Assembly: GCA_023078685.1 (NCBI GenBank)
Contig: JALGAS010000001.1
Location: 8,246,001 to 8,310,000 of the forward strand
Source: Neopestalotiopsis rosae
Lineage: Eukaryota > Ascomycota > Sordariomycetes > Amphisphaeriales > Sporocadaceae
Reading direction: 5' to 3'
DNA: 64,000 nucleotides
The notes beneath the pieces were generated by a model. It saw only the letters and a list, made by a program, of their open reading frames with translations. It was not told where the DNA came from and made no database searches. This document shows, piece after piece, positions 1 to 64,000 of this stretch. Position numbers and translations under genes: made by a program. Position 1 is the stretch's first letter; each line of letters begins with the position of its first letter.

Positions 1-1252
1 ATACCCAGAGGAAAGCAGGAACCGATGCATGCCGCGTGTGAATTTGATCATTCATAAACACCAACAGTTTGTTCTTGCAGTGCTATCGACAAAGTAGGAA
101 CGCAGGTTTGCAAAGTATCTAAAACGCTCAAATACCAAAAGGTGTGGTCTTATAAAGAATCTTGCCTCCTCCAATCACAGCATGACTTGAATTGTATAGT
201 CACTGTCAGTAAGTGAAACTCGCATACCATTGCCTCGCGTTAGCTGTCCCAATGGGCTGGAGCCCACAAATCGCACAGTAGTGCCGGCAGTGGTCTTGCC
301 GGTGCCTGGGGCGTTGCGGCGCGTCCCCTCGCTAGTCTTGTCTTTCTTTTCTCTCTTTCCATAACTCCGCCGTCGCATCGTTATATCGTTACTGTTATGT
401 ACTTTGCAGGTGCAGAATTAATGGCCTTGCTAAGGTGGAGTGGAGACAGTGCTGAGGGAGCGCGAAACGTTTACCCAACTGTTCAGCGGAGATTAATCAG
501 ATTAAGAGAATGAGAGATACCATAGCTGAGAGAACTGGCGACGACGATCTTGGTCGCTAAGTACTGGCTACGGTAGGTGTCGCAGCATCTCAGCGTGTGA
601 TTTTTGACGTGTCCAAGTGGACATAAGTAACCCGTACTTTATAACGTAAAGCAGCACGTAAATGCTTGTGATACCTGACATGCAGTCGACAGAAAAGAAA
701 CGTATCGCGATCCTTCTCCTGCCATTGTCCGTGATAAATTCACGTAAGTGTCGATCGCAAAAGTTATGATAAATATAGGCAACATTACTATGTACTGCGT
801 AGGAACCTCTCTCAGAAGCATGTACTTCGCATGACCATAGGCGATTTGTGCTGAGTGTCAATGCAAGGACGATCATATAAATAGAGCTGCTCAGACCCCT
901 TGTTTATTCCCGAAGCGAAGTCTGGGGGAAACCGCAGTGGCTGTCTCGGAATGTCGTCCGGGAACATGGACTTGCTTTTGGACGGCCGACCTGTCATTTT
1001 TGCTTCCCTGGAGTCAAGAGGATTCTTTTTCAAGGAAGCTCTGATACTGTATACCTTTAGCCGTTCTGGAGATGGTTGAGATGTGAAAACCATTAAAAAA
1101 ATCTTTGTTCTGTGTTCCTCAAATGTGTCTAAAAGCTGGACGTTAGCTCAACCACACTTGATATTACTTTACGGCCGAGGCAATCAGTTCTGAATAAGCA
1201 TACCATCAAACTCGAATATCTCAGAGAAAACTAGGCACGATACTGGTCCAAT
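1..1252. other. Intergenic, no supported gene
   Basis: I see no gene I can support here. A 67-codon minus-strand frame at 175-378 has a basic N-terminus and a fairly codon-like C-terminal half, but no recognisable domain, splice signals or partner exon. Overlapping frames at 568-1093 are short and conflict with one another. The last few hundred bases are the likely promoter and leader of the receptor-like gene at 1253. Confidence 0.5.
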
Positions 1253-2850
1253 ATGGCTCTGAGCAACGAGTCGGCATACATGACGTCGGTGCTGTGGGGG
1301 TTGACGGCCGTCGTGCTTGTTTTCCTCGTGCTGCGTGCCTATACACGCATCGTCTGTGTAGCTTCTTATGGCATCGACGACCATTTCTACGCTCTAACTT
1401 GCGTGAGTACAATAATTCCAGATCTGAGGGATATTCCCGTCACTTTTGGTTTAAAGGAAAGACGAGGCTTACGTTCATGGCTTATTCGATTCTCATCAGG
1501 TGCTGGCGGTGGCCTTCAGTTCCATCATGCAAGTGGCCGCCGAGCACGGCTATGGGCAGACTGACCTCGACCCCGATTCCCGGGCGGACTCCAGCTTCTG
1601 GCGGACGCTCGGGCAGACCTTTTCCATCGTGGCTACTGGGACATCTAAGGCGTCTGTCGGGCTGTTTCTGCTGCGCCTCACCGTTGTCAGGTGGCAGAGA
1701 ATCACCATCTACATCCTCGTCGTCTTCATGATGACCATTGGCGTCTGTAAGTAACTTGCACAACCTCGATCATATTGGAGAGACTTGCAAGCTGATCCTC
1801 GCTTCCACTCCTAGTGGCTGCCATATTCACTTGGGCAGCGTGTCGACCTTTTGCGTATACCTGGGACGATCGGATCGAAGGCGGCACTTGTATCAATACC
1901 GTTCCCTTATCCATGATTCTTGCGAGTATGTTTGCATTTCGGATCTGTGCTACAAAGAGTGGGTGGGCTAACTCTGTTACCTCAGTGGGCACTATTGGTG
2001 TTGACATCTTCTTCGCTATTCTGCCATGGATATTCATCTGGAAGTTGAATGCTCCCCGTCGCGAAAAGATAATCATTGCTGGCAGTCTGAGCCTGGGGAT
2101 TTTGTAAGTAGACACTATCCTTAATCCATCCTCATTGCCACATGTTGCTTCCAGACATCTAAAACGAAGTCATCTTTTAGCGCTGCCGTCGCTGGCGCCA
2201 AGCGCATCATGGAAGTCAAGGGTGTGCGAGACGTTCCTGTCGGCGTCATTGTCTGGTCACAAACAGAGACGGCCGTCACCCTTATTTGTGTGGGAATTCC
2301 CGTGTGTCGACCGTTACTGGCCAAGATCCTAAAGAAATACGGCTCCACGCGCCCCAGCAAGCGGTCCAAGACGCCATCCAACGACAATGCTCCCGAAGTT
2401 ATGGGACTGCATACATTTGGTGGTAGTCCGATGGCGCCAGGCGCTCACGGCATGCATAGAAGGAACATTGTCTCGAGCCTCTTCTCGAGGTTGGCTCCCT
2501 CCACGCTATTTTCGAGAGCGGCCCCATCGACAACGATCAGAACCGCCCGGAGTACCCACCCCATAAGTGATGGGCAGAGCGAGCAAGCCATCATAAGCAG
2601 CCAAGAGATGATGGATAGCAAGGAAGACGAGGAGCGAAAGAATTCCGGAGCCGAGCCCGAGGATGGACACGCCGCAGAGCAGCAGCAGCACAAGTTGGCA
2701 CGAGAATGTACGCGTTCCTGGATCATGGGCGAGCCCATCAACTGTAATGAGGTTACAAGTCAGGCCAGTCCGGATGCAGTGCACAAGGACGACATCATCA
2801 TGACCACGAGATCGTATGAAGTGAAGAGAGGACAGTCACCACCAGTCTAA
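1253..2850 (+). CDS. PTH11-like rhodopsin-domain membrane protein
   Basis: Integral membrane protein of the large fungal PTH11-like/rhodopsin-domain family, whose characterised members sense surface or environmental cues at the plasma membrane. Five exons fit by codon phase: 1253-1402, 1500-1746, 1815-1925, 1986-2103 and 2181-2850, giving 431 aa. Each intron starts GTGAGT, GTAAGT or GTATGT and ends CAG or TAG. Hydrophobic segments come in succession, including LTAVVLVFLVL near the N-terminus, a segment with FLLRLTVV, IYILVVFMMTIGV and IGVDIFFAILPWIFIW. The conserved acidic helix residue of the family is present in the GVDIFFAILP segment. The last 150 or so residues are a hydrophilic tail rich in Ser, Glu and Gln, expected to be cytoplasmic. 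The ligand cannot be inferred. No sequence sign shows coupling to neighbouring genes. Confidence 0.85.
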
Positions 2851-4519
2851 AGGGGTTCTTTTCTTGGAGGTCCCTTGTATATTGGTCTGTATTTAATTCG
2901 TCTCTATATAGATAGATCCTGTTAGGAATTGACAAAAGTGTGTTTATTACTGGCAATGTACAGGTGAAGGCAAGAGTTCCGTGGTCGGGTAGCAACGTGA
3001 GAAATGTCCCTAGCGTGCAGAGCCTGTATAGATGACAATACCTGTCTGCAAAAAATTCATGAAATTTGATGGCGTCGCTCTGCCCATGAACAGTGGTTCC
3101 CGCATTCCACAACAGTTGATATTATTAGCCCAGTAGAAATATGCTTTGGTCAATCTCCTCGAGGAGCATTGGATTTTGAAACTCCATGTACTCCTCTTTT
3201 AGCGCGACTTTCCTTATCTGCGCACCGCTTTTGAGAGGAAAACCCTTCCGTGAGTAATGCCAGTGTCAAATGACGCGCTAGAATCTCGTCAGTTGCCAAG
3301 CTAGAGTCATTGAAAAAATGCCACTGCGCTTTTCGCCTTCGCCGCCGAGGCAATACTAGTAGCACCTGGGGAAGCCCTGTTGGCGGAGAATGGACGGAAC
3401 CGGCTAGAAGAGCCTGATCTGGGTTTTGCGGTCGCAAGTTGCAGGTTGTAAACGGTTGGGAAAGAAACCATTCCATGTGCGAGAGAGATACGCTCCCGCA
3501 CCGATCGATCTAAGACTGAATCGTCCAACATTGACTGACTTTACCGCGTCTAGGTTCTCGACCCGATGCTCAAATCAAATCCCAGCTTCTAGCCTGTATA
3601 GCTCACACGGGCACTTGTGTAACTGTACTAGGACTGTTATTGCAGGTACACGCCCAAACAAGGCTATTTTTCCGCAACTCTACGGTACACCGGAAATGCC
3701 GCCCATGTTTTCACAAAGACAACGTTCTCGATTTCAGCCCTATAGATAAGAACTCTTCACTATTTGACTGCAGCAAAGATTTTCTTGTTCACATACCATT
3801 TTGCGGGGACTCCGGAACATGATGTAACATGGCAATGTGAACCGTCGCAATCAGCTTCCGACAAGAGAAATATTCATTCACAATCACTTGGGCATACCTG
3901 GCTGAAGGGACATGACGAGTTGCATTTTCGGACTGATGGGCACTAGGCCTCAGGGTCGTTAGTGGCTAGACATGCAGTTTCTAGATCAGATCTTCAATGG
4001 CATTCCTGGTACAGAGGCTGCGACAGGTACGATGGGGGAAAAGAAGTATTATAATTGAAATAGTGCCCACTGCCACATTTACACGAGACTGAAGGTTCAC
4101 TTTACCGGAAGAACAAAATCTGCTGCAATGCAATATCTTGTGTTGCATAGAACCAGTCAGTTCCTCTCAATAGTTTGTCGGCTTTTGCATAGGACGAGCT
4201 CGCTCCCAGAGGCCCGGGTTATCTGCAGGCTTCTCTGGGCGTGCGCGTGCAGCATATAGTCGGTTTTATCCTTGGCCTCCATCGCGTGGAATTCATATTA
4301 CTATAAATTATCTGCAACAAGCGACGGCCGATTCAACAATTAGAAATACACTCGCTGTAATGAAAATGGACGAGTGCCCGGCTCCGGAGACCCAGCCAAT
4401 ACTGGAGATGGAGCTTGGAGCTGGATTGTGACTTCTTATCGGCGCAAGTTACATAACTTAGTGTAGATTCCCGATTAGGAAAGTGCATGCGATTCCTATT
4501 CGCAGCTTTCCATGACCGA
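2851..4519. other. Intergenic, no supported gene
   Basis: Open frames at 3150-3950 on both strands are under about 110 codons, overlap each other and show no family motif. The distal part is the likely promoter region of the aminotransferase that starts at 4635. Confidence 0.5.
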
Positions 4520-4526
4520 TATAAAG
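4520..4526 (+). promoter_or_regulatory. TATA box of the aminotransferase gene
   Basis: TATAAAG lies 109-115 bases before the ATG at 4635. It falls after an earlier in-frame ATG at 4512, so that upstream ATG is probably not transcribed. This is the main reason for choosing the start at 4635. Confidence 0.5.
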
Positions 4527-4634
4527 AGATCCCCAGCAGACGAATGTTGTTTATCAGTTTGCTTCTTTCTCAATCATCTCTCATCATACACTAGAAGCTT
4601 TTTATTCCAACTCCAAGTACCATCACTTTTCATA

Positions 4635-6249
4635 ATGCCTGGCGTAGTTGGAAACTCGGGTGCCATTCAGGTGCCGGGACCAGTGTCCCAGGCTAGCGCC
4701 AAGAAGCTGGATGCTTTCTTTGACGCTCGCGCTGTACACTTTGTCGTGGACTACGACCAGAGCGAGGGCACATAGTATGTGATGTGAGATCAGACATAGC
4801 CGGTACAAGACAAACTAACAAGCATTTCTCCAGCCTCGTTGATGTCGACGGTAACCGCTACCTCGATGTTTACTCCCAAATCGCCTCTATCCCTATCGGA
4901 TATAACCACCCAGCAACAATCGCTGCCGCGCAGTCGCCTGAGATGATTTCCGCATTGGTCAACCGCCCAGCTATCGGAAACTTCCCTTCGAAGCAGTGGG
5001 GTGACATTCTCCAGAATGGTCTGCTCAAGGTCGCTCCCAAGGGACTGGACAAGATCTTCACCGCCCAGTCGGGCTCCGAAGCCAACGAGCTGGCCTACAA
5101 GGCCTCTTTTATGCTCTACCGCCGCCGCGAGCGTGGCGAGGGTGTTGAATGGTCTGAGGAGGAGATCAAGTCCTGCCTTAACAACTCGAAGCCCGGCTCT
5201 CCCGAGCTTGCTGTCCTCAGCTTTGCCAACTCGTTCCACGGCCGTGGTTTTGGCAGTCTGTCGACGACCCGCTCCAAGGCTGTACACAAGTTAGATATTC
5301 CGGCATTCAACTGGCCCCAGGCTACTTTCCCGGCGCTGAAGTACCCGCTTGAGGCCCACAAGGAGGAGAACACAGCCGAGGAGAAGCGATGCCTTGAAGG
5401 AGTCGAGCAGCTCATTACTTCGTGGTATGTTACGATAAAAGATTGATGTGCGTTTCCAATTACGTACTAACTTGAGAACAGGCACTGCCCTGTCGCCGCC
5501 TTGATTGTTGAGCCCATTCAGAGCGAGGGTGGTGACAACCACGCTTCTCCTGCGTTCTTCCAGGGCCTGCGTGATATCACCAAGAAGCATGGCGTCATGA
5601 TGATTGTTGATGAAGTGCAGACTGGCTTTGGCGCCACTGGCAAATTCTGGGGCCACGAGCACTGGAACCTGACCTCGCCTCCTGATCTGGTCACCTTCTC
5701 CAAGAAGGCCCAGACTGCCGGCTACTTCTTTGGCGACCGCGCTCTGATCCCCGACAAGGCCTACCGCCAGTTCAACACCTGGATTGGTGATGCTGCCCGT
5801 GTTATTATGAGCAAGGCCATCATTGAGGAGATTCTAGCCAAGGATCTTGTTGCTCAGACTGTGAGTATCCTTGTTGAGCCGGCTTTGTTAAGCCCTGACA
5901 ATACTGACAAACTACTCAGGCCCGTGTTGGTGATGCTTTGTGGACCGAGATGGAGAAGCTTGCTCAGAAGTACCCTGAGCAGGTCAAGAACCTTCGTGGT
6001 AAGGGTCAAGGGTAAGTCGTCGTCTTGCATTGAACGCCGCAAAGTTGTCTGTACTAACATGAACGCAGTACCTACATTGCCTTTGACACCACCGACGCCG
6101 CAGGTCTGGTCAAGTCAATGAAGCAGCTAGGCGTTCTTACCGGCACCTGCGGTGCTCAGACTGTTAGACTACGACCCATGCTCATCTTCGAGGAGCAGCA
6201 CATTGGCCCCCTTATCAACGCATTTGACACCGTGCTTGGCTCTCTGTGA
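4635..6249 (+). CDS. UGA1: 4-aminobutyrate aminotransferase
   Basis: Class III PLP-dependent aminotransferase that moves the amino group of GABA to 2-oxoglutarate, making succinate semialdehyde and glutamate (GABA shunt). Exons 4635-4774, 4834-5424, 5482-5860, 5920-6011 and 6069-6249 join in phase to 460 aa, normal for fungal Uga1/GatA. Visible landmarks are the substrate and PLP segment GYNHPA, AQSGSEANE (PLP phosphate loop), the IVDEVQTGFG motif with its PLP-pyridine Asp, and TFSKK near residue 318, which holds the Schiff-base Lys. The start at 4635 follows a TATA box at 4520; no mitochondrial leader is evident, as in the cytosolic yeast enzyme. A related class III enzyme with another omega-amino donor cannot be excluded, but the whole-length pattern fits GABA transaminase. 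The symbol is given by homology to yeast. Confidence 0.9.
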
Positions 6250-7100
6250 GCTGCAAATGTTGGTTGCAACAAGAATTGATACCTTGATATGAGGAACTAT
6301 CTTCATCATCCAAAAAGCAAACAGATGCCCGTCGAGTCGTGGGCATGCGCATCAGCACCACATCCTAAGGTTAGGCGGCCTTTGGATTGGTATAGCGAGG
6401 TTGGGAGACGAGTACAGAGGAAGCAAACCGAATTGCTTTGACAGTAGTCAGAACTGTCGCCGTCTGTCAAGAGGTTCCGCTGATATCCATCTTCCTCCTC
6501 GACAGCAACGTCCGAGAAAAAAAAGGTCTGCCCATGTAAGACACTGGGCATCAAGGAGACCTTTTAGGACATTGTCATGACTTTTTATCATCATTAGCGG
6601 AAATTTTTTTATTTTTTTTGAGAGTTTTATGAACAGTTAAATAAGAAAACAATGAACAATTACTTAATCAAAAGATATCGGGATAGATAAGCGAATGCGG
6701 ACATCCAGAAACTCGTTCACTGGCTCAGTATCTTTCGGCCCCCCGAGGTTGTGTTTTCAAGCGTGTGCCAATTAGGTCCTGCAGCGCACCATTAGCGCTA
6801 GAGGAGGCATACGGCCCCTAAGGACACCTCCGCCGACCCCATCGGTGCAACGGCGGCGCTACAGGGATTCACTTACACGGGAGATCGGGAGATCGGGACA
6901 ATGCCTATGGCCATGGTCGAACACCGTGACTGTCCCGTTCTCGGCAAAAGAGACTAGATATGAGGGAATTCGCGGAGAAAGTTCTGTCTCCAACATGATT
7001 GCTAAAACATTCTGATTGTCATTTATTCATCACACTGCCTCTCCAGCTTCCAACAAGACCACAGACTCGCTGCATCTCAAAATTTACCCTTGTCCACACC
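6250..7100. other. Intergenic, no supported gene
   Basis: The 3' region of the aminotransferase and the promoter/leader of the dehalogenase. An A/T run lies near 6603-6620. Frames of 80 codons or fewer are unsupported. Confidence 0.5.
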
Positions 7101-7884
7101 ATGGCTACCTCCTCCAAGAAACATGTCGTCTTTGATGTCGTCGGTACCTGTATGTCCTACGATGCCATATTTGACGCCATCGATTTCCGCCTCGGCGAGC
7201 GGCTGAGGGCTGAGGGTATCAAGCCCAAGCTGCTGGGCTATACGTGGTTCGAGGCCGCCGAGCGTGAGTACACGTACATGAGCATGTCGGGACGGTACCG
7301 GCGCTTCTACGACGTATTTTCGGCTCTCTTTTACCGCATGCTCTGGATGGCAGGTATCGAGGAGCCACGTGACTTTGCTACCGATGACGATCTGGCCTAT
7401 ATCCTGGGTTGTTTCATGGAGCTTGAGGCGCGCCCTGGTGTGGCCGAATGTTTTACCATTTTGCGCGATGCTGGTTATACAGTTTGGGCGTTCACTGCTG
7501 GAGATGCCAGCCGCGTTGGTGGATATTTCGTTCGCAATGGCATCGATATGCCGGCGGAGAACCTTCTGTCGTGCGATAGTCTCAAGATTGGCAAGCCCTC
7601 GCCCGAATCCTATCAGGTCCTACTGAAGCAATTTGGTGTCGAGGAGGCGTGGTTTGCAGCCGCTCACATGTGGGATGTGTCCGCGGCCAAGAGCACCGGG
7701 TAAGACACTTTGGCTTATTTTCTATACTGTATCTGAACTAACATGTCGTGATCAAATTAGCTTCAAGGGCGCGTATTGTACAGTTTGGGAGAAGGAGCCG
7801 TGCACGGCTCTCTTTGGCGAGATGGACGTGATGGCCGACAGCTTTCCGGACATGGCCCGAAAGATTGTGGAGGCATCCAAGTAA
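7101..7884 (+). CDS. HAD-superfamily (S)-2-haloacid dehalogenase-like protein
   Basis: Two exons, 7101-7699 and 7761-7884 (61-nt intron, GTAAGA...TTAG), give 240 aa, the usual size of type II haloacid dehalogenases. HAD motif I is FDVVGTC with the nucleophile Asp12. Motif II is in FTAGDAS, motif III is the Lys of KIGKPSPESY, and motif IV is in AAHMWDVSAAKSTG, split by the intron just before the conserved GF. The family hydrolyses C-halogen bonds of 2-haloacids; in fungi the natural substrate is mostly unknown and the protein could be a phosphatase-like HAD. The ATG at 7101 was chosen over the upstream in-frame region at 6999, which has no HAD sequence. It lies on the same strand as, and 851 bases after, the aminotransferase. 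Confidence 0.88.
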
Positions 7885-8617
7885 TTCCGCCCAAGGATGT
7901 ACGCCGATCGGGTAGGACATGTTTTGAAGGTACACATTGATGCGTAGATTGGAATACATTATTAGCGGCTCACTAGCAGCACCATGTCGCTGGGCACCCT
8001 TCAAAAGTGCACCTGATTTCGCAATGTACAATATCTCCATGTTGGAGAAATACCATCTCATAAGACATGATGTGATATTCATGCTGGGTTATGTACAAAC
8101 TGTAGTAGTCCGGCCATTAAATGGTAAGAACAAATAGCCTACAAGGTACCTAACCTAGGTCAGGTATTATCGGATCTGTCCTCGGACCAACTCATCAGGA
8201 GCCACCAGAGCTTTTGATCGGTATTCGCTCAAGAACCGTTCATGTAGGTCGGAATTATAACCAGACGATTTTTCACATATTTAAGCATATTTACATTTGC
8301 GAGCAGGCTCTTGGTCGCTGGTATAATTTCAATTGTTATTGTTTCGACCCTTTGTAAATCTCTCTTAAAAATCTTTGCTAGTTGATACCAGGCCGAAGCA
8401 AGGGAGGACCAAAACCAAAAAGGTTATCACGCTCCGAGTACAAGCATTGGCTTTTTTCTTTCCTTTTCCAACGTCAACGACTTATATCACTTCTCCTTCT
8501 CCTCCTTCTTCTTCTTATTCTTCATCGTTATCACAAAGCAATAACAGAGCCCGTGTCGGATCCTGTACATTCTGGGCTTCGGCCAGGTGAGGTGGACGAA
8601 TTTCGGAGCACAAGCAG
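7885..8617. other. Intergenic, no supported gene
   Basis: The 3' flank of the dehalogenase followed by unassigned sequence, ending in the pyrimidine tract. Frames of up to 114 codons on the minus strand lack any recognised domain. Confidence 0.5.
8490..8530. repeat. Pyrimidine-rich (CTT/CTC) low-complexity tract
   Basis: About 40 bases of imperfect TTC/CTC triplets on the plus strand. Short frames across it are Ser/Pro-rich artefacts of the repeat. Confidence 0.6.
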
Positions 8618-8790
8618 ACCTACCAGCAACCAGGCGACGTGATCATCGTTGGTGCCAGATCCGCAGGCATCGCCGCAGCCTACCATATTCTCCAAGACGA
8701 TCGAGACCCACCAGCCATTGTCAATTAAGATATGCAACATTGAAAAGCTGCTTATTATTCTAGACCGCATTAATATATCTAACAATTCAT
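8618..8790 (+). pseudogene. Relic of an FAD-dependent oxidoreductase N-terminus
   Basis: From 8636 one frame reads DVIIVGARSAGIAAAYHILQ, the beta-alpha-beta dinucleotide-binding start of FAD oxidoreductases and amine oxidases. The first glycines of GxGxxG are partly altered (GARSAG). The frame stops at 8726. One base over, a second piece KLLIILDR (about 8745-8768) resembles the following beta strand that ends in an acidic residue. No catalytic body follows before the stops. I read it as a frameshifted fragment of a lost gene. Confidence 0.45.
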
Positions 8791-8948
8791 AGCACGTAAG
8801 CACCCGAGGGATATCAAAACAACTGGGGCCGACCCTAATGCTAAAACTGGAGCAAGACCATCAACGAATCTAGCAAAGCGTATGCTTCAGGCAGACTCCA
8901 GTGCAACATGCTCCTCTCATATTGCCTCTCAAGACCTTCTTCCTCTCT

Positions 8949-11206
8949 TTACCTGCTGGTGGCTCTTGTAATGGCGAAGACACCGACAATAACAATAGCC
9001 AATGTGACAATAGCACCGGGCAGGAGCAGCTCATTCGGCACACCAGCAATGACCTCCTTTTCAACGTGGGGGCTACCGCCGTTTCTTGTCTTGCGTCTAC
9101 GGACTGTAGAAGCGTAATCCTCATCATCACTCTCATCCTCGTCGTCCTCAATGGGGGCGCGGCGTCTGCGAGTCTCGCTAGCGACCGCTGAGCTTGCGGG
9201 TGGAGTCGGGAGCTCTGGGACGGGTTGAGGTGCAGCAACAGTGATTGGCGGCTGGGCATGATCGTGAACGAAAAGGTCGACCTTTTCGTGATGGGTCTGT
9301 CGGGCTAGGAGAATGGCTTCCAGTAAATCCTGGTCGGTGGTGATGGAGACAGAATCGCCCTCGTCATCGAGGTAGGAGAGGGCAAAGCCACTGGCTCCAA
9401 CCTTGCCATCTTCAACAACGGGTGCACCGCCAATGGCGTCAACCTCAGAACCGAGCTTCGCGATCACGTTGCTCACCAAAGCCTCGATGCCTTGGGCAGC
9501 AATCACTTGCAATCGGTGAACACGGCCGCTGGGAGCCTTGAACTTGAAGGGGAATGGGATTTCGGCTGGAGGTGGCTCCAGTCCCCCAGCGTGGGAATGG
9601 GCAGGCGAGTCCATGCCAATGTGCGATGCTGAATCTCCGGGCGCGACAGACTCGTTAAGGCGGTCGCGGCCGTGGTCTGGGGACATGACGGATCGGGTGT
9701 GGGCGGTGGGATGGTGGGACCCCTCGCCAGACACCATAGACTCGGTTTCGTTGTCGAAGGACAACCAGAACTTGTTCCAGGCAGGACCCTCATTGTCGCC
9801 AGTCGACATGGTGTTGATTTGCTCCAGGGTAGCGTATGTCAGCTTGAGCACATCAACCATTCCCACAATCTCGCCCTGGTCGTTCATGACTGGCAAGTTG
9901 AGGTAGTGGCCGTCTGAATCAAATTAGCAAAAATGTCTAGATTGTAAAGTACCTAATCGCGACTTACCATGCATCTTGCGGAGCGCCGCCTGAATTGACA
10001 TGTCCATGGGAGCAAAGTCGGGGTGTGGTGTCATGACACGGACGACGCTGCAGTTTGCTGGGTCTAACCCAGGGGCAATAACGCGAAGTACAACATCCTT
10101 GCTGGTGAAAATACCAGTAATTGATCCTTGGTCCTGAACCAAGACGGCAGTTGTGTGATTCTCCTTCATGAGCGCTGCAGCTTCCTTGACCGAAGTTCTA
10201 ACGCTCACAGTGGTAGGGGGCATGCCGTTGAGGACAGACTCGAGCGTAGGTCCAGACATCTTCGACCTCAGAGCCTCAACGTACTGAATAATTTGTTGCG
10301 GCTGGCTAGAACCCAGCTCGGACTGAACACCCTCCAAGGCAGCATATAGCTTGGTCGAAGAGGAATATGCCCGCTCAAGCTTCTCCATGGCGTCGTAAAA
10401 ACACTTTGTGATATCCAAAATACCCACGATATCTTGGTTCTCGTCCATGACGGGCAAGTGTCGGAAGCCCTTTCTTACCATGAGCTCGAGAGCATCCGTC
10501 GCACTGGTATCGGTGCGGGCGCAAAGAGGGTTCTTGGTCATAATCTCGGCAATTGTCACGTTGACGGCCTTCTGCCCATCGCCAACAACTCGGAAAGCCA
10601 GATCTTTGGCGGTAAAGATACCGGCAATGCGATCATCGTCGTCTGTCACAAGCACACAGTCCTCTCTTTTAGCAGCCATCAACTGTGCAGCCTCAGCGAC
10701 GGTGGTGCTGGGCTTGATCTGGAGGGCAGGACTGGGCTTGAGGGCAAGGACGGTTCCGGGGGGAGCCTTTCGCGACTGGCGGGCCCGGTTCGGAAGGTGT
10801 TTCTTCTTGTTGAGGTCATTTTCGAGCTTGCGACGGATAGCCTGGCGGTTTGAGTGAGCCTCCATTGCCTTTAATTGTTTCAGAGTGACCATCACGAGTG
10901 GCCTGTCCCTCTACAGGACTGTTTGAAGAAACCAGCTGCTTCGGAGCAGTATTACGTGTGACTAAGAACAAATTGCGTGAAGGGGGGAAAGTAACATCAT
11001 ACCTCGTCGCGCTTGCTTTGTTTTTGTCTGCTGGCACTCACGCTGATGGAGGAGGCAGCATCATTGGGGGCAGGCTGGCTGTGGCCTCCCCCATGCGAAT
11101 CGAGGACGGGTCTGGGAATGTTGGAGCCGCCAGCAGGGCTATTGGTGAAGGGGATAGCACCGCGCTGCTGGCCGCGACTGGGCGTGCCTCTCATTGTGCT
11201 AGACAT
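8949..11206 (-). CDS. CBS-pair/PB1 domain protein, tail-anchored (Mug70-like)
   Basis: Three exons on the minus strand, 11206-11003, 10841-9968 and 9913-8949, give 680 aa. After a Ser/Gly-rich start and a basic stretch come four CBS repeats forming two Bateman modules: about residues 100-158, 165-222, 265-322 and 333-390. Each carries the ...GIFT-KD or ...GILDITK type ending. A PB1 domain follows at roughly 478-580 (FPFKFKAPSGRVHRL... TDQDLLEAILLA). Near residues 657-676 there is a single hydrophobic segment (LLLPGAIVTLAIVIVGVFAI) just before the end, so it is probably tail-anchored in a membrane. The order CBS-CBS-PB1 matches the fission-yeast Mug70 family. CBS modules usually sense adenine nucleotides and PB1 mediates pairing with another PB1 protein; the partner here is unknown. 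Confidence 0.9.
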
Positions 11207-14019
11207 GTTCGCATAAAATTGGCGGGACCCGTGATTTCGGCTTCGATTAGGGGTCTATGCAGGGTGGTAGAACAGCTGCAGTTACTAGTATGGGGTTCCG
11301 ACAGAATAAACTGCCTGTGGAACGAAAGCCGACAGGACAGGAGGAAAGAGATCAAGAAGTGTTGAAACAGGATGTGATGGAGGGAGGAGACCGCGAAGAG
11401 GAAACCAGGCAATCGATGATGGGACGTTGAATGTTCGGTCACATGGGTTTGAGAGAAGCTCTCGAATGTTTCTTTCGCTGCCCCAGGTACCGGAATATGG
11501 CGCGTCAAAACTAGGTCGGGGGAAGGAAAAAAGTCGCCAGATCCCGGTAACAAAAAGGAAGCTAAGCTCAACTGGTTGCTAGGTGAACACGTTGTCGGGG
11601 TCCTCGTGGCCACTAACAGCAGAATCTCCCCTCAGTGGTGATTCGCAATTGACTTTTTGCAGTCAGTTCATTGGTGCTCGATCTGCGTTCTATTTTCCTT
11701 CGCCGGTTTGTTCCTTGCTCGGTGCAAATCGTCTGGCGGAAACGACAGCTACTAAATATTTGGATTATGTCGCACTGCTCGTACATAGTAGTTATTTAGT
11801 AATTGTTTATGCGTCAGAAACGCGAATCAGCAAAGTTAATGAGAAATACCCTGGCAGGCCTGGAAACACCGGCCGCACAAAGTACCTACCTATGCTTACC
11901 AAAGTACCTAGACACCTACATAGTATAATCGCCCCATACTAACCCTATGGCATTGAGCATTGAACAAGTTAAGGTTAATCGAGAATAGCGCTTCGGTGCT
12001 GATAATGCGATTGATGCCTCCACTGCATACATAGAGGAATGGACGCCTCTGTAAGTTATGATTACGACGACGTACGAAGGACCGAGACAAATGGTACTCG
12101 CGCATTTTCCATGAACAAGACGGAGATCTTTGTGGAGTGGAGTTCCTCGACGTCAATCTTGCATATCAAATTGCTTGGCAATTCGAATATGAATCCCTGA
12201 CGTTGGTGATCTTGCTGCACCTACTATATGCTTCTTCAAGACATGCATACTTCGGAATTTGTAATATTGACTAATAAATGCCTAAGAAGACGAGCTAGAT
12301 ACGGACTGATTGCTTTAGAGTTTACGGTGTCAACTACAGCAATCAGTTATCGTGATTATGTGTCATCAGGTTCATCCTATGCTCTGTAATTGTCATAAAC
12401 TTGTATAACCCAACCAAATTAATGAGGCAGCAGGAGTATGGGAGCAAGATCTATGAAAAATTGGAATAATCCATGGAAAAACTGGAATTTGCTCAAACGA
12501 TTTATGGGTGGAGGGTGGGGAATGGGGTTTCTGTGCTCAACACGAACGAACTCATGTCCAAAACCTGAGACATTTGGAATACGGTTCTTAACGACTCCGG
12601 TATATTCACGACGAGAGAACCACCTCGAGTGTCCATCGCACCTCCCCCGTGACATTGAGCAGCAGCCAATGTACTTGGAACATGATTCGGGATCGTTGTG
12701 TTCTCCAAAATGCTCAGTCAAGTCTCTTTCACGTTTGGAGCAGCGATGATGGAGACCAGCTGCGCATGCCATTCTGCCAGTCACTACTCGGTAGCTGTGG
12801 GAACTTTACATTTGGGTCATGTCTGCTTGTATCCGAAATATCCGTCGACCAGACTATAACGTCAGAAACGCAGTCCCGCGAACCTTATCGAGCCACCTAT
12901 GGAGAATGTGGAAGGTGAAAGATAGGTCATCCGGCGAGAAGATCTAGTTAACATTGCAGAAGGAATTCCAGTCATTAGGATATGATCCCGTTTGTGATGG
13001 AAGGTGTGATTGACTGCGCCATCGGGCCTACCTACGATGCACGGCTGCGCTTAGAGACAGTCATCCTTATCGCAGAAGGCATCAACATTTGTCAGCCTGA
13101 ATCTAGATCTTGTCGATTGCTTATTTTACGGGCGGTCATAGATCGCGTAGCTGGGTCCCTTCATCCTTCCGTCGGTCGCCAAAGGAACGGTACACGAGAC
13201 CAAAAAAGACGAACTGACTGAAGTTTCCAGCTTCCTTCGGCCCGTCTCAGTCAAGTAAAGTGCAAGGGGACAGAGTAGAATAGGCACTTTCCCGACGTTC
13301 ATCGTCAAGTCAGGTTCTTATTCCTCCACTATGCAAGTAGGCCTTTATAGATCGCGTAACACCGGTAGGTTTTTTGTATTGAGGAAAAAAAAAAAAAAAA
13401 AAAACAGAGAGGGGTGGTATATGAATACGTGTACTCTGTACAAATATTTTGAGCGTCACACCTGCGGATGTGCTGGTAATAGTATCTTTTGACATTGGTC
13501 ATTGTGCACGATGCTGTAGAAGCAGTTTGTTCGCCTGGAGCCTCGTGGTCACCGTATGATCATTGTTTGTGAAACTTGCCCAAAGCGTTTTCCTTGCCAA
13601 TGTGATGCTCAAAAAGTTTGGGAAGTCCAGCTTCAGGCCTTATTCACTAGTATATCTCTTCTCGATGCTAAGGTGCATGGGCTCCAAGTCGCCATCGGCT
13701 GATCGACTGGAGAGGCACCCGAGGAAGAGACCACGTCCCAAGATAGTTTCGCTAGATGAAATTCTGTTGTTTCATGATTAATTAAGCCGATTTGAACCTC
13801 TCAAAGATTATGGCAAAAATGGCGTTGAATGATTATGTGCCCTAAAAAAATTCCCCGGCTTGATGTTTAATCGGTGAATCGTGGATGGAGGTGCTCGTGA
13901 TAGTAGCTTCTAAGGCCAAGTCAGCTCCAGCTCGTAAGGCGGATTTTGTGGGACAAAGGCTTCGGTTCCGCCTTATGAAAACGACTTACTGGTGCAGATC
14001 ATCTTCGCTTGAAATTTTC
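11207..14019. other. Long intergenic stretch, no supported gene
   Basis: The first several hundred bases are the likely 5' flank of the CBS/PB1 gene. The rest carries only short overlapping frames on both strands (for example 12419-12784 minus and 12649-12918 plus) with no domain. A 20-base A run sits at 13385-13404. Confidence 0.45.
13385..13404 (+). repeat. Poly(A) run of 20
   Basis: Twenty consecutive A residues on the plus strand. It may be a homopolymer or the scar of a retroposed tail; no target-site duplication or adjacent retrogene is visible. Confidence 0.7.
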
Positions 14020-14334
14020 AGGCTTCTATCAAAGCGATATGCTCATCACTCGTCCCGCTAGTACCTGGTTCGGCACCCAGTGGTGGAGATGGCAGTCGGC
14101 CGACCTGGACAACCGCCTGACCGATGTGGGAGGACGCAACGTGCCCGAGGACAGCTACATTCAGCAGGGGAATTCCCCCCTAACCAACAGCTGGGTGGAC
14201 TAATTACTTTTGGCGACGATGGCAACGTGACCACAATCAATTGCATCCTATCCGGCCCCAATATCACTGTCAGGGACGTCATGGATTTTGTCGGGTCCAC
14301 GATACGTTCTGATTATGTTTACAGCGATAACTGA
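14020..14334 (+). pseudogene. Frameshifted coding fragment of unknown family
   Basis: From an acceptor-like TTTTCAG just before 14020, one frame runs to a stop at 14203 and reads in part FYQSDMLITRPASTWFGTQW and VPEDSYIQQGNSP. The other plus frame, open from 14080 to 14334, continues with LGGLITFGDDGNVTTINCIL and ITVRDVMDFVGS. Both pieces have strongly C-ending third positions, unlike the surrounding DNA. The switch of frame falls at or just after a six-C run near 14176-14181, so a one-base indel in a once continuous gene is the simple reading. I do not recognise the family. Confidence 0.4.
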
Positions 14335-15626
14335 TAGATAAATCCATCCATTACGTCAGGATCCAGACTGCTCAAAGATATCATCGGCGGGTTCTCTTGA
14401 TATGGTTTAGTGATGATACTGTAAGAGAATATGTATGAGTCTACACCTGAAAACTAATTTGACAAGATTAATTCAAAAGAAATCCCGTGTCTGAGGTGAA
14501 GGTTCCTTTTCTTTTCTTTTTGATGCTCATTTTTCCCTTTCGCTTCCAGGCTTACGGCGTGTGGCCTGCTGCACTTGCGTTTCTCCCTCGTGCTACCTGC
14601 ATTGCACTGCAATGTCTTCAGAGTATGATTCAAGCTTCGCGGCCAACTAAAGTTTGAAGGTCTGGGTACTCTCGGTAAAATTATCCTACAATCTAAAGAC
14701 TCTCGTTAACTCGATTCTCGAGTAAATAATCGTGGATGGGGCAGCGCCATACCAATCAGATTGACTTGTCTAGACACTCGTGTTTCCAGACGACCATTGG
14801 TTGGATCCAGGTATAGCAAGGCAGATCGCGGGGTATCGCATGGGCATTGATGAGCTTAGGCGGTCGCCCCTCTCGACAGGATTGCCACGTTAATGGACTG
14901 CTGATACCTGCACAATCACAACGGTACTACAATGCCTTTCAGCATACTGCTTGACTTTACAAATCTGATTCAAATTAGCCAAGTCATCAAAGTCATTTTT
15001 GCGACAATGCCTCAATATGCGCCTGATACAGAGCCGCTTGCCAAAAGACATTCCATACAAAATGTCAAATTGATAAGGAACGCATGATGATTGATAAAAG
15101 GTTATTCCACACTCGAGGCGAAATGGAGAAGCAACGCAATGGCTGTTGGTGATTTGGACAAGCTGGAATCTGTGGACTGGACATGCAGTCGCGAATGTTT
15201 CCAAAGGGAATCTATCGCCTTTACCAGAGGCCCTTGGGTGACGGTCGCCGTAACCATTTCGGTACGGTTGCAGTGCAGATGGGGATGGCGCGAGTTGACC
15301 TTTCTTCCATACAGTAGTCGGCACCTTCTCCAGCCACTAAGCGGCCTGTATGGCAGCACGCCGTGGCAATTGCACTCCGCCTCTGCTGCCTTTGGACCTG
15401 CCATTCAATGAACACATTCCTGTCAGGAAACGTTACGGTTGGTCGCTTGATTCTCTATTAAATTCATTCAGCTCTCGCAATTTATACATGTGACTTTGTT
15501 GGCCAGATAAAGCCTGTCTTGCCCAAAGTCTCAAAAGCTATACAACAAACACATGCTGGAGATCTATCGTGGACAGTTGCTCATAATTAGACCACCAAGG
15601 TCCTCTCCCAACATCTCTTAGACAAC
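14335..15626. other. Intergenic, no supported gene
   Basis: A 144-codon minus-strand frame at 14890-15324 and shorter plus frames overlap one another without a domain match. The end of the stretch is the promoter and leader of the phosphoesterase. Confidence 0.45.
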
Positions 15627-16876
15627 ATGCTTAGTCGAATAACACGCTCATTGCATTTGACTGCCCTTTCCTCGCAAAGACTGATACCCACCGTGCAGTC
15701 CCACAGCGATGAAAATACACTACCGTCTTTGGTGTTTACAGAGCAAGGTTCATTTCAGATATCGATTTTTCAAGACCTGCATTTCGGCGAAAGTAAGCGC
15801 ATAGATTGTCCACTTTATAACTTAGATCTAAATATATCGCAGATGCGTGGAGCTTTGGCCCAGAGCAGGACTATTCTTCGGTACAAGTCCTCAATGAGGT
15901 CTTGAATCAGGAAAGTCCTGACCTCGTGGTTCTGAATGGCGACCTAATCACAGGCGAAAATACATTCTTGGAGAACAGCACCCACTATGTCGACCAGATT
16001 GTTGCTCCCTTTGTCGAGAGGAATTTGACTTGGGCGTCTACTTATGGGAATCACGACTATGATTTTAACATCACGGCCTCAACCATTTTGGATCGGGAAA
16101 TGCTGTTCCAAAACTCGCGGACAATGCAAATGGTAGACGGCGCAAACTCCGGCATCTCGAACTACTACTTGCCCGTCTACGACGCGTCATGCTCAGACAT
16201 GGATTGTTCCCCAGAATTGCTGCTCTGGTTCTTTGATTCAAGGGGCGGATGGTACTATCAAACCACGGACGAGTCGGGGAACAAGGTCGGCCAGCCAGAC
16301 TGGGTCGATGAGAGCGTGGTTGCTTGGTTCCGCAGCACCAATACCGACCTGATCAGTCGACACGGCAAAGTCATCCCGTCACTAGCATTCGTGCATATCC
16401 CGACCAATGCTTCCCTCGCACTTCAAGAAAAGGGATTGAATGAATGCAAACAGCCTGGCATAAATGATGATATACCTCTGGCCCAGCAGGCCCAAGGGTG
16501 GTGTGCGGATGGGAGTAATGATGCCACCTGCTCTTACGGGGCCCAGGACGTCCCGTTCATGGAAGCGCTGGTGTCTACAGAGGGCCTGCTTGCTGTATTT
16601 TCTGGCCACGACCATGGAGATACCTGGTGCTACAAATGGAATGGTCTATTGCCGGGAATGACAGTCAGCGGTAACGGAATCAACCTCTGCTTCAGCCAGC
16701 ACTCTGGATACGGCGGGTATGGAACATGGCAACGTGGTGCTCGACAGGTTCTCGTCACCAAGCAAGGCTTGAAGAATTCGGAGCTGGATACGTGGATCCG
16801 TCTCGAGACGGGTTACGTTACCGCAAATGTGACTCTGAATGCCACATACGGCCAAGACGATTATTATCCATGCTAG
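15627..16876 (+). CDS. Calcineurin-like metallophosphoesterase
   Basis: Two exons, 15627-15792 and 15843-16876 (50-nt intron, GTAAGC...GCAG, phase 1), give 399 aa. The metal-binding signature of calcineurin-like phosphoesterases is complete and in order: FQDLHFGE (DxH), NGDLITGE (GD), YGNHDYDF (GNHD), FVHIP and SGHDHGDTWC (GHDH). The layout resembles the fungal Dcr2/Sia1-type purple acid phosphatase-like group. Several N-glycosylation sequons (for example NLT, NIT, NAT) and six or more Cys suggest passage through the secretory route. The first 25 residues are only weakly hydrophobic, so the signal peptide is not certain and a different first exon is possible. The substrate is unknown. Confidence 0.85.
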
Positions 16877-17493
16877 AGACTTTCGTGGATTTTTCGTGCC
16901 CTGGCTGGGTATTGGTAGCTTATAACGACGCCGAGATTCTCCTTTTGCAGCAGTAACCCCTTTGTATCTTATATGTGGCAGTTTATATAACCTCACCAAC
17001 CGAATTATGTTTCCCTTTGCAACCATCGATGCGCTTTTCGCTGTGTATCGATGCATGCTCAGAGGGAGGCTATGTCAGGCATGGTTAAATCACCGCCAAC
17101 CAATCATTGAACAGATTCGAATCAGGAGAAATTGAAGAAATATTACAAGCTTCATAATATCTCAATATTTTCAACTGATCAATACCCGGACGGCTTCTCT
17201 TCGCATTGCTAGACGCAGCAGTTCATCGTAACATCGTGGCTATTAGCTTTACACCTAATTATAGTCTGATCTGGTCCAATTATTCGTGCCAATCCCTATT
17301 GGTTAGAATAATGACAGCTGCCGCTATTGGTATGGCCTCGATCATGCCAAGATAGTACGCCAAGATACTGCGCCGCAGCGGCTCTATCTAGGATCTGCCT
17401 GTTGCTACAAAACATCAGGAGAATACCAATCATTAAAATTTACCTGACCTTTGTCATTATCTTTCATCATCTTGAGTTTCGACAACAAGAGCA
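16877..17493. other. Intergenic, no supported gene
   Basis: Between two plus-strand genes. I see only the 3' flank of the phosphoesterase and the promoter region of the reductase. Confidence 0.5.
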
Positions 17494-18387
17494 ATGACGG
17501 CAGAAAAATTGAGCTTAGAGTCTTCCCTCGCCCTGCGTGACTCAGAGGGGAAGCTACCAGTTCTCGGCTTCGGGGTCTACCAGATTGACCCCCCAGACAC
17601 CACGGCGGCATGTCTGCAAGCGCTGACGGCGGGCTATCGCCACATTGACACAGCGCAGCTGTACCAAAATGAAGCCGAAGTGGGCGTGGCGTTGCGGGCG
17701 TGCGGGCTGCCGCGCGAGGACATCTTTATCACAACCAAGATCCGCTATCCTCGTCTCGGCAAGAACAAAACGTATATGCGTGCACTGCAGAGCGTCGAGA
17801 AAATTGACCCGCGCGGCGACGAGGGATATGTGGACTTGTTTCTCGTCCACACGCCTTATGGCATTAGTACCAAAGATCGAAAGGAGATGTGGCTGGCGCT
17901 GGAGAAGCTGCACGAGGAGGGCCGAGCTCGGGCCATTGGTGTAAGCAACTTTGCGCCTGAGCACATCGAGGAGATGAGGACATACGCCTCAGTGTGGCCC
18001 CCAGCTGTCAACCAGATCTTGGCACGTAGTAAGCTTGCTTTCGAATGATGGAAAGCGAATGCTGATATATCGCAGCTTCATCCCTGGACCCAACAACGGC
18101 AGACGGTTGAATACTGCAATGAACATGGCATTCTGCTCGAGGCCCATACGCCTTTGGCTAGGGGCGCAAGGTGGAAGGACCCTGTTGTTTCTGAGATCGC
18201 TGAGAAGCTCGACAAGACACCAGCGCAAATTTTGATCCGATATTGCCTGCAGAAGGGCTGGGTTCCACTGCCCAGAAGCGAGAGGGAAGAGCGCATTAGA
18301 GAGAATGCGACAGTCTTTGATTTTGAAATATCAGAAACTGATATGAATGCTCTCGATGAGCTGGATGGCCAGAAAGTGCCTAATTGA
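17494..18387 (+). CDS. Aldo-keto reductase with apparent GC-AG intron
   Basis: NADPH-type aldo-keto reductase of the single-domain (alpha/beta)8 barrel family. The catalytic tetrad is visible: Asp52 and Tyr57 in HIDTAQLYQNE, Lys82 in ITTKI, and His119 in LVHTP. GVSNF and the cofactor-binding IPLPRS-like segment (VPLPRSEREERI) follow. To keep the conserved NQ-x-x-LHPW region in frame, exon 1 must end at 18021 and exon 2 start at 18076, which gives an intron 18022-18075 beginning GCACGT, a GC donor. The canonical GT dinucleotides a few bases on break the frame. At the junction the nearly invariant Glu of NQxE is replaced by Leu. The predicted product is 279 aa. It may be functional with a weak splice site or an early pseudogene. 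Confidence 0.75.
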
Positions 18388-19454
18388 GAAAAACAGGTAC
18401 ACATTACTACTTTCCATGATTTCTTCTGCTACTCATCTTTCACGGAGTCCGATATCATACGACGGAGGGAAATGCCAGATCCAAGCTTGCTGAGAAGAGA
18501 GTCTCAATCTACAAACCATACAAGAACCATAGTTCACTGCGAATTGAACATTAGCAAAGGGCATCTTCGATATCATGGCACCCAAGGGCAAACTGGCTTG
18601 ACCGGTCCATGAATAAACCAGCCTGAGCGATCGCACAGAGGTGCTGTACAAGAACTGCTGCTGTGGGTGTGTCTGATACCAATGCCACGCATCCCAGCCG
18701 ATAAACTTCACCATCGTAAAGCACGTTATCATCTTTTGGTTCAGAGCAGCGCATCGCACATGGATGTGACATTGTCATGCAGAATATGATAGACATGAAC
18801 ATGGCCAGGCTAGCTGCATCGATAATTGCAGTTCTTGACCGATTTGATGTTTCGGTAATGCGCGGGAGGTGGCTGGAAAACTCCTCTGATGCCGAGAGTT
18901 CCAGACTGATCGGCTGTGTGAAGCAGACCGCTTGCATGAGACTGGGAGCTTGTAACCCGTGCAGAGTGCTTATCAACCCCCAATCGGATTGAGGTGCTCA
19001 TCGACCGTAGGATGAGGAGGCCCCCCTTCCACATCACGATTGGTTCCGAGCTTTGTCTGCGGTATACTCCGGTCAAGATAGAGAATGCGCTGGCACCGAT
19101 ATGTCGTCGCAGGATCGATGGCTTCAATCCTCAAGCGAACTTTGCAGGTCCGTACTCATGAAACCCAGGTGTACTTCCAGCTTACCGAGCCACAGTTGAG
19201 TTCAAGATCGTGATTTACTTCATGCGATATCGAAAAGCGGCCGCCTTCTGTATGGTACTTAGCGGTGACTGGTGCAAATTCACAAATAAGGGAATCTGCG
19301 CGGTTCGTATATGGTTCAGCTGGTACTCGTAAGCTGAGAACGCAATGCTGTGTCGATCAACTCCACGTAGGAAAAAGCCATCATATCAGCGCTAAATATA
19401 CTACTCAAAGCTTGGTGCGAAAGGCCTGACAGAGAAACGACATATTCTGCTGAT
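18388..19454. other. Intergenic with coding-like minus-strand pieces
   Basis: On the minus strand several pieces look codon-like but do not join. One (about 19255-19150) includes SISHEVNHDLELNCGS, followed directly by GTAAGC. Another (about 19140-18986) includes VRLRIEAIDPATTYRCQR. A third frame is open at 18976-18551. No start, frame-consistent splice set or known domain is evident. I treat it as a possible decayed gene. Confidence 0.3.
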
Positions 19455-19460
19455 TATAAA
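19455..19460 (+). promoter_or_regulatory. TATA box of the kexin-repeat gene
   Basis: TATAAA followed by G, 118-123 bases before the ATG at 19578. The spacing matches the TATA-ATG distance at two other genes in this window. Confidence 0.5.
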
Positions 19461-19577
19461 GAGCACCCAAGGGAATCATCCTGTCGAAATAATGAGTCAG
19501 ATTCCAGAGCCCTTCCAGTTGCACTCTTCACCGTGTCAAATCAGCCCAACATTACCTTGTATTCATACTAGGACGCA

Positions 19578-20033
19578 ATGCATCATTCAAACCTCGTTTC
19601 TCTCCTAGCAAGCATTGCTACGGCCGCTAGTGGTGTTCTGGCAGCACCAGCCGCTGGAACTGAGCCAACCATGTACCCACGAGAGGTGGAGGTAGATCCT
19701 CGCACCGTTCATCTTGAATCTTCAGTCACAGGTTTTAAGCGCTCAGAACCGACCCTCGTTGCGAGAGACGGAGAGATCGACCCACGTACTGTTCATTTGG
19801 AATCTTCGGCGACGGGGTTCAAGCGTTCAGAGGCAACCCTAGTGGCCAGAGAACCGCAAGAAGTAGATCCTCGGACCGTTCATCTTGAGTCTTCGGTCAC
19901 TGGTTGGAAGCGTTCAGAGCCGACGCTGCTTGTTCGAGACGATGAAATCGATCCTCGGACCGTTCATCAGGAGTCCTCGGCCACAGGCTTCAAGCGCTCG
20001 GAGCCAACATTGGTTGTGCGGGAGGAGCAGTAG
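19578..20033 (+). CDS. Secreted repeat protein with four kexin sites (KEP precursor)
   Basis: Intronless, 151 aa. It starts with a clear signal peptide (hydrophobic core LVSLLASIATAASGVLA, likely cut near residue 22). Four near-identical units of 28-29 residues follow, each built as DPRTVHLESS(V/A)TG(F/W)KR then SE(P/A)TL(V/L)(A/V)R. The dibasic KR pairs fall at residues 54-55, 82-83, 111-112 and 139-140. Units 1 and 3 share EVDPR...SSVTG, and units 2 and 4 share EIDPR...SSATG, so a two-unit block was duplicated. This is the architecture of fungal kexin-processed peptide precursors, in which Kex2 in the Golgi releases repeated peptides; some are substrates for RiPP cyclisation and others act as signals. 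The peptides here lack the Tyr-rich cores of ustiloxin-type dikaritins and the Trp/Cys/GQPC pattern of alpha pheromones. The function is unknown. Confidence 0.85.
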   Translation: MHHSNLVSLLASIATAASGVLAAPAAGTEPTMYPREVEVDPRTVHLESSVTGFKRSEPTLVARDGEIDPRTVHLESSATGFKRSEATLVAREPQEVDPRTVHLESSVTGWKRSEPTLLVRDDEIDPRTVHQESSATGFKRSEPTLVVREEQ

Positions 20034-23000
20034 TCCAGCAAGGGAGGTCGGTGACCGAGTGGAAACGTTCCGTGTACACCGTCAAGGGGCATAATTCTCC
20101 ACGACAGTCGGTCAGGGATTTCAGGCCAGGTCAAATGCCAATGTGCAGGAGTTGAGCATCTTGTATATGCATGCGCTAGCTAGAATAACTCGAGGCTTTG
20201 ATGTTTGCACAATTCTGGTTGGCCGATGATAGTTGCAGCAGGATCAGAAATGAATAGCTCAACAGCACTTGGTGTCCTCTAATGTTGCTGCTCTTCGTGT
20301 ACAGAGTATGTTTGGTGTTTGCCCACGGAACGTGTCTCGCAGGAGATTAGTGAGAAACCCAAGCCATGAAGTCAGTCTCGCGCAGTAGGAGAATAAAAAG
20401 GCTAGAACAGGACCTGCATCGGGCGGTTTGGCCCCCCTAAAAATTGGCCTGAGTCAACAATACGATGGAAGATGGACTATGTCGCGTCTGCCGTGGACAA
20501 CTGACTTCATTCCATTGTTTTACCGAACAGGGAGGTGGCAATCTTGTTTTCTAATAGCAGCCTGTTGTGTCGTAAGATGAATCTGCAATAAGACGAAAGA
20601 AGCAAAGGTAAGTGGAGGCCCGGAGGGCGGGAGGACGGGAGCCATGTCGACTTTTGTGGGGTCGAGCCTGCAAATCCGGGGGTTCTGGGGTAGGGCCAAA
20701 GAGGGTTCAGGCCACAATGGTTTCGATGAGGGAATCAACGGGGGAGTTCAGGCTTCAGAAGAATGAAACAAAGACAGAAGAGGCATCTTGCCAGCCAGAA
20801 GATGTAAACATAACGTACGTGCGTATGCAGTCGCAAATGCGTGTTGCAGGGACACACGCACATAGACAAGAGTCGTACGCGAATCACCTGATGCTCATTT
20901 CAACTGCGTGTGAGAATGAGGGGAAAGCGGCCACTGTTCCCGGCGTGGATGCGACGCAAATCCAAGCCCCAACGCAATGCAATCCCAACCTTGTTCAAGC
21001 AGGGAGAAACAGCAACAGCAGCAGCCATCAACAGACAAATGGGCCGAAACAGGATTGGTAGTATGCGTTCCCTACCACAGAGGGCAATGAGGAGGGGGGA
21101 TGGCAATAAGTGAGGGAAGCACACGCACACACAAACTTATTACTCCAACTCACCCGTCTTCCCTCTTAATTCATCTCCCTCTCTCTTGGTCCCTCTTTCC
21201 TCCATTACCTTACTAACATGCCAGCCTGGCAATGTACACTGCCCACAAACCAGTACTTTTCAACCCCCAAGTCCCCAAGTTGCCTGGCCGTATTTTGACT
21301 TCACTTCACCTCCGCACTTGAATTCTCTTTTCTGCTCCTTCCTGTCCCAATCGACCGTTGCAGATCCGGCAAGGGGTGCCATCACCAACGCCCGCCACGA
21401 GAGAGGCCAGCAAACTCTCAAATTGCCGAACGAGGAGAAAACGAGGACAGAGGCGCACGCTGTGTGCCTGTAATAGGTCGCTCCCAGCACACCATGACCC
21501 TAGCCATGACTCGTGCCTCATGGGACAGAGCATCAATAGCCCACGCATACCACCATGCCATCAACATACCAACCGTCAGACATCCAAGCAGCAATATCGC
21601 AGGCGACGCTCGCTTCGCTGGCACGCGGGTGTTGCCGCCACACGCCAAGCGTGGCGCTCGCTCCTTTGAGCTCACATGGTATGGCTCGGTTGCCTGGTGC
21701 GAGCACTTGTCACAACATTTCGGACGCGTATACTCGCATGGACACCCAAAGTCAACAAAGATACGTACTTCTCTTTTCGACATGGGCAGTGCATCCAATA
21801 TCAAGGTGTTTGTGTCGTTCTCCAACACGCCGGTCAGGAACAAACATGTCTACCAGAAGATATGATGGTGAATCAGCTTGAAATCAACATCCAGACTCGA
21901 AACGTGCTGCCAATATCAGACGGACAGACTAAAATGTGTTGCCTGCAGAGTGTCGCGTGAGCCAGGGCTGGCCTAGAGATGTGTCGAGTGGCACAAGAGT
22001 GGATGTTGAAATCGTTTGTGTGTACACGACCATATCTGCACGGATTATTATCACTGTGGGTGGGAGGACCACATTATGACCACATTGTCTGACGAGCGAC
22101 AATTTTACACAATTGGCCGATGCATGACCACGGTCTCTTTCTCTCTTACACTCTCTCTTTGGTAAGTGCAGCTCTATCTTCGTTGCGAAGGTTTCGGGTC
22201 GAATATCGTGGTTGGCAGTCCTACCTTGGTGGTCTTGAGCTAGGTTCAACGAAGTCGGGATAAGAATCCAACAAGGCCTGAAGAAGATCCGGGGAAGGAC
22301 TGGGTCAAATACTATCTTTGCCGTGGATCTCGTTATTCCAGCTAAGACAACACCATTGCCAAGAACAGTTAGGTATCTGGGGCTTTATCTCTTCCAAGTT
22401 CCATCTTTCTTTTTCAGGTTTAGCAGCATCACGCCCTCAACACCATGGAACTCCACGAGCTTTCAAGTGGGCTCTGTGATTGGAGCAACAGACAAGACGA
22501 TGGGGTCAAAAGAAGACAAGTGGGGGTTGGGAACTTGGATGTGCTTCAGTGGGCACTGTGAACGGGATTGCGGACGACAATGGGCAGTGGCCGAGGGTAT
22601 TGGACAGAAGTGGGTCCAAGCAGAAAAAAGCCCTCATTCAGCCTCCTGCTGGTGGCCTTGCGGCCAGAGATCGTGAAGTTGCGAGCGATAGCTCGACCGA
22701 CAAGGACTCGGGAGCACTGGCCAAGTCCATTGATGGACAGGTATCGACTTTTTTGACCCAATTGGGAGTCAATTGAGCAACAGCAGCCATGGGTCGTCAG
22801 ATGAAGTCATCAGGCACAAGTCAACAGTCTCAAAGTGGATATGTTCTGTGTTGCAAACAAAGGAAATTGCTCATCCATTTGTCTCCGAATCCAGAAAGAC
22901 GAATCTGGGAAGATGATGGTTTATATTTTACAGGTCCCGAAAGACTTTTTGACAGGTGTCCACCTCCGGTACTTGTCTACAAAGATCCATTGCTATGCAA

Positions 23001-23179
23001 GCCTTCCATCTAAAGCCCCTGCGTCCCCAATCTATGCCTCTATCGTCTATGCTGGATTCCCAATTGAACACAGGACAAACCGTGACAGGATGAAGCCACG
23101 ATCCATCGCGACTCGGTCGCGTTTCACACAGTCGAGAGCATTGTGTGAGCCCAGCCTCCGCAAGATGGGAGTAAACCGT
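20034..23179. other. Long intergenic stretch, no supported gene
   Basis: It opens with a degenerate, out-of-frame copy of the kexin repeat (20048-20083). A pyrimidine-rich tract at about 21140-21260 looks like a promoter or leader on the plus strand, but no convincing coding frame follows. Frames of 133-149 codons at 20612-21061 (+), 21464-21865 (+) and 21418-21843 (-) overlap and lack domains. Confidence 0.4.
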
Positions 23180-23816
23180 TTAGGTCTGTGTTTCCTCAAG
23201 TTAGAATTGAGCTCGTTCAACATCAAGTGAGGTATTTTTGTTTTCCGGGAATTACGTACGAACTTGGCCATGAGGGCAACCATGAGGTCGAAAAGACCGA
23301 TGGCCTCGACGAAAGCGAAACCCAGAATGGCGTAAGAGAAAAGCTGGCCACGGAGAGCAGGGTTGCGGGCAACACTGGTCAGGAGGGCAGAGAAGACGAG
23401 ACCGATACCGATACCGGCACCAGTCAGACCGATGGCGGCGGAACCCATACCCAAGTTCTTGGAGACCTCGACCATAGCCTGAGCGATCTCAGAGGAGTAG
23501 GCACGCTTCTGGAAAGCCTGACGGGTGGTGGCGTTGATGATCTGGGAAGCCTGCTGGCGCTTGACGGTCTGGAAGGCGTTGCCTGTGAAGGGATTCGATT
23601 AGCCATTGTCGCGGGCCATTGAGATGAATTGAGTTCTCGATGGAGGCAATTGAGCTCGATGGAAGAAAAGTTTTTTTTCGCTCGTCGAGCGGGTTTTCAC
23701 GTACTGGTGATGCTGCGCTTGGCGGCAGCGGTGGCCTGGACGCGCATGGCAGGGCGGGCAGCCTTGGTGGCCATGGACGAAGCCAGGCGGGAAGCAGCAA
23801 CACGGACGGCGGCCAT
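23180..23816 (-). CDS. ATP9: ATP synthase subunit 9 (proteolipid c), mitochondrial precursor
   Basis: Nuclear-encoded c-subunit of the F0 rotor of mitochondrial ATP synthase. Exons 23816-23705, 23582-23260 and 23185-23180 give 146 aa, almost the length of the Neurospora precursor. Residues 1 to about 66 are a basic, Arg/Ser/Ala-rich import leader ending in the processing region [12 protein letters not shown]. The mature part has two hydrophobic helices joined by the polar loop ARNPALRGQ, with the proton-carrying Glu in [11 protein letters not shown]. The reading frame at the end of exon 2 runs into intron sequence. Splicing GTACGT...ACAG brings in a final exon of only six coding bases, ACC TAA, which restores the conserved C-terminal Thr. 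Introns are 122 and 74 nt. Confidence 0.97.
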
Positions 23817-26800
23817 TGTGATGGTTGTGGATGGTTTGAGGGGAGAGGTGTGGATGGAAAGTTGCGGTGGCTTTGAGATTGATGGATGGGAAGGAGCAGA
23901 AGCTGTGTGATCTGGGGAAAAGAGCTTGGAAAGTTGGGAAGGGAGAGCTCGGAAAAACGAAGGGACAGGTGGACATGAAAGACAGCCGGTTTAGAGCGCA
24001 ATGCAACCGCTGGCAGCTGGGAAGACGGACAATCGAAGGCTGATCAACCAAGAGATGGGAGACAAACGACGGCGTCGACTACTGTGTGGATCAAGAAAGG
24101 ACCAAAGCTCGTGAGAAAATTTGCTGGAGCTACCCAAAAGAGACAAGGGCCACCGGATATTTTGGTGGTTGCGCAAGGCGACAGGGTGAGTCGGGTCATT
24201 TCGGGTGGGCCTCACCTGTCACTGCTCACCTTCCATGACCGCGTTTTCGATTTCGACAGCGGCAACAAGTCTGAGGCCTTTTTTTTCTTTATGGTTTCGT
24301 TTTTTTGTTTTCTGCTCTTGCTTCCGTCACTAACCAAGAAGTGTGGCACACTTCGTGATTCATGGCTATCGGTAACGGACTCTTTTGTCTACGCAATGGA
24401 GAAACTATGCAACCATCCAATACAACCGTCTGAGTTCTTTTGGGTTGGGCCTCTGCGGCCAATTGAGTTTGCAAAGCTCGTGGGGGGGACATGAATCAGA
24501 AACGGAACAAGAATAGACGAAAAGGTAATAGTCACCTCCACTGTTCAAGGCCCCCACTTGGCGGCTGGTGCGATAGTACACAGTAGGTTGCGTCGTTTGT
24601 TGTGGTGACTGGTGACTGGCGGGTTTGGATGGGGGATAGAAACGGAGGAAAGTTACGGTGATGACTAGAGAGTAGAACAAACGATGAGAGGAAAGGCTGT
24701 CAAAGAACTTGTTGACCTGCCACCTCAGTAGACATAATTAAAAGCCGATCTTACTGAGCCTATTTCTGTGCCGTGTCAGCATACTTGGGATTGATAGGAG
24801 AGAAAACTTTCACTCGGACCTTGATAAGCTTCACGGTACAATGGTACATATGACAGGGCTCTGCTGCAATAGACAAGGCTTTCCACCAAGGCTGTTCTGG
24901 TTGTTGATGTTAGCTGATGATGATGAACCATTCAAAACGTGAAACTCGACTAACACCGGGCGATCTCATGAATATAGCGCACTGTGCAACGCACGGGGCA
25001 ATATAGACAAAAGAAACAACTCCTCTCCCAACCTGGATAAATAGTCGCATCGCCGCAGTAGATGTGTAAAGTATGTGAGCTGCAGTTCGAGAGATTTAAA
25101 AATAGGGGATTTGTTTCTCTACAGCATTCCCCCCAAAACCCAAAAGCTGAGGAAATGAAAGCGGGTCAGATCTAGAAAACTTTTCGGCCAATGGCACGTC
25201 ATCGCTAATGCCGGCAGGTCGGAAACCCATTTACAGTCTTGGTGAGCCTCAAATGGAAGCGCGCCCAAAAATTGCATTTGACCATGCTGTGTAACCCGAC
25301 AGAAACATGCACACACTTCTGGTAACAAGCTTTTGGTGAGCTGTCATATTGCACCTTGCTCGTCTCGATGAAATTCCGACCCGTCTCCTATTCCTTAAAC
25401 GAATCCTCGTCGACCCCAAATTTCTACGCCTACTCTCCCCGATGTCGCGGAAGCCTTGATCAGATTCGAATACTGTACGGTCCATCAGCCTACTCGGAAC
25501 ATTTGGCTACCATGAACGAACTCGACTGCACACTGAGCTTGAGCAGAGGTTCGCCTCTCTGGCCTTCGTGGCCTTGCCGGCTCCGTGCCTCAAAACAAAC
25601 GACGCAACACAGCTGATCTGGACGCGATCATGTCAATTTCCGGCGCATACGGTGTCCATTCCTGGCCCAGCCTTGATTTGCATTTGGACAAGGGTGGCAG
25701 AGGACTACCAAATTCTGCAGTAACCCAAGTCGATAAACAGGACTATCAGTCCCCGTCATTGGCGAAATCGATTTGAGCCGCTGTGCCGGTTTCTTTCTCG
25801 CAGACTACGACTCGAATACTTTGCACCCGTCCTGGTGTCCGCTGCACAGGATACGTGCCCGCGTGTTCATGCCCATTTCAAGCAAGCCCCTTGGCCGTTG
25901 AGAACGGCTGTCATGCTGCCACGCGTGCGCTTCTGCTCCAATCGTGGCGCCAATGCCGTGCAATGCACCATTGAGCATCTCATTTTTCGCTTGTCGCAAT
26001 GCTAGCAGCTAGCTACCCTTGCAGCAATGACAAGGATTTAGGGCATTTGAATACAGTGCTCTGTAAACTGCTTGCAGCTGTGAGTGCGAGGTAAGTCACT
26101 TCGGTTCAATGCGTTCTCTTCCGCGCATATGAAAGCACGTGATGAATTACTCCAACATTGGCTGCCACCAATTTTTGAAGCTGCCTACGTATAATACAGT
26201 GAAACTACATGTCTCAGAAGTCTTGAAGAACAAAATCATACGTCTCCATCTTCGACTGTGACGTTTTGTGTGAATCAGCTCACTTGCTACAGCACAACGG
26301 AAGCGATGACTTGACCCGAGTAGGTCTAAATCTGCCACCCGACCCTGAGCCATGAGCATGCACAGGCAACTCGACTGTCCGATCCAGCCGCCGATGATGT
26401 CGACAGCGAGCGAGAACGAGACCAACCTTACACGTACCGATGCACGGAAGATGATGTGCTTAAAAGCCGTCCCCATGGCAGAGGATACGGATGAATGCAA
26501 GGCGCATTGCAAGAAATGGCATTTGAAATATGTGTGAAGTTGGCCAGGCTTGTATGTCAGCTCACAATACGCAATGGCTGAACATCTCGTGGACAACTAC
26601 CACAGCGATTGTCACTGTACCAACGGATTAGTCTACCGAACTTGGGTGCCCTTCTTATCCGCCTGAGACCACAAGTCTCCCTTACTTGGCGCGAACTAGC
26701 ACAGTGTGTTACGCAGTCTTGAAGGTGCAAAAAGGCAGAAAGAAGCTCTAGAGACTAGTTCTCGCTAGATTTGCGTATTAGAAGATAACAAAACATGCGT

Positions 26801-27071
26801 ACCTGTACCGTCTGGGTCTCACTAGCGAAGTGAGCCATTTGCGCCCTGACCGAATTTGTTCTATAACACGGCCGTTGCATTTCGGCAGTTTGGAATCATG
26901 GCAATGCAAAAAAGAGGCCATTACAAGAGCTTACCATGTCAATTTGAGAAATGGTCCGGGACAACAATATCCGAATTTGAAGAGCAAAAAGTATACTCAT
27001 GTGCTCACTTGTTTGCAATTCTTTGCAAAAGAAGTAGACAGAGATCGTGGGAGGGAAACAGTAAAAAGAAT
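23817..27071. other. Intergenic, no supported gene
   Basis: The first few hundred bases are the ATP9 promoter, with a CCAAT at about 24458. Beyond that, frames such as 25249-25485 (-), 26147-26596 (-) and 26830-27095 (+) have no domain or splice support. Confidence 0.45.
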
Positions 27072-27171
27072 TGCTCAGCCACAGGATTGAACTGAGGACC
27101 TTCGCATTACTTGATATTCTCTTGGTAAGAGGATATTAGTACGACGCTCTAACCAACTGAGCTAGCCGAGC
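27072..27171 (-). tRNA. tRNA-Ile(AAU) with a 26-nt intron
   Basis: Reading the minus strand from 27171, a full cloverleaf folds. The acceptor stem GCTCGGC pairs with GCTGAGC (one G-U), then discriminator A. The D arm is GCTC/GAGC with GG in the loop. The anticodon stem TCGTA pairs with TGCGA, and the T loop is TTCAATC. The anticodon loop reads CTAATA...A, so anticodon AAU, read as IAU after deamination (Ile). A 26-nt intron follows position 37, leaving a 74-nt mature tRNA. Internal A and B boxes for Pol III are intact. One T stem pair (50-64, T-T) is mismatched, so efficiency may be reduced. Confidence 0.88.
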
Positions 27172-27545
27172 AACTGAATTGTTGAGAGCGTCGTCGTTTA
27201 TCGACGTATTGATCACTTCCCCTGTTTGATACAATGGGGTCGGTGTCGAGTTGAGGCACGATTGCATGGACAACATGGTTGATTGAAATATTCCAATCCA
27301 GAGAAAAGACGTTGTAAAGGTATCTTTGAGGGCATGTTGGCAAAAACAAATGTTGTACCACCAATTTTCTTCTTACTTGGTTCCTATCGTTGCAAGACAA
27401 GCTCTTGATACGAGCCACGGTTTCCCCTGAAATTGATCAAGTATCCCTGAGTTAATTTATTCATGAAATGAATAATGTGCCTTATTTACGTCGCTCGAAA
27501 ATTGGAGCATCATCTTCAAGTCTTCAGGTATTTTGTGCCTAAAGT

Positions 27546-28960
27546 CTAACGCGAGCGAAAGATTGACTCAATCTTGATCATGCGATGATCTTGTATCTTA
27601 ACAGCATTTTTGTCAGTCCGGAGCAAGTACATACTCAATTCTCGACATGCTCCTCTGCGAAAGTGAACATTCCCGAGTCTCCCCAATAACCACTTTGTGG
27701 TTAGCATTTGTCGTCCTACAAGTGATTTCAGTGCTCACTCCTGCTTGGAAGGATCACGGCAAACTCTCGTTACTATCGAGCTTGAAGCATTGACCAAAGT
27801 GCCTGCATGATCGAGGGCATTTTCCGAATTCATGTAATAGGAGTTGCGGGTCTTCTTTTGGCTCAAAATCGAATCGCTGAAAGCCGCCATCGACAGTTTT
27901 GAAGTTTCCCCACGATCAGGAGTGGTTTGAATAATTCAAGCATATCGACTTCTTATGTGAACCTCCAGCGCGGTTAATGCCTTCACCAAGAGTGTTTACT
28001 GTCGTCTGGAGACCCGTATCTGTTAGAGAATAAATTCAGAGCCTCAGGAAAACTCTGTTTGAGAGTGATCTCGACTACGTGCGTCCCCGCTGTCACTTTC
28101 GGTAGCCACTGAATCTTCTTACGTCCTATAACCAAGAAAATTCGGCAACGATGGAACAGTTGATATGTTTTAGGAAAACCTCAGTACGTGGAGGGAGCCC
28201 ATACCCACGGGCCAATCAGCTACACGCCAATGTTCGTCAGGTATCTCGATTTGCATGGCGATCATAATTAGTCAAGCATTCTGGAATGGCAAATCTGTAG
28301 ATGATATTGAAACCTGCTTTGCTGGCTGCGGCAGTTGATCTCGATATACAATTACTAAGGTTCGCGGGTTATTGAACGTGTTTAGAGCATCATTGAGAAA
28401 TTATGGAATCTAAGCTTACATAGCAAGTGGCAGAATTTCCCGCGGTCTTTTGCTGTCAGCAAGGCTCGACTGTGTAGAATACCCAGCCCAGAAAGCTTGT
28501 TGATATCAATTGGATTTTTGTAAATAATAATATCAACTCCAGTCGGATATAAATAACGCCGTTATCTGAACTCTTGCTGATGCCACCGGGATGCTACTGT
28601 AGGGGCTGCCGTGCGAATCAATGCTCCCTTGTGGTGTAATGTTGTTCCGTACGTGATCATGTCACTCGGCTGTAAGCTCGAGGTTGATAAATTTGAGAGC
28701 GTTTCTGCGGCGCTCGTGTTTCAACCTCACTGCTGGATTAAAGTAATCAATAATCTACTTACAGATGCTTGAACGGAGCTGTCTGTAAGGGTGAATGCCG
28801 ATCTTCGAACGTTGCAAGAGAAAGCGCTTCTTGACTTCATTATTTGAAATTTGGTCGCAGATCTGCAGTTGGGGTTCGAACGGAAGGGGACCGGACAGGT
28901 GAAAGTTGACCAACGGCTCTTCTTGACCAAAGGGCAGCTGCAGATTTGTCTTTGATAGCC
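27546..28960 (-). pseudogene. Unassigned minus-strand coding-like blocks, probably a decayed gene
   Basis: Several minus-strand blocks have coding character. At 28960-28690 a frame reads in part LQLPFGQEEPLVNFHLSGPL and has a GTAAGT intron near 28703. Block 28660-28420 reads in part ALIRTAAPTVASRWHQQ and LYPTGVDIIIYKNPIDINKL; it is interrupted by TAA at 28564-28562 and ends at a GTAAGC donor. Block 27890-27546 has two exons (27890-27739, 27654-27546) joined by an 84-nt GTGAGC...GCAG intron with a TGCTAAC branch-like site, encoding 86 aa. Other frames are also open in places, so the true path is unclear. I cannot name a family. Either a heavily mutated gene or an intron-rich novel gene fits. 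Confidence 0.3.
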
Positions 28961-29825
28961 GTAGTTGGCTGGATAAAGGATAACGGGTGTTGCAGAGGGT
29001 TCATCGCCGATAATGGTCATTGAAAAGTGATGAAAAGCTTTCAGCAGCATCAATCATGAAAAATCTATTAAAAGCTTATGACTGACCATATATGCGAGGA
29101 TCTCGAGCTTCATTTGTTGAAGGACTTCAGAGGGTGCAAAGCTACCAAGGGATTACGATAACCAAAAAATACATGACATAGCCATGCCTCAGGACTCAGC
29201 GTCACCTGATGACTAATTTAGCATGGCTAAGAGGGGTTGATCATTTACTGGCAGGTGAGTATAAGTTTTGGTTCGAATGGTCTGTGGAGGCTGTCTTTCT
29301 CGGTTGAATCCCACCAAGCTTAGGAAATCAGAATGCCATGTATAGACGACAAGAAGATATTCGACAAAATCCTGCCCCGGTCGCGCTCCGTACTCTTTGA
29401 TGATTTTTCGGTTACCGGGAGGTACAATTTCACAAAGTCTCTGCGAACGATTGCACCACAGTCTTGATTCCTGCTCGCGGTGATAGAGGCCAGGAATATG
29501 TATAGAGATTATGGAAGGAAACGTACGGACGAACAGTGAAACATGATTTGGGCGCGGTATTTTCCGTGGTACTCTTAATGGAAATGACGATATGTAGAAG
29601 CATCTTGTTGTCATCATGCACTGAGAGTGTTTTAATGAAGATGTCCAATGGGGACTTCTGACAATCATCGTTGCGCATCTTACCTACCACCTCAATGGGG
29701 TTGTGATAATTGAAGACGCTTCTCGACCTTTGGCATTCGCAAGTATCGGCGGCAAGGTCAGATTTATTGTGGGAATCTCCATAATGTAGTGGTAATCCTA
29801 ACAACATTCTGGGGGGGTTTTAGAA
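28961..29825. other. Intergenic with a possible small minus-strand gene remnant
   Basis: From an ATG at 29782 the minus strand begins MEIPTINLTLPPILANAKGR, and coding-like frames continue to about 29319. The junctions needed would be unusually short (about 29-33 nt near 29690; about 56 nt near 29500). No family is recognised. Confidence 0.25.
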
Positions 29826-31666
29826 TTATTCCTCGTCTTCGGCTTCAAGCTCCTTGATGGCGTAGCCCTCCACAAACCCGTCTGGATCACAAACCCTCTC
29901 AAGGTCGATTTTGTTGTCCTCCACCCATTGACGTACGGCGACCTTGTCAATTTTTACACGAGGGACTTCGCTGGCCTCTTGTTCTTTTGCTTCTTCGTCG
30001 CATTCGTCCTCCTGCCCAGCTGGACGAGGTTTCGGAGGACCTATACCTCCCTCCTCAATCAGATTCATCTCTCGAAGTATCGCCAGACAATCCTCCAGTG
30101 CTATCCATGTCTCTCTGCTGCAATCCTCGAGATCCACCAGAAGTTCCTCATTCGTGCGGCCCTTTGCTACTTCCAAGCCAAGAAGCCATCGTGTTATCTC
30201 ACCTGCCCAATACCGCTTGTAACCTTTCCGACCAAGCTCTGAGATGGGCTTTTCTGGCCCACCGATGATACCCTCACGTTTGGAGATCTCATAAGAGATG
30301 CCCATGAGAAGTGCACCAAGCCCTTTCCTTTGCCAGGGGGGAAATACAAGGATACATGCCAAATTGTTGTTATCCCATGACATCTTTTCCTTGGAGAAAA
30401 ACCCACAAATCCTGGGAGCAGGAATCTGTCCCGATGGCTCTGGGGGAGGAGTGTACGTCAGTAGAAAGTATGTAAATCCTGTCACGTCAAAGAATACCGA
30501 CTTGTTGTCGAGAAAAAGCTTGGCAAAGAGGGAAAGATTTTGACAGAATAACTACACTCAATTAGTCGCTGGCTGTGGAGGCTCTGGATTGGGATAGGAC
30601 TCACTGCGTCGCGCTCTCCATCGACCTCCCACACGCTCCAGTCGCCCTTGTCTGTGGCAAGTCCGTCATTCCTGGCAGGACGTTTGGAACGTGCAGTCTG
30701 CTTCGGGTGGGTGTAGACCTTTGTCCCTGGTACGTAGGCCAGGCTCTGGCAGTAATTTACATGCTCTGTCCATGATACTAGCTCTTTTGAATACTTGAAG
30801 CAGCACGGGCACACGTACAGTCGGTCCAGGACTGCCTCCTTTTCCTTCTTGCCCCCTCCTATCTTGGCTCCATTGCCTTGTTCGCGAAGGCCCGGATTGC
30901 CCGACGTATCTCCCAGCACCTCCTTGCTATAATACGATGGATACCATGTTTTGAAGCAGATGTCGCCCAGCGCAACCTTGTCGATGTTGCGATCTGCTCT
31001 TGGGGTGGGGGGTGGCTTGGGAATGGTTGTAGCAGAAGCCCGGCGCCGCGGCGTCAGGGACGATACCGTCGCGGGATCTGGGTAATTGTTTGCATGTGTC
31101 GCTTGCGGCCGTGACTGTGGTGATGATCTTGATTGTGACACGTAGGTTCTCGGTCGTGATGTGTTGGCTTGTATCTTTGGCTCTGCCTTGGCTACATTCG
31201 GGGATGCTGGTGCGACGGTTGGTGGTACTGCAGCCTGCGTTGTACTCGCCGCCGGTTTTGACCGCTTTTTCTCCACGGATGGTTTTGTCCTGACAGCGAT
31301 GGATGACTCTACTCCTGGTTCTGCTTCTGGCTCGGCTGTCTGACCTCCTGCTCGTCTCGTCGCCTTGGGTGCAGGCGCTGGCGTAGGCGGAGTCGCTGCC
31401 GTTTCGGAAGGGGGTTGTGTCTGCTCAGCACTTTCAAGCTTCGGCGCGTCGCCGGTCTGCGACTTTGGGAGGAAATATCTTGTAATAGTATTCTGAGGAT
31501 TCTCTAGAGTATTGGCGCGTATGCGACCACTTCTACGCTGTTTCTCAGGCTCGGCGCCTGCTAGGGGTGCCGCTCCAGCGCTGTGTCGCGTCGTCCGTCG
31601 GGGGGCGGCAGAGGAGCTCTCTGCGGTAGGCTCATCGTGGGGTTGTTTGCGCTTTTGCGGCGCCAT
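29826..31666 (-). CDS. MYST-family histone acetyltransferase (SAS2-like)
   Basis: Exons 31666-30605 and 30551-29826 join in phase 0 (GTGAGT...GTAG, 50 nt) to 595 aa. The catalytic MYST core is complete: a C2HC zinc finger at Cys286, Cys289, His302 and Cys306; the LFCQNLSLFAKLFLDNK strand; Cys420 in NLACIL; the acetyl-CoA loop QRKGLG at 428-433; and the general-base Glu454 in PEKP. Chromo and PHD domains are absent, which fits the Sas2 branch rather than Esa1 or Sas3. The N-terminal 230 residues are basic, Pro/Ser/Ala-rich and probably disordered. They hold QNTITRYF at residues 58-65, a good PCNA-binding PIP box. The protein is expected in the nucleus, acetylating histone tails (H4K16 for yeast Sas2). 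The ATG at 31666 was preferred over upstream in-frame sequence without Met. Confidence 0.92.
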
Positions 31667-32567
31667 GATGCCTCTCTCTCCTGGCCCCCTGATCGAATGA
31701 CTGGAAAACCGACCGTGGCTTGAGCTTGTAACAGGAAAAAGGCAATAGCTATCCGAGGGATCAATGGTAGACACAAGCTCTCTATGTTTGCAACGTCGTC
31801 CCTGGCGCAAGGTCGAAGCTAGGAGCTAAATGCGCATTACGTAAATCCCCGGAAATTTTCCGCCTCTTGTGATGATTCGCTTTGTTTCAACATAAAAGAT
31901 GCACACATTTATCATTGGGAATTCAATCTGTCATGGATGTAAACAATTGAAATACCGTGTTTTCTGAAAACCTTCAGCTAGACTTTCAAGTCAAGTCGGA
32001 AAGTGCAAGATTCCCAAGTGCTCGCCCAAGGACGTTTGCGTGCGCTCTACTACACGTAGGCGCCCTGAGTCCTTGACTTACATACCTCTAGCCTCTAGGT
32101 ACACTTTTCCAACATGCATCCATCCACTCTGAAGGATTCAAAAGGCCGCGAACCATTTCCTGCGCTGTAATGATTTTGTTCATCTTAATTTGATGAATCG
32201 AAGGAGTGTGACTAGTGTTCGTCAGCTATAGTCACACATTTAATAAGACTAGATGAGCACCAACGCCTTTGTACTTGGGCAACAAGAGCATTAGAGGACG
32301 AGAGAAAGATCTGCACGACAATACTCGCCAGCGAGAAGGATTCAGCTCAAAATTCAGATGGCTCAGCAACTTCAGATCACAAGAATCTGCAACAAAAGCA
32401 AACATGGACCACGCGAGGATGGAAACACCGCGATAGGTATCCTACCTCGCGTGGCCATCATACGTTGAAAAGGCCATCACACTACAAGCAAGAGTCTAAG
32501 GTATTGGACTATTGGTGCAATGAACAAAAATGAGTACATGCGGTAATACTTGTTCCATGGCACACAC
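31667..32567. other. Divergent intergenic promoter region
   Basis: Lies between the minus-strand acetyltransferase and the plus-strand secreted protein, so it probably drives both. No further gene is seen. Confidence 0.5.
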
Positions 32568-32573
32568 TATAAG
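32568..32573 (+). promoter_or_regulatory. TATA-like box of the small secreted protein gene
   Basis: TATAAG, 110-115 bases before the ATG at 32683. It lies upstream of an alternative in-frame ATG at 32644, so it does not by itself decide the start. Confidence 0.4.
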
Positions 32574-32682
32574 TAGCTCTGCTTTCGCTGATGTTCAAGG
32601 TGAATTTGTTCGATCAACTTTCTGAAATCATAACACCTTCTCTTTGAATTATTCCAAATCATTCCGTATTACCACCGCCACA

Positions 32683-33138
32683 ATGAGATCACTCACTTTG
32701 TTTGCAGTCATTCTGCTCGCTTCCGTCAACGACACCCTGGGCTATGCCATCACCACTCATGACAACGACGACTACAACGGCGTCGATCCCATCTGCATCG
32801 GTACAGGCCCCGAGTCCTGTCAAGGCGTCTACAAGTGCGACAATGCCAATCTTGATTCCATGGAATGCGTCTTTTACGTCTACGATCATGACTGCCATTC
32901 CCTGCACTCGGACAACCCATGGGCCACTGTTCAGGCTGGTGTTTCTTTCACCTTTGACGGCCTCGACCACAGCATTGACATTCAAAATGCCACGGGTAGC
33001 CTCGATGCACAGCAGATGGGCGTTGTCTGGAAGTACCTGGAAGGCTCATACGGTGATGGCTTTGGGAACGTCCGAGGCGATTGCTCGACGCAGGACAAAA
33101 AATGCGCCTTCATGAGGTCGGCGTTCACCTGCAAGTGA
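32683..33138 (+). CDS. Small secreted 8-cysteine protein
   Basis: Intronless, 151 aa from the ATG at 32683. That Met directly precedes a classic signal peptide (RSLTLFAVILLASVNDTLGYA, cut near residue 20-22). An in-frame ATG 39 bases earlier would bury the signal behind polar residues and is less likely. The mature part has eight Cys, suitable for four disulphides, one N-glycosylation sequon (NAT), and many Asp/Gly residues. It has no transmembrane segment and no recognised catalytic domain. Size, cysteine content and secretion make it an effector-like or cell-surface candidate, but this is inference only. Confidence 0.8.
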   Translation: MRSLTLFAVILLASVNDTLGYAITTHDNDDYNGVDPICIGTGPESCQGVYKCDNANLDSMECVFYVYDHDCHSLHSDNPWATVQAGVSFTFDGLDHSIDIQNATGSLDAQQMGVVWKYLEGSYGDGFGNVRGDCSTQDKKCAFMRSAFTCK

Positions 33139-33370
33139 GGAAAAGTGCTACAACAGTCTCAAGAAAAATGGGGGAATGGTGAATATGATAGACGAGCGAA
33201 CGGAAGATTCGTTTGAGTTTCATTCTCAAGTATTGTGCCCAAAGTATAGGCGTGTCAATAATTGTTTCACTTGTAATACATGGAGTGATTCATCATCAAG
33301 ATCGTTTGTTATTATCAAATAGTCCACTTCGCATCTACTTTATAGAGAAATCCAGGCCACATCTTTCTTT

Positions 33371-35149
33371 TCATCGACAAGCCAGCTCGAACTCCCAAGT
33401 TTGGCCAGTATCCACGGTTGTATTGCGCACTTCCACATAAAGCTTGGGAGGAGGTTCACTCAACTTTTCGGAAGTGATGGACCACGAAGAGAGTCCCTCA
33501 CCTTCCTTGGCGGATGTGTTTGATAACAGCTCCCGGCTTATCTCCTGGCGCAGATGGACGCTCATCTTGGGCTGCCTGAAGCCGTCACGGTCCAACCAGT
33601 ACTGCAGGGGTCGGTGGAACCCATCAATGACCTTGTGTTTGAGAACCATATGTGGCCGCCCCGGCAAGATGCCCGGCTTGTTAGGGTCCGCGCGCAGCTC
33701 AAAGATCAAGTGTCTTTTGTGAAACTGGCCTTTCAAGGACATGCTCAACTCCAGTAGTCCCTGGTAGATGCCCGTTCCACCAGAAGTGCAACCAATCTAA
33801 GCTATGTGTTAGCACCTCGTATCTCTAAGATCAACGTTTGGCATGGTCGATTCTAGAAGGTTGTACTATTTGGCCGCTGCATCCCTATGGGCCTTGATTT
33901 CCTCCATGATACGTACATCACTCACCAGAAAGGCTTTGTTCAGTGGATCCCAAAAGTTGTAAGGCATTTGTCTCGCAATGGTAACCTTGGGACCAACCGT
34001 GAACTTGATCGTGTGATTATCCTGGTGCTCAATCCTGCGCAGGTCATCCGACGTAAGGGAAGCAGGGAGATATACATCTCGCGGAGACAGCCACCAGGCC
34101 GAGTCGGGCAGCTTGTCGACGAGTTCGTGAGCGTGCGTTCTTACGAATCCGTCCATGGTCTTGGTCAAGTGGATGAAGGTGTCATGTGGTGATCCCACAC
34201 GCGAGCAGCCGAGATTGAGAAAATGCCCCGTGGAGCGCACAAGGGCCAGCTCTGTCTCCCTGAGGCATATGCCCTTGTTGGTCAATCTAAGCTCACTGGT
34301 ATACGGCATCCTCGCATCGGAAATTTGAAGATCGTGCGCGCCTGCAAAGTCGCGAGGATGTTCAGCAAACAGCCCGTGGTATTTGGTGGACGATTCGTTC
34401 CGCGCCTGCCATGCGAATAGCGTTAGGTCTTTTGAGCGCCGGCATATTTCCTCTTGTAGCCTGAAAAAGGCCTTCTTGCCTTCACCATATAGCATCGGCA
34501 TATTGATATCGAAAATTCCAAGCAATGAATACGACATATCTTCATCCCTTGTTGTCTGACGAGTAGCGGCCCACGACATCCGACTCGCGATGGAGACTGT
34601 ATCGAGGCTCTTCTGGTGAAGTAAGATGTCAAGGGGTATCCTGGTGATTTCAGAGATCTTTGGTGCCAGATCCTGTTTTGGCCAGCTATTCTTCCACTTG
34701 CTGTCATAAAAGTAGTATAGGTTCCTTGGAGCGATGAGCTCCTGTAACGTCCAACCTCTGGTCAGCCACCGACAGTTGGGCAGATGGTCCAATACCCCTT
34801 CTAACGAATCGGCACAGTCGCCGCTCAGATCGGACAAGTAGACGAAACACACAGCAGCGTCCTTGTACCAACGAAACATGGAGTTGATGGCCTCGGACAG
34901 CTCAGCGCTGCTAGTCTTGTCGATGCAGCAAGTGTCCACCCATGCGTAATCTAGGCCACGACCCCGAGCCAGCTCACATGTCTTCTCAATTTTTGCGAAG
35001 CCTTTTTTTAATTGTGCTGTTGGCAAATCGTTGAAGTCGCTCCAAAGCACCTCATCTTCGGCCCATGTGTGCGACAGTATCGCGTACTCGACCTTCTCAT
35101 GGTCGACTATGCTCTCCAACTTTAGACTTTCGGTGTTGATGAGCCACAT
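33371..35149 (-). CDS. HET-domain (heterokaryon incompatibility) protein
   Basis: Exons 35149-33926 and 33796-33371 (129-nt intron, GTGAGT...TTAG) give 549 aa. The N-terminal HET domain is clear: MWLINTESLKLE start, YAILSHTW, the YAWVDTCCID motif, AINSMFRWYKDAAVCFVYLSD and RGWTLQELIAP. A further conserved block (AATRQTTRDEDMSYSLLGIF and MLYGEGKKAFFRLQEEI) is typical of the larger HET proteins. The C-terminus has no NACHT, WD40 or ankyrin repeats. HET proteins trigger cell death when incompatible hyphae fuse. The start at 35149 is where family similarity begins; the frame is open further upstream. Reading exon 1 past 33926 would end 20 or so residues later and lose the conserved-looking second exon. 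Confidence 0.9.
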
Positions 35150-35676
35150 GACTATCGTCGAGCAGTGAATAAGCCAAAGAGAGATGAGCCGGAAAAAAGT
35201 AGAGTGCCAGGTTCCGGTCGTAAGCACCAGACTCTCAGCTTGCACAGGTGTTCTTCAACTTTCGTGATCTCGAGAATGCTCGCAAAGGGCTGTCAGCCGC
35301 GGAGAGCCAGTCCAGAGGCTGGCCCCACGGGAAGGATCAGGCGAGAAAGCATTCATCCAATCACGACGCGCATCGCCAAAATGCTAAAGTTCAGCTTCCT
35401 AGTTTACATACGAGTCCTGCACCATCGCCATTCTTTTATCATTCTTCTCGTACCAGCTGCCAGGTATATGTAATATGCGAGTGCCTCTACATTTGAATGA
35501 CTAGGTGCTTGCTGTACGGAAGATTCTGCTTTTGTGCTTGAAAACCAACGTCTTTGCCCTCTATATCCACACTGTCGTTTACTTAGTATGAACGACAGCA
35601 CTCAACTGCAATTCATTGTTGCCGGTCTTTGCATCATGGAAAATTGTGTGAGATGAGATCTAATTTTTATCGTTTT
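35150..35676. other. Intergenic, no supported gene
   Basis: Promoter side of the HET gene and 3' side of the monooxygenase. Short frames only. Confidence 0.5.
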
Positions 35677-37996
<2,320 letters not shown>

Positions 37997-38671
37997 TTCG
38001 ATGTTGTGGTTCTTGGTAGCAGGAATTCTAAGAGTCAATGCTGGCCGTTACGTATCGGCGACAGAAAGCTGGGAACAGCAAGGATGGCACCAATGTAGGC
38101 TAAGCGACAAGGTGTGAAGCAGAGATGCGCGAGGAGGGAATGATATAAGCAACACTCTACGGCAATACGGAATAACAGGACGGAATTATTTTGAACAATT
38201 AGGAGTTACGATGTCTTGGTCGCAATAGTGAAGTAGTGGGTGAGATACCCCAGCATCTTCAACGGCCCAATGGTGGAGAAGGCAATTGGCATATAGACAC
38301 CGGATGTGGGGCAATCCCGTGGTAAGCATGAGAAAGCATGACTAAATGAGGAGACTCCGAGAATTGGAGAACCTTGAATGGGCTTTCGGCAATGTGGGGC
38401 ACCATGACAGATAGAGAAGTCGATCGACTTCCAAGCCTGCGTAGATTCGTGCGAGAGCCTATCGAGAAGACGATCGTGAAGTTTAGTACGTGGTGTAACC
38501 TGAGTATGAGTGCCGACATGACCAGTCTGACTCTGAAGCAAGAGTTTGCGCTCTTCGAAAGACTTTGATAGAGTGAATCGATGCCGAGACAATCATATGA
38601 CGTAACTATGAACCAGCATGGTACATTTTGCATCATATCAGAGGCAGGAAATAGCGCCTGTAGGCCTATTC
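37997..38671. other. Intergenic, one weak minus-strand frame
   Basis: A 128-codon minus frame at 38206-38592 ends in a codon-like stretch (IAFSTIGPLKMLGYLTHYF). A second minus frame of 125 codons overlaps it. No domain or splice signal decides between them, so neither is called. Confidence 0.4.
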
Positions 38672-41083
38672 TTATTTCGCACTATTTGTACGCCCAAGGT
38701 CTCGTCGTACCCTCCAGACACGAGATCCGTTGCCGCGCTTCTGGCTGCCTTGAAGAACCTCGATCCAGGGCCTCGGCATCGCAGCAGATTCTAAGTCTGT
38801 GCTGGACGGCTCATGATCTGAATCTATTGCCTCATCTTCTCCTATGATGTCGATTTGCTCGTCAATATCAACGTTGTTGACCGTTGAGGATTGGTAGTAG
38901 AGATCTTCCGTATAAGCCCAACCTGGTGGATCAAATCTGCCACTCACAAGGGCAATCTTCCCGCCCTTTTCAATTACTTGATTGATTCTTTCACCAGTCA
39001 CGGGGCTCAGCAACTGGAGAACATGATTCTCAGTATCTATGCCGCGCAGAAGGGCAAGCCCAATAGTTTGGGAATACCTTGGGTCCAGGGTAACTCCAGA
39101 TTGCACAACGGGAATCTCTTCTGGTGTGGTAGCGATCAACGGATCTCCAGTCTTTTTGATCGAACGTAAAGTCGTCTCTTCCAAGCCCGTGTCATCAAAA
39201 TTGGACAGATTATCAGCCCCTCTGTTCTTGTTCGGCTGGATTGCCATGTTACTCTCAATCTCCACTATGGCGAAAATTGTGCCATTGATGGCATCAGCTA
39301 GGATGTCTGGAGGAGCCTGGAAATCATAACACATGATTCCAATTATACCAGGCGATGGACCTGAATATCGCACGCACCAAGGTGAAACGGTGGAAAGCGG
39401 TTCGGGATTCCACGTCTGAACGCCGGCCCTGGTCTCAGAATGAAAGTAGGATAACGTCTGCATTGTCCGGAGGTGAGCAGCAGTGCGAGATGTGTATTGA
39501 CTCGTTTGAGATGGAAGTAGTGCGATCTTTCCGGATCTGAAGCTGGCTTGGAGCGTCTCGATAACGTCAAGAGGGCCCGGCGCCATGTACATGACGTGAG
39601 TTGGTTTGGCTATTTCGATCAAGGAAACTAACAGATCCAAACCAGTGCCCTGCACCCAGCCTGGTGTGTTTACAACAAGCGGTAGACTAGCAAATCTGTT
39701 GCGATAATGAGTCACCAGGTCGGCAACGGCTGAGAGGTAGAGATCCGGGTCCGATGAAGGCGAGACAGCAGCCAAAGTATGGGACCGGACTATAAAGCGG
39801 CTTGATCCAGGTACTGATTCGGGCAGTGTTCGGCAGAAAGATGGACTAAGAACTGGCTCTGTTATGCGAACGAGAGAAATCTGCCCAGGCGGACCATGTT
39901 CAGGCTGGCCAGGATCAAGATCAAGGATAGCTATACCACTGTGCTGCGGCTTCCCAGACCTTTCGTCGGTCAAGAGTTGATTGGCCAACAATCTCCCAAA
40001 GGTTGACTTGCCCGCAGATTTTGGACCAGTAATAATGGCTGACACGGGTCTACTGCGTGCAGCTTTGACTAGGCTGTCAATTTCACGATTCCATTCCGGA
40101 GGTGATTTCAAGTCGGTGAGAAGTGATCGTTTGGGGCCATCGGCAGAAGTATAAAGCTGAATTGAAAAATTAATGACTCTTGTTTTCTTTCACGGAATGC
40201 GGGGTGTCATACTATAGTAAAGGTTGAGTTTTCCGGCTTTTTGCCTTCTGAAGTTGAGGATTCGTCCCATAGCCCACGAAAGAGGGGCGATACTCTGCCC
40301 AGTTGTCTCAGACTTTGTGCTCCTGTGCAAGACTCTAGGTCTACATTTGCACCGTCTGGGCACCGGATAACTGGGAGAGCTTGACAATGGGATGCATGTA
40401 CCCAGTGAGTCTTTGTTGTAGCTCGCAATATGGCACCACAGATGGTGATGTATCCACTAGTCACGGTGATGCCGTAGCTGCCCAAAATCACAAGACGCTG
40501 AGTTGGTTAGTGAGCGGTCATGATCCATTGGAAATATACACCAACCTCTCCATCAGCGAGTTTGAGGTGTAATTTCCCTCCCGCCTTTTTTCTGAGATTG
40601 CTTTTTGTCGGGTTAAAGCTGGAGAATTGGAGGACAGAAGCTTGGAGATTGACGGGAATGCCTTCTGCAGTCTCTTCCGAATCTGCCGCGATTGCATATG
40701 GTGTGGAAAAGCCACTACTAATACTGCCTTCAGCCTGTGGCTTGGAGACTGGCGTTGATTCGGTAATGACCTTCTCTACGGTCGTCTGTGCAGTCTGCCC
40801 TTTCTTGGATCTCTTGGGTGTCCCAGGCGATGCCACAACAACAGCCGCTTCGGTGCTAATAGACGTGATTTGCCTTTGATGTGACGGCACTTGGGGCTCG
40901 GCGGCAGGTGTTTCAGCTTCAGGCGCTCTTGCTTGACTGCGCAGATTTCTCAGTCGAGCAAAAGCACTTTGAGCTAGGGTTCAGTAAGCACACCAAGTTC
41001 AAGTGCATAGGAATGGGCGAAATCAATCTTTTCTCACCAACAGGCGGTTCAGCAGTGTCCAACTTCCGTCGCTTTGAGGCCAT
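38672..41083 (-). CDS. GRC3: Polynucleotide 5'-hydroxyl kinase Grc3
   Basis: Exons 41083-41038, 40973-40546, 40497-40213 and 40156-38672 give 747 aa. The basic N-terminus MASKRRKLD looks like a nuclear/nucleolar signal. An LRR-free beta-rich N-domain follows (RLVILGSYGITVTSGY...). The P-loop kinase core has Walker A GPKSAGKST at 297-305, the Walker B-like ILDLDPGQPE, and NTPGWVQGTG. In yeast Grc3 works with the nuclease Las1 to cut and phosphorylate ITS2 in pre-rRNA and affects Pol I termination. The gene is divergent from a Pol I subunit gene with a shared 461-base spacer. The C-terminus is acidic then basic. The identification is firm from the whole-length layout. Confidence 0.93.
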
Positions 41084-41544
41084 TTGAAAAACAAATGAAC
41101 AAGTGGAATAGCTCACTTGGGAGAAATAAACAATGAATGATAACAAAAGTATGAAAAACCCGACAATCTAATTTCGAGTCAATAGAAAGTTGAGTGACCT
41201 TCCGAGAACTAGATCAGACTGGATAGCAGCAGTGAATGCAACATACAAGGGTACTTGCACGACTTTTTGGTGTGGAGCTACCAGAGCCTGTACGCTGCGC
41301 CATTGACCAATCACAGGCTGCAATAACAGCTGCACCACGACGGGTTGATTGCTAAAGAGCCAATCATAATAAAGCTTGGCCCGCAGCTCGTGGAAACGCG
41401 TTGTCCCAAAAAATTATTATTTTATCGCATTCACGATTTGAAGCTTCAGAACATCTCTGCCCCTCCATCGCCCCCGACTTTGTTCAGCACTCTACCTGAG
41501 ATCACGACGCTTCCGCCGTTCAGCCGGCTTGCAGAAGTGAAACC
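41084..41544. promoter_or_regulatory. Shared divergent promoter of GRC3 and RPA34.5-like gene
   Basis: 461 bases between the two start codons. It contains two CCAAT boxes in the plus orientation, at 41307-41311 and 41360-41364, both nearer the Pol I subunit gene, and a pyrimidine-rich leader before 41545. Both genes act in rRNA synthesis and processing, so co-regulation is plausible. Confidence 0.55.
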
Positions 41545-43420
41545 ATGGCTCCTAGCAAGTCTCTTGGCTCACTGAGCGCAATGCGCGACGCCATTCAGAA
41601 GAAGACTGCCGCCAAGGCTTCTTCGTTGGCAGGCGCCGCAAGCTCCCTCAAGAGCGCCGCCCCGGTCGACGATTCGAGCGACTCCAACAGCTCAGACAGC
41701 AGCGATAGCGATAGCGACAGCGGCAGCGACTCAGACGGCGGTATCGAGGAAGCAAAGAAGAAGCTTGACGCCAAGAATGCTGCCAAGAAGGCCGCTGCCA
41801 CCAAAGTCCAGCAACCCGCTGCCACAGTTACCGATCCCAAGAAGTCTAGCACGAAGAAGCCTGCTGCCGATACCAGCTCCGATGATGATACCAGCTCTGA
41901 CTCTGGATCTGATTCCGGTTCGGACGAAGATGCGAAACCAACCAAGCAGGCTGAAAAGCACAATCCGGCAAAAAAGCCCATCGCCGTAAAGGGAACTGCC
42001 AATGATACCACCAGCAGTGAAAGCGAGAGTGGAAGCGACAGTGATAGTGATAGCGATTCGGAGGCAGGCGCCAAGGTCCAATCCATTGCCAGCGCAGTTG
42101 CTACTAAGGCAGCACATGCCAGTACTGCTCTGCCAATTCGCAAGTCCCCCAATAATGAAGATGCAGAGGAGGACAGCAGCAGTGACTCAGAGTCGGAAAG
42201 CGAATCGGATGCAAAGGCCATTGCTCGAGTCAGCGGTACTTCGGATAACAACGAAGTGTGCGTTATTTCCCATGAAGCTTGACAATGGGGTTACTTTGCT
42301 AACATCACATAGTTCTAAGCCTGAGTGGCTCACCAAGTCTGACTTCATGCTTCGGAAGGCCTCTACCGACAATCCGGGCAAAGAAGTCTCTAATTTCCTG
42401 AGCAAGTCCAGCCTCGAGGGGAAGCAGGTCTGGTATTTCACTGCACCTGCTTCATTGCCCATCACAGTCATCAAGGACATGGAGATCGACTTGGCAAAGG
42501 CTCAGTCTGGTGGTGCTATCCTGAACCACAAGGGCGATTCTTATGGTTTGGATCTCGAGCCGTACACGACTAGCAGTCAGATCCAGCTCCTGATTCCTTC
42601 AAAGGGTGGTGAAAAATACAATACACGTATGTCACTCGCCGCTCCCAAAACGCTGAAGCTGTATACTAACCCTGCGCAAGTGAATCGAGGTATTGATTCG
42701 ACTGTTCATCTTCGCCGCATCGCCGAGTTCGGCGGCTCCAGTAAAGTCAGTTCGACTGCGACCGATCAGTATGTGCGAAAGCCGAAGCCTGTTCGCCAGC
42801 AGCCCGAGAATCTGAAGCCTCGCTTCACCCCAATCGGCGTCCCGACAAAGAAGCCTACTCCTTTCCAAGTCACAAAGAGTAAGCAGGTCTCTGATACTAG
42901 CTCTTCATCTGGCAGCGACTCAGATGTTGAGATGGCCGATGCTTCTGCTCCAGCCCCATCTGTTCCTTCGAAGAAGCATCAGGCCGCTGGCACAAATGGC
43001 AAACCGAAGAGAAAGCAGCCCTCAGACACCTCCAGCTCGGACAGCGATTCCAGTACTAGTGAGTCGGAGGAAGAGCCTTCGCCACCAAAGAAGAAGTCAA
43101 AGGCGACGGACAAGGCTGCGAAGCGCGCAAAAGTCAGTCCGGTCAAGGAACTCGTAAAGCCTACAACCAATTCTCCGGCGCCAGCCGTTCAGGCAGAGAA
43201 CATTGATGTCCCTAGTTCGCTGGGCAAGAAATCCAAGACCAAGTCTACTCCCATCCCGCCGCCCGCTGTTGGACGCACGTTGTCAGAGGCTCACGGTACT
43301 CCGTCCAAGACCCCTAGTTCCACAAAGTCCAAGAAGGACAAGAAGTCAAAGGCGGAGGAAACACCAAAGGCAGTCACGCAAACACCAATTCCTCCCCCTT
43401 CTTACGGCATTGGCAAATAG
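41545..43420 (+). CDS. RNA polymerase I subunit RPA34.5-like protein
   Basis: Exons 41545-42257 and 42313-43420 (55-nt intron, GTGCGT...ATAG) give 606 aa. The N-terminal 230 residues alternate acidic Ser/Asp tracts (SSDSDSDSGSDSD type) with Lys/Ala stretches, like Nopp140/Srp40. The central part (SKPEWLTKSDF, KQVWYFTAPASLPI, GDSYGLDLEPY, QLLIPSKGG and NLKPRFTPIGVP) matches the RPA34.5 family, which with RPA49 forms the dissociable Pol I dimerisation module. The C-terminus is Lys-rich. The stop TAG at 43418 is followed in the same frame by 29 more codons, very rich in Lys, ending TGA at 43510. Family members commonly end in such a basic tail, so the stop may be a recent nonsense change. An SRP40-like nucleolar protein is the alternative identity. 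Confidence 0.78.
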
Positions 43421-43510
43421 AGCTCGCCTGTACCCAAGAAAAAGTCAAAAGGAAAGTTGCCAGGACAGTCGGAAGGAGAAAAGCGGGGACACAAGAAGAG
43501 AAAGACCTGA
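43421..43510 (+). other. In-frame Lys-rich extension behind the RPA34.5 stop
   Basis: Thirty codons (29 plus TGA) in frame with the upstream gene. They include SSPVPKKKSKGK and EKRGHKKRKT, the expected style of this protein's C-terminus. Either readthrough, a premature stop, or a base error at 43418 would connect them. Confidence 0.5.
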
Positions 43511-44490
43511 GACATTGGCCATGCCTTTCTAGCCACATTCAAGTCCAGCAGACGATCTAGATTGGTGGGGTCGCTTGGCCTAGATGATACTACTTCTAGA
43601 GTTGTGGTGGCTTTCCACGTCTGCCCCGTGGTAAGACCCGTATGGGCAACAGATCGTATATACGTTCGACTCGTCAAGCGTTTCTTGCATGGAAAAACGG
43701 CGTTTAGGGAATTCAGGACCTGTGTGTAGGGCGGCGTTCATTGATACCGTAGAGCAAGTCCGTTCTAAATGCTTTTGCGCACGAAAGATGTTTTGCGCCG
43801 GGGTTGGAGTCGAGCAATGAAAAGCACATTCGGATCAGTCCATGAGTATTTCCAAAGTTGCTTACTATGTGTTCTCTCGATGCCGAGAGACTTGATATGT
43901 GCAAGTGCGAGATGATTATCATCCAGTTGAGGTTTCCGATTGAGATGCTAATACTGGCTCCTCATTAGCATGTCCTCTGAGTGATATTAGCCAGTAAAAG
44001 CCGTTGCGCTGCCCCCAAGTCCAAGATCGTGTGGTTTTGTGGCAGAATGACCCAAGAGATTTGCCAGTGAACGTGAGATGGGTACCTATTCATATGGGCA
44101 AGACTATACACTTTATTAGATAAGCACAGCTTCATAGTCCAGTCCAGTCCTCTTTGGGATAAACTCACGGGCTGTGGGTCAGATGTCAGCCACGATGGTG
44201 AAAAGGTCCATAACTCCATAAACTCCATAACGGGATCGGACTATTCTACTACGTAAATCAAAATGGACAACAAGGATTCCCTATTTCCAGCAATAAAGCC
44301 GCAGAGCAATGCCTGTGTCCGGATTAGTTCACTAGATACCTAGACCAGCATCTAGTTGAATAATGAGTTCATATATTGAAAGAATAGCTCAACAGAATGA
44401 CGCTCCCAATGTCATCTTTCGCAATCATCAACGCTGCCGAGTATTCCAAAGACTGTACATGCAACTTGAACAACAACCTCTCAACCCAAG
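43511..44490. other. Intergenic, no supported gene
   Basis: Short minus-strand frames at 43713-43922 and 43965-44228 have no support. The right end is the promoter and leader of the next reductase gene. Confidence 0.5.
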
Positions 44491-45609
44491 ATGTCAAGAT
44501 ACGGGTGGTCCATCTCCCCATCTGTAACCAAATGCATAGAGGCCACTAGAGTCGACTATGTACGACTCGGCAACTCGGGACTCAAAGTCTCATGGCCCAT
44601 CCTGGGTACCATGGCCCTCGGCTCATCGGAGTTCGTTCCCTGGGTTAAAGACGAGAAAGAGTCACTTGAGATCCTGAAGGCCGCGTACGACTGCGGCATT
44701 CACACGTGGGACACCGCCAATTCGTACTGCAGCGGCCTTGGCGAGGAAATGGTTGGTAAAGCGCTCAAAAAATTCAAAATCCCGCGGAACAAGGTCATCA
44801 TCATGACCAAATGCTGTCACCCGGTCGGCGAGACACCAGACGTGATTGGGACAGCGTATCCAGAGGTTTTGGTGCAAACAAAAGACTATGTCAATCAGGC
44901 AGGTAAGTAAAATCTGATGGGGCTCTGTCATGTAGTACACGATGGAAAGCTGATGGCTTTGCCAGGTCTATCGCGCGCGGCCATCTTCAACGCCGTGGAT
45001 AATTCTCTCGCCCGTCTCGATACCTCGTACATTGACGTCCTGCAAATCCACCGCTACGACCCTGATACACCGCCCGAGGAGACCATGAAAGCATTACATG
45101 ACCTTGTCGTGGCGGGAAAGGTGCGCTACCTGGGTGCGAGCTCCATGTGGGCAACGCAGTTCGCACAGCTGCAGTTTATTGCCGAAGCCAACGGCTGGAC
45201 CCGATTTATCAGCATGTAAAATTACTATAATTTATGTTACCGCGAAGAGGAACGCGAGATGCTGCGGTTCTGTCATGAGACGGGTATCGGTGTGATTCCC
45301 TGGTCGCCTCTCTTTGCCGGGCGACTGGCGCGGCCTGTGGGCTGGGATGGTTCACTCCGGTCCAAGAAGCCGTCGGGACACCATCCCGGTATGACGCCCG
45401 AGGACGAGCAGATCATAGGCAGGGTCCAGGAAATCGCACAGAAGAGAGGTTGGAAGATGTGTCATGTCGCTCTGGCTTGGCACAAAAATAAGGGAACAAT
45501 TCCCATAGTGGGACTGAACTCAGCCGAGAGAGATAAGATCTTGACGGAGGAGGAGGTCAAGTATCTGGAGGAGCCTTACATTCCCCGAAGGGTTGTTGGT
45601 CACAGTTAG
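44491..45609 (+). pseudogene. Aldo/keto reductase interrupted by in-frame TAA
   Basis: Exons 44491-44902 and 44966-45609 (63-nt intron) read as an aldo/keto reductase of the AKR group common in fungal metabolism. Visible are YVRLGNSGLKVS, Asp74 and Tyr79 in HTWDTANSYCSG, Lys107 in IIMTKCC, and the LQIHRYD His. The invariant segment FISM-Q-NYYNLxYREEEREM is intact except that the Gln codon is TAA (45217-45219, codon 222). After it the frame continues without further stop for 130 codons to the normal end at 45609, including IPWSPLFAGRLARP and NKGTIPIVGLNSAERD. One C-to-T change (CAA to TAA) explains it. Without suppression only 221 aa are made, lacking the second half of the barrel and the NADP(H) phosphate site. 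It is recent loss, or a sequence error. Confidence 0.85.
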
Positions 45610-46557
45610 TCTACCATGATGCTGTATGTAGTGTTGAAAGACTTGCCGAAGTTTATCAGAGATATATTAAAATAAGGGTGCTTTTCTCCATCAGACACTC
45701 AAGCACGCTATTTTCAACGTTCGTGACCGCGCGGATCTCGGGCGCTTAACTGAGAACACCAGAATGCTGGGTCGGCATCTAGTGAAATCAAAAGTCTTTC
45801 CACTACAGACCAAAGTTGCAATTTCGATCCAGGCTGCAGAGTCTCTTACATGGCACATACGTGGCTCACGGCGACCAGCTTGAGGGGGCTCACGAAGTTG
45901 TTCCCATGAGGGTCGACTTGAACGATAATTAGGTATCCAAGGGCAATAAATGATGCTACTAGAAGTTTCCAACTGAGTTCGATGTGACCACAGACTCTGA
46001 TGCACTATGCAATGAGACTGGAATATAGTGTTGAGATGTGTGTTCTGTACTTTGATTGGTCTGACAGGGAATCTATTTTTGGGTCAGTGGATATAAGCTA
46101 CCGGAGTTCGAATGAAGCTGATCATATCGACTATCCCAACTGGAAAGACCCGTCGACAATGCATGCAACCTATCATGCAACGAATCTTTCTCATTTCAAT
46201 CCAAGGTTTTATAGCTTGTACGTACTGTCAGATTGGTCGACTGTAAAGGTCTAACTATTGCATCTTATGATTTTGTTCACGACGAGTCATTGCTAACAGG
46301 CGCATACCGGACTTCGGAATGCCGTAATCCGAAAAGCGCTAAGAATCCTACGGAATTCCTGCAACAGCCTGGAGCGAATTCCGTAATAAGACGACGAGAA
46401 TCTCTTGGACACAATCTTTCTTCGGCATTCAATGACAATTACGTGCTGAACTACACTGAATTTTTGACAAAATTGACGTACGGAGATCGGATTTGGGGTA
46501 TTCCTCCCAGCCAGGCCCCGCGTTTTCCTCTTCACAGTTCAAGCTCTGATACCTGTT
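45610..46557. other. Intergenic, promoter side of the Zn2Cys6 gene
   Basis: The 3' flank of the reductase and the 5' flank of the regulator. Several short frames read into 46558 but show no domain before the Zn2Cys6 start. Confidence 0.5.
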
Positions 46558-48729
46558 ATGGAGCAGCCCGCCGGCCAGTCTGCGGCAGGGATGTCAGCGC
46601 CGTATGGACAAGCTTGTGCAGGTTGCGTGAAAGCGAAATGTAAATGTGTGTCTCGAGGCAGTGGTAATTGTGAAAGGTATGACTCTGATGGGCCATTCAA
46701 AGAAGAATTGGGCTATGGAATGTCCCATCATGCTGACAGCACTGAAGATGCCACCGGCGAGGCATGGAATGCCGCCAAACAGACGGCGTAAGGAAACGCA
46801 GCACCAGAAAGCCAGATATCAACCACAGAACATCACAATTGGAGGAAAGGCTTAATGATCTAGTGGAGATATTACGCCTGCAGCAGGCATCGGGGTCTAA
46901 ACATCAGGCGCCGTCGCAAGAGACCGACTCACAGACAACAGTGAGCCGGTCTAGTGGCAATCATGCGTCTTCCGGAGCATACCCAACTCCACCAACGGGC
47001 GTCGCAAGTTTGGGATCACAAACCGGCCTAGAAGGCCCTATTTCCTCAACAAAGGCTTTCGAGGATGATCTGACACCCTTTGAGGCTGAGAGCATTCTTC
47101 AAAGATTTCGAAATGGCTATTTGACCATGTTTCCGTTTGTTTATATCAAGTCAGACACGACAGCGCAGCAGCTTTTGCAGTATCGCCCCTTCTTGTGGCT
47201 GAACATAAGAACAGTCTGCGAAAAGTCTGCTCCAAAAATGCACGCCATGGGCGATCATGTCAGAGACTTGTTGGGGCGAAAAGTACTAGTAGAGCTAGAG
47301 CGTGATATCGATGTGCTCCTTGGCTTGATGGTGTATTTGGGATGGTAATTACCATATTCGTTCACTGGACTGCTACGCGTAATAAGTATTGGCTAACTAC
47401 GATCAGGGCAACACATCAGACCCGCGGCAAAGGGTTCCAAGCACGTTACGCCAATCTGGCCAATTCACTGATTCAGGATCTTCGCCTTGACCAACCATTC
47501 AACCCAAACGCAGGTGGGAACTGCTGGTTTCCCCAAAGCAAGGTTCCGGCCACATCTCCTGAGCATACTCATGAACAACGCCGGGCTGTCATCGGTACAT
47601 TTATATTGAGTTCCAGGTAAGTGACGACGCGCCTGTCTCGTACTGTCCTTGCCGTAATCGCCACAAGGCTTACGACCTGGTTTAGCATATCGAGCTTTTT
47701 GAAAATCGATGTAACGAGGTGGAATTCACACATGGAGGAAAGTCTGGAAAAGTTGGCCGCAGACCCAGAGTACCCAGGAGATGAGCTCCTGGTTGCCATG
47801 GCTAGGGCAAAAGTCATTGTCAATGACGTGGGCCGCCTCACCTGGAAGCGGACTGGCAACGAATTGGCGGGGCCACCATCAGTATATGTGAAGCCCCTCA
47901 AGGACAGGTTGCAAGCAATTCGGCGCTCGTTGAAGCCGGAACTGGTCGAAAACAGTAAGTCCTTGGTAAGACGGTAGCTCAGGCAAAGACGCCGCCTAAT
48001 CATGTCGCTTCAGGGGTCATCCAGTCTCATCTCTACAATGCCGAAGTGTTGATTGGGGAGATGGCCATCTTCCACAGCACAACATCCATCGCCCCCTCAT
48101 ACAATTGTCAGTTTCCCGGCTCATTGCCACTCCCAGCAACGCAATCTCCGGCACAAGGGGGAGGAAACACCAGCCCATCGGGCCTACGGCCCATCGACTT
48201 AACACGACTAGAGACACTTCATGAGTGCCTCCACAGCATCAAGCAGAGCATTACCACCATCCAGTCATTTGAGCCCGCCGCATGGCCAACGTTTCCTTTT
48301 GCCGTGATGGGTCACATGTCACACTCACTGCAGATGCTATTCCGGCTGTCGGCACTGGACTCGGAACCCGACTGGGATGCGGCCGCCGTCCGGCGCGATT
48401 TCGATGTCATCGCCGTCATCCACCGCCTTGCTGATACCATGTCTCGTGTCGCCGATGCCGCGGGCCTGACTGGTGATCCCGATTCGGGCCCGCACGGGGA
48501 TATGTTTTCCAAGGGCGTCGGAACACTCCGCGCCACCGCATCCATTTGGGGTTCTGCGCTACCGCCTCTTGAAGACCCAGCTGCTGCTTCCTCCTCAGCT
48601 TCGGCAGCTGCGGCGGATCCATTTGGTACCGCTACTGATGCCGCTGGGCTAGATACCGTGGCCATGTTGCTCGATTTTCAAAATGATCCGTGGCTGACCG
48701 AGTTATACAATTCATGGGAGGCAATGTAG
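46558..48729 (+). CDS. Zn2Cys6 (Gal4-type) transcription factor
   Basis: Five exons, 46558-46676, 46748-47344, 47407-47616, 47686-47954 and 48014-48729, give 636 aa. The first intron splits the zinc cluster. When spliced, the cysteines fall at residues 20, 23, 30, 38, 41 and 48, the canonical C-x2-C-x6-C-x7-C-x2-C-x6-C. A basic linker (VRKRSTRK) and a short coiled-coil (SQLEERLNDLVEILRL) for dimerisation follow. The middle part is helical and resembles the usual fungal regulatory region. The C-terminus has an Ala/Ser-rich acidic tail (PAAASSSASAAAADPFG) that may activate. It is a nuclear DNA-binding regulator; target genes cannot be told from sequence. The neighbouring broken reductase is on the same strand, but no cluster is apparent. 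Confidence 0.9.
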
Positions 48730-49212
48730 AGAAGACAACCCCCTATTTGGAGTGTCATGTCTTATCCCGACGACTTTTGTACAGCATATTTAATTATATG
48801 ACAATAGCGCAGGCGCAACTCTTTGGGTTCAACTTTACCACATCGCTGGTCTAGAGGCAGAGTGTGTGGTGACTTGGATACATGTTAATTGTATGTTATT
48901 GTATAGATTATGCTCTCAAGAGCTGTCATTCCCGTGTCCCTGTCTATGTGCCAAAGACCATATTATGCATGTCAAATATGTTCGTAGCAAGCAGTGGGCT
49001 ATCCAGTGCCCATTGTCGTCAAATGCTGAGATCCTCTCATAAAACCAATAACGCCGCGCTCAATGCTGGGGGTCGGGGGTATGTTGTATCCGACCACGCT
49101 GATGCTTCTAAGCCTTTGTAAACGATCGTTTGCCCATTCCATAATCCATGGTGAGCCCCTCCGTGCTAATTCATACAAGCTCGTCATTACATCTCTCTCC
49201 GCTCTATTGTGT
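48730..49212. other. Convergent 3' intergenic region
   Basis: Between the 3' ends of the regulator (+) and AUR1 (-). Nothing beyond untranslated sequence is seen. Confidence 0.55.
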
Positions 49213-50636
49213 TCAGAATCCTGCCTGGGAAGTCTGTCTAGAATGTGAGGCTCGAGGAGAAGATCCGGCGCTGCTTGACTCTCTACTGTGTCGACGGCTC
49301 TCGAAAGTGGGACTTGCACTTCCACTGGCAACTGTCGGACTATAGAGAGTGCTGCTTCCAACTGACCATTCGTCGCTGTCGCCAGTACCACGTCTTTCCA
49401 AGAGACCTAGGCCGTACCCGAGTTCTTCGTCGGCTGTCTTCTTCATCTCTCCGATCTCAACGAAATCGTATTCCCATCTATTCGACTTGTCGCCTTGCTG
49501 GTGCGGCAGGTATCTGGTTCTGCCAATAAAGAAGATGATGGCAGCAATGAGACTGCCGCCCACCAAATCCACAGCGTAGTGGTGGCTCAAGTACATAGTT
49601 GCCCACCAAAGCCAGCCAACGTAGAAGATGAAGAAACCACGGAATCGCGGGAAACAGTAGCTCATAAACAGAGCCTCCAGGGTCGCGTCACCGGCGTGCA
49701 GGCTGGGAAATGCGCCGAAAGGAACCGGGGCGGTCGAGAAACTCGTCGTGTACATGTCTGCGCCAAAAAGGGCGTCGATGCGGGCCAAGCCCGCGGGAGA
49801 GCCAGGCATACCGTAGTGGGCAGGTGCCAGCCCGTACATGTTCTCGTACCACGGCGGGGTACACGGGAACACAAGCGCCATCGTGACGCCAATGATGCTT
49901 AGCCATCCAAAGGCCTTTGAGAAGACGGGCAGCGTCTTTGGAGCCGCGAACAAGAAGATGAGGGCGGAGCAAATGGCTGGGTTGGCGAAGTGGCCAATAC
50001 CGTACGGGACCCAGGCAAAGACATCGAGGATCGGGTGGGTATGCGCCGAGAGGATATTGGACAGGTTGGCACCGTACAGAACGTTTTCCAGGGCGGGCAG
50101 TACCTTGACCCAGATATGAGGTCGCACTTCTGTCGGAATGAACCTGATTGATCGCATTAGTCTTGCAGCCGAAACAAACCAACCCGCTTTGCAGTTGGAT
50201 GCAGTTAAGGACCTGATTCGGGGCGAGCCACAACTTACCGACTAGAGAAGAAGTAGAGCAGATACGTCCAAATCGGCCACGAAGGCAGGAAAAATTGGCT
50301 TGTAGCTGGCATCAGCAGCAGGAGCGTGTACGCCAAGACGGCTGCAGACTTGATAAAAGGTGCGTGTACGTCGATGACCCATAACGAAAACAGACAAATA
50401 GTCGCGAGGATGAAATATTGTATGTCGAATAAGGTCCATTTGCGTTGCTTGAAGTTCTGGACGCCTTCGATGACGGAGAAGGAGGTTTGTAGCGAGGAAA
50501 CACGCTCGAGCACTGGGTCGAAAGATCGATCTTTTGCGGCTCTCCTCTGCCGTCTCAAAGCTGACAGATCGAGTTTTTTAGGCCAACCAAGATGAAGCGA
50601 AGGCTTCGCCTGGAAGAGGGCGTTGAGATTCCGCAT
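49213..50636 (-). CDS. AUR1: Inositol phosphorylceramide synthase Aur1
   Basis: Exons 50636-50239 and 50143-49213 (95-nt intron, GTAAGT...TCAG) give 442 aa. It is a multi-span Golgi membrane enzyme that transfers phosphoinositol from phosphatidylinositol to ceramide, an essential fungal sphingolipid step and the target of aureobasidin A. The lipid phosphatase-like motifs are exact: FPSLHAGD with His282 and YLSHHYAVDLVGG with His321 and Asp325. The His-His spacing of 39 and His-Asp spacing of 4 equal those of the yeast catalytic triad (His255, His294, Asp298). The N-terminus (AKPSLHLGWPKKLDLSAL) and CTPPWYENMYG are also typical. The C-terminal 60 residues are a Ser/Arg-rich cytosolic tail with many possible phosphosites. 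Confidence 0.95.
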
Positions 50637-53600
50637 TTTTGCGTTGTTCGAGGCGAATGACTGAGTCTCTCAAACGCGACTTGACTCTGAACGATCGATC
50701 TGTGTGGTGGCGTAATAGTCAAGGCGGCGATAAGAGGGCAAGGTCGATGGGTGCGGTGCTGGGTGTTTATCGGGATTCAACACTGGTCGGTCACTACTTG
50801 GGTATTCGCCTGACTGATAACTCTTCTTCGTCCTGCTACAGTCGTCAATGTCCCTCTCGTAAGCGAAGGCGAAACCCAAAGGAGGACGAGTGAAAAGTTC
50901 AGAGTTGATGGTCTGTAAGGGGAATCAAGAACTTCATATGCAGATCAGTCGATGGGTTGGTCGGTTGGCTAGTTGCTGGTACTGTATGCACTACAACCAA
51001 GTATGCGGATCCAACGGAGACAAGGATCCTAGAAAGAAAAAGACCCATCCTAGGCGACCGATGATCCATTGGTAATCATTGACGGGTGCTGAGTTTCTCG
51101 GCTGGGTGGATCCAGAAGCGCTACACTGTGGGATGTCTATGACAAGATGGTATCAATATGCTGCTGCAGGGAGTCAAGGCCGAAGGGGAATGACTGGACT
51201 GGACTGGATTGGGAAGATGGATGGATGGATCTTGTTGGTTGGCAGTAGGCGACGGCGGGGGTGTCTAGGTTGGTGGTGCTAGGTGGGCTCCCGCACGCAC
51301 GCGCTGGACTTTCGACTTTTGCATAATTTGAGGGTCGATTTGTGTCGAGAAAATCAAATGCTTGCTGCTTTGGCCCCCAGTGTCCAGCTGATTCTTGCCT
51401 GCAGTCCGATCCCCGAAACAAGTAGGTGTACCTGTACTTTGCGGCCTCCCATGCCATGGTGTGGAGCACGCTCGCGCTTGTCTACTGTCTGACAGCTTCT
51501 TTTTGAATGCTCCCTCGAACATTTTCGGCGCCCATGTACATAGAGTAGAGGTTAGTCGTGATACTATGCCTGTATATGGCCTTACCTCGCAAACTCGACG
51601 GACGCCGACACACCGATTTGCACAGCTGAGTTGGTTCGGATAGATGTGCGATTGGGCAACTATTGCTTGACTAACAGCTAAGAAATGTGTATCATCCAAT
51701 TGTACAGAGATGCTAAGCTTGTAGCCGCACTCCCCACCCGGACGATCTTTCTAGGCTTTTGTCCTTAACCATATGCACATCTTACTACCCAACCGATATA
51801 TACTCATTCACTACCAACTCCCTGGGATCTGAAATTCCATTTCATTTCCCGGCTTTGCTTTTCGCAAATGTCGACCGAGCGACAAGGCAGCTTCAAGCAT
51901 CAGACATGGTATGTCCAATATCAGTGACCAACTTTACCACTTCCTACTGCTGTCCATCACAGTGGAGATAAGCGGCCCTGTCGGAACTCGGCACTGCGGA
52001 TTCCTTTCATTTTCCTCCATCAAGTGCGTGAAGCGCACAGCCAACAAGCAGGCTCTTGGAATATGATTTTTGCACACAAAAAAAGAACGCCGAACGCAGC
52101 GCTTTCCTTCACTTGCATACTTCTTGTCGTCATTCTCCTGCAGCGCGCCAGTGTGCCTTGACATATTACCTTCTTCCAAATCCTGTGTACCTACGTGGAA
52201 GCCACTTTGACGCCGTTGCGCCGGTAGACCAGCCCAACTTTGGCAGCACGTGTCCCTTCATGCGCCAACAGCTTTTAAAATTTGTGGTTGCTGCAAAAAT
52301 GTCCACCCAGACGTCATGATGAGGTCGAATCAGTGATAGCGTCTTGTGCTCACTAAGTTGAAAAGCGACAGGAGCACCTGTAGGCCACAGCGCAGGGCTG
52401 GCCGGTGCTGCTGCGTTGTTGGCGCTGGTACCTACTGGCGCTGGCAATCGCACTGACCACTGGACATGCCGACACGGGTGCGCTGTACCTACCGGTAAGG
52501 CACGCGGCTGGGCGGCATGCAATGAGCGTCCTGGCGCCCGGGCCTGCCTGAAGATATGCAAATCAGAGTGACTGGACTTTCTACGAGACCTGGACGGGCT
52601 GACTGGTGCTTCACTGTCAACCCCGAGCAATCCGAGGGTCGCATTGCAGTACATAGTAGGAATCTGCGGCCATCTTGTTGGCATACATAGGTAGTAATGC
52701 TGTGACCTGCTTGTGTCTGGACTTTAACAGAATATGTTTGCATCTGGACATTGATCGCTGATTGTTAGCTCTCCCTCACATCGTAACAGAATAATATGCT
52801 GAAAAGAACATTGATTGATAAACTCAACCTGTTCAACCGCCAGCGCGCCTGGCAATGGGGGATCGTCGTCGTCATGCTCACCCCTTTGAGGACTAGTCTA
52901 GGGTCTTGGGAGTCCGAGGTACCAGTCGATCTCCACCCCAGGATCGAAATCATGATGCAAGTATTGCTACTTTGCGATTTTTCGCTTTTTGGAATTGTAG
53001 CTAATACCCGAGACATACACCCGAAGCCGCGCGGGATGGGGCGGTACCGAATGCGCTGGACACAAGTTACACAATTCTCAACATCAATGATTGATGATTC
53101 TTATTTGGCGTCGTGACTTTGATATCTGACGTGATATGAGGAATGCTACCAGTGTGCACGTTGGTGGTGTATACTTGATCTTGCTGACTTGGGCAATTAT
53201 GGCGCTTAACGCGATCACAAGCCAAGTTTTCTTCATCCATGAAGTTTACTTGAGATGAAACAAAAACTGCAGTCTCCGTGTGTTGAGTGCCCCGGGCCCT
53301 TGGATTCTGCTCATGATTGTGTACAGAATGTCAGGTCGTATACCTCGGGCACTTTACAAGTCCGGGCGGCCGGCAAGGATTTCTCAATCTCGTGCGACCA
53401 TCAGCGGTCGCATGCTCGGGTTTTTCGCAAATTGAATGAGCCCAACAACTGCTACCGGGCAGGCCGGTGGTCTTGGCATTTACTTCGTTTGCCAAAGAAC
53501 CACACCACGGCACCCTTGACATTAAACAAAAAATCGATGGCCATGCAACGCATGAAGATAGTGAAATAAGAAAGACAATAGGCAACTTAAAAGTTTGGAA

Positions 53601-56600
53601 ATAAACTTCTTTCAAAGTGCCGTCGGCTCACTATCTGCTCTCATACCACGTACAATGGAGTCTGACTACTGCTGAGCTCACAGACCAAGCTCTGGATCAT
53701 GCATCACGATCAAAAACATAGCACGCAAACCTAGACGCCTGTCTACGCCCAGCCACATTACATCATTCCGTAGAGGTGGCTTCTGGTCAAGATTTCAGAG
53801 TTTCATGTTCATCGACAAGAAGCCATTCTACTGTGTATGGAGTAAGAGCTGGTGATGCTCAATTGAAGGATGTAAGTCATGGACCGCAAACCGACTGGTG
53901 ACAAAGACGCTCACCACTCTGTAATACAAGGATAGGCATTTGAGTGGCTTTAATCGGGGCTCACCAGGCACGCGCCCCAACGAGCTTCAGCTCATCCATA
54001 ACACATACCTATTCCGTCTATGATGAGCTCAGATGGCTGGAGATCGCCTCACGTGAGCACATCTCTTATCCTCACAGACTCCCAATCGTCAAGATGCTAG
54101 TATTCTTGGCATGTTTCCATATTATAGGAAAGGGATTTAAATCGATAAGGCTCCGCTTTGTGGATATCTTTTCGCAGCGCGAGCGAAAAAAAAAAATCTT
54201 TTTTCATAAAAAAGTGAATCCTTGCCCGCACAAACCCCTAGCTGGCTTGGCTGGGTCGCGAAAGCGATCCCTCGGGGCCATCAAGCATTCCGTTGAACCA
54301 TCCTTTCGGGCTGCGAGGCTACCTACCAACCAAAATTTTTCTGCCGCACTCCGGGCGCGACTCGGAAATTTGATCGTTGTTGGCTCGCCGCCGGATTCCC
54401 TTTTCCTCCAGTATGACCTCTGGAATGGAAGCACAGGGAAAATTCCTCAACCAGCTCGCAAATGGCATGGTCTCTCGGCCTTCGGAAAGCCGCCGCTGTC
54501 TACTATGTACTATGCCATGTATGACTGTAGCCTAGTATGATTTCCATCTTCTGGCAAAAGAGAAACCCACGAACCCGTTGACTTCGCTCCGGTCCGAGGT
54601 GCGGCGGTAATCTTGAGTTGGCCATAACTCCGTAGTGTACTATGTAGTCTATGGTTCCATTTTAAGGTGCAGGGAAATAATTTTGTATGGACACTCTGAG
54701 GCTCTGTCCCATCCATACCAGAAACGAACACACAGAATCCGGGGACACGCGACCATAAACGCGACGTGACCACAAGCGCCCGGTGCAATGTGAGCGACAG
54801 GGACGTACGTGGTACCGAGAAAGTAGACTATTCGTCCATCTAACTCCACGTAAGTCCGAAAGACCATCAGTGGTTCATGGCTTTTTCTGTGTCTGTGGCA
54901 TTCTTTTCGCTTGGCATGCTGTGCGCGGAATTTTGTTGGCCAGGATGCTCAAAAAAGAGTCCCTGTATAGCACGGTGATCGGCTGACCCTGCGTCTTTGC
55001 TGCGGTCGGTCTTGGCCATTCCGCCAACGATCCGGGTCATCCGAATGCGATGCTAGTCCAAAGTACCCACGACAATACTATTACCGATGCCAGCGATTGT
55101 GCCATGGAAGACATCTGATGAGAACAAACATCTCAGTAGTGTAGTGACTTGCAAGACACCGTGGATCCGCACTCAATAGTCGGACAGAAATCTGGATCTG
55201 CTGGACTGCTGGTCACCGATTATTGACAGCGATTACTCCACATGCGCAGGTATGGAAGTTTGCTAGCCTTTATTCCACAGATGCCTAGCGCACTGGGAAT
55301 TCACTTGTACTTTTGCTGACTGAGCGGACGGTATTTGGTGGTTGTCTCTCCGACTGTGAATCCGGTTGGGCTGGGTTAGGTTTGAACTAAACGGACAGGG
55401 AAGTCCATGGTAGAAACAATCGCCTACCGACTCTTCTATGGTCAGGTGCTATATCTACAGCATCACTTTCGTCTGATATTTTGATGAATTATAAAGCACA
55501 ATTTGGAAACTTCCCTGTGCATACCCGTAGCTGTCACTTATGAACCACGATCAAACGTGCCAGAGAGTATTAGCGACTATGCTAACCAGCTCAACCTTGC
55601 GAGCCAGCTTGTCGTGACGTCAAAGCTATTATCAATGTCTGAAGCATTCTTCAATATCCATGGACACCCTCGTACTCAATCTCGAAGTTGTAATCACCGA
55701 GTATGCAAATATATACGTGCTCAGCTATGATTTTTGCTAGAATTTGGGGCAGACTGAGTGAGATTGCGTTATGTTGAAGAACATCCAAGCGGAATTCCTT
55801 TGATGGCTTTGCATATTGGTTTTCTCGGAGTCGAGCTAAGCATATTTACAGAGTAGTCCAACGCCTGTACGGTAGATAAGACTTTGAGGATGTTGTTTGG
55901 AATGGGCGTACATGAGCCCTGCTTGTAAGGTCCATATTACACATCCTTACAATGCCACGTCTTCCCGATTCTGCATGTGCTCTCGCCAAGCTGGATGCAG
56001 GCCATGACAGGTTGCCACGAATAAGCTTTGTTCTAAGATCCGATGCCACGCTGTCGGGGAATGGAGTGTTGATGAGTGATCAGCCTAGCCAAGCTGACTG
56101 CATATCTAGCACCACCTTTACTAATGTGACAAATAAGCCAGGTCCCGGAGAGGGGTCTTTCAGAGGGTATCAATACATAGTACGCATCTGACATAATCTA
56201 TACCCTAGGGAAAATCATATTGAAGCTTTAAAGGCCATAATTCTAGTCCTATTAGATCGCCTTACAGCAACAAGGCAACGTCCCCAGTCATCGAGGGAGC
56301 CTCTGACCTCGCCTACTCGTCCAAGAGCCAACATCTCGTACCTTGAGGATGAAAATCACATATGCTCCTACTTATCTCTATTCATTATGGTTCCCTTTGA
56401 ACACTCCCGGATTTGGGTGCTGTAATATTCGAGGCATTGTTTGGTCTAGGAATGAGCCAAAAGCTGTGTTGTTCAACATCTTTCTCTCAAAGACTCAACA
56501 AGACATTTGTCGCTCTACACTTCCAATGGAAAACGAGTCTTCCTGGGATTCTTTATAGGTGTTATTTCAAAGGAGAATCTTAGTTTTCTGAGACACAGTT

Positions 56601-57885
56601 CAAGTGTGCCTCCCTAAATGAAACATAACTAGTTAGCAGAGTAAATCACAGTAACCCAAGCAAACATCACCAGTACAGTCAGAGTTACGCCATACTGCTT
56701 GTTAAATAATTACGTGTAGCCATCTCGATAGAGATCCAGGACCTGTATAGCGGCGTGTCGACAACATAGGAGTTGATCCAAGATGTCTCCCATCGTGCGA
56801 CTTGGTTGGTGCACGTTTTACCTCAAGTATATCTACTTGAGACTTGCTGGCAAACTTCTTGATAGCGTCCACCGTCTGTTGAGTGATCATCACTCGAGAC
56901 GGAAATCAGGGATCGCAAATTGTATCCTCACTAAAGCTAGCATTTCATCCAATATTGTCGACATCGAGCCGCGATTGAAAAGCAATAAGTGGATGACTTC
57001 TGAGCTTGATAAAAAAAATTGAGCATTTGGTTACCCTAATCATATTTGTTGCAGGATGACGATGTGTCCTCTTCCGATATATGGTTGTCGGGGATGGCTA
57101 ACCTATATTTAGCTGTACACAGAAATGATTCTGTGCTTACTCTAGGCCTATTGTTAATTTACATCATTAATAGCCTGGTTAAACACTATAATTGTCTGCA
57201 ACTCGGGAATAAGGGATAAGGAGCGTGACACTTGTTTGATTGACGCAATTTGGCCATTGCCAATGAATCGTACATCGCATAGTAGCTATTTTTGGGTTTC
57301 CATATGAGAGGTGGTGACCACCACCTCTCAGTTTTGAGGAGAGTCTACTTTGCAACCGCGTCACTCTATTCCTTATCAAATCGTAGACAATCAACATAAT
57401 CAGAATTGCTGCAGCTTACAATGACTGGGATCAAATGGTTATTGTATGACATACATTTCAATAAAGTTATCACACGCGCCTGAGAGTATGTAGTTGCTAT
57501 GAGCAGTATTAGGCATACTATCCATCGATATGAATATGATGCAGTCGTATGACCAATATTACATGCCTAACAAGAGCAACCCGCCTTGAAAGACTGATGA
57601 TGGAATTAATAACGAAATCGGTCTGTGGCTTGTCTCCTTTCGCGCATACTGTCGAGATCAACCCAAGGACCTGGATATCCGAACCAAACTCCTGTACCAT
57701 TGTGACATACTGAAGATTGCTGAGCTTGTGGGTCTTCAAAGGTGTAATTTACCAATATCAACGAACACGTTCCTCGAGCGAGTCTCATTGTTTTTGAACA
57801 GTACCAGATGACGTATATATCTCCCCAGAAGGCTGAACATATCTATCTAAACACAATCCAACAATCTGTAGATGCAAAATCAAGA
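50637..57885. other. Gene-poor region of about 7 kb
   Basis: No gene can be supported. The first part is the AUR1 promoter. The longest frames, 52166-52684 (-, 172 codons) and 53944-54540 (+, 198 codons), have low-complexity or chance-like composition and no motif. From about 55.5 kb the DNA is more A/T-rich and holds an isolated palindrome at 57305-57330. No transposase or reverse transcriptase remnant was recognised. Confidence 0.4.
57305..57330. repeat. Perfect 12-bp inverted repeat with 2-base spacer
   Basis: TGAGAGGTGGTG, AC, then CACCACCTCTCA. It could form a tight hairpin or bind a dimeric factor. No U-tract follows and no gene ends beside it, so a terminator role is not supported. 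Confidence 0.75.
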
Positions 57886-60800
57886 CTACAAATCCTTCAA
57901 ATTATTCCGTTTTCCAAACATATCTTTGAGTTTACTCCTCATGGAACCCGTAGACCTTGGCCGCGATGGTGCGTCAGGAGGCGCAAGAGCGGAATTTGTG
58001 CTATACTGGTTCCTTTGAAATGTGTCATTCTTTTGCGACTGCGCCGTACCTCCGAGGTCCTTGACTGCGCCTTTTTGGACCACCAACCCATGTAGGTTCT
58101 TGTAGAATGATATCAATTCCTCGCTGCGACTGTCTTGTCTCTGTGACGGTTGCCAGCTGAGTGCAAAATGGTCTTCCAAGCCCTCTAGGGTGTACAGCGC
58201 CTCGACTGCTTTCAGCGCGGGGTAAGTGACCCGTTGGCTCCTCAGCAGATCCATGCCTGGTCGTTGTTGAGTGGCAATCTCAGCATTAACGTCTGACCCG
58301 TTCAGCACGAAGTTCAGTAAGAGATGCGAGTAGGCGTAAGCAAAGCCGCGGAAACCAAAATTGCGCCAAAATTCGGCTCTCCGAGGCCGATGAGTGAGTG
58401 CATACTCGATCATGAGCCCCCAAGCACTCTCTCTTGGTGTGTGGAATTGTGCATTGGGATCGGCTCCCTTCTCCAGAAGTAGGCTACAGATGGCCGGACA
58501 GGTCAGTCTCATGCGCTCTCTGTGCTCGGAGGTGCCTTCCCAAGGGCGCCTGAAGAGCATGCTCTCCGTAGCGTGAAATAGTAGCCGTGAAGCAAGTCGG
58601 CCATCATCTGATCCTTGGGTCGTGCACTGCGGCACTGTCTGTTGTATGAAGTCGGTTGGGCGGTAGTAGACCACCAGAGAATAGAAACCCAAAGGCCTCT
58701 GGGCTCCAACAAGACAGGTCCTCAATGTGAGGCTTACGTCGCGGTCAAGCTGGTTCACTCTCTCCCCATCGAGGCCATACCCGGAAGCCCAGTGTGTATT
58801 CTTCGTATCGCACCATGATCTGGAGCTAATAGAGCTCAAAGCCAGTCTTTTGGCTACGTTGAGTGCTTCCTGTGTTACATAGCAAGTCCCTGCTTGACGC
58901 CAATGCTTCGACATTGTTTGATCAAGATCCAACAACACAGCAGGGGTAACTGGCCTCTCATCCCTTTCTGCAAGAAAAGCATAATGCATGGCTCGATCCA
59001 TGTAATACCAGATGTCACTATAATCAAGAACCATAGGACACTCTTTCGAGGCGGTCTTGCAGAGAAGAAGGCATGAATGACATAAACTCACAGCAGGGTG
59101 GAACTCTGTGCCTGTTGTTAGGAGAAATACCTTCTCCCAAATTTCGGGCAGTTTGAGGAATTCAACTGCCGTTCTGTGGATGAAGTCCACGTAATGGTGT
59201 TTAACCGATCTGAGGCCCAAAAAGCCCTTCCGCTTGTAGTCAACAGAGCGTAGCTCTAGAATTCCAGCACATCTCGCGCGAATCCTGCCCTCGGTTATCT
59301 CCACGAAGATCTTTTCTTCATTCACGGTGGGAGTTCTGACTGGCGTCCCGATGATGGTAGCAACATCCCAACCCGCAAAATGCAGTTGGACGGGAGTGAT
59401 GTGATACGTTCCACTTTGGGACTCAGCAGCGGCAAGGCATATCTGAAAAAGCTCTGAAGCCTGTTTTTTATATGCTAGCGGCATATGCATGAACATGGCA
59501 GCATAAAGATCCTTGAGCTCTGACGGAAACTCGTCTAGACGATGCCGCAGCTCGGTAATATCGTCAAAATTCTGGAGTCCAGTCAAAAGAGAGCGTACCA
59601 CGAGTACTACCCAGAGAAAGACTCCGCAAGACTTTTCCACAACTGCCTCGACAAAGGTCTCCCATTCCTCACCGTATCTGGATTCCAGGCGTTGACGCAA
59701 CAGACTGACTGTATAGTCACGAATGTCATCTCTGGTCAAGTCCTGCAGCTTCAGATGAGGGAAACTGGAAAAAGCATCGACGCAGGCCGGCGTTGGCCGG
59801 CTAGATACTAAGACTTTGACATACTGATAATGATTCGCCGCCGTGAGCAAGTTCAATATCTCAATCTCGTCTCCTTCATACTCGTCAATCCCGTCCAGTA
59901 AAAAGAACAAATGGAACTGTGAGCTTGTCTGGTCCAGAAGCCTCTTAAACCAGCGAAGAAGCTCCGGAAAAGATGGAGCTCCCAGAAGGTCTCCTCGGGA
60001 AGAGTCGGCATTAAGTATTCGAAGCTCGGGCACAACGCTTGCGATGACGCCAGGATGTCGGCTGAGGATATCGTACATTAATGAACGTGACAGACCCTCT
60101 TGGAATTTTTGAATTGCGCTGCCCAGGTTCCAGAAAAAGAAAGACGCAAGTGCAGTCTGACCCTCACAGCTTTTGGACCATTCCTCTATTGCTTCCTGAG
60201 TCTTCGGATTATCGAGGATGTATTTCATCAAGGTGGATTTGCCAGAACCAGCTTTACCGCTGATCCAGTAGCAACCGCTCCCAGACTCCAGCCAGTGAAG
60301 CAAAGAGGGCCATGGCCTTTCGGTGTCTCTTGTATCTTCCAATATCCATTTAAATGTAGACGCGTGAGCAGGCTTAACACTGTCATATCTATCGCGGTAA
60401 TGTCGGAAATACAGACTTTCCAAGACCTTTTTCTGGCTTGGCTCAAATTTCCAAAGTTCAACGTGTCCTTTGGAACTATGGTCCTTGATCGATAGCGTCA
60501 TCAAGCTTTGTCCGTGGTCCTCGAAGTCCAGCTGATATGCTCCTTTGGGTGCAATGACACGGGTTGTGCCATTTTTCAAAGTTAGAATGGCTGAAAGTAT
60601 TCTGTCATGCTGGCCAGTGCCTCGTAAGTCCGTCTCATCCAGGCGACGTCGCAGTGCGGCATCTTGGATCTTCATACCGTCCAGGCGGTTGTTCATTACT
60701 GCTAGGACCCGTGTTATCTCGGAGTACTGGTGGTCTAAGCTATCAAACCTTTGCCTGTTGATTTTGCGCATATCCTCTGTGGCTGAGTTAAGTTTCTGCA

Positions 60801-61286
60801 ACATACGCAAGACGAGCTGACTCTGGCAGGCTGCCATTTTCTCCATTAGGCGAGTGATATCGTCGTATTTCCAGGATGCTTTCACCTAAGCAACGATCTT
60901 CGATCCTGGTTGTTTGCTCTGCCTGAGTCCGTCTAATTTCTGAAAAATTGTCGCAATTTCGTGGGCCACGCTGGAGCAACTGGCAACGAGCTGTTTGATG
61001 GCCTGAAAATGTGAGTATCTGTCGCCTGTGTTCGCATTATGAAGTTTTTGCGTACATCGTCGGTCATTTGATGGTCAACATGCGTAATGCTACCCACGTT
61101 TTGGGGGTTTCTGAGGTCCGCAGAGAAATCATGGAAATCTCTTGCTGTGTGTTCGAAAACAGCACCTCGAATGAAGGTCGTGTCACCTGTCTCATATATC
61201 TTGAGTACATCACGGCATCTCCTCGTCGCAAAGTCCACGAATTGAACAACGGCCGCCGCTATGCCGAGAGCAGATGCAGGATCCAT
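57886..61286 (-). CDS. NACHT-type NLR protein with an in-frame TAG
   Basis: Fungal STAND/NLR protein, about 1,115 codons. Exon 1 is 61286-61056 and starts MDPASALGIAAAVVQFVDFA, the standard N-terminus of this group. Exon 2 is 61002-57886, after GTACGC...TCAG. The P-loop GKAGSGKST lies at about residues 326-334, the Walker B-like FFLLDGIDEYE and the sensor LVSSRP follow, and an ankyrin-like piece (LLLEKGADPNAQ) sits near the end. Exon 2 is in frame with the NACHT body but carries TAG at 60888-60886 (codon 116), where related proteins would have coding sequence. A CAG-to-TAG change would explain it. Alternatively the TAG can serve as a 3' splice site: an intron 61055-60886 is also phase 0 and would give an intact 1,076-aa protein lacking 38 residues. 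NLRs of this type act in non-self recognition and cell death. Confidence 0.82.
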
Positions 61287-61954
61287 AACTGACAGTGAGT
61301 GCTTGATGACAGCCTCAGCGATAGCAAGATTTTGACAAAAGACAGATGGTTTTCTGGAATAAGGCTGAGTAATACGGCATGACTGAAGTGCAAAGGCACG
61401 AGGGGCGGGGCGAGGCAGTGCCCGATGAATTATTAATACATGTCAGGCTGTGGTATAATTGTTACACGCAAGCCGCCCGCATTCTTGGGATCCGCATGCA
61501 ACGCAACCCCAATAAAGCAATAAACCATATGTCGTGTTTAACTAGATTAAAGCCATCTTTACGAGCAGACGTTGAGTACTCTAAAGAAGTATCTATAACT
61601 TCGATTGGCTATTGGGATCTGCTCCGTACTGTTGAAGGGACGTACAGGAACTAGAAGCAGAGGACAATTTCCAATAAACCATATCTAATTTTGATAGTAT
61701 TGTTACTGAAGAAGTGCGAAGAAGCATCAGCTATCAACGTGCGTTTGTTTCAAACACTCAATCTCACCGGATTGAAACCTTGGAATTATCCAAGTTTTCT
61801 AGAAGATGGAAAAGTAAGGATCGCCTTTGAACCTATATCTGCCCAGCCATTCGGTAGTAACTACCAGCCAAGTCTACAGCAATCCGAGCAATTGAGCCAT
61901 GTTCACAGTCAAGGGGAAATCCAGAGAAGTGTAAAAGAGGACGCTGATTTATTG
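61287..61954. other. Intergenic, no supported gene
   Basis: Promoter side of the NLR gene and 3' side of the small unknown gene. Plus-strand frames at 61379-61654 and 61691-61993 lack support. Confidence 0.5.
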
Positions 61955-62304
61955 CTAGTCCTGCCCAAAAAAAAAGTTGAAAAAAATGTGTAGCACTCTT
62001 TATGTTCCTAATTGTAGGCAGTTGCTCGCTATGTACATACATGATGTTCTTTGACCTCTGTCCAGCCATCTGAGGACGTTTTCATTAGCTTGAACGTCCT
62101 TTCAACATCGTCCAAAGGAAAATGCTCGTCATCCGTGATCGTTCGTGTGCATATTCGTGTTTCATTGCCACGGACATTATGGGATGGAGGATTATCCACC
62201 ACGCAATGAAAATCATAGGGCAACCCGAGAAACCTGTCCGACTTCTCATAATACATCCGGGCCCTCTGACCAGCGTGTAGCCAGTCCACGATCATTTGTC
62301 TCAT
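61955..62304 (-). CDS. Small spliced gene of unknown function behind the kinase
   Basis: From an 89-aa reading with ATG at 62304, exon 62304-62041 ends at a perfect GTATGT donor. An 80-nt intron with a long pyrimidine tract and GGGCAG acceptor leads to a last exon GAC TAG (61960-61955). The protein is polar and well codon-biased, with GQRARMYYEKSDRFLGLPYD, a CVVDNPP segment, RICTRTITDD and ERTFKLMKTSSDGW. I recognise no domain. The frame is open and coding-like for 35 more codons upstream (to 62409, including a five-Asp run encoded by a GAT repeat), directly abutting and in frame with the kinase stop TAG. It is therefore either a separate gene 100 bases behind the kinase, or a C-terminal extension of it. 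Confidence 0.55.
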
Positions 62305-62409
62305 CAATGGAGTGCTGGCAAAATCATCATCATCATCACTGATCGCTGGAGCATCGCTGGCTCTTGGAGCGAGAGAGCCGCGAGCATCAGGCGGGGTATT
62401 GATGCGTCC

Positions 62410-63820
62410 CTAACGCTTTGCAGTTGTGCCTGCTTGCCAAAGTCCTTTGGATGTTTCTACAACCTTGTTGACGACTTGTCCGGGTCTCAGGCTGGCTGGA
62501 ATAGAGGTAACGCCACCCATGGCTACATCTCCGTCACCATCAGCCTTGTTGCTGCTGCCTCCGTAACCGGAATCCTGGCCACCACGATTTTCTGTCATGC
62601 TGATGCCTGAGTCGGTCTTGGTCTGTTGGCTGGCGAGCGCGGGTGCGCCAGGAGTCGGCTCTTTGCTCTTGGCACCATCCATCATGGCTGCTGCCATCTG
62701 CCCTTCTCGAAGCTTGTTGATTGCTCTCACAGTGTCAATAGCAGCGTGGAGTGTCCGACGCGCATTGAAGTTCTTCTTGACTGTCGGCAGCAGGTTCTGG
62801 CCCTTGTCGCCGTCTGAAGTCGTGCTGTAGCCTGCCACAAAGGTGTGGCTCAACGCCTCGTGAGCCGTCATGCGCTTGTTGGGGTCGATGGTCAGACAAC
62901 GACGGATAAAATCCTTGGCAGCTTCCGAGACACCGCGCCAGTAGTCTGCAGGCTGGAAGCTGTAGTCTGCATTCAGAATAGCCTGCATCTCTTCGAAATC
63001 CGAGTCGCGGTCAAATGGCGTATAACCACAAAGCAGAAAATAGGTTATGACACCCATGGCCCAGATGTCGACTGGCTTGCCGTGTCCCGACTTCTTGAAA
63101 ATTTCCGGAGCCATGTAACCAGGGGTTCCGCATGTAGTTGTCAAGACGTGGAATTGCTCCTCATCCATGATGCGACTCAAGCCAAAGTCGGCAATCAACA
63201 GATCGGCATTGTCCTCTGGCGTGCGGAAAAGTAGGTTCTCGGGCTTCAGGTCTCGATGTACGATGCCATGATCGTGCAGGTAGGCAACGGCCGATAGTGT
63301 TGAACGGATCAGGTCTGCCGCATCCGACTCGTAATAGGACCCCTTTCTGCAGATGCGGTCGAAGAGCTCGCCACCGAGGGCCAAGTCGGTTACCAAGTAC
63401 AGGTTGTTCATCGTCTCGAAGTAGTCAACCAACGTCAGGATATTTTGGTGGCCCATCGATACTTTCTTAAGCACTGCAATCTCATTCCGAACCTAGAAGA
63501 GCATCACATAGTCAGCCACTGGACATTGATTCAACTTGAATGTACGACTGTGCAAGTCGTCGTTTGTTCTTGCCGTGTCGCTGACGCTCTATTGGCCACT
63601 TGACGAATCGCAAACATACCATGTGCTCTCTTCCGGCCATGAGCCTCTTATTGATGACCTTGGCAGCATAATATCTGCCAGTATCAATGTGTACACACTC
63701 TTTTACCACTGAGTACGATCCAGCACCCAGCGTCTTTCCAACCTTATAGCGACATGGCTGAATCTGGGGGTTTGGCCGGCCTGGCGAACCGCCGTTTGTT
63801 TGCGTAGCTGGAGCAGCCAT
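62410..63820 (-). CDS. Ca2+/calmodulin-dependent protein kinase (CMKA/CAMK-2 type)
   Basis: Exons 63820-63620 and 63492-62410 (127-nt intron, GTATGT...CTAG) give 427 aa. It is a complete Ser/Thr kinase: glycine loop GKTLGAGSYSVVKE, ATP-binding Lys54 in AAKVINK, catalytic HRDLKPEN, DFGLSR, and CGTPGYMAPE in the activation segment. Behind the domain comes the regulatory helix NFNARRTLHAAIDTVRAINKLREG, the usual autoinhibitory and calmodulin-binding region, then a Gly/Ser-rich tail. In filamentous fungi this kinase transduces Ca2+ signals in growth and stress. The ATG at 63820 is the first Met before the family N-terminus. The TAG at 62412-62410 is followed in frame by a coding-like exon described separately. 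Confidence 0.95.
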
Positions 63821-64000
63821 TGTGAACGTCTGCAGAGGCAACGAGGAAGCGACGATGATTCCTGTTGCAGACTCGTAATTAGGAGATCAGCGCGACTTTT
63901 TTCGTGTCCTCTTCGTATTTTCAGGGGAGTCGACAACCACTGCGCGCGTCGTCGCAAGGCTTTCGTCAGTAAGTTCAGGGACTTTGCCGCTACTGTTTCG
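63821..64000. other. Kinase 5' flank
   Basis: Leader or promoter of the calmodulin-dependent kinase gene; the window ends here. Confidence 0.5.

Follow-up and report, generated by a model that had tools for sequence, protein, structure and literature searches.

Gene content of the locus

The stretch of DNA analysed, hereafter called the window, comprises 64 kb of contig C1 in a genome of 53.8 Mb and 17 contigs. It carries on its forward strand a single-exon open reading frame for a small repeat protein (Table 1; contig coordinates 8265578-8266033), whose start and end were exactly those given in the preliminary description. Each of the five remaining frames across this interval is interrupted by stop codons (4, 6, 6, 7 and 7). 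Genes for an aldo/keto reductase and for ATP synthase subunit c lie on either side. Pfam was applied to 30 of the window's 118 stop-to-stop frames measuring at least 110 aa and gave a family match for 19 of the 30; farther away are found genes with calcineurin-like phosphoesterase, CBS/PB1, MYST acetyltransferase, CLP1, HET, phenol hydroxylase and NACHT matches. The same 64 kb hold a HET-domain protein (33869-35254) and a NACHT/NPHP3-type protein of 999 aa (57889-60885), both of them protein types linked to fungal self/non-self recognition, as well as a small secreted-looking, Cys-containing protein of ~150 aa without a Pfam match (32683-33138).

Between the repeat-protein gene and the end of C1 lie 61.5 kb. 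No run of telomere repeats was found at this end, and the distance therefore does not establish a subtelomeric position; the terminal sequence is coding-like and by eye resembles a chromodomain, possibly that of a retrotransposon.

Neither a DUF3328 (UstYa-like) gene nor a tyrosinase gene had been seen in the window in the preliminary description, and this was supported by genome-wide searches carried out exon by exon, in which short exons may be missed. These yielded 78 UstYa exon matches, the nearest of which ends at C1:7813394, ~452 kb from the gene, and 63 tyrosinase exon matches, the nearest at C1:7402675, ~863 kb away. The genome contains many potential dikaritin-type enzymes, several of them clustered on contig C12.

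Table 1. Positions in the window of the repeat-protein gene, its predicted parts and the neighbouring genes.
Feature	Position	Strand	Remarks
Aldo/keto reductase	17476-18384	+	two same-frame pieces with one stop between, probably a short intron
Putative TATA box TATAAA	19455..19460	+	string match; ~120 bp upstream of the ATG
Repeat-protein ORF, stop included	19578..20033	+	single exon, 151 aa plus stop
Putative signal peptide, residues 1-22	19578..19643	+	hydrophobic stretch, then V-L-A / A-P
Unit 1 (V-type), residues 27-55	19656..19742	+	divergent front TEPTMYPR; KR at 19737-19742
Unit 2 (A-type), 28 aa	19743..19826	+	KR at 19821-19826; predicted peptide 26 aa, monoisotopic mass 2783.373
Unit 3 (V-type, ends W-KR), 29 aa	19827..19913	+	KR at 19908-19913; predicted peptide 27 aa, monoisotopic mass 2992.489
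Unit 4 (A-type), 28 aa	19914..19997	+	KR at 19992-19997; predicted peptide 26 aa, monoisotopic mass 2898.400
Terminal half unit SEPTLVVREEQ, 11 aa	19998..20030	+	
ATP synthase subunit c	23050-23598	-	Pfam

Architecture of the predicted precursor

The N-terminus of the protein is hydrophobic: segments of 11 residues beginning at residues 1-20 have mean hydropathies between 0.5 and 2.1. The putative signal peptide was recognized from hydropathy and its cleavage site placed by eye. It is followed by four regularly spaced KR sites (residues 54-55, 82-83, 111-112 and 139-140), an architecture typical of KEX2-processed repeat proteins (KEPs), as had been proposed, and no further dibasic site is present in the 151 residues. 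Cys is absent, and the sole Tyr is residue 33, ahead of the first KR-bounded repeat. All peptides predicted from cutting at KR are acidic (pI 4.25-4.57). For the neutral, unmodified products, a monoisotopic mass of 1285.651 was calculated besides the three listed in Table 1. Prediction with AlphaFold2 from the single sequence gave no confident fold, only low-confidence strands (mean pLDDT 41.4), an outcome to be expected of a precursor, but just as much of any orphan protein modelled from its own sequence.

Repeat units and their history

Tandem Repeats Finder at its default score detected a sole array in the 64 kb, at 19695-20005, with a period of 84 and 3.7 copies. The four units of 28-29 residues with an aromatic residue before KR, as originally reported, were borne out by their alignment, in which 17 columns are invariant and every unit ends in TG[F/W]KR, the consensus being SE[P/A]TL[V/L][A/V]R-(2-3)-E[V/I]DPRTVHLESS[V/A]TG[F/W]KR. 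The residues following KR can no longer be regarded as a mere spacer: SE[P/A]TL[V/L][A/V]R is as conserved as the remainder of the unit, unit 1 begins with TEPTMYPR, a diverged version of this stretch, and the repeat is consequently longer than an aromatic-KR core.

Units 1 and 3 differ from units 2 and 4 in three aligned features, namely V or A in SS[V/A]TG, V or I before DPR, and E or D after Arg. The alternation of V-type and A-type units in the preliminary description thus stands, whereas its explanation by duplication of a two-unit block received only modest backing from the nucleotides. Codon bootstraps on all positions recovered the pairing 13|24 in 1332 of 2000 replicates and 12|34 in 634, and those on third positions in 1316 of 2000 and 439, respectively; synonymous divergence is highest between units 2 and 4, which are nearly saturated (19.0/20.3). 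Such a duplication is a plausible origin of the alternation.

Past the stop codon and in another frame, 12 residues encoded at 20048..20083 on the forward strand resemble a unit end. Their score at the protein level was reached in 1 of 1000 shuffles and by 3 of 1662 other stretches of the window, but the likeness was not significant at the DNA level (170/1000 shuffles, 75/618 stretches). They are possibly the remains of a fifth unit, a weak lead.

Purifying selection on the whole unit

The first two-unit block was compared with the second over 53 aligned codons. The two differ at 39 of 159 nucleotides, with 28 of the changes in third codon position; differences affect 30.0 of 42.8 synonymous sites (pS 0.70) and 9.0 of 116.2 nonsynonymous sites (pN 0.077; Fisher p ~1e-14). 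The blocks are separated by 7 amino-acid changes, as compared with a mean of 23.7 and a minimum of 14 when the same substitutions were placed at random in 5000 runs, none of which gave so low a number. Frames +1 and +2 and two of the three reverse frames showed the opposite skew. The third reverse frame has a weaker silent excess (p 6.5e-7), explained by third positions shared with the coding frame, and each reverse frame holds 6-7 stops. Between pairs of units, synonymous differences range from 47% to 93% and nonsynonymous differences from 5% to 15%.

The repeat protein is therefore under strong purifying selection, a result that does not depend on expression data, and the combination of high silent with low amino-acid divergence indicates that the repeats are old and conserved as protein rather than the product of recent slippage. 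A non-coding or decayed repeat is accordingly almost inconceivable; an empty homologue search (see below) and the doubtful broken fifth unit past the stop would suit it, but the silent versus amino-acid pattern could not have arisen unless the array had been translated and selected over most of the history of the repeats. Selection acts on the entire unit, beyond the cut sites or a short core. This makes it probable that the functional ligand is the peptide in its full length, present in two forms that differ slightly. The KR residues are no more strongly conserved than the other invariant residues, and for this reason selection is no proof of cleavage.

Host genome and search for relatives

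The preliminary description had assumed a member of the Hypocreales. The Ste2 exon of the genome shows 99% identity to one database protein and 98% to that of Neopestalotiopsis clavispora (Amphisphaeriales, Sporocadaceae), as compared with 79-84% to Pestalotiopsis proteins, which places the genome in or beside Neopestalotiopsis and not in the Hypocreales, a placement made with one Ste2.

Within the genome, a search with the units revealed no paralogue; the sole match outside the array, on contig C17 (E 1.65, 33% identity), is surrounded by listed ORFs that contain no such repeat. Homologues with conserved repeats between species, whose absence the preliminary description had named as grounds for refutation, were likewise not found, which counts against its reading at the between-species level: among ~5.8 billion proteins none scored at E <= 1 (467 candidates scored), and with a lengthened query none of the 7998 candidates sharing most words scored at E <= 10. 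The protein database contains the Ste2 of Neopestalotiopsis and Pestalotiopsis, so that the genus was represented in this search. Small genes are often missing from proteomes. Bacterial, archaeal and viral contigs held no relative, as expected, these being weak tests for a fungal gene; a PDB sequence search gave a single match that was not meaningful (E 1.3), and a literature search with peptide strings gave no match. In the main text of a Neopestalotiopsis genome paper (PMC13215550) neither Kex2 nor RiPP is mentioned. A match to the GBP/PSP insect cytokine family (PF02425) was rejected, as it reached 19.8 bits against a gathering cut-off of 25 (E 6e-4), no stretch passes alone and Cys is lacking.

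Judging from the divergence of the units, the repeats seem to predate the separation of these species, even though the homologue search remained empty; an unannotated gene, its loss in other lineages or rapid change from one species to the next could each account for the lack of relatives. The selection detected between repeats within the gene nevertheless shows that the protein is real.

Interpretation as a KEX2-processed repeat protein

We favour the view, at a probability of about 0.78, that the locus contains a single-copy orphan KEP gene whose product would release unmodified, acidic peptides of 26-27 aa. As defined by Umemura et al. (2020; PMC7329392), KEPs have three or more similar repeats, each of 8-100 aa, delimited by Kex2 sites; Le Marquer et al. 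(2019; PMC6339444) require that cleavage at KR yield four fragments or more. Applying these published criteria by hand rather than through the authors' pipelines, we found that the four KR sites delimit five fragments, with units of 28-29 aa, and that the repeats make up ~75% of the protein, for which a coverage of at least 15% is demanded. A kexin is encoded in the same genome, represented by one P-domain match (PF01483) on contig C13, in a 586-aa frame in which a subtilisin-like catalytic region was also read by eye.

Following the route established for KEPs (PMC6339444, PMC7329392), the precursor would enter the secretory pathway by means of its predicted signal peptide, which would be removed; kexin would cut after each of the four KR pairs, and a Kex1-type carboxypeptidase would then trim the KR. 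The expected products would be linear, acidic and unmodified peptides, comprising an N-terminal one of ~30-31 aa, three repeat peptides of 26, 27 and 26 aa with the common plan SEPTLVAR-(2-3 variable)-E[V/I]DPRTVHLESS[V/A]TG[F/W], and an 11-aa tail. As VAR and DPR are conserved, shorter products might also be generated by cutting at single Arg residues. Several points count against the KEP reading. The search for relatives was empty, KR is conserved no more strongly than other invariant residues, one reverse frame also has a silent excess, and P4 is occupied at all four KR sites by Gly, which is not the residue favoured by kexin at this position.

Alternative explanations

The most serious competitor, although an improbable one, is a secreted or cell-wall protein with repeats that functions without being cut and keeps KR only as part of its repeat. 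It would account for conservation that spans the unit from end to end, the residues following KR among them, and for a selection that does not single out KR; a fixed KR in every unit behind a putative secretion signal, in a genome with a kexin gene, would however lead one to expect cutting. The low-confidence strands from AlphaFold2 do not separate the uncut protein from a KEP. Less probable is a modified, dikaritin-type RiPP precursor with cores cyclised by UstYa-like enzymes encoded elsewhere. Such a precursor would have the same architecture, the 78 UstYa exon matches mean that enzymes could act in trans, and Umemura et al. (2020; PMC7329392) place DUF3328 genes within 15 genes of 22% of KEPs. 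Here, in contrast, no UstYa or tyrosinase match occurs in the window or within ~450 kb on C1, the KR-bounded cores have no Tyr, and these measure 26-27 aa, whereas the precursors of ustiloxin, phomopsin and asperipin-2a have cores of 13, 14 and 8 aa, respectively. Given the missing Tyr core and UstYa neighbour, the protein is probably not a dikaritin. The two suggestions made in the preliminary description hence part company, an uncharacterised secreted signal being the best reading and a RiPP in the modified, dikaritin sense being disfavoured.

An alpha-type sexual pheromone acting as ligand of the host's Ste2 is, if anything, harder still to credit. The organization is that of a KEP and one Ste2 match is present in the genome. 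Moreover, three patterns of the W-C-xxx-G-xx-C-W type gave isolated matches at about chance number, without a precursor-like frame (6 versus 4 and 2 versus 3 in the reversed control, and none with the remaining pattern), and none of the frames around the matches is a repeat precursor; with a search of only three exact patterns, a canonical pheromone may still exist. The repeats themselves speak against this role, the earlier remark on the lack of a Tyr-rich core and of a pheromone signature having been supported: the residues after KR (SEPT, SEAT, SEPT, SEPT) provide no XA/XP dipeptide for Ste13, neither a Cys pair nor PYGxPxG is present, and 26-27 aa exceeds the range of 9-24 aa given for Ascomycota alpha pheromones (Le Marquer et al., 2019; PMC6339444). 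Without these signatures, the product is unlikely to be a canonical alpha pheromone. The KEP reading could also be extended to a new type of ascomycete ligand, in which long unmodified V-type and A-type peptides from one precursor address a receptor not known for such ligands, in its boldest form as a non-canonical ligand of Ste2; we regard this as a long shot.

Significance and comparison with known systems

The gene belongs to an already known kind, the KEPs, while its sequence is an orphan in the protein database searched. KEPs are common, often orphan, and few have a known role; Umemura et al. (2020; PMC7329392) list 7878 of them in 1345 of 1461 strains, 2560 being without homologues. The present gene adds to these an orphan sequence in a plant-associated fungal genus, with sequence evidence of selection on the whole peptide and with exact predicted peptide masses. 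The comparison of silent with amino-acid changes within an array is, furthermore, a cheap way of separating real orphan KEPs from chance repeats where relatives are lacking.

With the KEPs described previously (PMC6339444, PMC7329392) the predicted protein shares at least three similar, compact, KR-separated repeats, each far below 100 aa and together forming about three quarters of the protein, and its putative secretory start would be a further parallel. Its repeat sequence corresponds to none of the six conserved core motifs, pheromones aside, that Le Marquer et al. (2019) give in their text. Its predicted peptides of 26-27 aa fall into the 25-50 aa class of that study, in which the 9-24 aa class is given as the most abundant in Dikarya, yeast-like Basidiomycota excepted (PMC6339444). 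Pestalotiopsis is assigned to KEP type G-9 by Umemura et al. (2020; PMC7329392). The ustiloxin, phomopsin and asperipin-2a precursors consist of a signal peptide and Kex2-separated repeats, as is predicted for the present protein, and differ in the UstYa neighbourhood and Tyr cores discussed above and in cores half as long. Ascomycete alpha-pheromone precursors have in common with the present protein near-identical, KR-separated peptides, here predicted to be secreted, and differ in their Ste13 signature, Cys pair or PYGxPxG and in their shorter peptides.

A parallel in terms of predicted product is offered by the KEP peptides of Coprinopsis cinerea (PMC9769878), a basidiomycete with three kex2 genes. 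These peptides are mostly linear and, like those predicted here, minimally modified, and some of the KEPs gave products cut after a single Arg. Deletion of six Coprinopsis KEPs caused no phenotype in axenic culture, from which the authors suggested a role towards other organisms (PMC9769878). By analogy, the likeliest role of the predicted peptides would be to act as extracellular signals or in interactions with the biotic environment.
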